Origin: Enterococcus asini ATCC 700915
GTDB taxonomy: Bacteria > Bacillota > Bacilli > Lactobacillales > Enterococcaceae
Assembly: GCF_000407365.1 (NCBI RefSeq)
Contig: NZ_ASVU01000001.1
Span: 1-64,000 of the forward strand
Length of the DNA: 64,000 nucleotides
Direction: 5' to 3'
The notes beneath the pieces are model-generated. The model ran no database searches. It was not told the DNA's origin and saw only the letters and a program-made list of their open reading frames with translations. Positions 1-64,000 of the stretch are shown here, piece after piece (the stretch's first letter is position 1; each line of letters starts with the position of its first letter). The position numbers and the translations under genes were made by a program.

Positions 1-553
<553 letters not shown>

Positions 554-722
554 GTGTTTGAACGAGATAAACTCGTTTAAGCTCATTTGTTAAAAATTGA
601 CTTTGCTAGCAATTGCTTGCAAATGTTGTTTGCTTTGATTACATCAAAGCGCCCTACACATTGGTTGTTTTGCTTTTTGTTCAGTTTTCAAAGGTCTACT
701 ATGTTGCTCCAGCAACTTTTAT
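554..722 (-). promoter_or_regulatory. 16S leader with boxA-like element
   Basis: Transcribed leader between the last rrn promoter and 16S. It contains a CCTTTGAAAACTGAAC stretch near 679-697, the usual Firmicutes rrn leader boxA-like antitermination segment, followed by short inverted repeats that probably pair with sequence beyond the 16S 3' end for RNase III processing. Inference from position and resemblance. Confidence 0.6.
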
Positions 723-751
723 ATCATATCAGATGACGTTTTGAATGTCAA
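723..751 (-). promoter_or_regulatory. rrn promoter P3 (proximal)
   Basis: On the minus strand TTGACA (746-751), a 17 nt spacer, and TATGAT (723-728), directly upstream of the 16S leader. A GTTGCT...AGCAAC inverted repeat follows the -10. Confidence 0.85.
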
Positions 752-810
752 CCTTTTTTTATAAAAGTTTTTTTGAAGCATCCGTTACGACTTGCGTCAG
801 CAACTTCTTT

Positions 811-839
811 ATGATATCTCATTCGTTGTTATTTGTCAA
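811..839 (-). promoter_or_regulatory. rrn promoter P2 (middle)
   Basis: Minus strand TTGACA (834-839), 17 nt spacer, TATCAT (811-816). Its -10 lies 88 nt upstream of that of P3. Confidence 0.8.
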
Positions 840-897
840 CAACTTATTTCAGCTTATTTTAGCTGTTTTACTAAGCTGTTGTTTTAGCAACTTTGTT

Positions 898-926
898 ATA
901 ATATCATCATCCGAAGAATTCGTCAA
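898..926 (-). promoter_or_regulatory. rrn promoter P1 (distal)
   Basis: Minus strand TTGACG (921-926), 17 nt spacer, TATTAT (898-903). Its -10 lies 87 nt upstream of that of P2, so the three promoters are evenly spaced. Confidence 0.8.
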
Positions 927-1197
927 GAGCTTTTTTCAAACTTTTTTCGAATTGCCAACTGCTCAATCGGACATGTATTAATATAGCAATTCTTAAAAAA
1001 AAATGCAACAAAAAAAGGAAGGCTTCCTAGACTTTTTCAAATACCGAATTATTTGTTATCTACTGGCTTCTAGTGTTCATTTTTAATCGTTTTCAGCTTC
1101 ACTATTCCCCTTCATGTGCACATATTATAAGGGAATTCGAGTAGTCGTTATTCCCTACTTACGCTCCTTTCCACTGTCATTCGCTTTTTTTTATACA
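927..1197. other. Intergenic stretch between etaS-like terminator and rrn promoters
   Basis: No convincing coding region. It is AT-rich and holds a short GGAAGGCTTCC palindrome near 1018 and three short mutually complementary segments, ATTCCC (1104-1109), GGGAAT (1131-1136) and ATTCCC (1150-1155), which could form alternative hairpins. Function unknown. Confidence 0.5.
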
Positions 1198-1224
1198 AAA
1201 AAGCCAGCATCCAAAGACGCTGAC
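1190..1224 (-). terminator. Intrinsic terminator of the etaRS-like operon
   Basis: Minus-strand hairpin GTCAGC...GCTGGC (1203-1224) followed by a T-run (1190-1202), just after the histidine kinase stop. Confidence 0.85.
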
Positions 1225-1240
1225 TTCAAAATTTCTATAG

Positions 1241-2773
1241 TTATTCTGCTAGTGGTAAGATTTTTTCCGTAACAATTGGCAGATAGATCCTAAAAATCGT
1301 TCCTTGACCCACGACACTTTCTGCCACGATGCGGCCTTTGTAACTGGTAGCCAATTGTTTGGCAATGGAAAGCCCTAGTCCATTACCACCCTTAGTACGC
1401 GCACGGGCTTTATCCACTCGGTAAAAACGATGGAAGACCCTTTCTAAATCTTCTTGAGGAATCCCCTCACCAAAGTCCTGTACAGAGATTTCAAATTTCC
1501 CATTAATCAGCTGAATGCTCAGACGCACTTCCTTGCGATCGGTAGAATACTTCACCGCATTGTCCAAGATAATAATAATCAACTGCTCAAAGTGATTGCG
1601 ATAAATCTTAAGTTGGACTTCTTCTGTCAAATCATCGTCTAAAGTAAAGGTAAACTCTGGATAGAGCATGACAAAATTATTATAGACTTGATGGGTGACC
1701 TCTTTGGCATTGGTGACCTCATGACTGTAATGCGCCTCCACCTGTTCTGCCCGAGACAAGTCTAGCATCTCTTGCACCAAGGTCTTCATGCGACTCAATT
1801 CTTGAACACTTGCACTCAAGCCTTCTTCTAAAATAGCCGGGTCATCTTTCCCCCAACGCTGCAACATACTCAAATGCCCTTCCATAATGGCGACTGGCGT
1901 GCGTAGTTCATGGGAAACATCTTCCACGAACTGCTGCTGCAGCTCCATATAGACCCGAATCCGTTCCAACACTTCATTGAAGATTTCCGACAAATCGGCC
2001 AATTCATCATTTGTTCCGATTTCCGGCATCTGTACATCCGATAAAGGATCCCGACGAATGGTATCCATAGTATCTCGCAAGACTTTTAAAGGTTTCAAGA
2101 AGTACGTGGATAAAAAGTACCCTAGGACACTGCTCAGTATCAGAGAAACGACCTCTAAGACAATCAAGGTCAATAATAAGCGACTACGAATCTCGTAAAA
2201 AGCCGACAACTCCGTAAAGGTTTGACAATAACCCACTTTTTCTCCGGTTACTTTAGAATACACCGGTTCTACTGCCAAAAAGCCCGTTAACCCATCGATA
2301 GTAGTAATCGTAGGGTCCTTGCGATCCAATTGCGTTAACTCGATTTCCAAACTCTCGGTGTTTAAAATCAACGTTCGATCCAAATTGTAAATATATAAGT
2401 GCATTTCTTCTTGACCGAGGTCGGAAATATAGGGATCGATTTTCAAAGTTTTGCCTTCCAACACCGCTCGCTCGTAATTGCCACTGGTATCCTCTTCCCC
2501 AGCTTTACTCACCAAGCGATAGGCAGTCTCCGAAGTCAGCTCTTGGTCTGCATCCGCCAATCGGGAAGTAATCTCCGTCATGGTCTCCTTTAAGCTCTTC
2601 CGTTCATTTGCTACGATCAAATTTATGGAAGACTTATACGTAATCACCGCAAAAATGGTAAAAACCACAAAGATGAAGAAAGAACTAGCAAAGGCCCATT
2701 TCGCAGTGAGGGATGGGCCTTTCAGTTCTCTTTTCTCATTTGTGGCTGTCAGATTGTTGGATTGGCTGCTCAC
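1241..2773 (-). CDS. etaS: Sensor histidine kinase, EtaS/LisK/CovS type
   Basis: Membrane sensor kinase, 510 aa. Two transmembrane segments (about 26-48 and 199-225) enclose an extracellular sensor domain; a HAMP linker follows, then the H-box SHELRTP with phospho-acceptor His288, N-box with Asn405, and the ATP-lid motifs DFGEGI (433-438) and GGNGLGLS (462-469). It should phosphorylate the response regulator encoded just upstream. The start is GTG at 2773, sharing GTGA with the regulator stop, so translation is coupled. The symbol rests on resemblance and on the neighbouring gnd-pyk-pfkA-dnaE order that I recall around etaRS in E. faecalis. The signal sensed is not visible from sequence. Confidence 0.85.
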
Positions 2774-3456
2774 GAGCGCATCACATAACCTGTTCCCCGG
2801 ACAGTTTGAATGTAGCTTTCGTCCCCAGGAACATCGATTTTATTGCGCAGGTAACGGATGTAAACGTCCACCACATTGGTTTCGACTTCCGTTTCGTAGC
2901 CCCAGACTTTGTTTAATAAAACGTCCCGTGCTAAAACGACGTTGACATTTTCCATTAGTGTCAGTAAAAGTTCGTATTCACGTTTGGTCAACTCAATGAC
3001 ATCATTGCCGCGACGAACCACTCGATTTTCCTTTTCGATGGTCAAATCCCGATAGGTAATCGTCGTTTGTTTAGCCACGTGTTTATCGCCTTCAATATCG
3101 ATTCGTCGTAACAAAGCCCGTAAGCGAGCCAAGAGTTCTTCAATTGCAAAGGGTTTTACGATGTAATCGTCAGCCCCGTGATCAAGCCCTGATACGCGAT
3201 CGATGACAGAATCCCGAGCGGTCATCATGATGATTGGGGTATTCTTCACTTGGCGAATCCGTCGGCAGACTTCCAAACCATTTAACTCTGGTAACATTAA
3301 ATCCAAAAGAATTGCATCCCATTCGTTATTTAATGCTGCTTCCAGTCCGGTTCTGCCATTATAATGAACGTCCGTGTTGTACCCTTCATGGGTCAGCTCT
3401 AATTCAACAAAGCGGGCAAGATTCTTTTCATCTTCAATAATCAAGATATTGCTCAT
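2770..3456 (-). CDS. etaR: OmpR-family response regulator, EtaR/LisR/CovR type
   Basis: 228 aa. The receiver domain has the acidic pocket at residues 8-10, phospho-acceptor Asp52 (ILLDLMLP) and Lys101 (VKPF); the C-terminal half is a winged-helix DNA-binding domain ending in the typical [10 protein letters not shown] and RGTGYVMR segments. First gene of a two-gene operon with the kinase. RBS AGAAGGATT precedes the ATG. The closest families by eye are LisR, CovR/CsrR and ArlR, which control stress resistance and virulence in other Firmicutes. Target genes here are unknown. Confidence 0.9.
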
Positions 3457-3624
3457 TGATTTAACAATCCTTCTCTCTACAAATATTCTTTGGTAGAATT
3501 TTGTTTTATTATTAAAATACTATAGCCATTTTATCATGAAAGCGAGCAGATAAAAATAGCTATGTCAGAAAGAGTTAACTTTTTATCCATAATTTAAAAA
3601 AAGACCGTTATGTTTTCGACAAAA

Positions 3625-3671
3625 CAAAAAAGTGGCCAGAATCCAGGACAGGATTCCAGCCACTTTTTTTA
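3625..3671 (-). terminator. Terminator of gnd
   Basis: Near-perfect hairpin (3631-3664) with A/T runs on both sides, able to work in both directions; it lies immediately after gnd and upstream of etaR. Confidence 0.9.
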
Positions 3672-3676
3672 ACGTC

Positions 3677-5098
3677 TTATTCTTCGTGGTACCAAGAATA
3701 GTGGAAGATGCCTTCTCGATCCGTGCGTTCATACGTATGAGCGCCAAAGAAGTCCCGTTGTGCTTGGATGATGTTTGCTGGCAAACGTTCCGCACGATAG
3801 GAATCAAAGTAAGCAATCCCTGCAGAGAAAGTTGGTACCGGTACACCAGCTTGGACTGCTAGAGCCACTACATCCCGAGCAGATTGTTGGTATTTCTTCG
3901 TAATTTCCATGAAGTATTCATCCAACAACAAGTTTTCCAAGTCCGGATTTGCTTCATAAGCATCGGTGATTTTTTGCAAGAAGCGGGCACGAATGATACA
4001 GCCAGCTCGCCAAATTTTCGCAATTTCACCAAATGGCAAGTTCCAGTCAAATTCCTTAGAAGCTGCTCGTAATTCCGCAAAACCTTGAGCGTAACTCATG
4101 ATCTTATTGAAGTACAATGCTTCCCGAATTTTTTCTACCAATTCCCCTTTGTCCCCTTCGTAAGTGAAAGGTGCTGGTTTTGGCAATATTTTGCTAGCGT
4201 TAACCCGTTCTGCCTTATAAGCAGAGATGTAACGAGCAAAGACCGCTTCGGTAATTAATGGCAATGGCACGCCTAAGTCCAAAGCACTTTGGCTCGTCCA
4301 TTTACCAGTTCCTTTGTTTCCAGCTGCATCTAAGATCACATCAACGATTGGTTGGCCGGTTCCTAGATCATCTTTTCTCGTTAAGATATCCGCCGTGATT
4401 TCGATTAAATAGCTATCTAACTCCCCTGTGTTCCATTCCTTGAAGATATCCGCCATTTCATCTACAGATAGCCCTAAGATGTTTTTCAACAGGTCATAAG
4501 ACTCAGCGATTAACTGCATATCCCCATATTCAATCCCGTTGTGGACCATTTTGACATAGTGACCAGCACCATTTGGCCCGATATACGTCACACAAGGAGC
4601 GCCATCTTCGGCCTTAGCGGAGATTTGTTCCAAGATAGGTGCTACTAGTTCATAGGCATCTTTTTGGCCCCCTGGCATGATGGAAGGTCCTTTTAAGGCC
4701 CCTTCTTCCCCACCGGAAACCCCAGTACCAATAAAATTAATGCCGGAATTGGCTAACTCTTCATTGCGACGCATGGTATCTTTAAAGAAGGTGTTCCCAC
4801 CGTCAATTAGAATGTCCCCTTTGTCCAAGTGAGGCAATAATTCCGCAATCGTAGCGTCCGTAGCCGCACCGGCTTTAACCATCAACAAAATCCGTCGTGG
4901 CTTTTCAATGGCTGCCACAAAGTCTGCAATGGTGTAAGTGGCTTTAAAATTCTTATCAGGATGTTCCGCTACGACTTCTTCTGTCTTCGAACCCGTGCGA
5001 TTATACAAGGCTACTGAATAGCCGCGACTTTCAATATTCAGTGCGAGGTTTTTCCCCATGACGGCCATGCCGACAACGCCGATTTGCTGTTTTTCCAT
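3677..5098 (-). CDS. gnd: 6-phosphogluconate dehydrogenase, decarboxylating (NADP+)
   Basis: 473 aa, the usual length. Converts 6-phosphogluconate to ribulose 5-phosphate, CO2 and NADPH in the oxidative pentose phosphate pathway. Rossmann motif GVVGMAVMG at residues 8-16, NRT cofactor loop near 33-35, and the catalytic pair Lys183 and Glu190 in KMVHNGIE. The start chosen is the ATG at 5098, 8 nt after AGGAGG; an upstream in-frame ATG at 5164 would add 22 residues with no family counterpart and no RBS. Probably monocistronic, flanked by terminators. Confidence 0.97.
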
Positions 5099-5210
5099 AA
5101 CGATTCCTCCTAATAGTAACTTCGTAAACCAATCCCTCTCATTATAGCCTAAAAGCCCGGTCATTCAAAGCAGGAAAAACTATGCCTTCTCCTAGAATTA
5201 GGCCAAAAGC

Positions 5211-5253
5211 AAAAAAATAAACCCCTTAGGCTCCATGGTTAGCCTTAAGGGGT
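5211..5253 (-). terminator. Terminator of yceD-rpmF
   Basis: Hairpin with ACCCCTTAGGCT paired to AGCCTTAAGGGGT (5221-5253), with a T-rich tail on the minus strand (5211-5217). Confidence 0.9.
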
Positions 5254-5278
5254 TTCCTCGTTTTCTCAAGTAAAACGA

Positions 5279-5458
5279 TTATGCTTCTTTTGTAGTCACA
5301 TCTTTGCCATCGTAGTAGCCGCAGTTTGCGCATACGTGGTGGCTTTTTTTCAATTCACCACAGTTTGGACATTCGTTCAAACCGTTAATCGTCAATTTGT
5401 AATGAGTGCGACGTTTGTTTTTCTTCGCTTTCGAAGTTTTTCTAGCTGGTACTGCCAT
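5279..5458 (-). CDS. rpmF: 50S ribosomal protein L32
   Basis: 59 aa, basic protein of the large ribosomal subunit. Starts [17 protein letters not shown] and contains the zinc ribbon CPNC...CANC (Cys30, Cys33, Cys43, Cys46), so it is the zinc-binding (C+) form. RBS GGAGGTG stands upstream. It follows yceD in the same orientation, the standard bacterial yceD-rpmF pair, and ends at a strong terminator. Confidence 0.97.
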
Positions 5459-5515
5459 TGCTCAATACACCTCCTTGTGTTCGACACGGGGATAAACCCG
5501 AAATTTATTCCAATC

Positions 5516-6079
5516 TTACTCCTTATCGTCTTCTGAAGTCTCCTCCAAAAGTTGGGATAATTTGGCAAGACGAGGATCGATCGTTGTTGCAGCCGCATCT
5601 TTTTGTTGGTGGTAGTCTTCTTCGGAAACGACTTCCCAGTCCTGACCTTTCGGCAAGCTCTGGCCCGTCTTTTCTGCTTCGGTGAAAACCTGTAAAGGAA
5701 TCTCCAACAGAATATTATCCAAGACTGATTCTACCACGTCCAATGTCTGACCTTCCAAGAGTAATAGTTCATACTCAGACATGGCCTCCGACGCTTGTGC
5801 AAACTGCTCTGGGGTTACAAATTGTTCCGTTACAGCAAAGTCTAAAGGTACGAGTACCGGCTCTAAGCTGCGTGAGGAAGGTAGGGTCAAAGTTGTTTTG
5901 AGCCTGTATTGCAATAAATAGCCATAGCTATCGATTGTAATCGTTCCTACTACCTCTACGATTGTGGCATCAAGGATTTGACTATCCCGTGCTTTCAGCT
6001 GTTTGGTAAGATCCAAATGCTCTTCAAAGGACAAACCACTCTCTTGATATTTCCGCAATTCTTGTAAAGACCATCTCAT
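5516..6079 (-). CDS. yceD: YceD family protein (DUF177), rRNA/L32-associated
   Basis: 187 aa from the ATG at 6079 (MRWSLQELRKYQ), chosen because an AGAGGTG RBS lies 6 nt upstream and family members begin with this motif; GTG/ATG codons at 6088 and 6085 sit on the RBS itself. YceD proteins are encoded with rpmF and are implicated in 23S rRNA accumulation and large-subunit assembly. The C-terminus is acidic and carries the family-typical DPRLAKLSQLL segment. Confidence 0.88.
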   Translation of the reverse strand: MRWSLQELRKYQESGLSFEEHLDLTKQLKARDSQILDATIVEVVGTITIDSYGYLLQYRLKTTLTLPSSRSLEPVLVPLDFAVTEQFVTPEQFAQASEAMSEYELLLLEGQTLDVVESVLDNILLEIPLQVFTEAEKTGQSLPKGQDWEVVSEEDYHQQKDAAATTIDPRLAKLSQLLEETSEDDKE

Positions 6080-6182
6080 ATTCATCACCTCTAAGCAACA
6101 AAAGCTATTATACAGGGGCAGAAAACCTTTGTCAATGAAATTTTCTTGACACCTTTTTCATACTCCAGAAAATCTCTTGCAA

Positions 6183-6217
6183 TAGAAAAGCAGCCGCCAT
6201 TAAGCTATGGCGACTGC
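6183..6217 (-). terminator. Terminator of pfkA-pyk
   Basis: Hairpin GCAGTCGCCAT/ATGGCGGCTGC (6190-6217) followed by TTTTCT on the minus strand. Confidence 0.88.
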
Positions 6218-6243
6218 CTCACTTCAATCAAGGCCGATTCAAA

Positions 6244-8010
6244 TTAGATAGCTGTTGTTTCGCCACGGTATACAATCCCACGACGAGGGTCAACGGTTAC
6301 CAATTCACCGTCTTCAATCTTAGTTGTTGCATCTGCCGCACCAACGATAACAGGAATGTCTTTCGCAATTCCCACAACCGCAGCATGAGAAGTCAAGCCA
6401 CCTTCTTCAACGATGACAGCAGCCGCTTTTTCAAATGCAGGCATGTATTCTTTATCAGTTGTTGGAACAACTAAAACCATACCGTCTTTCGCTTTTGCAA
6501 CAGCTTCTTGAGCTGATTTTGCTACCACTGCATTAGCTACGACTGTTTTTTCACCAACGCCTTGTGCTTCTAACAATTTAGAACCAATCAATTGGATCTT
6601 CATAACGTTTGTAGTACCGCGTTCGCCAACTGGAACACCCGCAGTGATCAAGATCAAGTCGCCTTCTTTAGCGAAACCTAATTCAACGGCTTTTTTCGTT
6701 GCTAAGTCGAACATTTCGTCAGTTGTAGAAGGTTTTTCTGCAACTGTTGGGAAGACACCCCAGTTCAACATCAAGCCACGTTTTGTGCGTTCGTCAAAGG
6801 TTACAGCCAAGATATCAGCATCTGGACGGTATTTAGAAATCATGCGTGCAGTGTGACCAGATTCAGTCGCTGCCACGATGGTTTTCACGCCTAAGTTTTT
6901 CGCAGCACGAGCTACGGCAATCCCGATTGTTTCAGTTACATCAGTTTTGTCGAATTCGTTGATTTGGAAAGTTCCTAATTCTTGCAACGCTTTTTCAGCT
7001 TCCATGTCGATCCGAGCCATAGTTGCTACGGATTGCACTGGGTAGTCCCCATTTGCAGATTCACCAGACAACATTGTTGCGTCTGTTCCGTCAAAGACAG
7101 CATTGGCAACGTCAGATGCTTCAGCCCGTGTAGGACGTGGGTTTTGTTGCATAGATTCCAACATTTGTGTAGCAGTAACAACTACTTTACCAGCAGCGTT
7201 ACATTTTTTGATGATCATTTTTTGAACCATTGGTACTTCTTCTGCAGGGATTTCAACACCCATGTCCCCACGAGCAACCATGATCCCGTCAGAAACTTTG
7301 ATGATTTCGTCTACGTTGTCGATACCTTCTTGGGATTCGATTTTAGAGATGATTTGAACATGAGTCATGTTCTTTTCTTCTAAGATTTCGCGAATGTCCA
7401 AGACGTCTTGTGCTTTACGCACGAAGCTGGCAGCGATGTAGTCAATATCGTTGTCGCAACCGAAACGAATATCGTCTGCGTCTTTTTCAGTAATACCAGG
7501 CAAGCTGATGGATACGCCAGGAGCGTTAACCCCTTTACGAGAACCAAGGATACCAGCATTTTGAACTTCTGTTACCAATTCTTTAGTTGCATCGTCTTTT
7601 TCGATGATCTTCATGTCGATCAAACCATCGTCAAACAAAATATGTCCGCCCACGTGTACGTCATCGTACAAGCCTGGGTAAGTAACAGCGATTTTTTCTT
7701 TTGAACCGACATGTTCAGAATCCATAGAAATACGAACAACATCGCCGATTTCAAATTCGATTTTACCTGAATCCGTTCCTTGAACAGTTGTGCGGATTTC
7801 AGCACCTTTTGTATCAAGCAAGATCCCGACATCTTTACCAGTTTTCTTCACAGCTTCATGAACTAACGTCATACGACCTAATTGTTCTTCATGGTCACCA
7901 TGGGAGAAGTTAAAACGGAAAACATTTGCCCCGGATTCGATAAGTTTAGAGATTGTTTCCAAGTTATTACTTGCTGGTCCTAATGTACTGACGATCTTTG
8001 TTTTTTTCAT
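6244..8010 (-). CDS. pyk: Pyruvate kinase with C-terminal PEP-utiliser domain
   Basis: 588 aa. Transfers phosphate from phosphoenolpyruvate to ADP, giving pyruvate and ATP. N-terminal TIM-barrel features: KTKIVSTLGPAS start, SKIES, and the active-site signature GDMGVEIP. About 110 extra C-terminal residues form a PEP-utiliser-type swivelling domain (GGLTSHAAVVG), as in Bacillus and Lactobacillales pyruvate kinases. Second gene after pfkA (77 nt gap), so the two irreversible lower glycolytic steps are transcribed together; ldh is not downstream, unlike the lactococcal las operon. Confidence 0.98.
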   Translation of the reverse strand: MKKTKIVSTLGPASNNLETISKLIESGANVFRFNFSHGDHEEQLGRMTLVHEAVKKTGKDVGILLDTKGAEIRTTVQGTDSGKIEFEIGDVVRISMDSEHVGSKEKIAVTYPGLYDDVHVGGHILFDDGLIDMKIIEKDDATKELVTEVQNAGILGSRKGVNAPGVSISLPGITEKDADDIRFGCDNDIDYIAASFVRKAQDVLDIREILEEKNMTHVQIISKIESQEGIDNVDEIIKVSDGIMVARGDMGVEIPAEEVPMVQKMIIKKCNAAGKVVVTATQMLESMQQNPRPTRAEASDVANAVFDGTDATMLSGESANGDYPVQSVATMARIDMEAEKALQELGTFQINEFDKTDVTETIGIAVARAAKNLGVKTIVAATESGHTARMISKYRPDADILAVTFDERTKRGLMLNWGVFPTVAEKPSTTDEMFDLATKKAVELGFAKEGDLILITAGVPVGERGTTNVMKIQLIGSKLLEAQGVGEKTVVANAVVAKSAQEAVAKAKDGMVLVVPTTDKEYMPAFEKAAAVIVEEGGLTSHAAVVGIAKDIPVIVGAADATTKIEDGELVTVDPRRGIVYRGETTAI

Positions 8011-8087
8011 TACTGAACGCTCCTATTCATTTATTTAAAAAAGCTAGGATAAGCCCTTTTTCCGATAATTATACTACTACTTTTCCT

Positions 8088-9065
<978 letters not shown>

Positions 9066-9181
9066 TTAAAATGACTTTTGTTCGGTACTATCTAGTCATA
9101 CCTTTACGGCAATAACCACGAGACCTATTTTACCATTAAAAGCTAGAAATGTCTTGAGATTCGAGGAATATTTTGAAAAAG

Positions 9182-9196
9182 ATGAAAACGATAGGT
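9182..9196. promoter_or_regulatory. Candidate catabolite-responsive element (cre) upstream of pfkA
   Basis: ATGAAAACGATAGGT matches the CcpA consensus WTGNAANCGNWNNCW at all fixed positions except one (G for C near the end). It lies about 130 nt upstream of pfkA, where activating cre sites occur in some lactic acid bacteria. Chance occurrence cannot be excluded. Confidence 0.35.
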
Positions 9197-9222
9197 ATGT
9201 TTTACTGAAAACAACTTGTAAG

Positions 9223-12200
9223 CTATTTAAAGACAACATTCTCAAATCCCAAGAGCTGGCCTAATTTCTCTTGTAAGCCCGCTGAATTTTCAACGGCATA
9301 TTCCGGAGCAAGCATGCGTTTTTCACCGGATTTTACATAGACCAATATTACCGGTACTGCCCCCGGATGGGTCTGAATCAATTGGAACAATTGTTGCATC
9401 TGGGCTTTATTCTCCTGTTCAGGTGAGATTCGCAAGTAACACGTTGTCTCCGTCACTTGCATTTGCAACTCAGACGCTTGGGCCAATTCATTAGCAATCA
9501 ACTGCATTTCCCCATTGTACTTGCTCATTTCGACTTTTCCTTCCAAATAAAGGACATCCCCTATTTGAAACGTCTGGCGCACACGACGATAGAGTTCCGG
9601 AAAAATAGTCACGGAAAGCTCCCCAGAAGGATCATTGCCTTCCACAAAAGCCATCAAATCGCCTTTTTTCGTGCGAATCTCACGAATATCCCGCACATAG
9701 AAAAGGATGCGGACTTTTTCTTCTGGTACTAACTCGGCAATGGCTCGAGTCTGCCTTCTTTGGGCTAAACTTTCATATTTTTCCGCAGGATGCCCCGAGA
9801 GATAAACGCCTAAATACTGCTCCTCCAAATTCAAGCGTTCTTCTAAGGAATAATCCCGAATATCCGTAACCTTCAATGCCATCAAGTCCAAAAGGTCCAT
9901 GCTACCGCCACTGTATTGGATGTTTTGAATCTTTCCTTCCAATTCACTGGCTAACTGGCGGCGTTTAGGTTCCAAAGAATCAAACGCACCAACTTCAATT
10001 AATGGTAGTAATAATTCCTGCTTGCGCCATTTACTGTCAATGCGATACAAGAAGTTATCTAATGAAGTAAACGGTCCCTGATTTTGTCGTTCTTTGACGA
10101 TATCCCCGATAAAGTCCCGGCGAATTCCCTTGATACTTCCTAACCCAAAACGGATCTGTTGCAAGCCCGCCAAGTAAAAACCGTAACTGCTCTGATTGAT
10201 ATCCGGAGGCAAGATTTGAATGCGCCGCTTCTTTGCTTCCGCTAAGTATTCCTTGACTTTAGCCGGATTATTCCGCGTTCCCCGTAAAAGTGCCGCATAA
10301 AACGGACCGGGATAATGAACTTTCAAATACCCCATTTGAAACCCTACAAAGGAATAAGCAAAAGCATGGGCTCGGTTAAAGCCGTAATCGGCAAAGCGCT
10401 CGATATAGTCATAGACTTGATTGGCTTTACTAGCGGGATGTCCTTGGGCAACCGCACCTTCCACGAAATTCGTCCGTTGCTCGTCTAAGGCCGCTTTTTT
10501 CTTCTTCCCAATCGCCCGCCGTAAAATATCCGCCTGGCCCAGTGAGAAGCCCGCCATTTTAGCCGCCACCTGCATGACCTGTTCTTGATAGACCATGATG
10601 CCATAGGTGTTTTTTAAAATATCTTGCAAGCTATCATCTGGATAGCTGACTGCTTCTTTGCCCTTTTTACGCTGGATGTAATGTTCGATATTTTGCATGG
10701 GACCAGGACGATACAAAGCATTTACCGCGGCGATTTCTTCGATATTTTCCGGTCCTAAGCGTCGCAAAACATTGCGAATTCCCGCCGACTCAAACTGAAA
10801 GACACCGGAAGTATCCCCACGTTGGAATAAGGCGATTGTTTCGACATCATCTAAAGGAATCTCCTTTTGTGAAAACTCTCGACCGGTGGCTTGTTTGATG
10901 CCTCGCAAGGTATTGTCGATAATCGACAAATTCCGCAAGCCTAAAAAGTCCATCTTCAGCAAGCCAATGGCTTCCACATCATTCATGGTGAATTGGGTCA
11001 GGAAAATATCCTCAGAGCCGGCTTGTAAAGGAACCAGTTCCGTTAAGTCTCGGTCACTGATCACCACCCCTGCCGCGTGGGTCGAAACATGGCGTGGTAA
11101 CCCTTCTAAAATCAAAGCAATTTGAAACAAACGCTGATTTTTCGGACTTTGTTTCACTAGATTTCGCAAAGTTGGCGCCGTATCATATGCTTCTTGTAGC
11201 GTGATTTTCAACTTATTCGGTACGGCCTTGGACCACCGATTGGCCTCAGACTGGGACAGACCAAAGACGCGCGCCACGTCCCGCAAGACCATCTTCGCCG
11301 CCATAGTACCGAAAGTGGCGATTTGCGCCATGCGCAATGGGCCGTATTTTTGTTGGACATAATGCAAGACTTCTTCCCGCCGATTATCGGGAATGTCCAA
11401 ATCGATATCCGGCATCGTGTACCGCTCGGGATTTAAGAAACGTTCAAACAAGAGATCGTATTGAATCGGATCCACATCGGTAATAGACAGCACATAAGCT
11501 ACTAAGGAACCTGCCGCCGAGCCCCGTCCCGCTCCGGTAACGATTTTTTGACGATGGGCAAAATCCATTACATCCCAGACAATGAGAAAATAATCATCGA
11601 AGCCCATTTGATGAATCACGGAAAGCTCGTACTCCAGACGCTCTTGATAGACCGCTGTCACCTGTTTAACTCGCTGAGGCAAGCGTTCTTGACAAAGCTG
11701 GCGTAAGAAGTCCGGTACATTTCCTTCCGTCATGGGATAGCTAGGATAGAGCTTTTGATGCAGGGGCAAGTCCCAGTGACAGTCAGCCGCAAAAGCATCT
11801 GCCTGGGCCAGTGCTTCTGGTTGCTCCTGAGCAAATCGGCTTCGAACCTGCTCTTCTGTCCACAAAGGTTGCCCTAGAGCCAAGTCCAGTTCTTGCAAAT
11901 CGCCAATTTGCGTACCATTCTTAATATGCTCCATCACCCGTACCGCACTTAGCTCGCTGGATTCCAGGCTGACGACTTCCATTAAAGCAAAAGGAGGAAT
12001 GCCCTTTGCCATCGTCCATTCAGAAAAAGCATCTGCTTTAGTGTCTAGACTTCTGCCAACAAACAAGGGAAACATTTCAGCTAACTCTTGATAACGTGCC
12101 TCCAAAAGCTCCGGATGCAACTGCAATAAATATTGCAACTCATTGCGCTCTGGCAATACCGCGATTAAATCGTTGAAAGGTGCGAAGGCTTCTAGCGTCA

Positions 12201-12516
12201 CTTTGCCCTGGGTCATTTTTTGACTGGAAAGTAAGACGAGCTGCTCGTAGCCCTTTTGATTTTTGGCGAACAACAGGAGTTCATTTTCCCCTTTTTGCAC
12301 TGGCGAGTAATAATCCAAATGCAAGCCCATAATCGGTTGAAGCCCCGCCTTTTGGCACGCTTCATAAAACGCCACCGCCCCGGTTAGAACATTTCGGTCA
12401 CAAATCCCAATTGTCTGATAGCCTCGCTCTTTGGCCGCTGTCACATAGCGTTCCACAGAAAGCGTACTTTGCAATAAGGAGAAGGCGGTAACGGTATTTA
12501 ATTGAGGAAACGTCAT
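9223..12516 (-). CDS. dnaE: DNA polymerase III subunit alpha, DnaE type
   Basis: 1097 aa. Replicative polymerase; in Firmicutes DnaE extends RNA primers before handing over to PolC. N-terminal PHP domain, central C-family polymerase domain with catalytic motif PDIDLDIPD preceded by GAGRGSAAGS, a helix-hairpin-helix region, and a C-terminal OB-fold (ILFYVRDIREIRTKKG). Length matches Lactobacillales DnaE, shorter than the E. coli form. GGAGGTATTTTC precedes the ATG. Transcribed toward pfkA, with no clear terminator in between. Confidence 0.97.
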   Translation of the reverse strand: MTFPQLNTVTAFSLLQSTLSVERYVTAAKERGYQTIGICDRNVLTGAVAFYEACQKAGLQPIMGLHLDYYSPVQKGENELLLFAKNQKGYEQLVLLSSQKMTQGKVTLEAFAPFNDLIAVLPERNELQYLLQLHPELLEARYQELAEMFPLFVGRSLDTKADAFSEWTMAKGIPPFALMEVVSLESSELSAVRVMEHIKNGTQIGDLQELDLALGQPLWTEEQVRSRFAQEQPEALAQADAFAADCHWDLPLHQKLYPSYPMTEGNVPDFLRQLCQERLPQRVKQVTAVYQERLEYELSVIHQMGFDDYFLIVWDVMDFAHRQKIVTGAGRGSAAGSLVAYVLSITDVDPIQYDLLFERFLNPERYTMPDIDLDIPDNRREEVLHYVQQKYGPLRMAQIATFGTMAAKMVLRDVARVFGLSQSEANRWSKAVPNKLKITLQEAYDTAPTLRNLVKQSPKNQRLFQIALILEGLPRHVSTHAAGVVISDRDLTELVPLQAGSEDIFLTQFTMNDVEAIGLLKMDFLGLRNLSIIDNTLRGIKQATGREFSQKEIPLDDVETIALFQRGDTSGVFQFESAGIRNVLRRLGPENIEEIAAVNALYRPGPMQNIEHYIQRKKGKEAVSYPDDSLQDILKNTYGIMVYQEQVMQVAAKMAGFSLGQADILRRAIGKKKKAALDEQRTNFVEGAVAQGHPASKANQVYDYIERFADYGFNRAHAFAYSFVGFQMGYLKVHYPGPFYAALLRGTRNNPAKVKEYLAEAKKRRIQILPPDINQSSYGFYLAGLQQIRFGLGSIKGIRRDFIGDIVKERQNQGPFTSLDNFLYRIDSKWRKQELLLPLIEVGAFDSLEPKRRQLASELEGKIQNIQYSGGSMDLLDLMALKVTDIRDYSLEERLNLEEQYLGVYLSGHPAEKYESLAQRRQTRAIAELVPEEKVRILFYVRDIREIRTKKGDLMAFVEGNDPSGELSVTIFPELYRRVRQTFQIGDVLYLEGKVEMSKYNGEMQLIANELAQASELQMQVTETTCYLRISPEQENKAQMQQLFQLIQTHPGAVPVILVYVKSGEKRMLAPEYAVENSAGLQEKLGQLLGFENVVFK

Positions 12517-12617
12517 GAAAATACCTCCAGAAAATTTACAGTTGATGTTTTCTTTACTTCTGCGAAGATTGTGGTAAACTGTGTACGAAAGATTCCCCAG
12601 AAAAGAGGTGCCTTATT

Positions 12618-12797
12618 ATGAAATACATCATTACCCTGTTTTGGGCATTTGTCTTAGGCCAAGTCGTCGGCTATCTAGGTAATGCCTTGATTGGTGCCCC
12701 TTATGATTTTCAACTGACAACCATTTTGTCTTTGATTGTTGGTGTGATTGTCATTTTGATCGGCACAATTGCTCCGCCAAAAGAGTCCGTGCGCTAA
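12618..12797 (+). CDS. YjzD-like small membrane protein (DUF2929)
   Basis: 59 aa, starts MKYIITLFWAF, two hydrophobic segments (about 3-25 and 33-51) and a short charged C-terminus. It matches the DUF2929/YjzD pattern of small Firmicutes membrane proteins, whose function is not established. It is divergent from dnaE. RBS AGAGGTG is 7 nt upstream of the ATG. A strong bidirectional terminator follows. Confidence 0.8.
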   Translation: MKYIITLFWAFVLGQVVGYLGNALIGAPYDFQLTTILSLIVGVIVILIGTIAPPKESVR

Positions 12798-12810
12798 AAC
12801 AGAATCCACA

Positions 12811-12849
12811 GAAAAAACCAGTTACGAACTTATTGTAACTGGTTTTTTT
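12811..12849. terminator. Bidirectional terminator between the DUF2929 gene and the MFS gene
   Basis: CCAGTTAC/GTAACTGG hairpin (12818-12842) with an A-run on the left and a T-run on the right; serves the two convergent genes. Confidence 0.92.
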
Positions 12850-12860
12850 GTGATTTCAAA

Positions 12861-14057
12861 TTAAATTGGATTGCGCAGGTTCTTGCGGAAGTTAAACAAG
12901 GAAATGCCAATGTTGATCAAGACAAAGCCACTGGTCACCCAGAACACCGCCGGATACCCCATGCTGTGAGCCACGGTGGACCCCACCATAGGACCTAAAA
13001 CCTGACCAAAGTTTTGAAACATTTGATTGTAACTGTACACCCGACTGACTCCGGCTGCCGGCGTGATTTTGTTGATTAACGTATTGATGGAAGGCGTCAA
13101 AGCTCCCGTAGAGAAACCTAACAAAAAGCGCAACACCCCTAATTGAAACGGCGTCTTCACAAAGCCCATGGGCACGAAACATACTAAGGATAAAACCAAC
13201 CCAAAGAGCAACACCTTGTGATTGCCGATGCGATCCCCGATTTTGCCTAAGCTTGGAGAGGACAAAATCGCCGATACCCCAGAAACAGAAACGATTAATC
13301 CACTAACAAAGAGAACATTGCTGCTATTGCCACTTAAGTCCCGAATGTACAGTGTCAAAATTGGACTGATGCTGGTAATGCCGATTTGCAAAATCAATGA
13401 GGTCACAAACAAGCCAATCAAGATTTGGAAGTTTTCCATTTGCGCAAAAATATCTTTAATGGGCGCCATTTCCGTCTTTTTAATCGGAGTAAAGTCTTCT
13501 TTGACTAAGACAATCGTCAAAATCGTCGTAATCAACAGGACAACCCCAGTAATGATAAAGACATTCTCCATGCCAAACCACTGAGCTAGCGCACCACCCA
13601 TGGAAGGCCCGATTAGATTCCCCGCAATGGCACCTGTGGCTAACGTTCCTAAAGCCCACCCACTTTTTTCTCGAGGGGCTTGAGAAGCAATCAAAGCCGT
13701 GGCATTGGGAATGTATCCGGACAAAATCCCGGTCATAAACCGCATGAGCAGTAACCAGTAAACATTTGGTACAAAAGCCAAAGAACCCATGGTAAAGGTC
13801 ATCCCCACAGCTGCTCGAATCATCATTAACCGACGACCTTTGCGATCCGCTAAATTCCCCCAAATCGGTGCCACAATGGCCGATGCTAAGGCTGTAACGG
13901 AGATTGCCAAACCGGAGAATAATTCAATTTGACTTTTTGGTGTTCCCAATTGTTCGATATACAATGGAATAAATGGCATCACTAAACTAAAACTGGCTCC
14001 GGTGAAAAAACACCCGACCCATGAAATCAATAGGTTTCGGCGCCAATCAATCTTCAT
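12861..14057 (-). CDS. MFS multidrug efflux transporter, PmrA-like
   Basis: 398 aa with about 12 transmembrane segments. The start (DWRRNLLISWVGCFFTGASFSLVMPF), motif A-like GNLADRKGRR near residues 66-75, and the motif C-like GPSMGG segment near 153 resemble the drug/proton antiporter PmrA of pneumococcus. Expected to expel hydrophobic or cationic drugs using the proton gradient; the substrate cannot be read from sequence. Single gene. Confidence 0.8.
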   Translation of the reverse strand: MKIDWRRNLLISWVGCFFTGASFSLVMPFIPLYIEQLGTPKSQIELFSGLAISVTALASAIVAPIWGNLADRKGRRLMMIRAAVGMTFTMGSLAFVPNVYWLLLMRFMTGILSGYIPNATALIASQAPREKSGWALGTLATGAIAGNLIGPSMGGALAQWFGMENVFIITGVVLLITTILTIVLVKEDFTPIKKTEMAPIKDIFAQMENFQILIGLFVTSLILQIGITSISPILTLYIRDLSGNSSNVLFVSGLIVSVSGVSAILSSPSLGKIGDRIGNHKVLLFGLVLSLVCFVPMGFVKTPFQLGVLRFLLGFSTGALTPSINTLINKITPAAGVSRVYSYNQMFQNFGQVLGPMVGSTVAHSMGYPAVFWVTSGFVLINIGISLFNFRKNLRNPI

Positions 14058-14133
14058 TTCACAACCCTTCTTTCCTATTAACTATACCTTATTTTTTCAC
14101 AAGAGGAAACTCATGACTCTGGAAGCAACACGC

Positions 14134-14171
14134 AAAAAAAGGTTGTCCCCCACACAGGAGACAACCTTTTT
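14134..14171 (-). terminator. Terminator of the purine permease gene
   Basis: GGTTGTC/GACAACC hairpin (14141-14166) with A-run and T-run on either side, 10 nt after the permease stop. Confidence 0.88.
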
Positions 14172-14180
14172 GGTGATTGC

Positions 14181-15605
14181 TTAGAGAATTGCTAAGATGA
14201 CAAAGTTCGCGATAAAGAGTAAGTCTACTACCCAAATAATTGGGGACACTTCTTTGGCTTTGCCTTTAATGGTCTTCGTCAAAGTATAAAAGATGAAGCC
14301 CGCTGCGATCCCATAAGAAATGCTGTAGCATAAGCCCATGAAAATGGAAGCAAAGAATGCTGGAACTGCTTCTTCCAAATCTGTCCAGTTGATATCCGCA
14401 AAGGAGGCTACCATCATTACCCCAACCAAGATCAAAGCCGGTGCAGTGGCTTGGGTTGGTACGATGGAAATCAGTGGTGAAAACAGACTAGACAAAGCAA
14501 AGAGAGCGGCTACGACTACCGAAGTCAAACCAGTCCGACCCCCGGCACCGATTCCGGCTGCAGATTCCACGTAAGTCGTTGTATTAGAAGTTCCGACGAT
14601 GGCCCCAACAGAAGTTGCGATTGCATCAGCAAAAAGGGCTTTGTCCATTTTTGTATTGAAGCCACGGCTGTCATCCAAAGCATCTTCGTCTTCTTTAGAG
14701 AAGATTCCTGTGCGACGACCCGTTCCGATAAAGGTACCGATTGTATCAAAAGTATCCGATAAACTAAAAGCAATAATTGTCATTAATACTTGAGGGATTT
14801 TTGAGCTATCTGCAAACAAAGACTGCATGCCATCTTTACCAAAAGCCGCACCAAACGTGGTCCCTAATTCATTAATGGAAGCTCCTAGAGAATTAGCTTT
14901 CCAATCGATAGCAGATAAATCGACTACACCCATCAAAATTCCGATAATCGTTGTCGCAACGATTCCGATTAAAATGCCACCTTTGACATTTTTAACTACC
15001 AATAAGGTGGTTAATACTAACCCGATTAAAGCTAAGATCACGCCAGCGTTGTTGAAGTTTGCCAATGCTGGAACGATACCGCCATTTGCCACCAAACTTG
15101 TTTCAGCATCTCCGGAAACGATGTTGGCTTTTTCCACGGTGAAGTTCAATAGGTTGGCATTTTTAATCCCTACATAGGCTACGAAAATCCCGATCCCGCC
15201 ACCGATTGCGTGTTGCAAGCTTTCTGGAATCGCATGGATGATCATCTTCCGAATCCGAGTTACCGTAATAAAGATATTAATCAAACCGCAGATGAAAACC
15301 ATGGCCAATGCTTGTTGCCAAGAATAACCTAAACCAAAAACAACTGTATAAGTAAAGAAAGCATTTAACCCCATCCCTGGTGCTTGGGCATAGGGTACGT
15401 TAGCGAATAACCCCATCACCAAAGTCCCGATCACAGAAGCCACAATCGTTGCTAGGAACACCGCTTGAAACGGCATACCTGAAAGGGATAAAATCGAGGG
15501 ATTGACGAACAAGATGTAACTCATGGCAAAGAAGGTCGTCACCCCTGCCATCATTTCAGTGGAGACCGTTGTGTTGTTTTCCTTTAATTTGAAAAACTTT
15601 TCCAT
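14181..15605 (-). CDS. Hypoxanthine/guanine permease, AzgA/PbuG-type NCS2 family
   Basis: 474 aa, multi-spanning. Signature elements of the AzgA/PbuG branch: STEMMAGVTTFFAMSYILFVNP at the N-terminus region, PGMGLNAFF near residue 76, and a conserved SDTFDTIGTFIGTGRR segment near 278. Imports purine bases by proton symport. RBS AAGGAGAG upstream of the ATG. The upstream region carries a sigma-A promoter and a PurBox-like sequence, consistent with purine-controlled expression. Exact base specificity (hypoxanthine, guanine or adenine) is unknown. Confidence 0.88.
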   Translation of the reverse strand: MEKFFKLKENNTTVSTEMMAGVTTFFAMSYILFVNPSILSLSGMPFQAVFLATIVASVIGTLVMGLFANVPYAQAPGMGLNAFFTYTVVFGLGYSWQQALAMVFICGLINIFITVTRIRKMIIHAIPESLQHAIGGGIGIFVAYVGIKNANLLNFTVEKANIVSGDAETSLVANGGIVPALANFNNAGVILALIGLVLTTLLVVKNVKGGILIGIVATTIIGILMGVVDLSAIDWKANSLGASINELGTTFGAAFGKDGMQSLFADSSKIPQVLMTIIAFSLSDTFDTIGTFIGTGRRTGIFSKEDEDALDDSRGFNTKMDKALFADAIATSVGAIVGTSNTTTYVESAAGIGAGGRTGLTSVVVAALFALSSLFSPLISIVPTQATAPALILVGVMMVASFADINWTDLEEAVPAFFASIFMGLCYSISYGIAAGFIFYTLTKTIKGKAKEVSPIIWVVDLLFIANFVILAIL

Positions 15606-15673
15606 GTTAAAATTCTCTCCTTAATCAATATGAATAGTAAGATAATTGCTGTGGGAATACCCCAACGAGACTG

Positions 15674-15702
15674 ATTATAGGTAGAATTAGCGTAAAAAGC
15701 AA
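15674..15702 (-). promoter_or_regulatory. Promoter of the purine permease gene
   Basis: Minus strand TTGCTT (15697-15702), 17 nt spacer, perfect TATAAT (15674-15679), about 70 nt upstream of the start codon. Confidence 0.75.
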
Positions 15703-15736
15703 ACATTCCAATGATAATTCCGATAATTATCCGGTT

Positions 15737-15749
15737 AATGTTCGTGTTT
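15737..15749 (-). promoter_or_regulatory. PurBox-like sequence upstream of the purine permease
   Basis: Minus strand AAACACGAACATT resembles the Gram-positive PurR box (A-rich, then CCGAACAWT) with one mismatch in the core. It lies about 35 nt upstream of the -35 box. No purine riboswitch aptamer was seen. Inference. Confidence 0.4.
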
Positions 15750-15964
15750 TAGATATTTTTGTCGAATAAAATCAATTTATAAAGGTAAATCATTCGTATT
15801 TATTTCTGATACGGAAAGTTTTCCTTTTGCCTTTTGCTCTTCAGTTCTTCCAGAAGGCTAAACTTTTTCCTAAACTACCGGGGAAATCTTTTTGCAAATT
15901 TTGTGAAAACGCAAAATTATGTTACACTAAAACGACAAATGAAACGAAAGCGGGGATCAATCCC

Positions 15965-16789
15965 ATGACACAAAAATTAATCGCCATCGACTTGGATGGG
16001 ACGACTTTAAACGCCCAATCGCTGATTACACCAAAAACCAAAGCAGTCTTACAAGAGACCGTGAAAGCCGGTCATATCGTTAGTATTGCCACTGGCCGCC
16101 CATTTCGTATGAGCGAACAGTTTTACAAAGAATTAGGTCTAACAAGCCCCATGGTCAATTTCAATGGTGCTTTAGTTCATCTTCCTCACCGTAACTGGTC
16201 TTTTGAGTCCGAGACTCTATTCAGCCGAGACATCGTTTTTGACATCTTAGCGCAAAAAGACGAATTACAATTGGACTATGTGGCTGCCGAAAATCGCGAT
16301 ACCTTCTTCGTGGATCGCATTGATTTTGATGATGCATACCTCTTCTCCAATCAAAAACCCACAGAAGCCAATCTCTTGAAAAATCTCAAGAGCAATCCTA
16401 CTTCCATGTTGGTCCAAACAACCAACGAAATGGCCGATACGGTAGCCAAACGTTTGACTGCCCAATATTCGGACTATGTAGACGTGCGGACTTGGGGTGG
16501 CCCGAAAGCCATTTTAGAAATTGTCGCTAAAGGCATTGAAAAAGCTCGGGGTGTCAAAATTATCGCGGACGCTTTGCACATCGACCGTCAAAACATCATG
16601 GCCTTTGGGGATGAACACAACGATGTGGAAATGTTGGAATACGCTGGCTGGGGCGTGGCTATGGCCAATGGTTCCGTCGGTGCCAAAGCTGCGGCCAACG
16701 ACCAAACAGACAAACCTAACACCGAAGACGGTTTGGCAGACTACTTAGAAACTCGTTTGCTAAAAAAAGTCGCAGAAAAAAGTGCATAA
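15965..16789 (+). CDS. Cof-type HAD-IIB sugar phosphatase
   Basis: 274 aa. HAD motif I DLDGT with Asp9 and Asp11, motif II ATGRP near residue 41, and C-terminal motif IV GDEHNDVEML near 213. Family members dephosphorylate sugar phosphates or flavin/PLP-type phosphates; substrate unknown. The start chosen is the ATG at 15965 (MTQKLIAIDLDGT); the reading frame is open for 46 codons further upstream but that part crosses the promoter region (TTGTGA/TACACT near 15910-15937). Ends at a terminator. Confidence 0.85.
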   Translation: MTQKLIAIDLDGTTLNAQSLITPKTKAVLQETVKAGHIVSIATGRPFRMSEQFYKELGLTSPMVNFNGALVHLPHRNWSFESETLFSRDIVFDILAQKDELQLDYVAAENRDTFFVDRIDFDDAYLFSNQKPTEANLLKNLKSNPTSMLVQTTNEMADTVAKRLTAQYSDYVDVRTWGGPKAILEIVAKGIEKARGVKIIADALHIDRQNIMAFGDEHNDVEMLEYAGWGVAMANGSVGAKAAANDQTDKPNTEDGLADYLETRLLKKVAEKSA

Positions 16790-16803
16790 ATTCATTGAAA
16801 TAT

Positions 16804-16840
16804 AAAAAAACCGGGATGCCAAAAGCTCCCGGGTTTTTTA
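16804..16840 (+). terminator. Terminator of the HAD phosphatase gene
   Basis: CCGGGA/TCCCGG hairpin (16811-16832) followed by six T. Confidence 0.85.
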
Positions 16841-16845
16841 CAAGT

Positions 16846-16883
16846 AAAAAGCGACGATTCCTTTTTCGGAATCGTCGCTTTTT
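16846..16883 (-). terminator. Terminator of the VTT membrane protein gene
   Basis: GCGACGATTCC/GGAATCGTCGC stem (16851-16878) flanked by A5 and T5; usable from both sides and placed just after the leftward gene. Confidence 0.88.
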
Positions 16884-16893
16884 GATTCAATCA

Positions 16894-17490
16894 TTAGCCT
16901 AAGAAACCACTTAGGAAGGTACCGCCATAAATCAAAGCCATACTATAAAGGAAAGTTGACATTGGTTTTGCCAGTAAAATAATCAAAGTAAACTTTTTAA
17001 GAGAAATATTTGTCAAGCCCGCCATCAAACACAGGGCATCATCAGGAGCTACCGGTAAAAAGATCGCTAAAGCAAACAATTTATCAAAACGATTTTGATT
17101 GTCCAACCAACCGATATAACGATTGTAAGTCTTTTCCCCAATCATCCCCAGGATAAATTTCTTCCCGTAACGGCGACCCAATAAGAAGATAATCACAGAA
17201 CCGATACAAATTCCTAGGTAATTGTAGACAAAGCCCATCATCGGTCCAAAGATTAACACCCCGGCCGCATTGGAGACCCCACCGGGAATAATCGGAATCA
17301 CCACTTGTAAAATCTGTAGCGCCATAAAGATCAATGGTCCCAAGATCGTGTTTGTCCCAACCAAGCCTCGCAAGGCATTGATGTCTTTAAACACACCTAA
17401 ATTAATAAAATAGATTGTGAGGGCTAGGGAAATACCGACGCCAATAATGGAAATCGCATTGATTAACTTTCTTGATGCAGCCACACTCAT
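16894..17490 (-). CDS. TVP38/TMEM64 family (VTT domain) membrane protein
   Basis: 198 aa from ATG 17490 (MSVAASRKL), 9 nt after AAAGGAG; the in-frame ATG at 17499 overlaps the RBS. Five to six membrane segments. The VTT/DedA-like core with IIPGGVSNAAGVLIFGP and the FLPVAPDDALCLMAG re-entrant motif is clear. Related proteins are implicated in lipid scrambling/undecaprenyl-phosphate flipping; the role of this one is not established. Apparently monocistronic. Confidence 0.8.
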   Translation of the reverse strand: MSVAASRKLINAISIIGVGISLALTIYFINLGVFKDINALRGLVGTNTILGPLIFMALQILQVVIPIIPGGVSNAAGVLIFGPMMGFVYNYLGICIGSVIIFLLGRRYGKKFILGMIGEKTYNRYIGWLDNQNRFDKLFALAIFLPVAPDDALCLMAGLTNISLKKFTLIILLAKPMSTFLYSMALIYGGTFLSGFLG

Positions 17491-17674
17491 GGGATTCATC
17501 TCCTTTACTACTTCCCCTTCATTATAAAAGAAAAGTCATTGCTTGGCGATTTTTTTAAGTGAATTTAACCAAACAACATTGTAAGATTTATATTTTCGTA
17601 ATCACTGTCCTTACTTCTCTTTTAGTATAGAAGATTTCTCGCAAATTCCCATCGGACCTTAGTCTGAATTTTCC

Positions 17675-18133
17675 TTAAGCCTTTTTACGCGTTGCATTTG
17701 AATGATTTTTCACCTTTTGAATCAGATTTTCCACCACACCAGTAACTAAAAAGCCCCCGGCAATGGCTCCCGCTGTAACGAGAACGATCACCGCATTTTC
17801 TGCCGCCATAGCGTTATCCCCTAGAACGAGTTCCCGCACCGCCTTATATGCCGGTCCTCCCGGTACTAGGGGCACTAAACTAGGAATATTAAAGATAATC
17901 ATGGGCATCTTTTTATGACGAGAAAAATAAATGCTCAAACAACCGATCACAAAAGCGTCTAAGAAGTTGGAAAAACCCAGTCCCCAAGAAGCTTCCCGCA
18001 AGCCCCAATAGAGCATCCAGCCAATCGTTCCGGTGATCCCAGTGCTAATCAAAGCTCGTTTCGGAATATTGGTTAAAATGCCAAAAGTAATGGTACTAAG
18101 AAAACTAAATGCCACTTGAATAAAAATGGTCAT
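17675..18133 (-). CDS. Threonine/serine exporter ThrE, C-terminal half (ThrE_2/YjjB-like)
   Basis: 152 aa, about five membrane segments, with the conserved SLVPLVPGGPAYKAVREL stretch of the ThrE_2 domain. Start is ATG 18133, which shares its A with the TGA stop of the upstream gene (TGATG) and has GGAGGTG upstream. Split ThrE proteins work as two subunits; this one should pair with the product of the overlapping upstream gene to export Thr/Ser or small acids. Substrate is inferred from family only. Confidence 0.82.
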   Translation of the reverse strand: MTIFIQVAFSFLSTITFGILTNIPKRALISTGITGTIGWMLYWGLREASWGLGFSNFLDAFVIGCLSIYFSRHKKMPMIIFNIPSLVPLVPGGPAYKAVRELVLGDNAMAAENAVIVLVTAGAIAGGFLVTGVVENLIQKVKNHSNATRKKA

Positions 18134-18891
18134 CAAAATGCACCTCCACTAATCGATAGTACAAAAGCAATACCCATGCCAATCGCCGCCGCGGTAAACA
18201 CGGCTTCGATTCCTCGGGAAGTCCCACTGATTAAATCCCCTGCCATAATATCGCGAAAGGAATTGGTAATCGCTACTCCTGGCACTAAGGGCATCACCGC
18301 ACCGATAATCAAATTGTCCGCATTTTGCGCCACACCGATTTTAACACTCAAAACCGCCAATAAGCCGATTACCACCGCTGCCGCAAACATATCTAAAAAA
18401 CTAATGCGCAGCCATTTCTTCACTAAATAAGCAGTTAAAAACCCTAACGCTCCGATAACAAAAGTAGCAGGAAAGTCAAACCAGGAGCCGCCAAAAATAT
18501 ACATCAATGTACAGCTAACGATCCCCGCACTAATCACCTGCGTACTTAAGTGAAAACTCGGTGTCTTTTGCTGTGCCACCAAAAGCTGTTGATACAACTC
18601 TTCTAAGGAAAGAGCTCCTGCGGCAAACTCTCGAGAAAGACGATTGACGGCAACCACTTTTTCCAAATTAATCGCCCGCTCGTGAACTTCTTCTAAAAGG
18701 CAATAGGCTTCTTCTTTAAAACCCATAAATAATCCAGTAGCTGTCACATAGCTGACACAGTCTACTTCCCCGGCATTTGCAGCGATGCGATTCATCGTGT
18801 CTTCCACCCGGTACACCTCGGAACCATTTTCCATCATAATCTTTCCTGCTAGTACACAGGTTTTTAAAATTAATTTTTTACGCGTCTCCAA
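18133..18891 (-). CDS. Threonine/serine exporter ThrE, N-terminal half (DUF1212/YjjP-like)
   Basis: 252 aa. A cytosolic N-terminal region (CVLAGKIMMENGSEVYRVED, the conserved DUF1212 pattern) is followed by five membrane segments from about residue 115, including LVPGVAITNSFRDIMAGD. It starts with TTG at 18891, supported by AGGAGG 6 nt upstream; the first ATG would remove part of the conserved N-terminus. Operon with the ThrE_2-type gene. Confidence 0.82.
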   Translation of the reverse strand: METRKKLILKTCVLAGKIMMENGSEVYRVEDTMNRIAANAGEVDCVSYVTATGLFMGFKEEAYCLLEEVHERAINLEKVVAVNRLSREFAAGALSLEELYQQLLVAQQKTPSFHLSTQVISAGIVSCTLMYIFGGSWFDFPATFVIGALGFLTAYLVKKWLRISFLDMFAAAVVIGLLAVLSVKIGVAQNADNLIIGAVMPLVPGVAITNSFRDIMAGDLISGTSRGIEAVFTAAAIGMGIAFVLSISGGAF

Positions 18892-19213
18892 AGTGTTCCT
18901 CCTCTTAGCATTACAGATGCTATTTTACGTTATTTCATCCAATCAAAAAAGGAATTATTCCAATGAGTATTATCTTTCTAACGATAACTAAGTGAATCCA
19001 TCTTTTCAACTAAAAAATCACACCAATTTCAAATACCAGCAGACAATTCACGCATCATACACTTAATTAAATAAAGTGAGTTATTTTCGTTTTTCTTTAA
19101 TTACCCTTTTAAATATAACGAGGAAATGTATATCGTTTGCCCAAAACGAGGTCTTTACTATACAATATCATCAGGGATTCTAAATGTTATAATAAAAAGG
19201 GAGGAGTAATGTT
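18892..19213. other. Divergent intergenic region (exporter / TetR)
   Basis: AT-rich, no gene seen. It should hold the leftward exporter promoter and the rightward TetR promoter: a TATAAT at 19188-19193 lies 20 nt upstream of the TetR gene RBS (weak -35). AACGAGG occurs twice (about 19118 and 19145) and could be an operator, but this is only a short repeat. Confidence 0.4.
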
Positions 19214-19777
19214 ATGCGTCGCAAAGTTTACACGAAAGATCAAATCCTAAAAGCCGCCTATGATGTCATCTCCACAGAAGGCTTTAGCAAATTTACTGCG
19301 CGAAATATCGCCAAGAAAATGGGGATTTCCACGCAGCCCATCTATTTGGAATTTAAAAACATGCAAGATCTGAAAAACACCTTGGTTGAAACGGTGATGA
19401 AAGACTTGCATGAGAATGCCTTTCCAAAACCCCACACAGGCAATGAACTGATCGACCTCGGAATCAATTATATCAATTTTGCTCGAGAAAATCGCAATTT
19501 GTATGTTTCCTTGTATGTGGATGAATACGGTGGGGGGGAACTGATGCACCAATTCTCCTATGATTACTTTAAAAATCTAGTGAAACGTGACCCTGCGTAC
19601 AGTCACCTTAATGAAGATCAAATCGCTCTCTTACACGAAAGCACTTGGATTACCGTTTCTGGGATTGCTTCCTTGATGTCTTCTGGGATCATCAATCCTA
19701 CCGAAGAAGAAATCATCAAATTAATCGAACGTGCGATTGAAAGTACCTTAGATAGTAAAGCATTCAAAGCTCTTTAA
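19214..19777 (+). CDS. TetR/AcrR-family transcriptional regulator
   Basis: 187 aa. The N-terminal HTH domain (residues about 6-52, with TARNIAKKMGISTQPIYLEFKNM) is typical of TetR; the C-terminal domain, presumed to bind ligand, is all-helical and not recognisable. GGGAGGAGTA RBS. It may control the divergent ThrE-type exporter or itself; neither is shown. Ends with a strong terminator before the tRNA gene. Confidence 0.85.
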   Translation: MRRKVYTKDQILKAAYDVISTEGFSKFTARNIAKKMGISTQPIYLEFKNMQDLKNTLVETVMKDLHENAFPKPHTGNELIDLGINYINFARENRNLYVSLYVDEYGGGELMHQFSYDYFKNLVKRDPAYSHLNEDQIALLHESTWITVSGIASLMSSGIINPTEEEIIKLIERAIESTLDSKAFKAL

Positions 19778-19783
19778 ACCGAT

Positions 19784-19822
19784 AAAAAAAGTGTCTCCCT
19801 TGGTTCGGGAGACACTTTTTTT
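19784..19822 (+). terminator. Terminator of the TetR gene
   Basis: GTGTCTCCC/GGGAGACAC hairpin (19791-19815) followed by seven T. Confidence 0.92.
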
Positions 19823-19824
19823 GC

Positions 19825-19852
19825 TTGACAAATTCCGTTTTTCAGGCAAAAT
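19825..19852 (+). promoter_or_regulatory. Candidate tRNA-Ser promoter
   Basis: TTGACA (19825-19830), 16 nt, then CAAAAT (19847-19852), 14 nt before the tRNA 5' end. The -35 is perfect, the -10 is weak. Confidence 0.4.
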
Positions 19853-19866
19853 AGAACATGTGCTTT

Positions 19867-19955
19867 GGAGAGTTGGCAGAGTGGTAATGCAACGGACTCG
19901 AAATCCGTCGAACCGCCTTTAAAGCGGTGCAGGGGTTCAAATCCCCTACTCTCCT
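19867..19955 (+). tRNA. tRNA-Ser (anticodon CGA)
   Basis: 89 nt cloverleaf: acceptor stem GGAGAGT/ACTCTCC, anticodon stem ACGGA/TCCGT with loop CTCGAAA (anticodon CGA, reading UCG), long variable arm CCGC...GCGG typical of serine tRNA, and T-arm GGGGTTCAAATCCCC. CCA is not encoded. Its 3' end is the attachment site of the integrated element, and the gene is restored intact by the element's left end. Confidence 0.96.
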
Positions 19956-19956
19956 T
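19940..19956 (+). repeat. attL core (17 bp direct repeat)
   Basis: AATCCCCTACTCTCCTT inside the 3' part of tRNA-Ser; identical copy at 30749-30765. Confidence 0.9.
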
Positions 19957-20009
19957 ATATAAAGAAAGAAACCCCGTCCTATCGAGGTTTCTAACAGTTA
20001 GATTTACTT

Positions 20010-20031
20010 TTGACTTGAATTTGACTTGATT
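20010..20031 (+). repeat. Left integrase arm-type repeats
   Basis: TTGACTTGAA followed by TTTGACTTGATT: the motif TTTGACTTGA in tandem at 12 bp spacing, about 55 bp inside attL. The same tandem occurs at the right end, so these are likely arm sites bound by the integrase N-terminal domain. Confidence 0.7.
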
Positions 20032-20099
20032 CAAAAAAAAATCACTCATAAGCGCTGGGGGCATTAGCATTTGTCAGTTATTGGCAAGTGCTTTTTATT

Positions 20100-20402
20100 A
20101 TGTACAAGGAGGCCCCTCGCTATTACACAAGGGGCGCTATGTTCGTTAAAAAAATGAAAGAAATCCGCTCCCAAATTCTTAAACAAGTGAAAGAAGAGTA
20201 CGAACACCGAGGAGTGTCTACTGTACCATGCATCACTCACTGGCTAAACGGCGTCGAAAAACCATTTACCAGCTCCGTTATTATTTTTTTGAACGTTCAT
20301 ATTCCACAACTTTTCCTAGTCCAGTCAGTTTGCAACCTGACCTACAATTTTCAGTCCGATAAAAAGCCTGGTAATTACCTAGTATACTTAGTTACATTTT
20401 AA
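20100..20402 (+). CDS. Possible small ORF at the left end of the element
   Basis: 100 codons from ATG 20100. The first part (to about residue 55, including KKMKEIRSQILKQVKEEYEH) looks coding and could be helical; the rest is AT-rich and hydrophobic and less convincing. An AAGGGG stretch precedes an internal ATG at 20139. It faces the leftward late genes. It may be a real accessory gene, a decayed gene or chance. Confidence 0.25.
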   Translation: MYKEAPRYYTRGAMFVKKMKEIRSQILKQVKEEYEHRGVSTVPCITHWLNGVEKPFTSSVIIFLNVHIPQLFLVQSVCNLTYNFQSDKKPGNYLVYLVTF

Positions 20403-20510
20403 CATGATCCCGACTAGGTTTCTAGAATTGCCACTAGCTACACACAGGATTGTTGCTTACAACTACCTGCAAAGCAATGCAAAACGTGCTTAGAATGCTC
20501 CTGTGACGAC

Positions 20511-21098
20511 TCACTCATCATCAAAATAGATTGTCGCAAACCATTTATCCGGGTTCGGCTCCCATTTTTCAAGCTTTAGATCCCTAATCAAAGTTGCTGC
20601 TTCACGATCCCCTTGCTGAAATACTTTTGCCTGTGCTGGGTCAACGGTAAAAACTAGCTCATCTCTCAAACAACCTAAAGGCGTTGGCTCATAACTTTTA
20701 AGGAACAACTTCCCCATAATCAGATTAAACTCCGGCAGATTATCTAGGCGCTTTTTATCATATACCTTGGCTATTTCATTAAAAGCAACTTGAAATTTAG
20801 CCTCTATCTTTACTCGCTTTCTTGTGTAGCTGAGTGTATCCATCTCATTGAGTTCCGCCATCGTCTTATCAGTAGCCGGTTCACTGCTAAATGGCTTGCC
20901 GTAAACAGGGCTTACCACTCGATTTCTGACGTGTGTAACATACTTATCCGCAAGGAAGGCTACATCATCTTTATCTAGCTTTTTAAGGGCATTAAAGAAG
21001 ATAGTTGCCGCCTTGGTGTCCCACTCAGTCAACTCGCCGGAAAGCTCCGCAAAGCCTTGCCATAGCCTCAAATAATGTTTTGTTTGCCAAACGTTCAT
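20511..21098 (-). CDS. Hypothetical satellite protein (last gene of the late array)
   Basis: 195 aa, no domain recognised. Predominantly helical in its first 125 residues, with LDKDDVAFLADKY and a basic YTRKRVKIEAKFQVAFNEIAKVY stretch near 97-119; the C-terminal part is mixed. Its ATG overlaps the stop of the upstream gene (ATGA), so the two are coupled. Position at the distal end of the leftward array is where many PICIs carry helper-interference or accessory genes; this is inference only. Confidence 0.75.
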   Translation of the reverse strand: MNVWQTKHYLRLWQGFAELSGELTEWDTKAATIFFNALKKLDKDDVAFLADKYVTHVRNRVVSPVYGKPFSSEPATDKTMAELNEMDTLSYTRKRVKIEAKFQVAFNEIAKVYDKKRLDNLPEFNLIMGKLFLKSYEPTPLGCLRDELVFTVDPAQAKVFQQGDREAATLIRDLKLEKWEPNPDKWFATIYFDDE

Positions 21099-21583
21099 AA
21101 TGCAAACACCTCCGCCATTGTTGCTACATCGTTCAATACATCACCGGAAAGCGTGACTTGCTCCGGTTCAGGCTCCAACCGCTCTCTAAAGCAGATAGCC
21201 GTCTCGATTTCACGAATTTCACTGAGTAGCGAGCTACATTTTTCCTCTGAAATAGATACCACTTTATCCTCGATATACTTCGCTTTAAAACATCTTACAT
21301 CCGTTTTAGGTAAACATGCCAGGTAGGCTTTAAAGTGCTTCAAACGGTAACTGTTGCGCTCTATACTTCGCTCTATCAAGTCGATTCGCTCATACAAAGT
21401 AATAATTTCCTTATCTGGCCTAAACCCGACTGGTACAAGCCCTTGCGCTGTATAACTCACATGCGTGTTCATAGACTGCTGGTAGAATACCCGGCGTTCG
21501 TTTTCCAGGCGATACTTCAGTTTATATAGCTTCTTTTCCAGTTTGAAATATTGTTGAATAATCAACTCGTCCATTATATCCAC
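21095..21583 (-). CDS. Hypothetical coiled-coil satellite protein
   Basis: 162 aa starting with GTG at 21583, 7 nt after AGGAGG. Residues about 5-40 and 60-85 are strongly helical and charged (KLEKKLYKLKYRLENERR; LYERIDLIERSIERNSYRLKHF), and an EEKCSSLLSEIREIE helix follows. No family recognised. It overlaps the downstream gene by 4 nt. It could be a structural or regulatory partner of that product. Confidence 0.75.
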   Translation of the reverse strand: MDIMDELIIQQYFKLEKKLYKLKYRLENERRVFYQQSMNTHVSYTAQGLVPVGFRPDKEIITLYERIDLIERSIERNSYRLKHFKAYLACLPKTDVRCFKAKYIEDKVVSISEEKCSSLLSEIREIETAICFRERLEPEPEQVTLSGDVLNDVATMAEVFAL

Positions 21584-21654
21584 GCCAAGGCCTCCTACCT
21601 GCCAAATTACATAGAAAGAGGCAACCGATTACGCAGCCACCCCTAACAATCCTT

Positions 21655-21855
21655 TTACACTGGAGATAAATTGAAAGCTTTCTTGCCCTGAGGCGTATCT
21701 TCTGATTCAAACTCAACTGATTGCGCCTTCTCTAACTTTCTATATCCAGGCATAATAATTCCGGTATGATGGATAAAATACTCATGTCCATCATCACCAG
21801 CGATAAATCCATACCCTTTCTGATCATTAAACCAAATTACTTTCCCTTTGATCAC
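21655..21855 (-). CDS. Cold-shock-domain protein encoded on the satellite
   Basis: 66 aa, single cold-shock domain: GKVIWFNDQKGYGFI contains RNP-1 (KGYGFI, residues 13-18), and EYFIHHTGI near residues 25-33 stands in for the RNP-2 region (FVHxS/T in canonical Csp). It differs clearly from chromosomal CspA-type proteins in the second half. GTG start at 21855 overlaps the TAG stop of the zinc-finger gene. Expected to bind single-stranded RNA or DNA; it could act as RNA chaperone or antiterminator for satellite or helper transcripts. Confidence 0.75.
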   Translation of the reverse strand: MIKGKVIWFNDQKGYGFIAGDDGHEYFIHHTGIIMPGYRKLEKAQSVEFESEDTPQGKKAFNLSPV

Positions 21856-21986
21856 TACGCTTTGCCTTCTTTCATTTTTCGGGACGCCCTATTTGCTTTT
21901 CCTTTGCATTGCTTACTGCAATATTTCCTATTTCCTCGGTTCGTACCAAAGGAAGTGCCACATACAGCACATGATTTCATTGGCAT
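21855..21986 (-). CDS. Small C4 zinc-finger protein
   Basis: 43 aa from ATG 21986 (MPMKSCAVC), 8 nt after AAAGGA. A CAVC...YCSKQC zinc-binding pattern (CxxC-x13-CxxxC) is followed by a strongly basic tail (KGKANRASRKMKEGKA), fitting nucleic-acid binding. Similar short zinc proteins are frequent in phages and satellites. Translation coupled to the cold-shock gene (shared G of TAG/GTG). Confidence 0.65.
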   Translation of the reverse strand: MPMKSCAVCGTSFGTNRGNRKYCSKQCKGKANRASRKMKEGKA

Positions 21987-22030
21987 TTTTTTATTCCTTT
22001 CTATATGAAGACACGGTTCGCGAGAAAAAA

Positions 22031-22115
22031 TGTACAATACGGCGGGAAGCTCGCTTGTGCGCTCTTTGACCTCCCTACCCCCCCCATGTCTTCACTGAAA
22101 AAATTTTGGCTAGCA
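22031..22115 (-). other. Candidate packaging (cos-like) region with C8/G8 tract
   Basis: Non-coding gap between two late gene pairs. It has an unusual C8 tract (22078-22085), flanking GC-rich segments (GCGGGAAGCTCGC, GCGCTC) and an A/T block (AAAAAATTTT), in an otherwise AT-rich island. Gram-positive cos phages often have GC-rich, G/C-tract cohesive ends beside the terminase genes, so this could be the site cut by a helper terminase. Alternatively it is merely the promoter region for the csp module. Not proven. Confidence 0.3.
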
Positions 22116-22158
22116 TCTAATACGAAACCCTTAAAGTATCAATACTTTTATAATTAAT

Positions 22159-22494
22159 TTATTTTTGGGTATTTTTATTTAACTCTCTCAACATTGCCTT
22201 CAAAGAAGCCTCTTGCTTCATTTCTTTTTCAGTCTTCAACCCCAGCACACTGAACTCATGTTCAACTTTTCCCATTGCTTTTTGTCTTTCGTAGTCGATA
22301 CTTTCGCGCTTCTCATTCTCTTTTCTAATACGAGAAGCTTCTGCGTTTTTGTTTAGTAACTTAGATAATTTCTCATTTTGCTTCTGTTGTTCTTCATCAT
22401 GATGATTAATACTTTCAAACATCGCTTTCTTTTGCTTCTCATTATTCGCTGCTGCTTTCGCTTTCAGTTCATCGATCCAGTTTAAATCAGCCAT
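22159..22494 (-). CDS. Hypothetical charged coiled-coil protein
   Basis: 111 aa, rich in Lys, Glu, Asn and Gln and almost entirely helical (AAANNEKQKKAM, EEQQKQNEKLSKLLNKNAE). No Cys. AGGAGG lies 8 nt upstream of the ATG, which overlaps the previous stop (TAATG). Composition resembles phage scaffold or head-assembly accessory proteins, but no family was recognised. Confidence 0.72.
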   Translation of the reverse strand: MADLNWIDELKAKAAANNEKQKKAMFESINHHDEEQQKQNEKLSKLLNKNAEASRIRKENEKRESIDYERQKAMGKVEHEFSVLGLKTEKEMKQEASLKAMLRELNKNTQK

Positions 22495-23033
22495 TAGAAT
22501 TCCTCCTCAAGATTTCGAGATACCGCCTCCACTTTTTCTTTTAAGAACCAACTATTAGACCTGGTCTTAAATTCCTTCATGTGTCCTGGTCGATTGTCTT
22601 TCAATATATCTTTTTGCAATATGCTATACAGACTTGAACCCTGGTTCATGTTAGATAAGACTTTTTCTGATATGGTTTGAAGTTCGTTCACAAGATTTCT
22701 TGCTCTTTCGTATAGCACTTCATTAGATAGTTCTGCTGCGTTATCAATTTCATCGAAGAGTTTCTTGCCTTCTTCTTCTGAAACAATAGGCTTTTTAAGA
22801 GTGTCATGCTGTCTCTTGTAAAAGTCTAATGAGTTTGATGCCGTCCAAAGTTTATCCTTTGCTTTATTGAATGCTTCAAGATTGTTTTCTACTTGCGCGG
22901 TCGCTGTTTCATCTTGTGCTTTATCAATCGCTTCTTGAGTTACTGCGATATTCTTGCTAGCTTCCATAAGACCATTTCTGTTTTCGTTTCGTAAACCTAC
23001 TAAATAATTTTCTAGTTGTTCCAAAGTTCTCAT
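22494..23033 (-). CDS. Hypothetical helical protein downstream of the TerS-like gene
   Basis: 179 aa from ATG 23033, 7 nt after AAAGGAG (an ATG two codons upstream touches the RBS). Long amphipathic helices, charged, no Cys. It sits between the TerS-like gene and another coiled-coil gene with overlapping or near-touching junctions, so it likely belongs to a packaging or capsid-redirection module. Function unknown; a scaffold-like role is a guess. Confidence 0.72.
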   Translation of the reverse strand: MRTLEQLENYLVGLRNENRNGLMEASKNIAVTQEAIDKAQDETATAQVENNLEAFNKAKDKLWTASNSLDFYKRQHDTLKKPIVSEEEGKKLFDEIDNAAELSNEVLYERARNLVNELQTISEKVLSNMNQGSSLYSILQKDILKDNRPGHMKEFKTRSNSWFLKEKVEAVSRNLEEEF

Positions 23034-23045
23034 GTTCATTCTCCT

Positions 23046-23360
23046 TTATTTTCTATTAAGACAAGCAACATCAAGTACATTTTGCGCACTTTTCAAACGC
23101 GATTGAGTAGATGCTTTCTCATCATTCATAACCTCTGTTAAAACGGCCACAGCTTCCTCTGACGCTCTTTTCAAGCATTCCGTCGTGTGATCCAATACCT
23201 TTTCTTTTAAAGCATGGTATTCACTTACAAAGGCTGGGTCTTTTAAGTAGTTATAGCCAGTCGTTCGATTGATTCCAGCTGTTGTGCAGGCTTCGTCAAT
23301 CGTTGAGCTTTCTAGTAATGCTTTTAAGAAGCGATCTTGCCGAATGTTAAGCTTTGGCAT
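23046..23360 (-). CDS. HTH protein resembling small terminase subunits (TerS-like)
   Basis: 104 aa. The N-terminal part (KLNIRQDRFLKALLESSTIDEACTTAGINRTTGYNYLKDPAF) is the helix-turn-helix seen in phBC6A51-type and other small terminase/HTH phage proteins; the rest is helical (TTECLKRASEEAVAVLTEVM). It is shorter than typical TerS (about 150-180 aa) and may lack a portal/TerL-contact domain. In PICIs a satellite TerS redirects helper packaging to satellite DNA. RBS AGGAGAG. First gene after an internal terminator. Confidence 0.6.
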   Translation of the reverse strand: MPKLNIRQDRFLKALLESSTIDEACTTAGINRTTGYNYLKDPAFVSEYHALKEKVLDHTTECLKRASEEAVAVLTEVMNDEKASTQSRLKSAQNVLDVACLNRK

Positions 23361-23412
23361 TTAGTTCACTCTCTCCTGTCGAATTTTGACTGTTTTTGTT
23401 GAAATGATTAAT

Positions 23413-23467
23413 AAAAAAAGAGGACACAAGAGCCTGTGACAATCGCTTGTCAGACTCTTCTATCCTC
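23413..23467 (-). terminator. Strong internal terminator/attenuator before the TerS-like gene
   Basis: Long interrupted hairpin on the minus strand, GAGGA.AAGAG.TGACAA pairing with TTGTCA.CTCTT.TCCTC (23420-23467), followed by seven T. It separates the early replication genes from the late block and also lies downstream of the promoter at 23506. Confidence 0.85.
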
Positions 23468-23505
23468 GGGTTCTTCCTCATAAGATACGTTATTCAACTA
23501 AGTTA

Positions 23506-23514
23506 ATTATACCA
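23506..23514 (-). promoter_or_regulatory. Extended -10 promoter candidate for the late module
   Basis: TGGTATAAT on the minus strand (TG two bases before a perfect -10, 23506-23511); no good -35. Transcripts would start near 23499 and meet the terminator hairpin about 30 nt later, suggesting a regulated leader. Confidence 0.45.
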
Positions 23515-23551
23515 TATTACAGCCGTTTATGGCGCATTATCACGTTGTTTT

Positions 23552-23698
23552 CTAGGCATTTTTATCCGCTAGAATATGTGACTCAATTACCACATATTGC
23601 ACAACTTTGCCATCTTTAACAATCAACTTCACTTCACCATATTTAGGAAGCTCCACCGTTTGAGATTGGCGGTTATTGTCGATATATACTTTATCCAA
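23552..23698 (-). CDS. Small hypothetical protein
   Basis: 48 aa. The start is set to TTG 23698 (LDKVYIDNN), because AGGAGGAG stands 6-8 nt upstream; a longer frame to 23776 would overlap the preceding gene by 59 nt without an RBS. The central LPKYGEVKLIVKDGKVVQYVVIE looks like a beta-hairpin and is reminiscent of DUF2292/YezD-like proteins, but the match is weak. Confidence 0.55.
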   Translation of the reverse strand: MDKVYIDNNRQSQTVELPKYGEVKLIVKDGKVVQYVVIESHILADKNA

Positions 23699-23717
23699 GT
23701 AACTCTCCTCCTGATTG

Positions 23718-23960
23718 CTAGTCTTGATACCAAATAGAAATGGTAGTCTCTGATTGAAAGTCCTCATTATCCCCAATAGCAGTCGTGCTTTGCTTAATGT
23801 GAAAGATCGCTCTATCCGGATTCTCTGCTAGAAACTCATTTACCATTTTTTCTAGGTCAGGTCGTCTCGGACTGGAACCTGGTACATACTGATAGATTGG
23901 TCCTCCTGATCTAAATAGTTTCATCTTCATTGGGTTGGGTTTACCTGTAAAGTTGCTCAT
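23718..23960 (-). CDS. Hypothetical protein
   Basis: 80 aa, basic and Pro-rich N-terminus, then a helix (DLEKMVNEFLAENPDRAIFHIKQST) and a beta-like C-terminus ending in SIWYQD. No family recognised. Overlaps the preceding gene by 4 nt and has GGAGG upstream, so it belongs to the same transcript. Confidence 0.65.
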   Translation of the reverse strand: MSNFTGKPNPMKMKLFRSGGPIYQYVPGSSPRRPDLEKMVNEFLAENPDRAIFHIKQSTTAIGDNEDFQSETTISIWYQD

Positions 23961-24367
23961 TGTTCGTCCTCCAAAAAATGTTTTATCAATTCATCATCAA
24001 CTAACAGCAACGTCAAGAACCTATCATGCAGATTGGTAAACAGGGCATCTTCATGATCCGTCAGCTCTCGTTGTGTGGCTGTGTTATACAAGACTATCAG
24101 CCCCGATAAGTCCTCTGCCATCTCCTCATTAGTCAGGTAGTTCTCCCCGTCCACTACTGACTGTGCCAACATCTGTTGCCCCCATGCTACTGTTTCCTTT
24201 AGCCATTCAGGGTTAGATTCCATCATCTCAAGCACTTCCGGGGAAAAGGTGGAATAGTCCTTTGTTACCAATGCCACACTAAATGCCACCACGTTCATCA
24301 AGAAGCGTTCCATCATATCCACATAAGCTAGGTTCGGCTTCTTGTCTATCACTAGAAATTGTTTCAT
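23957..24367 (-). CDS. Hypothetical acidic protein, first gene after the putative origin
   Basis: 136 aa, acidic and mainly helical (MMERFLMNVVAFSVALVTKDY, EEMAEDLSGLIVLYNTATQRELTDHEDALF). No domain recognised. RBS AGGAGG 6 nt before the ATG. Its position between the origin and the late terminator is conserved in replication modules of some satellites, but no role is claimed. Confidence 0.65.
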   Translation of the reverse strand: MKQFLVIDKKPNLAYVDMMERFLMNVVAFSVALVTKDYSTFSPEVLEMMESNPEWLKETVAWGQQMLAQSVVDGENYLTNEEMAEDLSGLIVLYNTATQRELTDHEDALFTNLHDRFLTLLLVDDELIKHFLEDEQ

Positions 24368-24410
24368 CTGATTCCTCCTGTCAATTATTGTTCATTCTTT
24401 ATCTGCCTTG

Positions 24411-24618
24411 TGTCACTATCCTGTTCCAAACAACCGTTGATATACCGGCGATTGTCACTAATGTCACTAATTCTGCTCCACTTCTTTTATATATAAAATA
24501 AAATCAATACTACCTCTTTTTTTATTTTCAAAAGAATTGAGTAAACTTAATGACATTAGTGACAAAGTATTGGTACATAAGGGTTCTTTATGGACGAAGT
24601 AATGACAATTTAGTGACA
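24411..24618. other. Candidate satellite replication origin
   Basis: Five copies of an octamer: TGTCACTA at 24411, 24453 and 24462, and its inverse TAGTGACA at 24557 and 24611. Copies point in opposite directions on the two sides of an AT-rich core (about 24481-24545, with TTTTATATATAAAATAAAAT). It sits directly downstream of the helicase gene. SaPI origins have the same design: short repeats flanking an AT-rich melting region beside rep. No genes in this 263 nt gap. Confidence 0.7.
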
Positions 24619-24630
24619 CAACACGAACAT

Positions 24631-26220
24631 TTAATCACTTAAGATTCGATACGTTGAGATTAGTTTTAACCCGATATATCGAGGTGTATGTTGACCACTA
24701 TCATTAAAACCTTTTGTGTTTCTGCTTTTTGGTACTTTGCATTTATCCTTCAAATATTTAGTTAGTTCTTGAGTTGACTGTGCTTTGTAACCATTACAGG
24801 AACAAAACGCTCTGTACTCAGCAGCAACCGTTTTTGCAATTTCCCCTCTAGTTTCAGCGCTGTCAACCTCGCAACATTCAAACAAGAATTGGGCTATCCG
24901 GTCATTGTCAAATAACCATTCGGCTTTCGTATCTGCCATTGCCTTTGAACGTGTGAAGTTAGCCTTCTTACCGTTAAATATTTTTTTGAACTCCTGTATA
25001 CACTGATAAACAAAACTAGCTGATTCTTTTTCTATTTCATCTAAATCTTGGCTATCCCAAAATTTAGCCCCTTCTAATCGTTGGTTGCCAATAGTGATTG
25101 GGACAACGGTTAAACGGTCAGCAAAACCTGGACTCATATCTTTAAAATGAAAGAACTCGTTCATGCTGAAAATATGCTTAGAGTGGCTTACAAAGGTGAA
25201 CCCTTGGATTCCTTTGAACTCACCCCGGACAGCATCGCCACCAGTTAACTGTTTCAAAATACCTGTCTGACTAATGTAATCCTTATCAATATCCCCACTG
25301 ACGTTTAAAGCTTTCCCCAGCAATTCAACAACGGCAAACTTATCTGTGGTCAACATTTGCGGAGTTAGTGCTGTACGATTTTCTTTAGTGATATAGTATT
25401 CAGCCATCATATTCAAAAAACTAGACTTCCCTTCTCCACCTTTCCCATATAAGAAAACTAAGTCTTGTGCTGGGGCATGGCTTCGATAAAAGGTATATCC
25501 AATAAACTGCTTCATGAATAAGGCGGCATCACCAAAGAAATCATGGAAAAATTTGTCTGTCGCTGGTGTCGGTGTTCCGGTCATATCCAATTCATAGTTG
25601 TAAGAAATCAATATGAAATTATCGGGATCGTGGGCCTTCATCTCATTGGTGAGAATATTGTACGTCCCATTTTTAAAGGGAACCAATGCCGGATTGCTTT
25701 CCTCAAAAGGTGAACGGTTGGAATAAGAAGGATCATACGTTTTCTGTTTTACATAAGTCTTGACCGGTGATATATATCTTTGGTCATAGTAGCCCCACGC
25801 TTGCAGTTCTTCGAGACAGATTTTCTCTGTAAAGGAAATCATCTCATTCTTACCAAAGTACCGCCAAGCGCCTTTCAACGGCTCATAGACAGCCCCTTCT
25901 AACAACTTAGGAAATCGCAACAAATGATTCTTTTTGATAATCATATCGCCCATTTTTTCGTGATCAAAGTAATGGTCAATTGAAAATTTATCTGAATCTT
26001 TTTGGTTCACTTCAACCGTACACATAAACCAATCTGGAGAAATGTTGTTCAATTCATCAACCATTGCTTGGGCAATACCAACGTCTTTGCTTTCAATTTC
26101 TTTGATTGCCACACGCAAATTTAACGGTGTTTTGCCAAAGTAACTGTTTTTCTTTTTTTGTTGTACCGTGTGCCTAATGGCGATTGTGTCTTTTAGTACC
26201 GAATCGCTTATACTACTCAA
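24631..26220 (-). CDS. P4/D5-family phage replication helicase
   Basis: 529 aa. Superfamily 3 ATPase core: Walker A GKGGEGKS (259-266), Walker B region LNVSGDID (305-312), then FKGIQGFTFVSHSKHIFSMNE with the family's sensor Asn and a C-terminal winged-helix part. The N-terminal 150 residues form a D5_N-like segment. Starts with TTG at 26220, 9 nt after GGAGG, overlapping the PrimPol stop (TTGA). Likely the satellite Rep protein that melts and unwinds the adjacent repeat-flanked origin. Confidence 0.85.
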   Translation of the reverse strand: MSSISDSVLKDTIAIRHTVQQKKKNSYFGKTPLNLRVAIKEIESKDVGIAQAMVDELNNISPDWFMCTVEVNQKDSDKFSIDHYFDHEKMGDMIIKKNHLLRFPKLLEGAVYEPLKGAWRYFGKNEMISFTEKICLEELQAWGYYDQRYISPVKTYVKQKTYDPSYSNRSPFEESNPALVPFKNGTYNILTNEMKAHDPDNFILISYNYELDMTGTPTPATDKFFHDFFGDAALFMKQFIGYTFYRSHAPAQDLVFLYGKGGEGKSSFLNMMAEYYITKENRTALTPQMLTTDKFAVVELLGKALNVSGDIDKDYISQTGILKQLTGGDAVRGEFKGIQGFTFVSHSKHIFSMNEFFHFKDMSPGFADRLTVVPITIGNQRLEGAKFWDSQDLDEIEKESASFVYQCIQEFKKIFNGKKANFTRSKAMADTKAEWLFDNDRIAQFLFECCEVDSAETRGEIAKTVAAEYRAFCSCNGYKAQSTQELTKYLKDKCKVPKSRNTKGFNDSGQHTPRYIGLKLISTYRILSD

Positions 26221-27131
26221 TAAAGGTTTCCTCCTTTCTCGGCATGGTTTTTAATTCTGGAATGAAAAATGGTATCCAGCTCCTTTTGATCTAATGGTTC
26301 TGGAAAAATTTCTAAGTTGAAATTAATTGCTCCCATCACTTTAGCAATCGTTTCAATTGGTGTATCAACACTTAGCATTTTATCTACCATCTGCCGCCAC
26401 CAAATGTTTCGATTCCCAACGGTTGCCCCTTCAAACAATTGTTCCAGGAAAACGCCTGTATATTTTTGCTTGCCGGAACTATTGGTTGTATAGCTACTTG
26501 TTTTAGGTAGGCGCTGTTTTTTTTGTGCATCTACCCACTGTTGAGAATTAGTAATCCTATGAAGGAACTTATCAACTGGAACAGGTTTAAATCCATCGTG
26601 GAAAATACGTAAATTATCACTGCTAAATTCCGTAACGATAGGCAAGCCTTGACCCTGTGACCACGTTTTATTACTTTCATCAAATTCAAACTTAACGGCC
26701 AGATCTAAGCAAAGCCCAAACAGCAACTTCTCGTATTCCTCACGACTTACTGCACGATCCAATTCAAGAACCAATCGATAACGGATATTATCCGGCTTGT
26801 ATTTCAGGGTTGGATATAAGCAGTAATTGACGGCTTTTAGCTTGTCCGTTATCTTCCCTAAAAATTCGGATTCTGTTTCTTGGACATCATCAAAATCAAT
26901 AAAGAGTAGCGAACGACTAACCAAATTTGTATTGTTACGCTTTAAGTCCCCAAGGATAGTACCAGCGATAACTATCAGCATTTGTTGTGTTTTAATCTTT
27001 AGTTCTTCGTCTTTGTCTTTTGGATAAGGAAGGCGCTGGGCCTTGCACGTTTTAAAGAAATCAAAATCACGATCAATATTCTTTACTTCGTGCATTGGTT
27101 CCAACGTTTTCACTATATTTGTATAAATCAT
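26217..27131 (-). CDS. Primase (archaeo-eukaryotic primase/PrimPol-like)
   Basis: 304 aa. The motif LLFIDFDDV (residues 75-83) supplies the hhhDhD metal-binding acids Asp79 and Asp81; RYRLVLELDRAV near 136-147 is in the place of the later AEP strand. The C-terminal region (about 215-300) is helical, as in primases that precede P4/D5 helicases. GAGGAGGGG RBS. Coupled by a 4 nt overlap to the helicase gene; together they form the replication unit. A third catalytic acid was not assigned. Confidence 0.75.
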   Translation of the reverse strand: MIYTNIVKTLEPMHEVKNIDRDFDFFKTCKAQRLPYPKDKDEELKIKTQQMLIVIAGTILGDLKRNNTNLVSRSLLFIDFDDVQETESEFLGKITDKLKAVNYCLYPTLKYKPDNIRYRLVLELDRAVSREEYEKLLFGLCLDLAVKFEFDESNKTWSQGQGLPIVTEFSSDNLRIFHDGFKPVPVDKFLHRITNSQQWVDAQKKQRLPKTSSYTTNSSGKQKYTGVFLEQLFEGATVGNRNIWWRQMVDKMLSVDTPIETIAKVMGAINFNLEIFPEPLDQKELDTIFHSRIKNHAEKGGNLY

Positions 27132-27282
27132 CGTTTCCCCTCCTCACTTCGTACTCGTCCCATTCATTCCACAAAATCGCCACCACTGAAAACAACGTCA
27201 GCACCTTCACTACCATTGGGGCAAAGCCAAAACCTAAGCCGGCTACTACCCCTAGCGTAAACAGATTGAATTTTTTATTCAT
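27073..27282 (-). CDS. Small membrane protein overlapping the primase start
   Basis: 69 aa from ATG 27282, 8 nt after GAGG (a GTG at 27291 is less well placed). Two hydrophobic segments (about 6-20 and 24-40) and a charged C-terminal tail. Its last 19 codons overlap the primase RBS and start in another frame (59 nt). Unknown role; membrane proteins in satellites may be superinfection or interference factors. Confidence 0.5.
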   Translation of the reverse strand: MNKKFNLFTLGVVAGLGFGFAPMVVKVLTLFSVVAILWNEWDEYEVRRGNDDLYKYSENVGTNARSKEY

Positions 27283-27292
27283 CGTGGCCACC

Positions 27293-27535
27293 TCAATCCG
27301 GGCAAATCTCGTTTGAGATACGTTGAATATCTTTCTCTAGGATTTTAAGACTATCGCCAATTTCACCAAGTAGCCCACTATTAATCTGGTATTTCAAAGA
27401 AAAATCATCACCGGTCACTCTGGCGTATTCCACCGTTTCAGCCAATCGCTTCAATACCTTTGCTTGTTGGGATAGATTGGTTAGCTCAACCACATATTTC
27501 ATTAAATCGTCATTTGTTAATTTTACTGTTTTCAT
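27293..27535 (-). CDS. Hypothetical small helical protein
   Basis: 80 aa from ATG 27535 (MKTVKLTNDDLMKYVVELTNL), 7 nt after GGAGG. Entirely helical prediction by eye, with LEKDIQRISNEI near the end. No family recognised. Its 5' end overlaps the 3' end of an upstream 50-codon gene by 26 nt. Confidence 0.65.
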   Translation of the reverse strand: MKTVKLTNDDLMKYVVELTNLSQQAKVLKRLAETVEYARVTGDDFSLKYQINSGLLGEIGDSLKILEKDIQRISNEICPD

Positions 27536-27662
27536 GGTGTTTTCCTCCATTTTCTGTTATCATGGAGTTAAGAAAAAACGGCTGTAAATTACCGTTGTGA
27601 TAGCCTTTAACGTTCGCTTTGGTCGGTGGAATCGTTAAGGCTTTTTTTCTTACTCCAATCAT
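27510..27662 (-). CDS. Small satellite protein (50 aa)
   Basis: MIGVRKKALTIPPTKANVKG start, 50 aa, basic. The ATG at 27662 follows CAGGAG by 9 nt and lies 2 nt after the stop of the upstream gene, so translation is likely coupled. The gene fills what would otherwise be a 130 nt gap in a tightly packed operon. No family recognised. Confidence 0.55.
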   Translation of the reverse strand: MIGVRKKALTIPPTKANVKGYHNGNLQPFFLNSMITENGGKHHENSKINK

Positions 27663-27664
27663 GA

Positions 27665-27973
27665 TTAATACTCCTGACTTGATACGTAATCCTTGAAGGC
27701 TTCCAAAACTTCCAGCGCTTCATACTCTGATAAGTTCGCCGCCTCTGCCAGCTTCGTAAGTGCTGCTAATTGGCTTTCTCTGAGGCTTTTTAGCATATTC
27801 TTGAGGTTTGCCTCTTGTTGAGAAAAGTAGGCTATCTTGGCTTCTAGTTCGTCGTTTAGTTGTGCCACGTTGTCAATCATCTTAAAAAGTATATCTTTCA
27901 CCAACTCGGTATCGTCTGTTTCTTTCAATATTTGTACGACGCTTTTTCTAAGGTCCGTGATGTTTGCTTTCAT
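27665..27973 (-). CDS. Hypothetical coiled-coil protein
   Basis: 102 aa, acidic and helical with heptad-like spacing (LNDELEAKIAYFSQQEANLKNMLKSL). No domain recognised. Separated by 3 nt from the upstream gene; GGGAG precedes the ATG. Early operon gene of unknown function. Confidence 0.7.
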   Translation of the reverse strand: MKANITDLRKSVVQILKETDDTELVKDILFKMIDNVAQLNDELEAKIAYFSQQEANLKNMLKSLRESQLAALTKLAEAANLSEYEALEVLEAFKDYVSSQEY

Positions 27974-27976
27974 AAT

Positions 27977-28285
27977 TTAAACTCCCAACTTAATTCCCAA
28001 GACACTTGCTAACTGCTCAACTTTCAAATAGATCATCTCTTGGTATTCTTCAAAATCGACTGGCTCGCCTGTTTCATTATCGGTAATAACGCCTTGGGAT
28101 ATATCCGACAAATCTTGTAAAACAGATTCAGCGGTTACCTCTGGCTCATAATCTTCCTTTAGTAATTCAATGCCATTCATTGCCAGTTTAAAACTCTCTT
28201 GGGCAACTTCTCCCGAATTTTCAAATGCTGATTTGAGATGGTATAAAACTCGATTCTCTAAACGATCTTTTTCCAAATAGTGCAT
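27977..28285 (-). CDS. Hypothetical early satellite protein
   Basis: 102 aa, acidic, helical; contains LKEDYEPEVTAESVLQDLSDI near the middle. Strong RBS AAAGGAGG. Second gene of the leftward early operon after the AlpA/Xis-like gene. No family recognised. Confidence 0.7.
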   Translation of the reverse strand: MHYLEKDRLENRVLYHLKSAFENSGEVAQESFKLAMNGIELLKEDYEPEVTAESVLQDLSDISQGVITDNETGEPVDFEEYQEMIYLKVEQLASVLGIKLGV

Positions 28286-28349
28286 TTTTTGCTTCCTCCT
28301 TTAAATTCCTTCAGCAACAACCATTTGACTTCCAACATTCCACATACGC

Positions 28350-28362
28350 CCCCAGCGTTTGC
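28350..28362 (+). repeat. CCCCAGCGTTTGC repeat, copy 1
   Basis: 13 bp motif just downstream of the AlpA/Xis-like gene; a second copy is at 29451-29463 before int, and GCCCCCAGCG recurs inverted near 20051-20062. Possible protein-binding site; role unknown. Confidence 0.4.
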
Positions 28363-28364
28363 GA

Positions 28365-28628
28365 TTATTTTTGATACTGCAATAACCATTCCCGAATTGC
28401 CTTTTTACTATAAAGAACCATTCCTGATTCCAAGCGAATTTCTGGACAGCCTTGTTTCACCCAATCTTTTAATGTATTAACACTTACATCAAAAGCGGCT
28501 GCCGCATACTTCTGCTTTACAATATCTTGGTTATCAACCACTGCTTGCAACGCCTGTTCAAACATAGATACCGCTCCATCAAAACTTTGCTTTTGCCATT
28601 GGGCTAGTGTTTCTTCGATTGTTAGCAT
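28365..28628 (-). CDS. AlpA/excisionase-like winged-helix regulator
   Basis: 87 aa. The C-terminal 48 residues (YAAAAFDVSVNTLKDWVKQGCPEIR then MVLYSKKAIREWLLQYQ) form the MerR/Xis-type winged helix of AlpA and excisionase proteins; the N-terminal 38 residues are helical. First gene of the leftward operon, immediately downstream of promoter PL. In PICIs such a protein activates or directs excision. RBS AAAGGAG. Confidence 0.75.
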   Translation of the reverse strand: MLTIEETLAQWQKQSFDGAVSMFEQALQAVVDNQDIVKQKYAAAAFDVSVNTLKDWVKQGCPEIRLESGMVLYSKKAIREWLLQYQK

Positions 28629-28713
28629 ATGATTTTCTCCTTTCTTCCCGATAGCGATACGTCACTTTGCGTAACTTTTGGATATTTTTTTAGACGTCAC
28701 TTTGCGTAACCTC

Positions 28714-28742
28714 TTGCCTATATTGTATATTTGATTTACAAT
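28714..28742 (+). promoter_or_regulatory. Promoter PR (repressor-int)
   Basis: TTGCCT (28714-28719), 17 nt, TACAAT (28737-28742); 48 nt upstream of the repressor ATG. Confidence 0.7.
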
Positions 28743-28750
28743 GATGTCAA
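28722..28750 (-). promoter_or_regulatory. Promoter PL (leftward early operon)
   Basis: Minus strand TTGACA (28745-28750), 17 nt, TACAAT (28722-28727). It overlaps PR almost completely on the opposite strand. Confidence 0.8.
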
Positions 28751-28790
28751 GTAACATTACGTAACTTTTTTCATAAGGAAGGAGGATTTT

Positions 28791-29429
28791 ATGAAGAACA
28801 ACGAACCCGATAAGTACGAAGTCGGAAAACGAATTAGATCACTACGAACAAAAAACGGACTTACTCTTGAAGAATTCGGGCTAATCTTTGATCCACCTGC
28901 AAGTAAAAGTATAGTTTCTCGTTGGGAATCCGGTAAAAGTTTACCCAGTCCTGAAAGGATAAAAACTATTAGTGATGAATTCAGTATTTCAACTATCTAT
29001 TTGCTCTACGGAACAATCACGATGGAAGATTCTAGATTCATAGATAACTATAAGTATCTAACAGACCCGTCCTATTCATGGTCAAAAAAAGATTATCCTA
29101 AAGTTAAGGAATTTATTAAAAATTCTAGCATTGAAGCTTTACAAGAAGATCTAATGAACTTAGATTTAAACTCTCTCACCTTTTCTCAAATTGCATATTT
29201 GGAAACGGCTTTAGCTCCAATTGATTCTCAAGATTATAAAGACGATGATTTTACTCTATTAAACGGTCTTATGCACCATTTGGAAAATTTATATTCATAT
29301 TCTCTTTATGTAGATATGAACAAAAAAATTAATAAAAATCTAGAAAATCAACAAAAAATAAAAAGTAAACAAGAATTGCAAGACGACGCCCGCAAGCAGC
29401 TCGAAAAAATCTTAAAAAAAATAATGTAG
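28791..29429 (+). CDS. XRE-family master repressor (Stl/Rpr-like)
   Basis: 212 aa. The N-terminal HTH (residues about 8-65: VGKRIRSLRTKNGLTLEEFG, SIVSRWESGKSLPSPERI) is of the lambda-repressor/XRE type. The remaining 150 residues are helical and charged, and show no S24 peptidase (no Ala-Gly cleavage site or Ser/Lys dyad seen). Such repressors in PICIs are removed by binding a helper-phage protein rather than by RecA-driven cleavage. Strong RBS GGAAGGAGG. Sits between its operators and int. Confidence 0.82.
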   Translation: MKNNEPDKYEVGKRIRSLRTKNGLTLEEFGLIFDPPASKSIVSRWESGKSLPSPERIKTISDEFSISTIYLLYGTITMEDSRFIDNYKYLTDPSYSWSKKDYPKVKEFIKNSSIEALQEDLMNLDLNSLTFSQIAYLETALAPIDSQDYKDDDFTLLNGLMHHLENLYSYSLYVDMNKKINKNLENQQKIKSKQELQDDARKQLEKILKKIM

Positions 29430-29450
29430 TATTTCTCCCTCCCACAACGT

Positions 29451-29463
29451 CCCCAGCGTTTGC
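29451..29463 (+). repeat. CCCCAGCGTTTGC repeat, copy 2
   Basis: Identical to 28350-28362; lies in the gap between repressor and int, just before the int RBS. Confidence 0.4.
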
Positions 29464-29479
29464 AACTGGAGGAATAAAC

Positions 29480-30631
29480 ATGGCTACAATCAAGCAATAT
29501 GACACCAAAAAAGGCAAATTTTGGTACTATAAAGCATACTTGGGAATTGACCCAACAACGGGTAAACAAGTAGCTACCACTAAACGTGGATTCAAAACAA
29601 AAAAAGAAGCTCAACTCGCATTAAGTCGGCTTCAGGTAGATTATGAAAAAAATGGATTAAACAAGCCAGCAGCCAGTCAGACCTTCCAAGAAATTTTTGA
29701 TTTATGGAAAGAGAACTACAAATTGACTGTAAAGGAAAGTACTTATTGCAAGGCTATCAGTCAATATGAAGTGCATACTCTACCTGTCTTTGGCAAAAAA
29801 AAGATTGATGAAATTACCGTAACTGATATTCAAAAGTTTGCCAATGATAAGGTGAAAACTAAGAAAAAATATCGTGACTTTATCACCGATGTTTCAAGAA
29901 TTTTTGAATATGCAATACAATTGGGAATCATAAATGATAACCCCACTAAAAGAATTATCGTACCCAAGCGAAAACAAGAAGTAATCGAGGAACGTCCCAA
30001 GAACTACTACACAAAAGAAGAACTGCAAACATTTTTGACCTGTTGCAAAGAACAAGAACCGCCTAAAATATACGCCTTCTTTCAATTGCTGTCTGCTTCC
30101 GGTTGCCGTCAAGGTGAACTGTTAGGCCTAGAATGGCGCTTTGTTGACTTCAAAGAAGAATGTATCTATATCAATCAAACACTAGCTAGAGGAGAAAATA
30201 GGCGCTTGTATATCGAACAACCAAAGACAAAACATTCCAAGCGAACTGTTAGCCTAGATCATGAAACAATGCAAGTTCTAAAAAAGTGGAAAAAGGAACA
30301 AGCCGCCTCTTACCTTCAACTAGGTATTAACACGAACCAAAAAAATCAATTGGTTTTTCCGAATGTGGAAAACAGCTTTCTTCAACTTTCTAAACCTAGA
30401 ACTTGGATGTTAAGAATAATGAGAAACAACGATCTAAGGGTAATCACGATTCACGGATTCCGACACACACACGCCACCTTACTATTAGAAGCTGGTGTCC
30501 CTGCAAAAACGATTTCCGAACGATTAGGCCACACGAACATTCAGATTACTTTAGATTTATATTCACACGTTACGGAACGAATGGAGAAAAAAGTTCCCGG
30601 AGTATTTGCTTCAATCATGGCGGGAAATTGA
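29480..30631 (+). CDS. int: Tyrosine-type site-specific integrase
   Basis: 383 aa. N-terminal arm-binding domain (about 1-55, GKFWYYKAYLGIDPTTGKQ), SAM-like core-binding domain (about 65-155), and catalytic domain with Arg210, Lys near 251-254, HxxR (His325, Arg328), His351 and nucleophile Tyr361. It catalyses recombination between attP and the tRNA-Ser 3' end. GGAGG RBS. Its stop codon lies within the right arm-type repeats, and attR is 118 bp downstream. Confidence 0.95.
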   Translation: MATIKQYDTKKGKFWYYKAYLGIDPTTGKQVATTKRGFKTKKEAQLALSRLQVDYEKNGLNKPAASQTFQEIFDLWKENYKLTVKESTYCKAISQYEVHTLPVFGKKKIDEITVTDIQKFANDKVKTKKKYRDFITDVSRIFEYAIQLGIINDNPTKRIIVPKRKQEVIEERPKNYYTKEELQTFLTCCKEQEPPKIYAFFQLLSASGCRQGELLGLEWRFVDFKEECIYINQTLARGENRRLYIEQPKTKHSKRTVSLDHETMQVLKKWKKEQAASYLQLGINTNQKNQLVFPNVENSFLQLSKPRTWMLRIMRNNDLRVITIHGFRHTHATLLLEAGVPAKTISERLGHTNIQITLDLYSHVTERMEKKVPGVFASIMAGN

Positions 30632-30650
30632 CTTGATTTTGACTTGATTT
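30628..30650 (+). repeat. Right integrase arm-type repeats
   Basis: TTGACTTGATTTTGACTTGATTT, the same tandem TTGACTTGA motif as at the left end (20010-20031), overlapping the int stop codon. Confidence 0.7.
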
Positions 30651-30748
30651 GTTTTCGATTTGTTGAAAAGCATTGATATTTTGATGAGATAAAAAATCAT
30701 AAAACAGCGGTATTACAAGGAAGTGATAGGCTTTGATTTGTTAAAACC

Positions 30749-30765
30749 AATCCCCTACTCTCCTT
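30749..30765 (+). repeat. attR core (17 bp direct repeat)
   Basis: AATCCCCTACTCTCCTT, a copy of the tRNA-Ser 3' end; sequence beyond it is chromosomal. Confidence 0.9.
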
Positions 30766-30781
30766 CTTAGTAACGTTTTTC

Positions 30782-30816
30782 GCACTTTTGGCCTCGTTGT
30801 CAAAAGTGCTTTTTTT
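30782..30816 (+). terminator. Original tRNA-Ser terminator displaced by the element
   Basis: GCACTTTTG/CAAAAGTGC hairpin (30782-30809) plus T-run, 17 nt after attR. Before integration it would have followed the tRNA gene directly. Confidence 0.8.
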
Positions 30817-30935
30817 GTGTTTTGGGGGCAGAGTTTGGGGCAGAAATAAAAAGCCATCCAACGATCTGAACCCGAACAGTTCCCTTCTGTTTCCCTACTG
30901 AGCAAAATGATTTACACTGTAGTTAGGTGATGAAA

Positions 30936-32738
30936 ATGAATTATTTGAAAAAAACACTTATGAATACATTCGAATTTCTCGGCAAGACGCAATCTTATTT
31001 CCGAGATGTCTTATTGATGCACGGCTTTTTGCTTTTTATCGTAATTCCGTTACTGAGTAGCTCGACTAAATTTATCTTAGCCAGAGGAGGAATTCCTTAC
31101 CTTTCCTATGACAACCTACTGAGCATTGCCACCCAGCACTCCTTTGTCTTTCTCTTGTTACTACTCACTTTGTTGTTTATTTTGCTAACGGTGTATTTCG
31201 AATTTACCTTCTTATTACTCAGTGTCTACTTCTTAGAGAAAAAAGAAGCCGTCTCTTTACGCCAACTCTTGTGCATGACGGTAATCCAAATTCGCAAAGT
31301 CCGACCTTCTGTGGTCTTGTTCTTTCTATTTTACTTCCTGTTGGTCTTACCTATTGGCGGTCTGAATTTTAATTCTGATCTCTTAAGCCGCATTAAGATT
31401 CCTGCTTTTATCATGGATTTCATCTTTGCCAATCGCATCTTGATCATCTCCGCGTTTCTGTTGGTTTACCTAGCCTTGATTTATCTCGGCATTCGGTTAA
31501 TTTTCGCTTTGCCGGAAATGATCTTGCGGGATCGTCCATTCTGGCCCGCCGTCAAAGAAAGCTGGTGGATTACCCAGCGGCGATTCTTTGCCATCTTAGG
31601 TCGTTTTCTCTTTATCGGTGCCAGCGTTTTGGCCATTGCTTCACTAGGAACGCTACTCGTACTAGGGGCCCAGAACTTGATTGAAGCGTATCTGCCAGAT
31701 TATGCCTTATACAGCGCAGTCTTCGCCATGACCTTATTGCAATTTCTCTACTTATTAAATATCGTGTTGTCCACGGTGGGAATTTTCTTCATTATTGTCG
31801 ACTTCATGGAAGATGAAGGCTTTCTGCCTGATATCCCCAGCTGGTTTTATAAAGAGCCCTTAAAAACGCCCCGCTTCCCCCAGGGGAAAAATGTCCTGTT
31901 ACTGCTGATGACCCTATTTTTCGGTATCGGCGTCAGCCTCTACAATTTGAACTATTTAACCAGCACGACAGAAACCATTCCCTTAACCATTTCTCACCGG
32001 GGGGTCTCTGATAAAAATGGTGTGCAAAACAGTCTTGCGGCGTTGAAAGACACCCATGACCGCTATCAGCCGGATTACGTCGAAACCGATGTGCAAATGA
32101 CAAGTGACGGGCAGTTTGTGGTGATTCATGACTTTGACCTGAAAGCCTTGACTGGTGAAAGAGGCACTCCAGAGCAAATGACTGCCGCCGACATCCTCAA
32201 GCGGCAAGTCAAAGAAAACCAACAAGCCGCGCCTATCGTAAGCTTCGATGAATATCTTGACTACGCCCAAGAACTTCATCAAAAATTACTAGTAGAAATC
32301 AAAACCCAACGAAAAGACTCGAAGGAATTGGTACAACGCTTCTTGGATCGTTATGAGGCAGACTTGAGCCAAAATCAAGATATGATTCAAAGCTTGTCTT
32401 ATACTGTTGTGGAAGAAGTCAAAAAAGCCGCCCCAAACATCCCCACCGGCTACATTCTCCCTTTCAATCTCGTGGGGCCGCCTCAAACCAATGCCGACTT
32501 TTTGACAATGGAATTTAGTACCATCAATCGTAACTTTATCACGTCGGCCAAAGCAGACGGCAAAAAGGTCTTTGTCTGGACCCCGAATTCCGAAGATGAT
32601 ATCAGTCGCATGATTTTTTACGGCGTCGACGGCATCATTACCGACTCCTTGGAAACCTTGGATCGCACCATTGCCGCTCAAAAAGATGACCCTACCTATG
32701 CCGACAAACTCTTGAACTTCGTTATCGGCATCGGCTAA
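30936..32738 (+). CDS. Membrane-anchored glycerophosphodiester phosphodiesterase
   Basis: 600 aa. The first 340 residues hold about eight membrane segments of the kind fused to GDPD in Firmicutes; the C-terminal 245 residues are a GDPD domain with SHRGVSD, VETDVQM (Glu, Asp) and VIHDFDL, the His-Glu-Asp-His metal/catalytic set. It hydrolyses glycerophosphodiesters to glycerol 3-phosphate and an alcohol, probably turning over lipid or lipoteichoic acid fragments. ATG 30936 is preferred (AGG 8 nt upstream); GTG 30927 and ATG 30930 are alternatives. Confidence 0.88.
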   Translation: MNYLKKTLMNTFEFLGKTQSYFRDVLLMHGFLLFIVIPLLSSSTKFILARGGIPYLSYDNLLSIATQHSFVFLLLLLTLLFILLTVYFEFTFLLLSVYFLEKKEAVSLRQLLCMTVIQIRKVRPSVVLFFLFYFLLVLPIGGLNFNSDLLSRIKIPAFIMDFIFANRILIISAFLLVYLALIYLGIRLIFALPEMILRDRPFWPAVKESWWITQRRFFAILGRFLFIGASVLAIASLGTLLVLGAQNLIEAYLPDYALYSAVFAMTLLQFLYLLNIVLSTVGIFFIIVDFMEDEGFLPDIPSWFYKEPLKTPRFPQGKNVLLLLMTLFFGIGVSLYNLNYLTSTTETIPLTISHRGVSDKNGVQNSLAALKDTHDRYQPDYVETDVQMTSDGQFVVIHDFDLKALTGERGTPEQMTAADILKRQVKENQQAAPIVSFDEYLDYAQELHQKLLVEIKTQRKDSKELVQRFLDRYEADLSQNQDMIQSLSYTVVEEVKKAAPNIPTGYILPFNLVGPPQTNADFLTMEFSTINRNFITSAKADGKKVFVWTPNSEDDISRMIFYGVDGIITDSLETLDRTIAAQKDDPTYADKLLNFVIGIG

Positions 32739-32741
32739 AAA

Positions 32742-32786
32742 AATACTCCCAACTAGGTCCTGTTTTCCTAGTTGGGAGCTTTTTTG
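32742..32786 (+). terminator. Terminator of the GDPD gene
   Basis: CTCCCAACTAGG/CCTAGTTGGGAG hairpin (32746-32778) followed by T6. Confidence 0.92.
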
Positions 32787-32811
32787 TTAAGGAAAGTCAA
32801 TAAGGTATAGT

Positions 32812-33030
32812 CTAGCTTACTAAAGCCACGGCTACGGGTTCTTTGACATCCCCATGTTTCACCAGCATCCGGTGTTGAGATTCGATGACAGTAGCCCGGT
32901 CTTCCTTGTTGCAGTCCTCCACCGTAATCACGACGGTATTGGTGTAGATTTGCTCCACTGTGCCCACTACCGTATTCTTTAGCCCAACTGGCGTGCAAAG
33001 GTAGGATTGGCCGATTTCGATTTGATTCAT
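32812..33030 (-). CDS. Small KOW-like protein (DUF2187-like), paralogue 1
   Basis: 72 aa, beta-rich: IEIGQSYLCTPVGL, GTVEQIYTNTVVITVE, RMLVKHGDV. The pattern of a short strand, glycine turn and VV-VE strand resembles DUF2187/YkvS-type small proteins. A second copy with the same GQ-Y-C-PVGL opening is at 51868-52095. GGAGG RBS. Function not established. Confidence 0.7.
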   Translation of the reverse strand: MNQIEIGQSYLCTPVGLKNTVVGTVEQIYTNTVVITVEDCNKEDRATVIESQHRMLVKHGDVKEPVAVALVS

Positions 33031-33252
33031 ATTGTGTTCCTCCGCGTTTTTTTATTTAATCATATAATAACAGAAAAAAGAAAAACTGCAATCGTTTTCC
33101 AAACTTTTTTTTAATATTTGCCCTTGTTAGAACGGAATTATCACGAAAAAGTATTCTGTTTATTAAAAATCAGCTATTTTCGACTAATTTTTCACACAAT
33201 TATTCTGTGAATTGACAAAAACAGATACCTTTTCTTAGAGAAAAATCTGTTT
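33031..33252. other. AT-rich intergenic stretch
   Basis: No gene seen. It contains two TATTCTGT words (33153 and 33201 areas) and the left arm of a bidirectional hairpin. Together with the gene remnant downstream it makes a 450 nt stretch with no intact gene. Confidence 0.4.
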
Positions 33253-33255
33253 TTA
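33215..33255. terminator. Bidirectional terminator
   Basis: AAAACAGAT/ATCTGTTTT hairpin (33218-33253) with T-runs in both directions. On the minus strand it follows the remnant ORF ending at 33253. Confidence 0.65.
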
Positions 33256-33345
33256 TTTTGAGAGCATGTATTTCATCTCTTTCAAGGCAAACATTTTTTT
33301 GATATGCTCGTTCGTCAGATAGAGCTTGTACAACAAAGGAAACCC
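33253..33345 (-). pseudogene. C-terminal remnant of an unidentified gene
   Basis: 30 sense codons in protein-like order (LYKLYLTNEHIKKMFALKEM) ending with TAA and followed at once by a terminator, but preceded by an in-frame stop and no start. This looks like the tail of a deleted gene. Parent family not recognised. Confidence 0.3.
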
Positions 33346-33485
33346 TTACAAAAATACACGGCAGTAAAATCCTTATGATTTTCTTCAGACAAAAATATTT
33401 TTTTGTTTTTTTTAGAGGGATGTGTTACATTAGAATTGTTGGTGAAACAGCTAACAAAACTATTTTATTGAAAGCAGGTGAAGCG

Positions 33486-33629
33486 ATGACCTATACTGCA
33501 AATGATGTCACCTATCGAATTGCATTCGATACGGAAAGCAACCATTTTCTAGCGATTGACACCCATAACGAAGCACGTGTTGCAACTGGCGTAACAATCG
33601 AAGAAGCCGTACGTAACCTACGAGGCTAA
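33486..33629 (+). CDS. Small hypothetical protein (47 aa)
   Basis: MTYTANDVTYRIAFDTESNH start; contains ATGVTIEEAVRNLRG at the C-terminus, a beta-alpha pattern. The start chosen is ATG 33486 with GCAGGTGAAG upstream; the frame extends to 33375 but that part is AT-rich, non-protein-like and contains the promoter region. No family recognised. Confidence 0.6.
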   Translation: MTYTANDVTYRIAFDTESNHFLAIDTHNEARVATGVTIEEAVRNLRG

Positions 33630-33673
33630 TCAAAGGAGCGTTAGTGTGAAAATCACAGCTAGAACATTTCCCT

Positions 33674-33717
33674 AAAGTCGTCAACTAGTTATTCAACTAA
33701 TTGACGACTTTTTTTGA
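33674..33717 (+). terminator. Terminator after the 47 aa gene
   Basis: AAGTCGTCAA/TTGACGACTT hairpin (33675-33710) followed by T7. Confidence 0.9.
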
Positions 33718-33749
33718 TATCTTGCTGCACAAATAGCGAATTACTTTAC

Positions 33750-33758
33750 CGATTCTTG
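33750..33758 (+). repeat. IS target-site duplication, left
   Basis: CGATTCTTG, identical to 35086-35094. Confidence 0.85.
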
Positions 33759-35085
33759 GGTAGCGTCAAGAATTATGTGTAAATGGAAAATCCATTCCGT
33801 TAATTACAGTTAAATCATTGACTCTAATGTATCCTGAATTTCTTTAAATCCTTTGTGAATCCTGCCTAAAAATTTTTGGTTATATTGATTAAATTGCGAC
33901 ACTAAAAATCTTTCTAAAGAGTCTTCATTTGGAAATTGTTCTTTTCTTCGAGTATACCGTTTTAATTGTTTATTAAATCCTTCGATTAAGTTCGTTGAAT
34001 AGATGGTTCGTCTGATAGTGGGAGGAAAATTATAAAATGTGACTATGGCAGGATTCAAGAGCAGATTGACAACTCTTGGATACTGCTTTCCCCATTTTTT
34101 GACCATAAAGTCCACTTGAGCCAATGCCTCTTCTTTAGACGTTGCTTGGTAAACCGCTTTGAACTCCTCACAAATTTCTTTTCGATCTCGAATACGCACT
34201 TTATGTGCGATATTTCTAGATACATGTACACAGCATTGTTGAAATTGTGCATTCGGATACACACTATGGATACTTTCTTCGATACCACTTAAACCATCGG
34301 TTACCACTAATAAAACCTCTTCTAACCCACGGTTTTTAAGATCTTGAAGAACCTCTTTCCAAATATACGCGGATTCTGTTGGGGCGATAGTGAACCCAAG
34401 AACTTCTTTGGTTCCATCCAATCGGATACCAATCGTAATGTACACGGCTTCTTTTGAAACGGTTTGTCTCTTCAAAGGAATATGTGTCGCATCCATAAAG
34501 ATAACGGAATAACTGGCTTCTAACGTTCTTTCTTTAAATGCTAAAACGTCTTCAGACACGAGTTTACTCATGTTGGAGATCGTTTGTGGCGTATAGTGAT
34601 GCCCATACATTTTTTCAATTAATTCGGAAATTTCAGCCATCGTAATGCCTTTTTGAAATAATTGGATAACGGTCGTTTCTAACGAATCATTGGTTCTCTT
34701 ATATGCTGGGAGTGTTTGTTGAGAAAATTCGCCATTCCGATCTCTAGGAATAGTTAAATTTAGCTCTCCATATTCTGTTTTAAATGTACGTGAATAATTC
34801 CCGTTACGGGAATTTCCTGAATTGAATCCATTTCGATCATATTTTTCGTAGTCTAAAAAAGCAGTTAGCTCTGCTTGTAGAAGTGAATTAATCGCTCGTT
34901 CTAAATGATCCCGAAATAATTCATCTAAATCGCCTTTATTGAGTAGTGTTTGCATAATTTCTGTAGTAAAATTAGTCATGAGAAAGTCCTCCTATAAAAT
35001 TTCGGTGTCGTAACTTTAATTTTACAGAATGGACTTTCTCTTTTTCTACCCTAAATTTCTATTTACACAAAATATTTTACACTCT
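33759..35085 (-). mobile_element. IS256-family insertion sequence
   Basis: About 1327 bp, the usual IS256 size, flanked by a 9 bp direct repeat CGATTCTTG. The ends are imperfect inverted repeats: left AGCGTCAAGAATTATGTGTA and right AGTGTAAAATATTTTGTGTA, both continuing AAT-GAAA. It has one intact transposase gene. The clean target duplication points to a fairly recent insertion. Exact left boundary may be off by two bases. Confidence 0.92.
33810..34979 (-). CDS. IS256-family (mutator-type) transposase
   Basis: 389 aa, intact. DDE triad: Asp163 (IFMDATHIPLK), Asp228 (LLVVTDGLSGIEES), Glu333 (STNLIEGFNKQLK), with the family's insertion containing CCVHVSRNI between the second Asp and Glu. It resembles the IS905/IS1310/IS1201 branch of lactic acid bacteria more than IS256 itself. 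Copies elsewhere in the genome are expected but cannot be seen here. Confidence 0.95.
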   Translation of the reverse strand: MTNFTTEIMQTLLNKGDLDELFRDHLERAINSLLQAELTAFLDYEKYDRNGFNSGNSRNGNYSRTFKTEYGELNLTIPRDRNGEFSQQTLPAYKRTNDSLETTVIQLFQKGITMAEISELIEKMYGHHYTPQTISNMSKLVSEDVLAFKERTLEASYSVIFMDATHIPLKRQTVSKEAVYITIGIRLDGTKEVLGFTIAPTESAYIWKEVLQDLKNRGLEEVLLVVTDGLSGIEESIHSVYPNAQFQQCCVHVSRNIAHKVRIRDRKEICEEFKAVYQATSKEEALAQVDFMVKKWGKQYPRVVNLLLNPAIVTFYNFPPTIRRTIYSTNLIEGFNKQLKRYTRRKEQFPNEDSLERFLVSQFNQYNQKFLGRIHKGFKEIQDTLESMI

Positions 35086-35094
35086 CGATTCTTG
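35086..35094 (+). repeat. IS target-site duplication, right
   Basis: CGATTCTTG, identical to 33750-33758; now lies 9 nt upstream of the aquaporin gene -10 box. Confidence 0.85.
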
Positions 35095-35103
35095 AGAAAA
35101 CTC

Positions 35104-35109
35104 TATAAT
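35104..35109 (+). promoter_or_regulatory. -10 box of the aquaporin gene, separated from its -35 by the IS
   Basis: TATAAT at 35104-35109. With a 17 nt spacer, the original -35 hexamer (TTTACC at 33745-33750, left of the IS) is no longer adjacent; the IS end now supplies ACTCTC at that spacing, a poor -35. Confidence 0.55.
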
Positions 35110-35135
35110 GTACCAGAAAGGAGAGAAATAATAAA

Positions 35136-35825
35136 ATGGAATTATTTCGTAAGATTTTTGGTGAATTTATTGGTACCTTCATGTTAGTCTTCATTGGTAC
35201 CGGGATGGTGGTTTTTTCCACGAATCCTGACCCATTGACCATTGGTTTGGCTTTTGGTCTATCGATTACGATCGCTGACTATGCGGTGGGCCACGGCGGT
35301 TTGTCTGATGGACATTTTAACCCAGCCGTAACCATTGCTATGGTATTAAACAAACGGGCAACGATTAAAGAAGCAGTGTTCTTCATCATCGCACAATTTG
35401 TCGGCGCGATTGCCGCTTCCGCTTGTGTCGGAGGTTTCGGTAGTGCTCTTGGCTTAGAAGCAGGAACATATGGGCAAACAGACTTCCCTGACATCAGCGC
35501 AGGTGCTGCTTTTGCTTTTGAAACCTTAATCAGTTTCTTGTTCATCTTCGTCATCTTAATGGTGACCAGCAAGAAATACGGTAGCAAACAAATGGCTTCT
35601 ATCGCCATCGGTTTGACTCTAGGTTTCTTAGTTGCCATTGCTTTGAACTTAACTGGCGGTTCTTTGAATCCAGCTCGTAGTTTTGGTCCAGCTATTTTTG
35701 CTGGTGGCAGTGCTTTGTCCCATTACTGGGTTTACTTATGTGCCCCAATTCTTGGTGGGATTATCGCCGCAGTCGTTGCCAAATTCATGGGTAGTGAACA
35801 AGGTTTAACCGAACAAGATGCGTAA
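35136..35825 (+). CDS. aqpZ: Aquaporin (MIP family, AqpZ-type)
   Basis: 229 aa, six membrane segments. Both NPA boxes are present: HFNPAVT (Asn62-Ala64) and SLNPARSFGPA (Asn178-Ala180, with pore Arg181). Ser after NPAR, rather than the Asp typical of glycerol facilitators, and the HFNPA loop argue for a water channel. GGAGAG RBS. Its promoter region is disrupted by an IS256-family element. Confidence 0.88.
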   Translation: MELFRKIFGEFIGTFMLVFIGTGMVVFSTNPDPLTIGLAFGLSITIADYAVGHGGLSDGHFNPAVTIAMVLNKRATIKEAVFFIIAQFVGAIAASACVGGFGSALGLEAGTYGQTDFPDISAGAAFAFETLISFLFIFVILMVTSKKYGSKQMASIAIGLTLGFLVAIALNLTGGSLNPARSFGPAIFAGGSALSHYWVYLCAPILGGIIAAVVAKFMGSEQGLTEQDA

Positions 35826-35835
35826 TCTTTCAACT

Positions 35836-35874
35836 AAAAAAGAACTCTCAGCCACGGCTGGGAGTTCTTTTTTC
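35836..35874 (+). terminator. Terminator of the aquaporin gene
   Basis: AGAACTCTCAGCC/GGCTGGGAGTTCT hairpin (35841-35867) with T6. Confidence 0.92.
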
Positions 35875-35972
35875 ATAGCCTCCGTTTGCTTTCAAGGGTG
35901 AAAACTGGAGTCCCCGGCAGCTATCTTGTATAATAAAGCCAGCCACAACGGCAGAATCAAGGAGTGAAGCTC

Positions 35973-36242
35973 ATGGAAGAATTTGAAGGATTACTAGTAA
36001 AGACCGCATTGCTCCAAGAAAAACCCATTATGCTCTCGCTAATGCGCTTGGAAAATGCAGATGGCGCTTTGGATTGTGTGATTCGTAATCGCTATCTTTC
36101 CGCCTATATCTTCCGTTTGCCAAAGGACACGTACACCATTCGAGTCACAGGCAGACGCAACAAACGTAACCAACTGTTAGTCAAACACATGACCATCTTA
36201 AACGTGGATGAATATATCAAGGTCATTGGCACCCCAGAATAG
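35973..36242 (+). CDS. Conserved-looking hypothetical protein
   Basis: 89 aa from ATG 35973, 8 nt after AAGGAG. Beta-rich, with IMLSLMRLENADGALDCVIRN near 20-40 and a basic TGRRNKRNQLLVKH segment near 65. No family recognised. Single gene between two terminators. Confidence 0.72.
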   Translation: MEEFEGLLVKTALLQEKPIMLSLMRLENADGALDCVIRNRYLSAYIFRLPKDTYTIRVTGRRNKRNQLLVKHMTILNVDEYIKVIGTPE

Positions 36243-36243
36243 G

Positions 36244-36280
36244 AAAAAGCCCTCAACGCTTATGCGCTGAGGGCTTTTTG
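36244..36280. terminator. Bidirectional terminator between convergent genes
   Basis: GCCCTCAACGC/GCGCTGAGGGC hairpin (36249-36274) with A5 before and T5 after; serves the hypothetical gene and pgi. Confidence 0.9.
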
Positions 36281-36299
36281 TTGAATCTTCTATTTTGGC

Positions 36300-37646
36300 T
36301 TACAGACGAGCGTTTAATTCTTTCGCCAAGTCTTCAAAGCCAGGTTTGCCAAGGAGCGCAAACATGTTTTTCTTATAAGCTTCTACCCCTGGTTGGTCAA
36401 ATGGGTTAATGCCATTCAAGTAGCCCGAAATACCACAAGCAATTTCAAAGAAGTACATTGTGTAACCTAATGTGTAAGCGTCCATTTCAGGAATCGTCAC
36501 TAGAAGGTTTGGCACATCGCCATCTGTGTGAGCTAACAAAACGCCTTCGTAAGCTTTGGTGTTCACGAAGTCTACGTCTTTGCCTTGCAAGTAGCCTAAG
36601 CCATCCAAATCTTTTTCGTCCACTGGAATATCGATGTTTTTCCGAGGTTTTTCAACTTTCACGACGGTTTCAAAGATATTGCGGCGACCTTCTTGGATGT
36701 ATTGACCCAATGAATGCAAGTCAGTGGAGAAGTTGGCGCTAGATGGGTAAATGCCCTTTTGGTCTTTCCCTTCTGATTCGCCGAAGAGTTGTTTCCACCA
36801 TTCGGAGAAGTATTGCATCGTTGGTTCATAGTTGATCAATAATTCGGTAACTTTGCCTTTGCGGTACAAGATGTTGCGCATTGCTGCGTATTGATACGCT
36901 TCGTTTTCTTCAAGCTTGTCGGAAGCATATTCTTTTGAAGCATCCGCAGCCCCTTGCATCAAAGCATCGATATCGGCACCACTAGCTGCGATTGGCAACA
37001 AACCAACAGCAGTCAAGACGGAGTAACGGCCACCTACATCATCTGGAATTACGAAAGTTTCCCAGCCGGCAGCATCTGCTTCAACTTTTACAGCCCCTTT
37101 GGCTTTGTCAGTTGTTGCATAAATCCGTTTGTTAGCTTCTTCTACCCCGTATTTTGCAATCAAGCGTTCTTTGAAGACGCGGAAAGCAATCGCCGGTTCA
37201 GTAGTCGTACCAGATTTTGAGATGACGTTAACAGAGAAATCTTTGTCGCCGATAACTTCGATTAAATCAGCTAAATAAGTTGAAGAAATTGAATTGCCGG
37301 CAAAGAAGATTTGTGGTGCTTTGCGGTTTTCGTCTGTCATTAAGTTGTAGAAGGTATTGTTTAAGAAGTCGATTGCGGCCCGGGCACCTAAGTAAGAACC
37401 GCCAATCCCGATTACGACCAATACTTCTGAATCGGATTGAATTTTTTTAGCCGCTGCTTTAATGCGGGCAAATTCTTCCTTGTCGTAGTTCGTTGGTAGA
37501 TCTACCCAGCCGATATAATCGCTACCTGCTCCGGTTCCGTTGCGCAATAAGTCGTGTGCTGCGGATACTTGGCTTTGCATGTAGCCCAATTCGTACTCAT
37601 TGACAAATGGTGCGACCTTAGAATGGTCAAATTTAATGTGTGCCAT
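36300..37646 (-). CDS. pgi: Glucose-6-phosphate isomerase
   Basis: 448 aa, the short Firmicutes form. Interconverts glucose 6-phosphate and fructose 6-phosphate. Visible signatures: [14 protein letters not shown] near residues 76-89, [16 protein letters not shown] near 141-156, [16 protein letters not shown], and QYIQEGRR near 310. RBS TAGGAGGAA. Single gene between terminators; supplies substrate for pfkA and links to gnd. Confidence 0.98.
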
Positions 37647-37756
37647 TTCTGTTCCTCCTAAATTAGTAGACTATGAGTCTTCGTTACAACTAATACTTTA
37701 CGGTTTTAAGCAACTTTTTTCAAGCATGAGCCGTCATGAAATCCCCACTTCACTCA

Positions 37757-37817
37757 AAAAAAATGCCCACACCACGGGCCTGTCGAGCTTGACTAGACAA
37801 GTGGCGGGGTTTTTTTG
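37757..37817 (-). terminator. Terminator of gdhA
   Basis: Long GC-rich imperfect hairpin (CCGCCACTTGTC...GACAGGCCCGTGG on the minus strand) with eight T after it. Confidence 0.8.
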
Positions 37818-37835
37818 ACTTTTTCTTGGAGTGGT

Positions 37836-39194
<1,359 letters not shown>

Positions 39195-39321
39195 TTACGA
39201 ATGAAAAAATTATTTGCTTTTACATTTTACCAGATTCTCGTAAAACATTGGGGAAAAAGTACCTAATTTTTAGAATTTTCTGTTAAAAGTTCGGAATTAA
39301 TCAAAAAAAGGATGTGTCACC

Positions 39322-40584
39322 ATGAAAAAGAGATACGATGTGATTGTCATTGGAGCTGGCCCGGCCGGTTTAATGGCAGCCATTAGTGCAGGACAACAAG
39401 GCGCCTCCGTCCTCCTTTTAGAAAAGAATAAAAAAGCCGGCAAAAAACTGCGCATGACCGGAGGCGGTCGCTGTAACGTCACGAACCAACGACCCGTGGA
39501 TGATTTAATCACCCATATTCCCGGTAACGGTCGCTTTTTATACTCCACCTTTGCCCAATGGAACAACCAAGACATCATGGCGTTCTTTGCCCAGCAAAAT
39601 GTGGCCTTAAAAGAAGAAGATCATGGGCGGATGTTTCCTGTAAGCGACCGCTCGAAAACCATTGTGGATGCTTTGGTAGCAGCCGCCATTGAGGCTGGTG
39701 TAGACTTGGAGTTTTCCTGTAATGTGACCAAATTAATCACCCAGGAGGAAACGGTTCAAGGCGTTCGCTGTGATTTAGGGGATGTGGCGGCTACTTGTGT
39801 AATCGTCACTACTGGGGGAAAAACCTATCCTGGCACCGGAGCTACCGGGGATGGCTACACCTTTGCCAAAAGTGTGGGCCATCACATTACGCCCTTATTT
39901 GCCACAGAGGCCCCGTTAATCTCAGAAGCTGACTTTATTAAAGCTGGGACTTTACAAGGACTCTCTTTGCAAGACATCGCCCTTTCCGTCCTTTCTCCAA
40001 AAGGTAAAAAAATCGTCACTCATGAAATGGACCTCTTGTTCACCCACTTTGGCCTTTCCGGTCCAGCGGCCTTACGCTGCGCCTATTTCGTCAATCGCCA
40101 ATTGCGAGAAACTGGCCAGCCGGTACTGGTGGAATTAGACAGTCTGCCTCAGATGAGCGCCAAAGCATTGTTGGCTCAACTGCAGCAACAACTCCAAACG
40201 AAAAAACAAGCCAAGAACGCTTTAGCCGGTGTTGTACCAGAGCGCTTGCTTCATTATTTCTTAGACCAATGTGGACTAGCCGACTGCATCGGGTTTGACG
40301 CGAGCCAAAAGCAAATCGAACAATTACGCGATTTCCTAAAAGCTTTTCAGATTCCCGTGATTCGCACCATTGCTTTGGAAAAAGCCTTCGTAACCGCTGG
40401 CGGCGTTGCGGTGAAGGAAGTTCAGCCGAAGACTTTGGAAAGCAAGTATTGCCACGGCTTGTTCTTTGCAGGGGAAGTCTTGGATTTCAATGGGTACACC
40501 GGCGGTTATAATATTACTGCCGCCCTGTGCACCGGTCACGTGGCGGGTCAACACGCCGCCGAAATCGCCGGATACTGGGGATAA
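39322..40584 (+). CDS. FAD-dependent oxidoreductase, HI0933/YhiN (BaiN-like) family
   Basis: 420 aa. N-terminal dinucleotide-binding motif VIGAGPAGLMAA (about 10-21), family motif KLRMTGGGRCNVTN (about 47-60), VTTGGKTYPGTGATGDGY near 170-187, and the C-terminal GLFFAGEVLDFNGYTGGYN. Flavoprotein of uncertain physiological substrate. AAAAAAAGGATG RBS. Single gene ending in a terminator shared with ebsC. Confidence 0.88.
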   Translation: MKKRYDVIVIGAGPAGLMAAISAGQQGASVLLLEKNKKAGKKLRMTGGGRCNVTNQRPVDDLITHIPGNGRFLYSTFAQWNNQDIMAFFAQQNVALKEEDHGRMFPVSDRSKTIVDALVAAAIEAGVDLEFSCNVTKLITQEETVQGVRCDLGDVAATCVIVTTGGKTYPGTGATGDGYTFAKSVGHHITPLFATEAPLISEADFIKAGTLQGLSLQDIALSVLSPKGKKIVTHEMDLLFTHFGLSGPAALRCAYFVNRQLRETGQPVLVELDSLPQMSAKALLAQLQQQLQTKKQAKNALAGVVPERLLHYFLDQCGLADCIGFDASQKQIEQLRDFLKAFQIPVIRTIALEKAFVTAGGVAVKEVQPKTLESKYCHGLFFAGEVLDFNGYTGGYNITAALCTGHVAGQHAAEIAGYWG

Positions 40585-40612
40585 AAATCTCAATTTATTT
40601 TACGAATATACA

Positions 40613-40660
40613 AAAAGGCCAGGCATCTTCTAGAAAATCTAGGAGACACCTGGCCTTTTA
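40613..40660. terminator. Bidirectional terminator between the flavoprotein gene and ebsC
   Basis: GGCCAGGCATCTTCTAG paired with CTAGGAGACACCTGGCC (40617-40655), with A5/T4 flanks. Confidence 0.88.
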
Positions 40661-40687
40661 AAAAAACCTGTACCCAATACAACAAAC

Positions 40688-41179
40688 TTAGTCTTCTGCA
40701 GTTAAATCGACAAATTTTGCGCCTGTAAGACTTGCTAAATCCGCGGGAGCCAATTCCATTTGCAAGCCTCGCTTACCGGCGGAGACGATCATCGTCGGGT
40801 AGTTCAACGCACTTTCGTGGATAAAAGTAGGAAAACGTTTCTTCATCCCCACTGGCGAACACCCTCCGCGAATATAGCCGGTGGTCGCTTCCAAATCCCG
40901 TAAATGCAACAATTCGACTTTTTTATTGCCACTGACTTTGGCAATTTTCTTTAAGTCTAGTTCCCGGTTTCCCGGAATGACCGCCACGATAGGGCCGATA
41001 ACATTGCCCACGGCCACTAAGGTTTTAAAGAGTTGGTCCGGATTGGCATGGGTTTCTTCTATCACATGATCCGCGCCTAAATGCTCTTCATTCCATTCAT
41101 AAGTGTACTCTTTATAGGGGATCTTTTTTTGTTCTACTTGCCGAATCGCATTGGTTTTCGGCATTTTTTTCTTTGCCAT
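40688..41179 (-). CDS. ebsC: Cys-tRNA(Pro)/aminoacyl-tRNA deacylase, YbaK/EbsC type
   Basis: 163 aa from ATG 41179 (MAKKKMPKTNAIR); a GTG at 41188 would add three residues. YbaK core: HANPDQLFKTLVAVG, KKIAKVSGNKKVELL, TTGYIRGGCSPVGMKKRFPT, ILV-type end with SAGKRGLQMELAPADL. Hydrolyses mischarged Cys-tRNA(Pro) to keep translation accurate. Starts 1 nt after the aroD stop, so the two are coupled. The symbol follows the enterococcal family name. Confidence 0.85.
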   Translation of the reverse strand: MAKKKMPKTNAIRQVEQKKIPYKEYTYEWNEEHLGADHVIEETHANPDQLFKTLVAVGNVIGPIVAVIPGNRELDLKKIAKVSGNKKVELLHLRDLEATTGYIRGGCSPVGMKKRFPTFIHESALNYPTMIVSAGKRGLQMELAPADLASLTGAKFVDLTAED

Positions 41180-41180
41180 T

Positions 41181-41942
41181 TCATTCACTCTTTTCCATAT
41201 GCATCACGTCTAACACTTGGCGCAATTCTTCCACAGGAATCTGACCTGGAGCCGAAGAATCCGTCAAAGAGCCAAAGGTCATCACGGAATGAATCAATTC
41301 TCCGGAAACTCGGGTCGTTTTTCCTAAGTCCCCCATGGAGATCAAAATCAAGGGGAGCTCTGTTAATTCAGCCAATTGCACCGAGACGTTCATAAAGCGC
41401 AAAACATCTTTCAATTCGTGGGGCATAACCGCTAATTTACCAAAATCTGCGGCAAACTGCTTCATAACACTAACCTTTAAAAGTAACTCGCCGTCTGCCG
41501 GGGTCTTTTGAAAGTTGTGATAGCTTAAGATGATCCCCACACCTTGTTTTTTCAACCCTTGGATGAAACCACGGCCTAGATATTCCGCCACGCCTAACTC
41601 CACATCCAATAACTCCACTTGCCCTGTGGCCGCCACAGCTTCATAAAGTTCCTGATAATAATGTAAGGAAAGGTCTCGCTGCCCGCCTTCCGCTTGGGTA
41701 CGGAAGGTCACTAGCAGCAGTTTGTTTGGCAAATTTTCCCGAATTTCATCTAAAGTAGTCACCACGGCTTCTAGGCTAGTCACTTCTTCAAAAAGATCCA
41801 CTCGCCATTCTACTACTTCGCAACTGCTTTTTTCGGCTAGTTGCGCTTCACTTACTAACAGTTCTTGAGTATCCCCCACTAAAGGCACGCAAATCTTCGG
41901 CCGTCCCTGACCAAAGACTTGGTTTTTGATTTCAAATTGCAT
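41181..41942 (-). CDS. aroD: 3-dehydroquinate dehydratase, type I
   Basis: 253 aa. Third step of the shikimate pathway; forms 3-dehydroshikimate through a Schiff base. EWRVDLFE (substrate-binding Glu46, Arg47), catalytic His142 in SYHNF and Schiff-base Lys169 in KLAVMP. The N-terminal half keeps the PKICVPLVG start of the type I barrel. Downstream of the methyltransferase gene and coupled to ebsC; other aro genes are not adjacent. Confidence 0.95.
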   Translation of the reverse strand: MQFEIKNQVFGQGRPKICVPLVGDTQELLVSEAQLAEKSSCEVVEWRVDLFEEVTSLEAVVTTLDEIRENLPNKLLLVTFRTQAEGGQRDLSLHYYQELYEAVAATGQVELLDVELGVAEYLGRGFIQGLKKQGVGIILSYHNFQKTPADGELLLKVSVMKQFAADFGKLAVMPHELKDVLRFMNVSVQLAELTELPLILISMGDLGKTTRVSGELIHSVMTFGSLTDSSAPGQIPVEELRQVLDVMHMEKSE

Positions 41943-41976
41943 CCCGCTTCTCCCCTTTTTAGTTGCAAACTATCGG

Positions 41977-43146
41977 CTATTGCTTCACTTGATACAAAAA
42001 GACCTTTAAATAATTGCCTTCAGAAAAAGCCTGATTCACCACAAAATCCCCGGGTAAGCGAAAGGCTTCCTGCAAGTGATACTGAACACCGGCAGCTTCA
42101 AAAGCTTCTTCAATTGTCTTTTGGAAACGTTCTGCCGGCAAATTAGCCGCATTCGTGGAAGCTAAAATCAAGCCTCCTGGCGCCAAAATCGGCAAGCTAT
42201 CGGTAATCAAGTCTCCATAATTTTTGTGTACAGAAAAGACACGCTTTTTATTCCGTGCAAAACTCGGCGGATCCAAGACGATCAAATCAAAAAGCAAGCC
42301 TTTTTTCTTACCATAATCAAAATAATTAAACACGTCCATCACGTGAATCTTTTGAGTCTCAGGGTCAAGACCATTGACTGCAAATTGCTCTCGAGTCTTC
42401 GGTAGGCTGCGCTTTGCCAGATCCACACTGGTGGTTTCTAGCGCCCCACCCATAGCCGCTGCCACAGAGAAAGCACCGGTGTAGCTAAACATGTTCAAAA
42501 CACGCTTGCCTTGAGCCAGACCGCCAGCTAAGCGTCCTCGGACTTCTTTTTGATCCAAGAAGATGCCGGTCATTAAGCCTTCATTTAAGTACACGGCATA
42601 GTGGACGCCATTTTCTAAAACGAGCAATGGTTCTGGGGCAGACTCCCCATAGACCTGCTGACTTTCCGGTAAGCCTTTTGCTTGGAAGCGAATCTTTTCA
42701 TACGCTCCTTTAACCTCTGGGAATACGGTTTGAAAAGCAGCTAAAACCACTTCTTTTTGATGATACAAGGTGGCGTTATACCAAGAAAAGACCGCATATT
42801 CGTCGTAGAGGTCCACCGTCATCCCCCCGACACCATCGCCTTCCCCGTTAAAAATCCGAAACGCCGTAGTTTGTGCATCATTGTAATACGAGCCCCGTTT
42901 TTCTTTGGCAATCTGAAAACAAGTGGTAAAGAAAGCTTGATCGATTGGCTGACGTTGCCAGCTCACCAACCAGCCGATGCCTTTGTTTTGCTCCCCTAGA
43001 TAGCCTGTGGCTAGGTATTTTCCTTCCTGATCACAAAACTCCACCCATTGATTGGTTTCAGGGACACTTTGCAAGTCTTCTTCCTGAATCAAGGGATACC
43101 CCCGTCGAAACTTTTTCACTGCACTTTTTTTGACTTTGATCACCAT
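41977..43146 (-). CDS. Class I rRNA cytosine methyltransferase, RlmI/RlmO type
   Basis: 389 aa from ATG 43146 (MVIKVKKSAVKKFRRGYP), placed 8 nt after AAAGG; the ATG at 43155 is too close to the RBS. An N-terminal PUA-like domain, an EEHD-like middle part (GVHYAVYLNEGLMTGIFLDQKEVR) and a SAM-binding domain with VLNMFSYTGAFSVAA and the LDPPSFA catalytic motif. Methylates 23S rRNA at C5 of cytosine in characterised relatives; the exact position here is unknown. Confidence 0.85.
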   Translation of the reverse strand: MVIKVKKSAVKKFRRGYPLIQEEDLQSVPETNQWVEFCDQEGKYLATGYLGEQNKGIGWLVSWQRQPIDQAFFTTCFQIAKEKRGSYYNDAQTTAFRIFNGEGDGVGGMTVDLYDEYAVFSWYNATLYHQKEVVLAAFQTVFPEVKGAYEKIRFQAKGLPESQQVYGESAPEPLLVLENGVHYAVYLNEGLMTGIFLDQKEVRGRLAGGLAQGKRVLNMFSYTGAFSVAAAMGGALETTSVDLAKRSLPKTREQFAVNGLDPETQKIHVMDVFNYFDYGKKKGLLFDLIVLDPPSFARNKKRVFSVHKNYGDLITDSLPILAPGGLILASTNAANLPAERFQKTIEEAFEAAGVQYHLQEAFRLPGDFVVNQAFSEGNYLKVFLYQVKQ

Positions 43147-43257
43147 GTTCCACATCCTTTAATTTCTACTCCTCAGTATACCAAACTCCTCAATCTATCC
43201 GCTAGTATCCCGGATGGTAAAGAAAAAGTTAATTCGCACCAAACCGCTTACTTTCAA

Positions 43258-43286
43258 TTGACACTTGATTTTGGTGCTAGTAAAAT
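43258..43286 (+). promoter_or_regulatory. Promoter of ltaS
   Basis: TTGACA (43258-43263), 17 nt, TAAAAT (43281-43286), about 68 nt upstream of the start codon. Confidence 0.75.
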
Positions 43287-43353
43287 GTAAAGATGATGTA
43301 ACAATTGAAAATGCTTTTCATAAACTAGACAAATAAAAAAGGACGGACTTCCA

Positions 43354-45486
43354 TTGAACAAGATGAAACTACCCAAATTTCTGAACACTCGTTTAGGATT
43401 CTTTAGCCTCTTGGCAATCTTATTCTGGGTGAAAAATATCTGCGCGTATCTTTTCGAGTTCAATCTCGGTATCGAAAGTGTGCGTCAATACTTTATCCTC
43501 TTCATTAACCCGATTGCGACGACATTGTTTCTATTGTCTATCGCCTTGTATGTGAAGCGGCCAAAAGTTTCCTACATTACCATGATGGTCATCTATTTCT
43601 TGATGACATTACTATTATTTGCGAATATTTCCTACTATCGAGAGTTCACCGACTTCATTACCATTAACACTATTTTAGGTGCCGGTAAAGTAGCCAGTGG
43701 CTTAGGAGAAAGTGCTTTACGCCTCTTCCGCATTCACGATGTTTTGTATTGGCTCGACTTTGTTGTCTTGATCGTACTTTTTGCTCGCAAGAAGATCACC
43801 CTAGATGAACGACCAGTGCGGGCCCGGATGGCTTTGGCGATGTCCACTTTATCCGTGATGATTTTCTTCGGGAATCTTTTCCTTGCCGAAGTCGATCGGC
43901 CAGAACTTTTGACTCGGACATTCTCCCGGGATTACCTCGTGAAATACTTGGGGATTAACGCCTTTACCGCTTATGATGGTGTGCAAACCTATCAAGCCAG
44001 TCAAGTACGGGCGGAAGCTTCACCAAACGATATGGACGAAGTAGCAAATTATGTAAGTGATCACTATGCCGCCCCAAACGATGACCTTTATGGCATCGCC
44101 AAGGGCAAAAATGTGATTTACATTCACTTAGAAAGCACCCAACAATTCTTAATCGATTACAAGTTGAAAGACGAAAACGGTGTGGAACATGAAGTGATGC
44201 CGTTTATTAACAGCTTGTACCATGACAATCAAACCTTCTCCTTTGACAATTTCTATCACCAAGTCAAAGGTGGTAAGACCAGTGATGCAGAAACATTGAT
44301 GGACAATTCCCTCTTTGGTCTAAACCAAGGGGCATTAATGACACAATTAGGTGGCAAAAATACCTTTGAATCTGCACCAAATATTTTAGAACAAGTGGAC
44401 GGTTACACTTCAGCAGTCTTCCACGGAAACGACGGTACTTTCTGGAACCGTAACGAAACTTACAAACACTGGGGTTACGATTACTTCTTTAGCAAAGAAT
44501 ATTACGATGTGAACGAAGACAACTCTTTCCAATACGGCTTGCACGACAAACCGTTCTTTGAGCAATCAGCGAAGTACTTGGAACAGTTGCAACAACCTTT
44601 CTATGCGAAGTTTATCGCCGTGTCTAACCACTTCCCTTACTCCCAGTTCACTGGGGATGAAGCTGGATTCCCATTGGCGCAAACCGACGATGAAACCATT
44701 AACGGCTACTTCGCAACGGCGAACTACTTAGACAGCGCCGTGGAAGAATTCTTCAATTACTTGAAAGCTAGCGGCCTCTATGAAAACTCTGTTATCGTCT
44801 TGTACGGTGACCACTATGGGATTTCTGAAAGCCGGAATACTTCTCTTGCACCACTGCTTGGTAAAACAGAAGATACTTGGACTAGCTACGACGATGCGCA
44901 AATGCAAAAAGTTCCTTACATGATTCACGTTCCTGGTCAAACCAAAGGTGGCATCAACCACACGTATGGCGGCCAAGTAGATGCCCTGCCAACCTTGCTA
45001 CATTTACTAGGTGTGGATACCACGAATTACATCCAACTAGGACAAGACCTATTGTCGCCTGAACACGATCAAGTAGTTGCTTTCCGCAATGGCGATTTCG
45101 TTTCAAACAAATACGTGTACCACAAAGGTAGCTTGTACGACACGGCCACTGGTACAGCGATTACCGAACCAACTGCCGAACAACAACAAGAAGTTGACAG
45201 TCTAAAAGATCAAGTTTCTCAACAACTAGCGACTTCCGATCAGATCAACAGTGGTGATTTGTTCCGCTTCTACACCAAGAGCGGTTTGAAAGAATTAGAC
45301 ACTACGCAATTCAACTATAAGGATGCGGAAACGCAGTTGAAAGAAGCCGCAGAAAAAGCCGGCGCCGACTCCACAAGCGTCCTAAGTCAAAACAATGGTG
45401 TCAGCACCGCAGATCTCTACAAGACACAAACTTATCAAGAGATTCATGGTACAGCCACAGCGGATAGTGAAGCCGCAGAAAAGTAA
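43354..45486 (+). CDS. ltaS: Lipoteichoic acid synthase family protein
   Basis: 710 aa. Five N-terminal membrane segments (to about residue 178), a linker, then an extracellular sulfatase-fold domain with HLEST (metal ligand Glu260), catalytic Thr309 in GGKTSDAE, NHFPYSQF and LYGDHYGI. It polymerises glycerol phosphate from phosphatidylglycerol onto the LTA anchor. A possible signal-peptidase site (AEA, about 220-222) would release the domain. The C-terminal 110 residues are a charged coiled-coil tail. Start is TTG 43354 or ATG 43363. Enterococci carry more than one LtaS paralogue; which one this is was not settled. Confidence 0.93.
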   Translation: MNKMKLPKFLNTRLGFFSLLAILFWVKNICAYLFEFNLGIESVRQYFILFINPIATTLFLLSIALYVKRPKVSYITMMVIYFLMTLLLFANISYYREFTDFITINTILGAGKVASGLGESALRLFRIHDVLYWLDFVVLIVLFARKKITLDERPVRARMALAMSTLSVMIFFGNLFLAEVDRPELLTRTFSRDYLVKYLGINAFTAYDGVQTYQASQVRAEASPNDMDEVANYVSDHYAAPNDDLYGIAKGKNVIYIHLESTQQFLIDYKLKDENGVEHEVMPFINSLYHDNQTFSFDNFYHQVKGGKTSDAETLMDNSLFGLNQGALMTQLGGKNTFESAPNILEQVDGYTSAVFHGNDGTFWNRNETYKHWGYDYFFSKEYYDVNEDNSFQYGLHDKPFFEQSAKYLEQLQQPFYAKFIAVSNHFPYSQFTGDEAGFPLAQTDDETINGYFATANYLDSAVEEFFNYLKASGLYENSVIVLYGDHYGISESRNTSLAPLLGKTEDTWTSYDDAQMQKVPYMIHVPGQTKGGINHTYGGQVDALPTLLHLLGVDTTNYIQLGQDLLSPEHDQVVAFRNGDFVSNKYVYHKGSLYDTATGTAITEPTAEQQQEVDSLKDQVSQQLATSDQINSGDLFRFYTKSGLKELDTTQFNYKDAETQLKEAAEKAGADSTSVLSQNNGVSTADLYKTQTYQEIHGTATADSEAAEK

Positions 45487-45493
45487 ATCAAAC

Positions 45494-45541
45494 TAAAAAC
45501 TCGAACTAGCCAGCCTAATGGTCAGCTAGTTCGAGTTTTTT
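45494..45541 (+). terminator. Terminator of ltaS
   Basis: ACTCGAACTAGC/GCTAGTTCGAGT hairpin (45499-45536) with T7. Confidence 0.92.
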
Positions 45542-45647
45542 TGTGCTGGTTTTTGTGTGTTGCACAAGTTGCTTCTTTCGCCTCATCTTATTCATACTTT
45601 GTTCAAAAAACTATTTTATACTGTTTGATAGGATTGAGGTGAATATC

Positions 45648-46391
45648 ATGCTGGGAATCTCTCACGCTGTGGCCAGCTTAAACTACCATCGACGTTTTTT
45701 ATATCGGTACTTGATTTTGCTGGCCCTCTTTTTACCCTTACTTTTTTTAATCACGACTTTAAAGACCGTCGTCCTGAAAACTAGCGCTGGCATTGCTGCG
45801 GCTGGTCAAGACAGTCTGACTCAAGTCGATCAAGACTGGTTGCATACCTTGCTCCAAAATTTACAAGGTATTCTGCCTTTTTATAATCTGTGTTTACTTC
45901 TTTGTTGTGGTTTCTTTGCAATCGGTATTTACTGGCTTGGTTTCGGCTACTGTCGTCAAAGGAAACAGGAATTTCGTACCTTCCAACGACTCGGGGTCAC
46001 CCGTCGCTGTGTCACTAGCCAATTGCTGCTAGAATTTGCATTGCCATTGATTGGGTACTTGGTCTTTCTTTTTCTCATCATGATCATGTTCCAAAATTGG
46101 ACGGAAGTTTTTATCCAACGATTGCAGTCGGCTTTTATCGCTCAGTTCACCACCTTGAGCTCCATGGCTACCGAAGTTGGAACTCAGCAGTCTGCTGATG
46201 CCAGTGCACCTTTAGTCTTACAACTGCCACAAAATGCCTTACTCTTAGTGGACTCTTTCCAATTGGATGGTCAACACTGGTTGCACGTTGCTTTACGGTC
46301 TTTGGCTCGCACTTTTGCAGCCTTCACCGTAATTTTAATTACCGTTTTGCCCCTTAGCCTGTTTACTTGTTCCAGGAGGTGGAAAAAATGA
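45648..46391 (+). CDS. FtsX-like ABC transporter permease (short)
   Basis: 247 aa from ATG 45648, after TTGAGGTGAATATC; the frame extends upstream into the ltaS terminator region without an RBS. Four membrane segments (about 20-42, 80-105, 128-150, 220-242). After the second, FRTFQRLGVTRRCVTSQLLLEFALPL resembles the MacB/FtsX permease coupling segment, at half the usual size. It overlaps the following pseudo-ATPase gene by ATGA, so they form a pair. Substrate unknown. Confidence 0.6.
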   Translation: MLGISHAVASLNYHRRFLYRYLILLALFLPLLFLITTLKTVVLKTSAGIAAAGQDSLTQVDQDWLHTLLQNLQGILPFYNLCLLLCCGFFAIGIYWLGFGYCRQRKQEFRTFQRLGVTRRCVTSQLLLEFALPLIGYLVFLFLIMIMFQNWTEVFIQRLQSAFIAQFTTLSSMATEVGTQQSADASAPLVLQLPQNALLLVDSFQLDGQHWLHVALRSLARTFAAFTVILITVLPLSLFTCSRRWKK

Positions 46392-46879
46392 TGCTGATTC
46401 CAACCAATCACATTACCGTTTTGTATAGCCAGGATCTCACCGAGGCTTTGCAGCTTTATGAAGCACAAGAGACGAAAAAAAAGACGGCCCTGATTTACAA
46501 CGATTGGGAAACCATTCCATATCTCTCCCTTTCAGATAATCTCTACCTGGGCGTCTCTCGCAAACTGCGAAAAGCTCAAACCAATCGAGCGCTCTTTCAA
46601 TTATTAGGTTTGGACGCCACGATTTTGCGTAAACCCATTGAAGAATTAACCTACTTTCAGCGCTTGCGCCTACAAATCATGCAACAGCTCTTGCGTCAGC
46701 CAGAACAACTGCTTTTTCTAGATGTGACGGAACACTTGAGTATTAAAGAAACCCAGGACTTGCTCCATTACATTTATGGTTTGGTGGCGCAAAGGGACTT
46801 GGATGTGGTCTTTATCACCCAAAATGCTTCTCTAGCCACCTCCTTACAACAAACGATGCCTCAAAAAAATCAAGACTAA
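46388..46879 (+). CDS. Degenerate ABC ATPase-like protein lacking the P-loop
   Basis: 163 aa from ATG 46388, 6 nt after CAGGAGGTGG. The spacing resembles an ABC nucleotide-binding domain: IEELTYFQRLRLQIMQQLLRQPEQLLFLDV (about 85-113) stands where signature plus Walker B belong, and VVFITQNAS where the switch His lies. But there is no Walker A, the catalytic Glu after Walker B is Val113 and the switch His is Gln146. It probably cannot hydrolyse ATP. Coupled to the FtsX-like gene. Confidence 0.6.
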   Translation: MMLIPTNHITVLYSQDLTEALQLYEAQETKKKTALIYNDWETIPYLSLSDNLYLGVSRKLRKAQTNRALFQLLGLDATILRKPIEELTYFQRLRLQIMQQLLRQPEQLLFLDVTEHLSIKETQDLLHYIYGLVAQRDLDVVFITQNASLATSLQQTMPQKNQD

Positions 46880-46919
46880 AAAAACGTAGCTCCCTAAAAC
46901 GGGAAGCTACGTTTTTTTA
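46880..46919. terminator. Bidirectional terminator between convergent operons
   Basis: ACGTAGCTCCC/GGGAAGCTACGT hairpin (46884-46912) with A- and T-runs. Confidence 0.92.
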
Positions 46920-48467
46920 GTCTTCTTTGTCTGTTTTTGTCTCTGAGGGTGTTTCTGGTGCTTCCTCTGCTGTCGCTTGTTTTAGCTCCTCTGAAGCAGG
47001 TTCATCTGGCAATTCCACATCAGGGAAGGAAATCCGAAACGTAGTCCCTTGATCGACTTCACTGGTGACTTCGATTTTTCCTTTGTGCAAACGAACTAGC
47101 TGTTGCACGATTGGCAATCCCAGACCAGATTCCCCAAATTTGCGATTTTTTCGGGAAGGGTCGACTTTGTAGTAGCGTTCCCAAATATTATCCAGCTGTT
47201 CTTTGGTCATACCAATGCCCGTGTCTTTAATCTCCACAATGGTTTCCAAGTAGCCTTTTTGCAGGCCAATGGTAATGGTCCCATCTGTAGTGAACTGAAT
47301 AGCATTTTGAATGATATTCACCATGATTTGCACAAAGCGGTCATAATCCGCGTAGACCTCGATTGGCTCTTCCGTGGTCAAAATCAATTTGTCTCCGGCA
47401 GCCGTGGCCTTCTTTTCTAATTGCGTCAGCAGATTACGCAAAGTTTCCGTGGCATCAAAGCGTTTCACAACGATGGAGATTTGGTTGGTACGAATCTTTT
47501 CGTAGTCCAAATTTTCATTGACCAAACGAATCAAACGCTCGGTTTCATTCTTCATTAGACTAACCGCTTTTTCCTTTTGATTTTCTGGAATGGCGTTGTA
47601 CTGCAAGCCTTCAAGAAGGCCATTAATCGTCGTTAGCGGTGTGCGCATCTCGTGGGCGGCATCGGCCATAAATTGCTTCCGTCGCTCTTCTTGGCGCTCA
47701 ATTTCTTCATTGGAGTCTTGTAAAGCCACGGTCATCTGGTTAAAGTCTTCCGCAAGCTCATCAAACTCATCTTTATGATTCACCGGTAACCGCACATCGA
47801 AATTCCCACTGGCGATTTCTTTGGTGGCTTTTTTCATGCGATTGATTCGCCGCACTTGGATACTGGCATAAAAGAAACTGATGACCAGCGCCACGATACT
47901 AGAAATGATAAAGCCCGTAAACATATTGGCATTTAGTGATTGAACACTTTTTTCTAAGTTTACCGCCGGCTGAGTCAAAACCAAAACACCGAAACGATCG
48001 TTTAATTTCAATCGCAACATCACGTAAGCGGTGGTCTCCGATTCGCCGTAGATATTCTTTGTGGTGGTGAACTTTTGTTGAATCCCTTGCTCCAAAGCAG
48101 ACCACTGACTCTTAGTAATGCTCTCCATCAAGCCTTCATTAATCAAAGCTTGCTGACTAGCATCCATCGGGTAAATGACTTCTTTTTGATCGTTGATATA
48201 GACAAAGTTGATATTTTGGTGGGTGTAAATCCGCTCCGTGAGCCGCAAAGACTGTTCCAAAACCACCTCGGGATCGTCTCCCGGGGTGTATTCATTGGCG
48301 TAATTTTGAGCGAATTCCACCACTGAGTCCGCATAGCTAAAGAGCTGATCGTAGTTGCTCTCTTCAATCGTATGTCGGGTCATCTGGGTAAAGGAAACCC
48401 CGACGATTAAGAGAACCACCGCAATCACGACCCAAAAGGCCATTAATTGTTGGTAGAGATAGCGCAT
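46917..48467 (-). CDS. HAMP-type sensor histidine kinase
   Basis: 516 aa. Membrane segments about 10-30 and 183-203 flank an extracellular sensor; HAMP domain (about 204-256), H-box AAHEMRTP with His272, N-box Asn388, DTGIGM (415-420) and GESGLGLP (445-452). A 33-residue acidic, Pro/Thr-rich tail (484-516) extends beyond the kinase core, unusual for the family. It resembles YclK/ResE-like kinases. ATG overlaps the regulator stop by one base (TAATG). Signal unknown. Confidence 0.88.
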   Translation of the reverse strand: MRYLYQQLMAFWVVIAVVLLIVGVSFTQMTRHTIEESNYDQLFSYADSVVEFAQNYANEYTPGDDPEVVLEQSLRLTERIYTHQNINFVYINDQKEVIYPMDASQQALINEGLMESITKSQWSALEQGIQQKFTTTKNIYGESETTAYVMLRLKLNDRFGVLVLTQPAVNLEKSVQSLNANMFTGFIISSIVALVISFFYASIQVRRINRMKKATKEIASGNFDVRLPVNHKDEFDELAEDFNQMTVALQDSNEEIERQEERRKQFMADAAHEMRTPLTTINGLLEGLQYNAIPENQKEKAVSLMKNETERLIRLVNENLDYEKIRTNQISIVVKRFDATETLRNLLTQLEKKATAAGDKLILTTEEPIEVYADYDRFVQIMVNIIQNAIQFTTDGTITIGLQKGYLETIVEIKDTGIGMTKEQLDNIWERYYKVDPSRKNRKFGESGLGLPIVQQLVRLHKGKIEVTSEVDQGTTFRISFPDVELPDEPASEELKQATAEEAPETPSETKTDKED

Positions 48468-49177
48468 TAGGCAACACCAGAATCATCGAACTTATACCCC
48501 ACACCCCAGACGGTTTGAATGACTTGCGGCCCGACTTTCTCGATTTTCTGCCGCAATTTCTTGATATGGGCGTCTACCGTGCGTTCATCACCAAAGTATT
48601 GATAATCCCAAACCAACTCCAACAACTGCTCTCTGGAGAAGACTTGTCGCGGTTTTTTCGCCAAGGTATACAACAGATCAAATTCTTTCGGAGTTAGTCC
48701 TTCAATTGGTTGATCATTTAAAAAGGCCTCTCGAGTCTTGGTGTTCATCTTAAAGTGATCGGTTTTCACGTCAAAGCCTGTAGTTTCTGTTTCCACCGGT
48801 TTTTCCACCAACTCACTACGGCGATGCAAGGCTTTAATCCGGGCAATCAGAGTTAAAGGACTAAAAGGCTTGGTGACATAGTCATCGGCCCCCATTTCCA
48901 GCCCAATCACTTGGTCACTTTCCGAATCCCGAGCCGTTAACATAATAATCGGCACTGTATTGGAAACTTTGCGAATCTCCCGGGCGACGCTCATCCCGTC
49001 CAGCCCTGGCAAATTCAAATCGAGGGTAATCATATCCCACTTATCCGGCTCGGCCAAAAAAGCATCTAAACCTTCTTGTCCATCGTATTGGAAAGTAGCA
49101 TCCCAGCCTTCATTCAAAAAGAACATTTGCATCATTTCGGACACGGATTCGTTATCTTCAATCATTAAAATATTCAT
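48467..49177 (-). CDS. OmpR-family response regulator
   Basis: 236 aa from ATG 49177 (MNILMIEDNESV), the usual start position for this family; the frame extends 14 codons upstream. Receiver domain with Asp9, phospho-acceptor Asp53 (TLDLNLPG) and Lys103 (TKPF); winged-helix C-terminus with HIKKLRQKIE and TVWGVGYKF. First gene of the operon with the kinase. The family member (for example YclJ-like) and its regulon are not identified. Confidence 0.9.
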   Translation of the reverse strand: MNILMIEDNESVSEMMQMFFLNEGWDATFQYDGQEGLDAFLAEPDKWDMITLDLNLPGLDGMSVAREIRKVSNTVPIIMLTARDSESDQVIGLEMGADDYVTKPFSPLTLIARIKALHRRSELVEKPVETETTGFDVKTDHFKMNTKTREAFLNDQPIEGLTPKEFDLLYTLAKKPRQVFSREQLLELVWDYQYFGDERTVDAHIKKLRQKIEKVGPQVIQTVWGVGYKFDDSGVA

Positions 49178-49378
49178 CTTCTCACATCCATTCACCAGTC
49201 TAGAATAGCGTTCTCCCAAAAAGGGTAGTCAGCCTCAACATAAGTATACTCGAAAACCGCATTCTAGACCATTATCTTCACAGAACCTTCCCACAAGGTT
49301 TCCCCTTTCTTCGATTTTTTGCTATGATGAAGCCGAGCCCCTGAAATACGGGCACAATATAAAATAGAGGTGTTCCTA

Positions 49379-50149
49379 TTGAACTATCAAGCCATCGCTT
49401 TTTTTGATTTAGACGGTACCTTGTTGGATGCGAAATCCCAAATCACACCGGAAGTCAGTGAGGCCATGCTTCGCTTAAAAGAAAATCGGGTTTTACCGGT
49501 TATCGCCACCGGCCGCACGGAAATTGAAATCACTGCCATTCGGAAGGCTGCTCACATCGACTCCAATATCGTCATGAACGGTGCGTTTATTCGAGTAGCA
49601 GGAAAGGAAATCCATTCCGATTTAATCGATGAAGCGAGCATCGAACGGGTCTATTACAGCATCCTTGATAAGGGTGACCAACTTTCCTACTATAATGAAC
49701 AAAAAATCTGGTGTACAGGCCACTCGGAAGCGTTGATTAACGCCTATAATTCCATTCATTCACAGATTCCGCCCATTGAACCTGAAGCCTTCCGCAGTAA
49801 CCCCATTAATATGTTGCTCGTCTTAGGCACGGACCATCAGGATTACTATGAAGCAACGTTCCCAGAGTTTGAATTTTATCGCAATACTCCTTTTTCCATG
49901 GATACCGTAAAAAAAGGTACCAACAAAGGGCAAGGAGTCAAGATTCTCAAAGAAAAACTCGCGTTACCGAACATTCCGACCTTTGGCTTTGGGGATGGTC
50001 CCAATGATTTAGCTTTGCTCAGTGCTTGTGATACGAAAATCGCCATGGGCAATGCCGGCGAAGGTTTAAAATCTGTGGCTGATTTCGTCACCAAGAAAAA
50101 TACGGACGGCGGTATCGTTCACGCCTTGAAACACTTTGATTTGATTTAA
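49379..50149 (+). CDS. Cof-type HAD-IIB phosphatase
   Basis: 256 aa. Motif I FFDLDGTLLD (Asp10, Asp12), ATGRTE near 44, and motif IV FGDGPNDLALL near 205. Starts with TTG 49379, 8 nt after AGAGG; a GTG at 49370 overlaps the RBS. A paralogue of the phosphatase at 15965-16789 with about the same length. Substrate unknown. Divergent from the two-component operon. Confidence 0.85.
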   Translation: MNYQAIAFFDLDGTLLDAKSQITPEVSEAMLRLKENRVLPVIATGRTEIEITAIRKAAHIDSNIVMNGAFIRVAGKEIHSDLIDEASIERVYYSILDKGDQLSYYNEQKIWCTGHSEALINAYNSIHSQIPPIEPEAFRSNPINMLLVLGTDHQDYYEATFPEFEFYRNTPFSMDTVKKGTNKGQGVKILKEKLALPNIPTFGFGDGPNDLALLSACDTKIAMGNAGEGLKSVADFVTKKNTDGGIVHALKHFDLI

Positions 50150-50187
50150 AAAGAAGCAGTGACCCTAGTGAGGTCGCTGCTTCTTTC
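50149..50187 (+). terminator. Terminator of the HAD phosphatase gene
   Basis: AGAAGCAGTGACC/GGTCGCTGCTTCT hairpin (50152-50183), T-rich end. Confidence 0.85.
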
Positions 50188-50308
50188 CTTCTTTGCTCAT
50201 TTAACTTACGATAGACCGTTTAATTAATATATTAGCATTTCCCTATGGCTTTTCCCTTAGCAAATGGAAACATTAAGTTACCCCTAGTCTTTGATTTTCC
50301 CAAAGCGC

Positions 50309-50337
50309 TTGTTTCTCGGAAAGGAAAAACGTATAAT
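50309..50337 (+). promoter_or_regulatory. Promoter of the GntR gene
   Basis: TTGTTT (50309-50314), 17 nt, TATAAT (50332-50337). Upstream part of this 280 nt gap (50188-50308) is AT-rich with nothing else seen. Confidence 0.75.
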
Positions 50338-50429
50338 TTACTTGATTAAGTATTTGTAAGGTTTTTCTCACAAAACTAACATATCAACGATTCAGTTTTA
50401 GTTGTTTTCACCAGAAAGGATTGACCCAC

Positions 50430-51107
50430 TTGATCTTAAATTTACAAGGACAAGCCTACAAGGCTATTCGCAAAAAGATTATTTATTCCGAGTTAGAACC
50501 CGGGGCAAAAATTTCAGAAAAGGAACTGGAAAAGGCCCTGAACATCGGTCGTACCCCGATTCGCGAGGCTCTCATTCAATTGCGAAATCAGGAATTAGTC
50601 TACACGATTCCCCAATCGGGCACCTATATCTCAAAAATCGATCTCAAATCTGCTTCCAACGCTCGTTATGTACGGGAAACATTAGAGCGTTCCATCTTAG
50701 CGGAATGTAGCGCCAAAATTGATGACAAAGACAAAAAAGCCCTAGAAGCCATCTTGCTAGAAACTGAAAACGCCACTGCTCGCCGGGGAATTAGCGACTT
50801 TTTCCAATTGGACAGTGCCTTTCACCGGACCTGCTTTGAAATTGCCGGCCGAGGAGAAGTTTGGACATGGATTGAAGATCACGCCACCCACTTTGACCGG
50901 TTCCGTTGGCTACGCTTGGAAGTTACCGAATTGGACTGGCAAAAAGTTACCGATGAACATCAAGCCTTATACGATGCCATCGTCAGCCATGATTTAGATG
51001 AATTGGCTTTTTTGATCACCTTGCACTTGCACATGGCCATTGACGAACAAGAACAAGTCATGGATCATTTTCCCAACTTTTTCACAGAAGACTCCCAGAT
51101 TTACTAG
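50430..51107 (+). CDS. GntR-family regulator, FCD (FadR-type) subgroup
   Basis: 225 aa. N-terminal winged HTH (about 8-70: YKAIRKKIIYSELEPGAKISEKEL, GRTPIREALIQLRNQ) and C-terminal all-helical FCD ligand domain with metal-binding His residues (FHRTCFEI, DEHQALYDAI, LHLHM). The start is TTG 50430, 9 nt after AAGGA (TTG 50421 touches the RBS). FCD regulators often respond to uronates or other organic acids, and the uxa genes lie 1.4 kb downstream, but direct control is inference. Confidence 0.82.
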   Translation: MILNLQGQAYKAIRKKIIYSELEPGAKISEKELEKALNIGRTPIREALIQLRNQELVYTIPQSGTYISKIDLKSASNARYVRETLERSILAECSAKIDDKDKKALEAILLETENATARRGISDFFQLDSAFHRTCFEIAGRGEVWTWIEDHATHFDRFRWLRLEVTELDWQKVTDEHQALYDAIVSHDLDELAFLITLHLHMAIDEQEQVMDHFPNFFTEDSQIY

Positions 51108-51249
51108 CATAAGCGATTCTCAAAAGCCAAACTCTAGACTTTTTAGTATCTCCTCTACCAATTGTTCTAAACAACTGTGTAACTCTTACCGATTGGCTTA
51201 CAGAGAAGAGCTTATCTTCGGCTAACTAATTAAAAGAAATTCAAAAACA

Positions 51250-51278
51250 TTTTCATCATTTTTGATTTGTGGTATACT
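51250..51278 (+). promoter_or_regulatory. Promoter of ssrA
   Basis: TTTTCA (51250-51255), 17 nt, TATACT (51273-51278), the latter preceded by TGTGG (near-extended -10), about 29 nt before the tmRNA 5' end. Confidence 0.65.
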
Positions 51279-51306
51279 ATTTTCACGGAATCGTCCCTTT
51301 TTTTAG

Positions 51307-51669
51307 GGGGCTGTTACGGATTCGACAGGCATTGTCGAGCTTGAGATGCGCTTCGCAGGTTACGTCTGCGTTAAAACGTTACAGTTAAATATAACTGCTA
51401 AAAACGAAAACACTTACGCTTTAGCTGCCTAAAAACAGTTTGGCGTGATCCTCCCGGCATCGTCCATGTGCTCGGACCAGGGTCTCAAATCTAGTGGAAT
51501 ACGCTAGTGCTTTCCGTCTGTAAGCACTAGAAGAGATCATCAGACTAGCGATAACAGTAGCCTGTCACTCGGCGATTGTTTGAGCGAATCTCCTAAATAG
51601 AACTGACTACGAGCGTAGAGTCTTGAGTAGCGAGATGTTTGGACGCGGGTTCGACTCCCGCCAGCTCCA
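51307..51669 (+). ncRNA. ssrA: Transfer-messenger RNA (tmRNA)
   Basis: About 363 nt. 5' GGGGCTGTTACGGATTCGAC and 3' GGGTTCGACTCCCGCCAGCTCC form the tRNA-like acceptor and T-arm. The tag frame reads (A)KNENTYALAA followed by TAA at 51384-51433 region. Rescues stalled ribosomes and tags products for ClpXP. The tag is one codon shorter than the KNENNS[YF]ALAA of common enterococci as I recall them. The CCA end is not encoded. Confidence 0.97.
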
Positions 51670-51684
51670 TTATGATTTTTCACT

Positions 51685-51727
51685 AAGAGCCAAAATCCTT
51701 GTAAAACAGGATTTTGGCTCTTTTTGA
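51685..51727 (+). terminator. Terminator of ssrA
   Basis: AGAGCCAAAATCCT/AGGATTTTGGCTCT hairpin (51686-51721) with T5. Confidence 0.92.
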
Positions 51728-51867
51728 TTTGGTGTTTTTTAGCAAACCATTTTTTCTGAGTCATTTCTATACTTTGTCATCCCAAATAAAAAAGAAACGA
51801 ATCTCTCCGTCTCTTTTCGGTGCTCTAAAGGATTCCTGTTTTTTCCTGTAGAGGTATGTTTTCATGT

Positions 51868-52095
51868 TTAGCTAAAGAAGCAACTAACCAACGCTTTTCC
51901 ATAAATTTCTTCATAACGCACGACGACTTTACCGCAGCGTTCCTGAATTTCATCATGATCGATGTAATCATAACGTTCCACATTCACAACCACACATCGG
52001 TCCAGTTTTTTAATGACTTCTCCCGTAATTCTTTTTTGCAATCCTACTGGCTGACATTCGTAAGCTTGTCCCAACTGTATCGTCTCGTAATTCAT
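51868..52095 (-). CDS. Small KOW-like protein (DUF2187-like), paralogue 2
   Basis: 75 aa. Begins MNYETIQLGQAYECQPVGLQ and continues with GEVIKKLDRCVVVNVE and GKVVVRYEE, the same layout as the 72 aa protein at 32812-33030 (GQ-Y-C-PVGL, G-V, VV-V-VE). Likely paralogues of unknown function. RBS is weak (GAGTG). No clear terminator. Confidence 0.65.
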   Translation of the reverse strand: MNYETIQLGQAYECQPVGLQKRITGEVIKKLDRCVVVNVERYDYIDHDEIQERCGKVVVRYEEIYGKALVSCFFS

Positions 52096-52404
52096 ATTTT
52101 CACTCAGTTCTAACCTTTTTATAATTTTATATTAACATTAACGCTAAATTCTCGTCAAGAAATTTCTAATCATTTTCTTATTATTTTGTCATCTAAAAGA
52201 TAACAAACGTTTTCGTTTTTTAGAAACGTGTGTCTTTTCACAAGTGTTATCAAAATTTCCCAGTTGAAGAAAGCCTTCAATACGTACTTTTCTCTTGTAA
52301 AACAGCCACTATAAGAAATCGTTTTCACAATCTTTCAGCTCGTATAAAAAAATGGCTTTGCATGGAATCTACAAAAAAAGTTTAACGTGTGCATCCTTGG
52401 TGTA
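52096..52404. other. Regulatory region upstream of the LacI/uxa genes
   Basis: No gene seen in this AT-rich stretch. It carries AACGTGTG words at 52225-52232 and 52384-52391 (a third is at 53500-53507 before uxaB) and a cre-like sequence at 52314-52328. Probably binding sites for the LacI-type regulator and CcpA. Confidence 0.5.
52314..52328. promoter_or_regulatory. Candidate cre upstream of the LacI/uxa genes
   Basis: AGAAATCGTTTTCAC matches the reverse CcpA consensus WGNNWNCGNTTNCAW except the last base; suggests catabolite control of uronate use. About 77 nt upstream of the -35 box. Confidence 0.4.
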
Positions 52405-52433
52405 TTGACATTTTTCTCCTTCGTTCTTATACT
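52405..52433 (+). promoter_or_regulatory. Promoter of the LacI regulator gene
   Basis: TTGACA (52405-52410), 17 nt, TATACT (52428-52433), with a TTAACGTGTGCA motif 12 nt upstream of the -35. Confidence 0.85.
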
Positions 52434-52467
52434 GAAATCAGTAAATGAAAAGGAGGCCAGTTTTTTT

Positions 52468-53472
52468 ATGGTTACCATTAAAGATATCGCAAAAATAGCT
52501 GGCGTCTCCCATACCACAGTTTCCCGGGCACTGAACGATAGTCCTTTGATCAAGGCGGAAACGAAAAAGCGGATCAACGAACTGGCACAAAGCATGAATT
52601 ACACGCCTAATGTTAGTGCAAAAAGTTTGGTACAACAGAAGTCTTATCTTATTAGCCTCTTCTTTTCCAGCATCAATGAAGGGACTTCAGACAGCTTTTT
52701 GGTGGAAGTGATTAAGAGCATTAGTGAAAACTTGCCCAAGGAATATAATCTTTCCGTTCGAGGGATTGACTCCGTGAATCACCAAGAGTTTCTCACTCAG
52801 CAACGTTCGGATGGAGCCATCGTCATGAGTCAGTCCGATGACGACGATGCGTTTTTCCAAAAACTCGTGGAAAACGGCTTACCTACTGTGGTTCTCAATC
52901 GCCAAGTCTTAACTGACAATGTGATAAACGTCACAGCAGACGATGCCCAAGGCGTTCGCCAAGCTGTGACCTATGCCTACGAACAAGGCTATCGAAAATT
53001 TGCTATGATCGAAGGAAAAAGTGGCTTTCGCTCCGCTTTGATTCGAAAAGAGAGCTTTCTTTCGACGCTTCAATCTCTGGAAGTTCCGTTACCAAAAGAA
53101 TGGCTAATCGCTGGGGACTACAGTCTTGAAAGTGGGAAAAAGGCGGCTTTAGAGCTACTGCAACTACCAAATCCACCGGAAGTCATCTTTTGTGGGAATG
53201 ATGATATGGCAATTGGGGCACTAAATGCCTGTCACCAAATGGGAATCTCGGTTCCTGAGGATATCGGCCTGATTGGCTTTGATGATATCCCCTTTTCCAA
53301 GTACACCAACCCACCACTGACCACCATCCACAAACCTTTGGATGAAATTAGTGAACTAGGCTTACGGCTTTTGTTACAGATGATTAATGGAGAACCTGTG
53401 GAGCAAACCAGTTTCTTATTAGACACTCGCTTAGAAGTGCGGCAAAGTTTACAAAGTCCTCTCGCTTTTTGA
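52468..53472 (+). CDS. LacI-family regulator of the uxa genes (KdgR-like)
   Basis: 334 aa from ATG 52468 (MVTIKDIAKIAGVSHTTVSRALN), with AGGAGG upstream. N-terminal LacI HTH plus hinge (YTPNVSAKSLVQ), C-terminal periplasmic-binding-like ligand domain with VIFCGNDDMAIGALNACHQMG and IGLIGFDDIPFSKYTNPPLTTI. Directly upstream of uxaB, so it most likely controls uronate catabolism and itself. Effector inferred to be 2-keto-3-deoxygluconate or a uronate; not shown. Confidence 0.85.
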   Translation: MVTIKDIAKIAGVSHTTVSRALNDSPLIKAETKKRINELAQSMNYTPNVSAKSLVQQKSYLISLFFSSINEGTSDSFLVEVIKSISENLPKEYNLSVRGIDSVNHQEFLTQQRSDGAIVMSQSDDDDAFFQKLVENGLPTVVLNRQVLTDNVINVTADDAQGVRQAVTYAYEQGYRKFAMIEGKSGFRSALIRKESFLSTLQSLEVPLPKEWLIAGDYSLESGKKAALELLQLPNPPEVIFCGNDDMAIGALNACHQMGISVPEDIGLIGFDDIPFSKYTNPPLTTIHKPLDEISELGLRLLLQMINGEPVEQTSFLLDTRLEVRQSLQSPLAF

Positions 53473-53495
53473 GAGGATTTCAATATACAACAAAA

Positions 53496-53507
53496 TGTTA
53501 ACGTGTG
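53496..53507 (+). promoter_or_regulatory. Operator-like motif before uxaB
   Basis: TGTTAACGTGTGCA region (53496-53509) shares the 12-mer TTAACGTGTGCA with 52382-52393; outer TG/CA and central ACGT are symmetric as in LacI-family operators. Confidence 0.5.
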
Positions 53508-53542
53508 CAGTTTCTGCATTCATTATGAAGGAGGAGTAATAA

Positions 53543-54955
53543 ATGGAACAATTAAGCAACAACTATGGGGAGTTTGCCCATTTCCCAGAGAAAGTGATTC
53601 AGTTTGGGGAAGGCAATTTCATGCGTGGGTTCGTAGATTGGCAATTGCAACAAATGAACAAACAAGGCTTGTTCAACGGAAGCGCGGTTGTGGTTCAACC
53701 GATTAGCCAAGGTTTAGGCAAGATGTTAAAAGAGCAAGACTATCTGTACACAGTGATTTTAGAAGGCCTTTTAGATGGCAAAACCGTCAATACTTCCGAA
53801 ATCATCTCCACTGTAAATCGTGTGCTCAACCCTTACGAAGAATGGCAAGAGTATTTGGCACTGGCCGAAGACGAAAACTTGGAAATCATCCTTTCCAATA
53901 CGACGGAAGCCGGCATTGCTTATGATGAAAGTGACGCTTTGAACGATACGCCACCAAAGAGCTTCCCAGCAAAATTGACTGCCCTTTTATACAAACGCTA
54001 CCAGCTGCAAAAACCAGGCTTCACCATTATCCCTTGTGAACTCATCGACCGTAACGGGGAAAAACTCTTGGCTATCATCCAGCAATATGCAGAGCATTGG
54101 GACCTAAAAGCAGACTTCAAAACTTGGTTGACGAAAGAAAATACCTTCTGTTGCAGTCTCGTGGACCGGATCGTTCCTGGCTATCCAAGAGACCGGGCAG
54201 ATGAACTAAATGAAAAACATGGCTACATCGACAATTTAATGGTAAAAGCAGAGCCCTTCATGCTATGGGTCATCGAAGGACCACAAAAAATCAAAGAAAT
54301 CTTGCCACTACAAGAAGCTGGCTTGAATGTGATCGTCACGGATGATATGACTCCTTATCGGGAACGGAAAGTACACTTGTTGAATGGGCCTCATACTGCG
54401 ATGGTTCCACTTGCTCGCTTGGCTGGGCTGGAAACCGTGGAAGAAGTCATGCTTGATGCTGATTTTTCTGTGTTTGTAGATGACTTATTTGCCCGGGAAT
54501 TGATCCCGATGCTCGACTTACCAGAAGCAGAGTTAGCAGCTTACGCAGAACAAATTAAAGAACGGTTCAAAAATCCATTTGTCCGTCACGAACTGTCTTC
54601 TATCGCCTTGAACAGTGTTTCTAAATTCCAAGCTCGCCTTTTGCCAATCTTGCTACGCTTCTATGACACGAAAAACTCCTTGCCATTAGGTATCACTGCA
54701 GCTTTGGCGGCATTAATCGTTTCTTATTTACAAGAAGCTGGCAATGACGATGCCGAAGTCTTGGCACTGTTTGCTGAAGCTAAAGAATTGCCAACAACAG
54801 AACAAGTCGCTTTCTTACTAGCTCAAACAAAACTTTGGGGTCAAGACTTAACCGAAGTTGCCCCACTGGTTGACACAGTGAATGACCTAGTCCAAAAAAT
54901 CCATGAAGTAGGCACACGGGCAGTAATCAAAGAAATTCATCAGCAAGCTGAATAA
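53543..54955 (+). CDS. uxaB: Tagaturonate reductase (altronate oxidoreductase)
   Basis: 470 aa, mannitol dehydrogenase-like fold. FGEGNFMRGFVDW near residues 23-35 is the nucleotide-binding start; IILSNTTEAGIAYDE near 115 and ALNSVSKFQARLLPIL near 365 are typical of UxaB. Reduces tagaturonate to altronate with NADH. Followed 19 nt later by uxaA. UxuB (fructuronate reductase) was considered; the LSNTTEAGI and SKF signatures and the uxaA partner favour UxaB. Confidence 0.88.
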   Translation: MEQLSNNYGEFAHFPEKVIQFGEGNFMRGFVDWQLQQMNKQGLFNGSAVVVQPISQGLGKMLKEQDYLYTVILEGLLDGKTVNTSEIISTVNRVLNPYEEWQEYLALAEDENLEIILSNTTEAGIAYDESDALNDTPPKSFPAKLTALLYKRYQLQKPGFTIIPCELIDRNGEKLLAIIQQYAEHWDLKADFKTWLTKENTFCCSLVDRIVPGYPRDRADELNEKHGYIDNLMVKAEPFMLWVIEGPQKIKEILPLQEAGLNVIVTDDMTPYRERKVHLLNGPHTAMVPLARLAGLETVEEVMLDADFSVFVDDLFARELIPMLDLPEAELAAYAEQIKERFKNPFVRHELSSIALNSVSKFQARLLPILLRFYDTKNSLPLGITAALAALIVSYLQEAGNDDAEVLALFAEAKELPTTEQVAFLLAQTKLWGQDLTEVAPLVDTVNDLVQKIHEVGTRAVIKEIHQQAE

Positions 54956-54974
54956 TCAGAAAAGAGGAATCCAC

Positions 54975-56486
54975 ATGGCGAATCCAACCATTACAAAAAA
55001 AGCGGATCTATTAAAATTAAACCCTCGTGACAATGTAGCCGTAGCTTTACACCCAATTGCGAAGGGAACGGAGCTTCACATTGATGACTTAGTAATTGTT
55101 CCCACCCAAGATATCCCCCAAGGTCACAAAATCGCCTTAGAAGCTTTACCGGAAAATGCCGATGTCATCAAATACGGCTACCCCATCGGTCATGTGACCA
55201 CTGACGTAGCAGCCGGTGACTGGATTCACACGCAAAACGTGAAGACAAACCTTTCCGGGGAACTGGACTACACTTATGAACCCAATTTACACGAAATCAA
55301 ATACCCGAAAAAAGACTTGACCTTCCAAGGCTATCGTCGGGCAAACGGCAAAGTCGGGATTCGCAATGACTTGTTAATCGTCCCTACTGTGGGCTGTATC
55401 AACGGCATGGCGGAAATCATCGTACAACAGTTTAAACAAAAACATCCAAACTTAGGACCCTTTGACAATGTGACGATTTTAAAACATCCTTATGGCTGCT
55501 CGCAACTGGGACAAGACCATAAGAACACGCGCCAAGTCCTAATCGACGCCGTACAACATCCGAATGCCGGGGCTGTCATGGTCTTTGGGCTAGGCTGTGA
55601 AAACAATACCGTCAAAGAATTCCGGGCGAAACTTGGGGATTACGATGAAAGTCGGATTAAGTTCTTAGTCGCTCAAGAAGTAGCCGACGAAATCGAAACT
55701 GGGGAAGCCATCTTAGAAGAATTACTAGAAGTGGCCAAAGACGACAAACGAGAAGCGATTCCTTTGAGTGAATTAAAAGTTGGTTTGAAATGTGGCGGTT
55801 CCGACGGGTTCTCAGGTATCACTGCGAATCCACTACTCGGCGCTTTCTCCGACTTCTTGGTTTCCCAAGGAGGCAGCACCGTCTTGACGGAAGTACCGGA
55901 AATGTTTGGAGCAGAACAAGTCTTAATGGCTCGGGCGAAAGACGAAGCGACCTTTGAAAAAATCGTGCATTTGATCAACGATTTCAAGGAATACTTCTTG
56001 TCCTATGGTGAACCGGTCTATGAAAACCCCTCTCCAGGAAACAAAGACGGCGGAATCACGACTCTCGAAGACAAATCCCTTGGTTGTACGCAAAAATCCG
56101 GAACCTCTGCTGTGGTGGACGTCTTGCATTATGGGGAAAAACTGCGGGAACCTGGCTTGAGCTTATTGGAAGGTCCTGGAAATGACTTGGTAGCTGCCAC
56201 TGCTCTGGCCTCTGCCGACTGTCAATTGGTACTCTTTACCACCGGTCGCGGTACCCCATTTGGCGCCTATGTCCCAACCATGAAAGTGGCTACTAACAGT
56301 CAAATCTTTGAAAAGAAACCACACTGGATGGACTTCAATGCCGGACGCTTGCTCGATGAAGCCATGGATGTAGTCTTAGACGATTTCATCGCCCATATTA
56401 TCACCGTAGCGAGCGGAGCTGAAACCCGCAATGAAGCCAACGACGTACGGGAAATCGCCATCTTTAAAAACGGAGTAACACTCTAG
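54975..56486 (+). CDS. uxaA: Altronate dehydratase
   Basis: 503 aa. N-terminal SAF domain (about 15-95, DNVAVALHPIAKGTEL) and C-terminal UxaA domain with KVGIRNDLLIVPTVGC, HPYGCSQLG and LKCGGSDGFSGITANP, whose conserved Cys residues bind iron. Dehydrates D-altronate to 2-keto-3-deoxygluconate. RBS AGAGGA. Second gene of the uxaB-uxaA-uxaC group; a small hairpin with T5 separates it from uxaC. Confidence 0.95.
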   Translation: MANPTITKKADLLKLNPRDNVAVALHPIAKGTELHIDDLVIVPTQDIPQGHKIALEALPENADVIKYGYPIGHVTTDVAAGDWIHTQNVKTNLSGELDYTYEPNLHEIKYPKKDLTFQGYRRANGKVGIRNDLLIVPTVGCINGMAEIIVQQFKQKHPNLGPFDNVTILKHPYGCSQLGQDHKNTRQVLIDAVQHPNAGAVMVFGLGCENNTVKEFRAKLGDYDESRIKFLVAQEVADEIETGEAILEELLEVAKDDKREAIPLSELKVGLKCGGSDGFSGITANPLLGAFSDFLVSQGGSTVLTEVPEMFGAEQVLMARAKDEATFEKIVHLINDFKEYFLSYGEPVYENPSPGNKDGGITTLEDKSLGCTQKSGTSAVVDVLHYGEKLREPGLSLLEGPGNDLVAATALASADCQLVLFTTGRGTPFGAYVPTMKVATNSQIFEKKPHWMDFNAGRLLDEAMDVVLDDFIAHIITVASGAETRNEANDVREIAIFKNGVTL

Positions 56487-56497
56487 TCGGAGGATTA

Positions 56498-56519
56498 CCA
56501 GGGCTTGTCCCTGGTTTTT
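56498..56519 (+). terminator. Weak intercistronic hairpin between uxaA and uxaC
   Basis: CCAGGG/CCCTGG stem (56498-56514) followed by TTTTTC. May end part of the transcripts or protect the upstream mRNA. Confidence 0.5.
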
Positions 56520-56570
56520 CCCGGACTTAGCTTGTGAATGTATGAATAAAAGAAAGAAGGAATTTTGAGA

Positions 56571-57959
56571 ATGTTTTTATCCGATGATTTTTTACTTACC
56601 AATGACTGGGCGAAAACCCTCTTCCACAATGTAGCCAAAGAACAACCGATTATTGACTACCACTGCCATTTGGACCCTAAAGAAATCTATAACAATGAAC
56701 ACTTCACCAATATCACCGAAGCTTGGCTTGGGGGCGACCACTACAAATGGCGCTTGATGCGCTCTTGTGGCGTACCGGAAGAACGCATTACCGGTTCTGC
56801 TAGCGACTTCGACAAGTTTATGGCTTGGTGTCAAACCGTGCCAAAAATCATTGGCAACCCTCTTTACTCTTGGACTCATTTGGAATTGAAACGCTTCTTC
56901 GGCATTGATCTTCTGGTCAATGAACAAAATGCCCAAGAAATCTGGGATCGGGCCAATGAAAAACTAGCCCAAGCAGACTTCCGTCGGCGAGAAATCATCT
57001 TCAACAGCAACGTGAAAGTCATCTGTACCACGGATGATCCTGTGGACGACTTGGCTTACCACAAAAAACTAGCTCAAGAAGAAAATCGCTTCAAAGTCTT
57101 GCCAACCTTCCGTCCTGACAAGGCTCTAAACATCGACAAACCAGACTATGCCGACTACATGGCAAAACTAGGAGAAGTGGCCGGCATCACCATCGCTACC
57201 ATGAGTGACTTGTACCAGGCACTAGACAGCCGGATCGACTTCTTCCATGCTATGGGGGGACGCTTGTCCGACCACGCTTTGGATGTATTGAAGTACGAAG
57301 CAGCAGACGAAGCAACTTTGAACAGCATTTTGGCTAAAGCTCTTAAAGGCGACGGGTTAACGGACGCAGAAATCCACGCGTATCGGACTGCGGTCTTGGT
57401 ACATTTATGCAAAGCTTACCACGACCACGATTGGACTATGCAATTGCACATTCATGCTTATCGCAACTGCAACACTCGCATGTTTAACCAATTAGGCCCA
57501 GATACTGGCTACGACGGCATCAACGACTTGTCCATCACCATTCCACTGCAAAAATTACTCGATGCAGCGGATCAAACGGACAGCTTGCCACAAACGATTC
57601 TGTACTCCTTAAATCCAAATGACTTCGATGTTTTAGTCGCTTTGATGCAATGTTTCCAAAAAGACGGCCAAAACAAATTGCAACTAGGCTCCGGCTGGTG
57701 GTTTAACGACACTCGCGATGGCATGCGTCGTCAATTGACCAAGTTCGCTGACGGTAGCGTCTTGCACAACTTCGTGGGGATGTTAACCGACTCCCGCAGC
57801 TTCCTTTCTTACACTCGTCACGAATACTTCCGTCGAGTCCTTTGCGAATTCGTCGGCGAAATCGTGGAACGAGAAGAAGCTCCAGAAGACGAAGAATTAC
57901 TCGGCAATTTAGTCAAAGCCATCTGCTACGACAACGCCGCAAATTATTTCAAATTTTAA
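56571..57959 (+). CDS. uxaC: Glucuronate/galacturonate isomerase
   Basis: 462 aa, amidohydrolase-like barrel. Metal site DYHCHLDPKEIY near residue 30, WRLMRSCGV near 60, and LHIHAYRNCNTRMF and GSGWWFNDTRDGM later. Isomerises D-galacturonate to tagaturonate and D-glucuronate to fructuronate. Start is ATG 56571, 10 nt after AAGAAGG; a TTG at 56565 is too close. First enzymatic step but last gene of the group, ending in a strong terminator. Confidence 0.96.
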   Translation: MFLSDDFLLTNDWAKTLFHNVAKEQPIIDYHCHLDPKEIYNNEHFTNITEAWLGGDHYKWRLMRSCGVPEERITGSASDFDKFMAWCQTVPKIIGNPLYSWTHLELKRFFGIDLLVNEQNAQEIWDRANEKLAQADFRRREIIFNSNVKVICTTDDPVDDLAYHKKLAQEENRFKVLPTFRPDKALNIDKPDYADYMAKLGEVAGITIATMSDLYQALDSRIDFFHAMGGRLSDHALDVLKYEAADEATLNSILAKALKGDGLTDAEIHAYRTAVLVHLCKAYHDHDWTMQLHIHAYRNCNTRMFNQLGPDTGYDGINDLSITIPLQKLLDAADQTDSLPQTILYSLNPNDFDVLVALMQCFQKDGQNKLQLGSGWWFNDTRDGMRRQLTKFADGSVLHNFVGMLTDSRSFLSYTRHEYFRRVLCEFVGEIVEREEAPEDEELLGNLVKAICYDNAANYFKF

Positions 57960-57963
57960 AAGC

Positions 57964-58003
57964 AAAAAAACGTGAGTCGGAATGTTCCGACTCACGTTTT
58001 TTA
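57964..58003. terminator. Bidirectional terminator of uxaC and the fRMsr gene
   Basis: ACGTGAGTCGGA/TCCGACTCACGT hairpin (57970-57997) with A7 and T6. Confidence 0.93.
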
Positions 58004-58471
58004 GTTACTCCCTAGTAATAGCGCCACGTATTTTTCCAGATACTCTTGATCGATTTCATCATACATCGCTGTCACGCCGGCGTCGATATCCAAAACCCCG
58101 ATTAACTTACCGTCTTTAATCATGGGTACCACGATTTCTGACATGGCTGTCCCGTCACAAGAGATATAGTTGGCATGTTCTTTCACATTGGGCACAATCA
58201 GGGTTTCTTCCTTGGCCGCACTCTCCCCACAAACCCCCTTGCCCATTTTTATCCGGGTACAGGAAACTTTTCCTTGGAAAGGCCCTAAGATTAATTCTTC
58301 GCCATTGAATAAGTAATACCCGGCAAAGACGGTTTCTTTTAAGGTTTGATTTAAAAGCGCCGATGAGTTGGCTAAATTGGCCAACCAATTGTCCTCTGCT
58401 TCTAAAAGTCCCGCTTGTTGCAATAATAACAGCTCATAAGCCGCTTTTTTCTCTGCTTCATCCCAGCTCAT
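58001..58471 (-). CDS. Free methionine-(R)-sulfoxide reductase (GAF domain, fRMsr)
   Basis: 156 aa from ATG 58471 (MSWDEAEKKAAYELL), with AGAAGGA upstream; the open frame to 58531 has no RBS. A single GAF domain with LGPFQGKVSCTRIKMGKGVCGESAAKEET (Cys pair of fRMsr), ANYISCDGTAMSEIVVP (resolving Cys) and IGVLDIDA. Reduces free methionine-R-sulfoxide with thioredoxin, a defence against oxidative damage. Confidence 0.88.
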   Translation of the reverse strand: MSWDEAEKKAAYELLLLQQAGLLEAEDNWLANLANSSALLNQTLKETVFAGYYLFNGEELILGPFQGKVSCTRIKMGKGVCGESAAKEETLIVPNVKEHANYISCDGTAMSEIVVPMIKDGKLIGVLDIDAGVTAMYDEIDQEYLEKYVALLLGSN

Positions 58472-58560
58472 AACAGTCCTTCTTCCATCAAATAATGGTT
58501 TTATACTAGCATGGTGCGCTGCTTCCCGCAACCGAGAAATCTCGCGCTAGAAAGTCAAGG

Positions 58561-58989
58561 TTACTTCTCTTTGCTTAAGAAAATCCAGTGAGCCCACAGA
58601 AAAATCGTAAAGGCCGCAAAAAGCACCACTTGGGACAACTGCACCATCCCCAAGGTCACTTGGTTGCTGTCAATCAATGGTCTCTGACTAATGATAGTCT
58701 GCAACAGCTGAAGGACAGAAACGAGCGTCAAAGCCCCCAGAATTTTCCCCGTCCGCCCGAGATAGTCTAGCGAAAGCACTCTTTTTTGGATCATAAACCC
58801 TGTGGCGATAAAAATACCCAGCACTAAAAAGAGCACATCCACAATGGTTCCGATTTTCGGAATCCTAATCACCTGAAAATCCACCAAAGCGTCTTTTACA
58901 ATCAATAACCCGCTAAATACCCCTAGACCAATGAAAACTCCTTGACCGCGAATTAATCGTTGTTGCTCGTCCATTTTCTTTTCAAACAT
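58561..58989 (-). CDS. Hypothetical four-helix membrane protein
   Basis: 142 aa with hydrophobic segments at about 15-33, 48-68, 84-103 and 117-136; a charged N-terminus (MFEKKMDEQQRLIRGQG) faces the cytosol by the positive-inside rule. No family recognised. Single gene; a 90 nt gap separates it from the fRMsr gene. Confidence 0.7.
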   Translation of the reverse strand: MFEKKMDEQQRLIRGQGVFIGLGVFSGLLIVKDALVDFQVIRIPKIGTIVDVLFLVLGIFIATGFMIQKRVLSLDYLGRTGKILGALTLVSVLQLLQTIISQRPLIDSNQVTLGMVQLSQVVLFAAFTIFLWAHWIFLSKEK

Positions 58990-59136
58990 CCTGCTTCCTC
59001 CCCCATAAGCAAATCGCTTAGGCCGAGTATACGCCTGAACAATTGGAAAACACAGTTTTTTTTAATCGACAAAAAAACAGTAACTTTAACGGCCACTGCT
59101 TTTGTCTTACCTATTTTTTAGGCTATACCAATCGTA

Positions 59137-59970
59137 TTATAACTCTTTTTCAAGTTCTACTACTCGGTTTTGATAACTCAGGTACAAAGCAGTGAACCGA
59201 TTGTCGTGTTTTTTGTCCCAGGGCTTCGGCTTCCCACAAAAATGCAAAATCGAAGTATTAGCCATCACCCAGTGGAGATCATGCTTACTCAAACTCCGGG
59301 TGAAGTACTTGGCATACATACGAGCATCGTAATTCCAGCGCTCCTCGGGAATCGTCAATGCATACTTTCCATAGAGATAGTTCAAGATGTCTTGGTCCGG
59401 TAAAACTAAAAAGTGGGCATACTTTTCGATCACCCGACTAATATCAGCCCATTGCACTTTTTCCCGAGCCTGAGTCAAATTCAACAGCATCACACCGGAA
59501 TTGTAATACTCGTGATCCAAATCCAAGCGCACTTTATTGATCGGCGTGGAGACATCCAAAAGGCCTGTATGAGTGGCCGCCGCCAACAAGTGCTGATCAA
59601 GCTCGAGATTCCATAAATCGGTTAAAGGATTAATCACCAGAATATCCGGATCTAAATACAATACTTTGGTGATATCCTCCGGGAGAATCTCCCCTGCTAA
59701 CAGTCGGAAATACATTTCTTTAGGATAACGTGCCACGGTAGGCGCACTCGCCCAGTTACTACCGTCCACTTTGATTACTTGTAACTCAAATCCCAAAGAA
59801 TGGCAAAAGGCTTGTAGGGTTGTGATACTTTCTTCTGATATCCGTTCATGGACCAACCAAACACGAAAGTCTTGGCGAGGATTGTTGTCGTGAATGGATA
59901 ACAACGCTACTTTTAAAGGAGCTAAATAGCCTTCATCTAAGGTAAATAATAAATCGATTTTTTGATTCAT
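59137..59970 (-). CDS. Glycosyltransferase family 8 protein
   Basis: 277 aa. GT-A fold of the GT8 kind: LFTLDEGYLAPLKVALLSI at the N-terminus, YFRLLAGEILP and the DxD metal motif in VLYLDPDILVINPL near residue 105, YYNSGVMLLNL near 160, LPDQDILNYL near 195, and C-terminal LHFCGKPKPW. Transfers a hexose from a nucleotide sugar, probably to a cell-wall polysaccharide, teichoic acid or glycoprotein; acceptor unknown. Confidence 0.88.
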   Translation of the reverse strand: MNQKIDLLFTLDEGYLAPLKVALLSIHDNNPRQDFRVWLVHERISEESITTLQAFCHSLGFELQVIKVDGSNWASAPTVARYPKEMYFRLLAGEILPEDITKVLYLDPDILVINPLTDLWNLELDQHLLAAATHTGLLDVSTPINKVRLDLDHEYYNSGVMLLNLTQAREKVQWADISRVIEKYAHFLVLPDQDILNYLYGKYALTIPEERWNYDARMYAKYFTRSLSKHDLHWVMANTSILHFCGKPKPWDKKHDNRFTALYLSYQNRVVELEKEL

Positions 59971-60024
59971 CTGTTCTCCTTGTAATTGGTATTTATTCGT
60001 TATTTACGACTAATTCAATCATAA

Positions 60025-60086
60025 AAGAAAAAGCGATGTTTGTCACGAAAGCACAGCTACTCGCTCACGTTCTATCGTCGCTTTAA
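60025..60086 (-). terminator. Possible terminator of the lipoprotein gene
   Basis: Short stem AAAGCGA/TCGCTTT with a long loop (60027-60083), followed by TTTTTC on the minus strand. Weak. Confidence 0.4.
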
Positions 60087-60087
60087 A

Positions 60088-60393
60088 TTACTCTGCTAGT
60101 TTTTCAATATGCATAACCTCAGCTATCGCAGGAAAAGACGTCCTGATTGGTCCTTGGATAGTAATTCTGATCCGCTCACCAACTTTAAAATCCGCGGCTT
60201 CTCCCCACTCAAAAGACAAATCCCCTTGCTTTTGCTCTCCTTGCTCACTTTTACCATCATCCGTTAAAATCGTAATTGTATTTTGATAAATATCCGTGAT
60301 AGTCCCACTAGTTTGCGAGGTCGGTTGCTTGCGACAAGCACTTAATAAAAAAACAGTGAACATGATAATTAATAAACAGCTGAACTTTTTCAT
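60088..60393 (-). CDS. Small lipoprotein (DUF3221-like)
   Basis: 101 aa. N-terminal signal peptide with lipobox LLSAC (lipidated Cys20). The remaining 80 residues look like a small OB/KOW-type beta domain (GTITDIYQNTITILTDDG, KVGERIRITIQGPIRTSFPA), resembling DUF3221 lipoproteins. Outer face of the membrane; function unknown. Single gene. Confidence 0.72.
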   Translation of the reverse strand: MKKFSCLLIIMFTVFLLSACRKQPTSQTSGTITDIYQNTITILTDDGKSEQGEQKQGDLSFEWGEAADFKVGERIRITIQGPIRTSFPAIAEVMHIEKLAE

Positions 60394-60473
60394 CCTCTAG
60401 CTCCTATCATCTTTTATTCAAGCTTAGCCAGTCGGTAGTAAAAAGTCAAAAAAGATTTGTGGATTTCTGTAAA

Positions 60474-60510
60474 TAAAAAAGAGGCTCCTTCTATAAAAGA
60501 AGAAACCTCC
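60474..60510 (-). terminator. Terminator of murA-rho-rpmE2
   Basis: GAGGTTTCTTCT/AGAAGGAGCCTC hairpin (60481-60509) followed by T6 on the minus strand. Confidence 0.88.
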
Positions 60511-60547
60511 AAACTGTTGATAAAACAGCCTTCTAAGCAAGTTAGAA

Positions 60548-60811
60548 TTATTGTGCAGCGTTCTTGTCTTTGAGACCGTACTTTTTGTTGAAGCGGTCCA
60601 CACGTCCGTCTGCTTGGGTGAATTTTTGACGCCCAGTGTAGAATGGATGAGAGTCAGAAGTAACTTCGACACGGATCAATGGATACGTGTTGCCGTCTTC
60701 CCATTCAACTGTTTCTTGAGAGTTCTTAGTAGAACCAGACAAGAATTTAAAACCGGTAGTTGAATCCATGAATACTACTGGATGGTAATTCGGATGGATA
60801 TCTTGTTTCAT
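60548..60811 (-). CDS. rpmE2: 50S ribosomal protein L31, type B
   Basis: 87 aa from ATG 60811 ([17 protein letters not shown]), with AAAGGAG upstream; the open frame further up has no RBS. It lacks the CxxC zinc ligands of type A L31 and has the longer type B form, so it is zinc-independent. Downstream of rho, the common Firmicutes order. Confidence 0.95.
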
Positions 60812-60914
60812 GATTTGTTCGCTCCTTTGCCCTGGCTCATTTGCTTCACCAGAGTTATTTGTCAATTTGCAACATGAACATCTTACCATGTTTCACAGCT
60901 AGATGCAATTATCT

Positions 60915-62210
60915 TTATGACCTTTTTTGATTTCGGCGACCTGTATTTTTCACGGTCAAATCTTTAATAGAATGTAGCAATTCCTGATTGTTCTTGGTAT
61001 TTTTCAAGAGGTTGCGGAATTGTTCCGTGTATTCCAAAGCATCCCCGTTCATCTGATTGCGCAGTTTCCAAGTCTCTTCTAGTTGGCTTTCACTCATGAG
61101 GAGCTCTTCTTTTCTGGTGCCAGAACGCTTGATATCGATGGCTGGGAAGATGCGACGTTCGGCTAGTTCTCGGGATAGATGGAGTTCCATATTCCCCGTG
61201 CCTTTGAATTCTTCATAAATCACATCGTCCATGCGACTTCCCGTGTCCACCAAAGCCGTAGCCAAAATCGTCAGGCTACCTCCTTCTTCGATATTCCGGG
61301 CCGCCCCAAAGAATTTCTTCGGTTTGTATAAAGCCGCCGGATCAATCCCGCCACTTAACGTACGCCCGCTTGGAGGGACGACTAAATTATACGCTCGAGC
61401 AAGTCTGGTCAAGCTATCCATTAAAATCACCACGTCCCGCTTGTCTTCCACTAAGCGCATGGCCCGTTCCAAAACTAGCTCGGACACCCGAGTATGGTTT
61501 TGCGGCTGCAAATCAAAAGTGGAAGAAACTACTTCCCCTTTGACACTACGTTCCAAATCTGTGACTTCTTCCGGGCGTTCGTCGATTAAGAGGACAATCA
61601 ATTCCACATCAGGAAAATTATCGGTAATCCCATTGGCGATTTCTTTGATGATACTGGTTTTCCCAGCTTTCGGTGGCGCCACGATCAACCCCCGCTGACC
61701 AAAGCCCACAGGCGCAAAGAGGTCCATCATCCGGGTAGCTAAGCGTCCCCGAGTGGTTTCCAATTTTAGCTGACGGTTGGGATATAGTGGGGTCAAAGCT
61801 GGAAAATGCGGGCGTTCTTTGGCTTCTTCCGGATTCTTGCCGTTGACGCTTTCCACATGCATCAAGCCGTAGTAACGTTCCGATTCTTTCGGTGGTCGCG
61901 CTTTGCCGGCTACCTTGTCCCCATTGCGCAAACCGAAACGGCGAATTTGCGAAGAAGAGATATAGATATCTTCCCCACTGGGACCAAAGTTAAGTGGCCG
62001 CAAAAAGCCATAGCCTTCTTGTCCCACGATATCCAAGACGCCTTCCATATAGTAAAAACCTTGTTTCTCTGCTTGGGCGCGAATCACTGCCAAGGAAAGC
62101 TCTTTTTTGTTCATCTGGCTGTAATAAGGAATCTTGAAATCCCGGGCGTAGCGATAGATTTCTTTTAAGGTCTTATGTTCCAGCTCAGACATTGTCAGAT
62201 AATCACTCAT
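60915..62210 (-). CDS. rho: Transcription termination factor Rho
   Basis: 431 aa. N-terminal helical domain (MSELEHKTLKEIYRYARD), OB-fold RNA-binding domain (GYGFLRPL, residues 66-73), then a RecA-type ATPase with P-loop APPKAGKTS (178-186), LLIDERPEEVTDLERS (Walker B) and the Q-loop/R-loop segments. Hexameric helicase that ends transcripts. Lies 18 nt downstream of murA in the murA-rho-rpmE2 operon. Confidence 0.98.
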   Translation of the reverse strand: MSDYLTMSELEHKTLKEIYRYARDFKIPYYSQMNKKELSLAVIRAQAEKQGFYYMEGVLDIVGQEGYGFLRPLNFGPSGEDIYISSSQIRRFGLRNGDKVAGKARPPKESERYYGLMHVESVNGKNPEEAKERPHFPALTPLYPNRQLKLETTRGRLATRMMDLFAPVGFGQRGLIVAPPKAGKTSIIKEIANGITDNFPDVELIVLLIDERPEEVTDLERSVKGEVVSSTFDLQPQNHTRVSELVLERAMRLVEDKRDVVILMDSLTRLARAYNLVVPPSGRTLSGGIDPAALYKPKKFFGAARNIEEGGSLTILATALVDTGSRMDDVIYEEFKGTGNMELHLSRELAERRIFPAIDIKRSGTRKEELLMSESQLEETWKLRNQMNGDALEYTEQFRNLLKNTKNNQELLHSIKDLTVKNTGRRNQKRS

Positions 62211-62228
62211 GGCCGATCCCTTCTTTGA

Positions 62229-63488
62229 TCATTCTTCCACCATCTCAATGTCGCCGCCGAGAGCTTGGATTTTCTCAATAATGTGATCATAGCCCCGTAG
62301 GATGAATTCCACATTGGTAATCGTCGTCGTGCCTTCTGCCATCAATCCGGCAATCACTAGCGCCGCCCCGGCCCTCAAATCACTAGCCACGACTTCCGCT
62401 CCGTGGAGTTTGGTGGGACCGTTGACGATAATCATATTACCTTCAATCTGCGCATCCGCACCCATTCGCACCATTTCCGGGATATGGTTCACTCGCTTGG
62501 CATAAATCGTATCGATCACATCCGAAGTTCCCTTGGCTTTCATTAACAAAGGCGTAATCGGCTGTTGGAGATCCGTGGCAAAACCTGGATAAGGATAGGT
62601 TTTGACGATTACAGGATTGAGCTCTTTAACTGGGAAGACTTCGATGCTGTCTTCTTTGACTTCCATAGGCACGCCTAGTTCTTCTAGCTTCGCAATATAG
62701 CTTTCCAAATGCTCATAGATCACATTGTTGACTTTAATGCCTTCGCCGACAGCCGCAGCCATAGCCAAATACGTTCCCGCCTCGATGCGGTCCGGGATAA
62801 TGGAATGCCGGCAACCGTGGAGTTTTTCTACTCCTTCGATTCGAATTTCATTGGTACCAGCTCCGCGAATCTTCGCCCCCATGTTGTTCAACAAAGTGGC
62901 CACATCGATGATTTCAGGTTCCCGGGCGGCATTTTCGATAATCGTCTTGCCTTCTGCTTTTACCGCCGCCAACATGATATTAATCGTGGCGCCAATGGAT
63001 ACCATATCCAAGAAAATCCGTTCCCCGTGCAACTTCTTATCCGGCGTCCGCAAATACATGGCTCCGTGTTCATTGGTCACTTTTGCTCCTAGCATTTCAA
63101 AGCCTTTAATATGTAAATCAATCGGGCGTGGTCCTAAATAACAGCCCCCAGGTAAGCCCACGACTGCCTCGCCAAAGCGTCCCAAAAGTGCTCCCATAAA
63201 ATAATAGGAAGCTCGTAAACTATTGATTTTGCCACTAGGCATGGGAATCGAAACCAATTCTGTGGAATCGATTTCCAGCGTGTTGTTTTGGAAAGTCGTC
63301 TTTACCCCCATGATTTCTAGAATATCCATTAAGGAATGTACGTCTTGAATGTCTGGTACGCCTTCTAAGATTACGGGAGAATCCGCTAAAATGGCAGCCG
63401 GAATTAAAGCTACCGCACTATTTTTTGCACCACTAATGGTTACTTCCCCTTTTAGAGGACGGCCACCGTGAATTTTTATTTTTTTCAT
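62229..63488 (-). CDS. murA: UDP-N-acetylglucosamine 1-carboxyvinyltransferase (MurA2/MurZ type)
   Basis: 419 aa, EPSP-synthase-like fold. First committed step of peptidoglycan synthesis: transfers enolpyruvate from PEP to UDP-GlcNAc. GAKNSAV with Lys22 and Asn23, active-site Cys116 in [15 protein letters not shown] (so fosfomycin-sensitive in principle), and [12 protein letters not shown]. Low-GC Firmicutes carry two paralogues; linkage to rho marks this as the second (MurZ/MurAB) type. Confidence 0.93.
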
Positions 63489-63605
63489 CTATCTTCACCT
63501 TAAATGTTATTTTTATTAGCTAAATTTTGTATATCTCTTCCGATTTTAACACAAAGGACTGCTTTTCTAAATAAGAATCTCTGTTTCCTTTCATAAAGCC
63601 ACGGC

Positions 63606-63634
63606 AAAAACCGCCATCTCTTAAGAAATGGCGG
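63606..63634 (-). terminator. Terminator of the thiD gene
   Basis: CCGCCATTTC/GAGATGGCGG hairpin (63611-63634) with T5 on the minus strand. Confidence 0.9.
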
Positions 63635-63660
63635 CCTTTGTCAGCTTTTAATAAGAATAG

Positions 63661-64000
63661 CTAGTCGTTCGGATAAAAAGCCCAGAAATGATGGGTCGGT
63701 CCGTGCCCTGCTCCAAGAGGTAAAGCTTGCTGAATCGCTTGGGTGATATAGTCTTTTGCCTGCTGCACCGCTTCAGGTAAACGCGCCCCTAAGGCCAGCT
63801 GGGCACAAATCGCTGAAGACAAGGTGCAGCCTGTACCATGGGTGTTCTTCGTATCGATTCGTGGGGCCTCATAAGAAAATAGTGTTTCTCCGTCAAATAA
63901 GAGGTCTGTGGCATCTGCTACTCGATGGCCTCCCTTCACTAAAACCGCCGCCCCGGTAGCCTGATGAATTAGCCGAGCCGCTTGTTCCATTTCAGCCAAC
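63661..64000 (-). CDS. thiD: Hydroxymethylpyrimidine/phosphomethylpyrimidine kinase, C-terminal part
   Basis: About 113 codons; the 5' part lies beyond the window edge, so the apparent start near 63999 is internal. Ribokinase-fold C-terminus: AVLVKGGH, THGTGCTLSSAICAQLALG (anion hole and catalytic Asp region; here the usual GTGD/C motif reads GTGC) and a C-terminal helix. Phosphorylates HMP(-P) in thiamine biosynthesis or salvage. A PdxK-type pyridoxal kinase of the ThiD-like group is an alternative. Confidence 0.85.
   Translation of the reverse strand, partial: LAEMEQAARLIHQATGAAVLVKGGHRVADATDLLFDGETLFSYEAPRIDTKNTHGTGCTLSSAICAQLALGARLPEAVQQAKDYITQAIQQALPLGAGHGPTHHFWAFYPND

Follow-up and report, generated by a model that had tools for sequence, protein, structure and literature searches.

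A probable capsid-less phage satellite of PICI type in Enterococcus asini, with a member of a structured RNA family in its late region

The window, i.e. the whole stretch of 64,000 nucleotides that was analysed, contains an element of ~10.8 kb in tRNA-Ser(CGA) of Enterococcus asini ATCC 700915. It lies between two copies of a 17-bp attachment core (Table 1), which had been described as direct repeats at the 3′ end of the tRNA in the initial annotation and are indeed identical. In the relative G004, the corresponding site is empty: the left-flank match stops at L113:3377 (the tRNA end) and the right-flank match starts at L113:3029, with no alignment over the first 176 nt of that flank. Anatomy and this empty site together indicate that the integrase inserts the element into tRNA-Ser(CGA). 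Besides the empty site of G004, tRNA-Ser was found elsewhere to hold capsid-forming PICIs (cfPICIs; L078 and L101), an integrase remnant (L028), and a small integrase island (L115). No prophage was seen at this site in the few genomes examined.

Table 1 Features of the element and its integration site (positions in the window)
Feature	Position	Strand	Evidence or remark
tRNA-Ser(CGA), integration target	19867..19955	+	
Attachment core repeat, left	19940..19956		17/17 identical to right copy
TTGACTTGA-type direct repeats, left end	20010..20031		family D1; putative integrase arm sites
Conserved end segment	20031..20115	+	terminator-like hairpin at 20066-20092
Structured RNA, divergent copy, past late operon	20298..20381	-	cmsearch R1 (built from 8 rows, this copy one of them) 73.2 bits, E 6.5e-15
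Putative promoter of the RNA	20396..20424	-	TAGAAA-17-TAAAAT with TG; 9/12 matches
orf195	20511..21098	-	recurs adjoining orf162 in L021, L023, L035
orf162	21095..21583	-	weak phage transcription regulator match, phrog_36 4.9e-4
Cold-shock domain protein	21655..21855	-	Pfam CSD 1.1e-17
Zinc-finger/HNH-like protein, 60 aa	21855..22037	-	weak
orf111	22159..22494	-	no family match
orf181	22494..23039	-	phrog_23291, 9.7e-12
TerS-like protein, 104 aa	23046..23360	-	phrog_2538 terminase small subunit, 8.4e-8
orf74	23552..23776	-	DUF2292-like, just below cut-off
orf80	23718..23960	-	97.5% identical in L021
DUF3206 protein	23957..24367	-	Pfam 1.5e-24
Inverted repeat, candidate replication origin	24452..24565		I1; arms 47 nt, 72% complementary
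P4/D5-type helicase	24631..26220	-	DUF5906, D5_N, Pox_D5 and NCBIfam primase_Cterm above cut-off
Primase-like protein	26217..27131	-	PHROG phage helicase/primase families at 1e-12
Four small early ORFs (72, 85, 102, 102 aa)	27073..28285	-	
AlpA-like HTH protein, 87 aa	28365..28628	-	
Two 17-bp repeats between alpA and xre	28659..28710		family D3; possibly operator-like
XRE repressor without S24 peptidase	28791..29429	+	only HTH models at meaningful scores
Tyrosine integrase, 383 aa	29480..30631	+	four Pfam integrase models above cut-off
TTGACTTGATT direct repeats, right end	30628..30649		family D1; putative integrase arm sites
Attachment core repeat, right	30749..30765		

Most gene assignments made earlier from the sequence alone were borne out by profile searches. 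The reading frame of the tyrosine integrase is open, the XRE repressor gave no S24 match, and the P4/D5 helicase was recovered by several models, including primase_Cterm, the only one above an NCBIfam cut-off; PADLOC and NCBIfam otherwise added marginal matches only. The AlpA/Xis-like assignment agrees with a Pfam HTH_17 match under cut-off and with PHROG matches to a TerS-type HTH (1.3e-5) and an excisionase (5e-4). What had been called a PrimPol held up as a primase-like protein but not as a PrimPol: PriCT_1 remained under its cut-off, and NCBIfam gave no match. The proposed TerS-like HTH protein is backed by its PHROG terminase small subunit match, with none in NCBIfam. In the phage collection, all ten records matched by orf181 were Streptococcus satellite phages, whereas protein scans of IMG/VR with the TerS-like protein and orf195 yielded no confirmed relatives. 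An AlphaFold model of orf195 was set aside (mean pLDDT 43.5). About ten ORFs are without recognisable function, as had been estimated.

For Gram-negative genomes, the excerpt of PMC6092414 used here characterizes PICIs by a conserved organisation, the absence of structural and lytic genes, attachment sites never occupied by prophages, and a size of ~12–15 kb. The element has the organisation of integrase, replication module, and master regulator, and at 10.8 kb is slightly smaller than usual. Among the 20 ORFs searched, Pfam and PHROGs detected no head, tail, or lysis families, in line with the initial annotation, and none of the components that mark a cfPICI (own TerL, portal, capsid, and connectors); a TerS-like packaging protein is present. 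The same genome holds a resident prophage with terminase, portal, capsid, adaptor, tape measure, holin, endolysin, and serine integrase. Neither the whole element (megablast) nor its 551-bp left end (blastn) matched the phage collection. Being small and without structural genes, the element might be taken for the ordinary remnant of a defective prophage lodged in a tRNA gene, but this is highly improbable: integrase, repressor, and replication genes are all open, the att sites are intact, the same gene set was found again in other genomes, and the orf181 matches are confined to satellite records.

Gene content, att architecture, the relative's empty site, the satellite-only matches of orf181, and modules common to other satellites all support the PICI-like, helper-dependent satellite of ~10.8 kb that had been proposed at the outset. 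Judged from sequence, the element most likely works like a Gram-positive PICI, and is one; it may also be functional. With EfCIV583 of Enterococcus faecalis, the SaPIs, and streptococcal satellite prophages it has in common a terminal int, a divergent repressor/regulator pair, a primase-helicase, a TerS-like protein, and the lack of virion genes. The likeness to EfCIV583 and the SaPIs is drawn from layout, and the streptococcal satellite prophages carry orf181 homologues. The element is smaller than these Gram-positive PICIs and carries an RNA that model R2 did not detect in the two Streptococcus satellites scanned.

Its replication proteins are closely similar to those of a cfPICI in the same-genus genome G008 (L020; primase 99%, helicase 93% identity), and the replication module is also common to an element of G002 and two IMG/VR elements. 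The term cfPICI for G008 (L020), IMGVR_UViG_2522125159 (L004/L078), and IMGVR_UViG_2558860859 (L040/L060) was assigned here from gene content. L078 encodes an integrase 69% identical to that of the window element and uses the same tRNA-Ser. DUF3206 also occurs in some cfPICIs, and homologues of several late genes were found in other elements that lack head genes. We regard the lineage as one that swaps modules with cfPICIs. Enterococcaceae cfPICIs resemble the element in the replication module and in the RNA ending the late region, but possess their own HNH-TerS-TerL-portal-capsid-connector module, which the element lacks.

The RNA belongs to a family for which RNAalifold, without a supplied structure, recovered three helices. 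In an alignment of 20 rows, 91.3% of the cells pair and 17 of the 21 pairs show two-sided changes; these values were reached by 0–2 of 500 shuffles, and slid controls gave 32–43%. An exact TATAAT lies 43–45 nt upstream of the RNA match in 20 of 23 loci, and in 19 of 23 a T-run hairpin lies downstream, no more than 330 nt away. All seven cfPICIs mapped have the RNA directly after the last head (connector) gene. Of 23 contigs encoding a TerL close to that of cfPICIs, many of them near-identical, 19 carry the RNA; the cfPICI contig L068 has a TerL 98% identical, yet no RNA. Outside its training rows, model R1 matched L004/L078, L059, L076, L075, and L077. Two capsid-less PICIs carry the RNA, the window element and L025.

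The RNA was seen here in satellite contexts only, apart from one doubtful copy in G029 (L058/L106), beside insertion-sequence-like ORFs (judged by eye). It was absent from three related phages checked and from the resident prophage, and model R2 found no copy in two Streptococcus satellites. A blastn search of the phage collection with the 88-bp RNA stretch returned one chance-level record (MT836809, 81% over 42 nt, E 0.8), in which R2 found no copy. Matches of R2 in G286 (L104) and G182 (L105) are located inside host ORFs and were taken as false. No Rfam 15 family matched the RNA stretch of the window, L078, L040, or L092 above its gathering score; the best sub-threshold match, glmS in L078 (21.6 bits, cut-off 37, E 0.004), was judged to be chance because its aligned core is not kept in other copies, as assessed by eye. 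A promoter-like sequence and a UAGCUA hairpin seen by eye after the last connector of the Lacticaseibacillus elements R23.1 and JB1P3 suggested a related RNA there, which was not confirmed: default RNA searches of both were empty, and an unfiltered search of a 601-base stretch of JB1P3 gave at best 13.4 bits, at a different place.

Might the conserved element instead be a DNA packaging site (cos) common to satellites, which the capsid-less element has retained in order to be packaged by a cfPICI terminase or by that of a related phage? It is close to the element end, and its core, TTTGCAAC, is nearly palindromic. The cfPICI terminase is of the same lineage as that of Staphylococcus phage phi 13 (40.5% identity) and is adjoined by HNH and TerS genes; phages of phi 13 type package by cos. 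We nevertheless consider this quite unlikely. The three helices covary, and G-U cells far outnumber A-C cells (68 vs 9), as explained by a transcribed strand and not by a DNA palindrome. Moreover, a near-consensus promoter stands at a fixed upstream distance, the RNA of L040 lies 5–6 kb away from TerS and HNH, and the phage searches described above speak against a phage packaging site. Still less likely is that the RNA serves the accessory gene often found downstream, as its leader or attenuator. A same-strand accessory ORF does follow in several cfPICIs, but the downstream ORFs vary among elements, the T-run hairpin commonly follows the RNA, and the minus strand of the window has no long ORF between the RNA and the att site.

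The copy in the window also invites a different explanation, namely that the element derived from a cfPICI and retained the RNA as a functionless vestige. The 93–99% identity of the replication proteins to those of G008 would fit such a descent. The folding energy of the copy is no better than that of shuffles (z +1.18; 176 of 200 equal or better), its promoter is weaker than the family's and stands at -20, not -44, promoter-like sites in the region are hardly above expectation (2 vs 1.2 in shuffles), no T-run hairpin was found after it, and it pairs 16 of the 21 positions in the common register. However, the letters of its internal loop and P3 loop equal the family consensus, though its flanks barely align. 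The late genes are open, several with the homologues in head-less elements mentioned above, and the RNA has been retained in the capsid-less L025 as well, where TATAAT stands upstream at -58. A vestige thus appears unlikely.

We therefore favor, with a probability of roughly 0.7, a capsid-less, helper-dependent phage satellite of PICI type whose late region includes an RNA of the satellite small RNA kind. Going by the gene families, the repressor without a cleavable S24 domain would silence the element until a helper phage product lifts repression; the AlpA-like protein would then drive excision or early genes, the primase-like protein and D5 helicase would replicate the element, and the TerS-like protein would redirect packaging into helper particles. 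The RNA, placed behind a dedicated promoter right after the cfPICI head genes and with one family member ending the late region of the window element, is likely a satellite small RNA acting in the late phase of induction, where it could adjust the expression of helper or satellite virion genes. No antisense target emerged in the host genome: the conserved 15-nt strand had as complements only itself and two sites carrying 2 mismatches, fewer than the 9 matches of the controls.

Regulatory RNAs are also encoded by the satellites P4 and PhiR73, where they sit in the early operon, whereas the window RNA lies at the late end. The P4 and PhiR73 RNAs pair with leader sequences (excerpt of PMC7567579). 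In Vibrio cholerae PLE satellites, SviR binds helper tail transcripts and lowers a helper capsid factor (excerpt of PMC12987554). SviR and the IIR transcript of these satellites resemble the present RNA in being non-coding and conserved within a family of satellites, with SviR targeting helper virion genes (excerpts of PMC12987554 and PMC7567579); they come from another host phylum and satellite family, and the likeness is one of description. Possible, if rather doubtful, is that enterococcal PICIs and cfPICIs share an undescribed trans-acting sRNA, with its own promoter at the point where tail genes would begin in a phage, that reprograms helper virion assembly for the satellite as a convergent Gram-positive counterpart of SviR. 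In its boldest form, this would mean that the capsid-less element uses the RNA because it moves together with a capsid-forming satellite or within that satellite's heads. Should helper transcripts prove to be the target of the RNA, two satellite families would have evolved control of virion assembly by RNA.

Phage satellites have so far been described mainly by their proteins, and a structured RNA adds a new feature. Located at the head/tail boundary in satellites that build their own heads and borrow tails, it offers a handle on helper use, on module exchange between capsid-less and capsid-forming satellites, and, as a compact marker, on locating satellites in Enterococcaceae genomes.

Three features had been missed in the initial annotation: the TTGACTTGATT repeats at both ends, the 17-bp repeats between xre and alpA, and the RNA. 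The end segment at 20031-20115 was considered as a cos site and dropped, since it includes a terminator-like hairpin and since further copies of its CGCTGGGGRC motif occur within the element as well as in L021. A terminator scan of the region found 2 candidates, compared with 0.8 in shuffles. The segment is common to the elements of two congeneric genomes (L021, 93% over 76 nt; L020, 92% over 64 nt).

The element lies in tRNA-Ser(CGA), as the initial annotation had proposed: ARAGORN located the tRNA gene, and the expected 17-bp direct repeat recurs identically at both ends. Just inside both ends lie TTGACTTGATT-type repeats, presumably integrase arm sites. In the congeneric genome G004, neighbouring stretches match the two flanks of the element with approximately 350 bp separating the matches, and this arrangement shows the unoccupied site. 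The recognised proteins comprised the integrase, an XRE regulator without S24, an AlpA-like HTH protein, a P4/D5-type (D5) helicase, and a TerS-like protein, all anticipated by that annotation, as well as DUF3206, cold-shock, and zinc-finger proteins. What stood of the proposed PrimPol was a primase-like protein, the primase label being based on PHROG matches. About ten ORFs had no recognised function, and head, tail, and lysis families gave no match among the 20 ORFs searched, both as previously described. All ten phage-collection matches of orf181 (phrog_23291) were Streptococcus satellite phages, a class described in excerpts of PMC6813308. The genes orf195 and orf162 are adjacent in three further integrase-bearing elements (L021, L023, and L035). 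The motif CGCTGGGGRC occupies corresponding places in elements with different integrases, i.e. the element end, before int, and, in two of three, after alpA.

Coordinates of features in the window and in compared loci
Feature	Position	Strand	Remark
tRNA-Ser(CGA)	19867-19955		
Window element	19940-30765		
17-bp direct repeat	19940-19956; 30749-30765		
TTGACTTGATT-type repeats	20010-20031; 30628-30649		
CGCTGGGGRC	20053, 28357, 29458		
CGCTGGGGRC, L021	3361, 15899, 16945		
CGCTGGGGRC, L020	4857, 16961		
Conserved non-coding block	20287-20367		
Putative structured RNA	20298-20381	-	
orf195	20511-21098	-	
orf162	21095-21583	-	
orf181	22494-23039	-	
tmRNA gene	51307-51669		tag AKNENTYALAA
Tape-measure gene	L021:6344-8641	-	G002
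AlpA-like protein	G000:C2:170401-170565 (L022:10401-10766)		own genome, second contig
Small island	L115 (G028:C21:8001-27000)		
Resident prophage	G000:C1 ~1949000-1989000 (L036-L039)		own genome

Three of the ten genus genomes, own included, carry the D5 helicase (95% identity in G002, 93% in G008), and relatives at 49% were found in two IMG/VR contigs. In the G008 element (L020), HNH, TerS, TerL, portal, capsid/protease, and connector genes come after the replication genes, and by this gene content it is a predicted capsid-forming PICI (cfPICI). Besides the D5 helicase, its primase is 99% identical to that of the window element, but its integrase just 34%. The cfPICI L078, on the same IMG/VR contig as L004, has a 69% identical integrase, cut by the contig end, and tRNA-Ser at the opposite end. 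The G033 element (L025) shares orf181-, zinc-finger-, and cold-shock-like genes with the window element, and no head gene matched between its D5 helicase and the RNA described below. We therefore place the window element, which is capsid-less, in a pool of satellites, some without capsid genes and others capsid-forming, that swap modules with one another.

Comparison of the left end of the window element revealed a conserved non-coding block in L020, L025, and L033. A pattern search with free spacer bases detected it in eight IMG/VR contigs and in 5 of 105 family genomes, own genome included; the free bases belong to helix 3, in which every cell of the first alignment is paired. That alignment comprises nine sequences (eight distinct); pairing extends to 90.5% of its cells, and two-sided changes occur in 11 of 21 pairs. 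RNAalifold without a given structure returned the same three helices, with a shorter outer helix and two extra pairs. A second alignment of 20 rows, including copies found by a first RNA model (R1, made from eight sequences), reached 91.3% paired cells, two-sided changes in 17 of 21 pairs, and 76 two-sided-change cells vs 24.4 in shuffles, with slid controls pairing at 32-43%, although its fitting to the structure biases these values in the structure's favour. The 12 rows outside R1 training, four of them (L061, L066, L070, and L071) close kin of training rows, contained 177 Watson-Crick, 27 G-U, 5 A-C, 16 other, and 27 gap cells. Since G-U cells outnumber A-C cells over the 20 rows taken together (68 vs 9), the predicted transcribed strand is the window minus strand, in late-operon sense. 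Rfam 15 yielded no match at the gathering score. We estimate a probability of roughly nine in ten that the family represents some kind of conserved structured RNA.

Transcription signals were analyzed in 23 loci, excluding near-duplicates, the unclear G029 copy, and the G286 and G182 copies. An exact TATAAT was present in 21, located 43-45 nt ahead of the match start in 20 and at -58 in L025; TTGTAA or TTGACT preceded it by 17 nt in 17 loci, and a T-run hairpin followed the RNA within 330 nt in 19 of 23. Because 0-38 of 300 shuffles equalled the promoter score of a given locus, the fixed promoter position, and not any single score, carries weight. By eye, many of 15 sequences show an upstream UAGCUA-loop hairpin. 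The window copy stands out as weak: its putative promoter (TAGAAA-17-TAAAAT with TG at -20) was equalled by 4 of 300 shuffles, no terminator was found downstream, and there was no folding-energy signal (z = +1.18). Its internal-loop and P3-loop letters are those of the family consensus, and it is probably a conserved structured RNA as well. Two 14-kb Lacticaseibacillus records deposited as phages (JB1P3, L092; R23.1, L008) resemble cfPICIs and, by eye, have a promoter-like sequence and UAGCUA hairpin after the last connector gene, which the RNA model did not confirm.

Among 33 IMG/VR loci fetched by cfPICI TerL, 23 had TerL identity of at least 74% (many near-identical), and 19 of these contained the RNA. 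Of the four without it, three (L005, L073, and L074) would have the site past the contig end if it lay, as is usual, 5.3 kb from the start of TerL; on visual inspection L068, the fourth, looks recombined right after the -35 region. None of the ten loci with TerL at 21-32%, some ending before the expected place, gave a meaningful score (best match 15.5 bits, E = 1.7). In the 105 family genomes R1 found seven copies and a second model, R2, nine: six cfPICI ends (G008, G016, G065, and G126 mapped; G127 by its capsid and connector ends; G125 by its connector end by eye), two capsid-less PICIs (window and G033), and the unclear G029. Seven matches occurred in 395 order genomes (window, G049, G055, G125, G126, G286, and G182), the last two within host ORFs; the three in 398 class genomes were all among them.

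In all seven mapped cfPICIs (L020, L033, L078, L100, L101, L102, and L107), the RNA lies behind the last connector gene. Immediately after this place, the phages vB_BteM-A9Y, Javan367, and phi 13 already have the next gene, which carries a tail component label in vB_BteM-A9Y only. R2 had no match in these phages (two of the sequences not quite whole), two Streptococcus satellites, or the host's prophage region. Titles and abstract starts of the matches listed for open-licence literature on PICIs, cfPICIs, or phage satellites with small or non-coding RNA, and on Enterococcus PICIs, included no such RNA.

The RNA-bearing cfPICIs make heads but take tails, and the RNA lies at their head/tail boundary. 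Taken with the promoter and with its occurrence in two capsid-less PICIs, this place suggests that the RNA acts late and in trans. The nearest precedent is SviR of PLE satellites, a small RNA described in excerpts of PMC12987554 as binding tail transcripts of the helper and reducing one of the helper's capsid factors. A search for a target in the host genome found none, and a trans-acting virion-assembly RNA is a tentative and rather unlikely reading. The resident prophage, with PHROG matches to terminase, portal, capsid, adaptor, tape measure, holin, endolysin, and serine integrase, is a candidate helper of the window element.

The element of G002 (E. diestrammenae, same genus as the host; L021, also L003), bearer of the 95% identical D5 helicase and by eye lacking head genes, has a gene for a tail tape-measure protein of 765 aa (phrog_991, 5.8e-163). 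It may be a Gram-positive parallel to PLE satellites, whose chimeric tails are built with their own tape measure according to excerpts of PMC12987554. AlpA-like proteins related to that of the window element (58-59% in the loci compared) lie near a tyrosine integrase in G001, G006, G007, and G008, and likewise in the own genome, on its second contig. L115 carries a small island beside the same tRNA-Ser. Its integrase shares 68% identity with that of the window element, no phage genes were seen in it by eye, and one of its proteins, of 476 aa, has PHROG matches to metallo-protease and regulator families. The window also contains a tmRNA gene.
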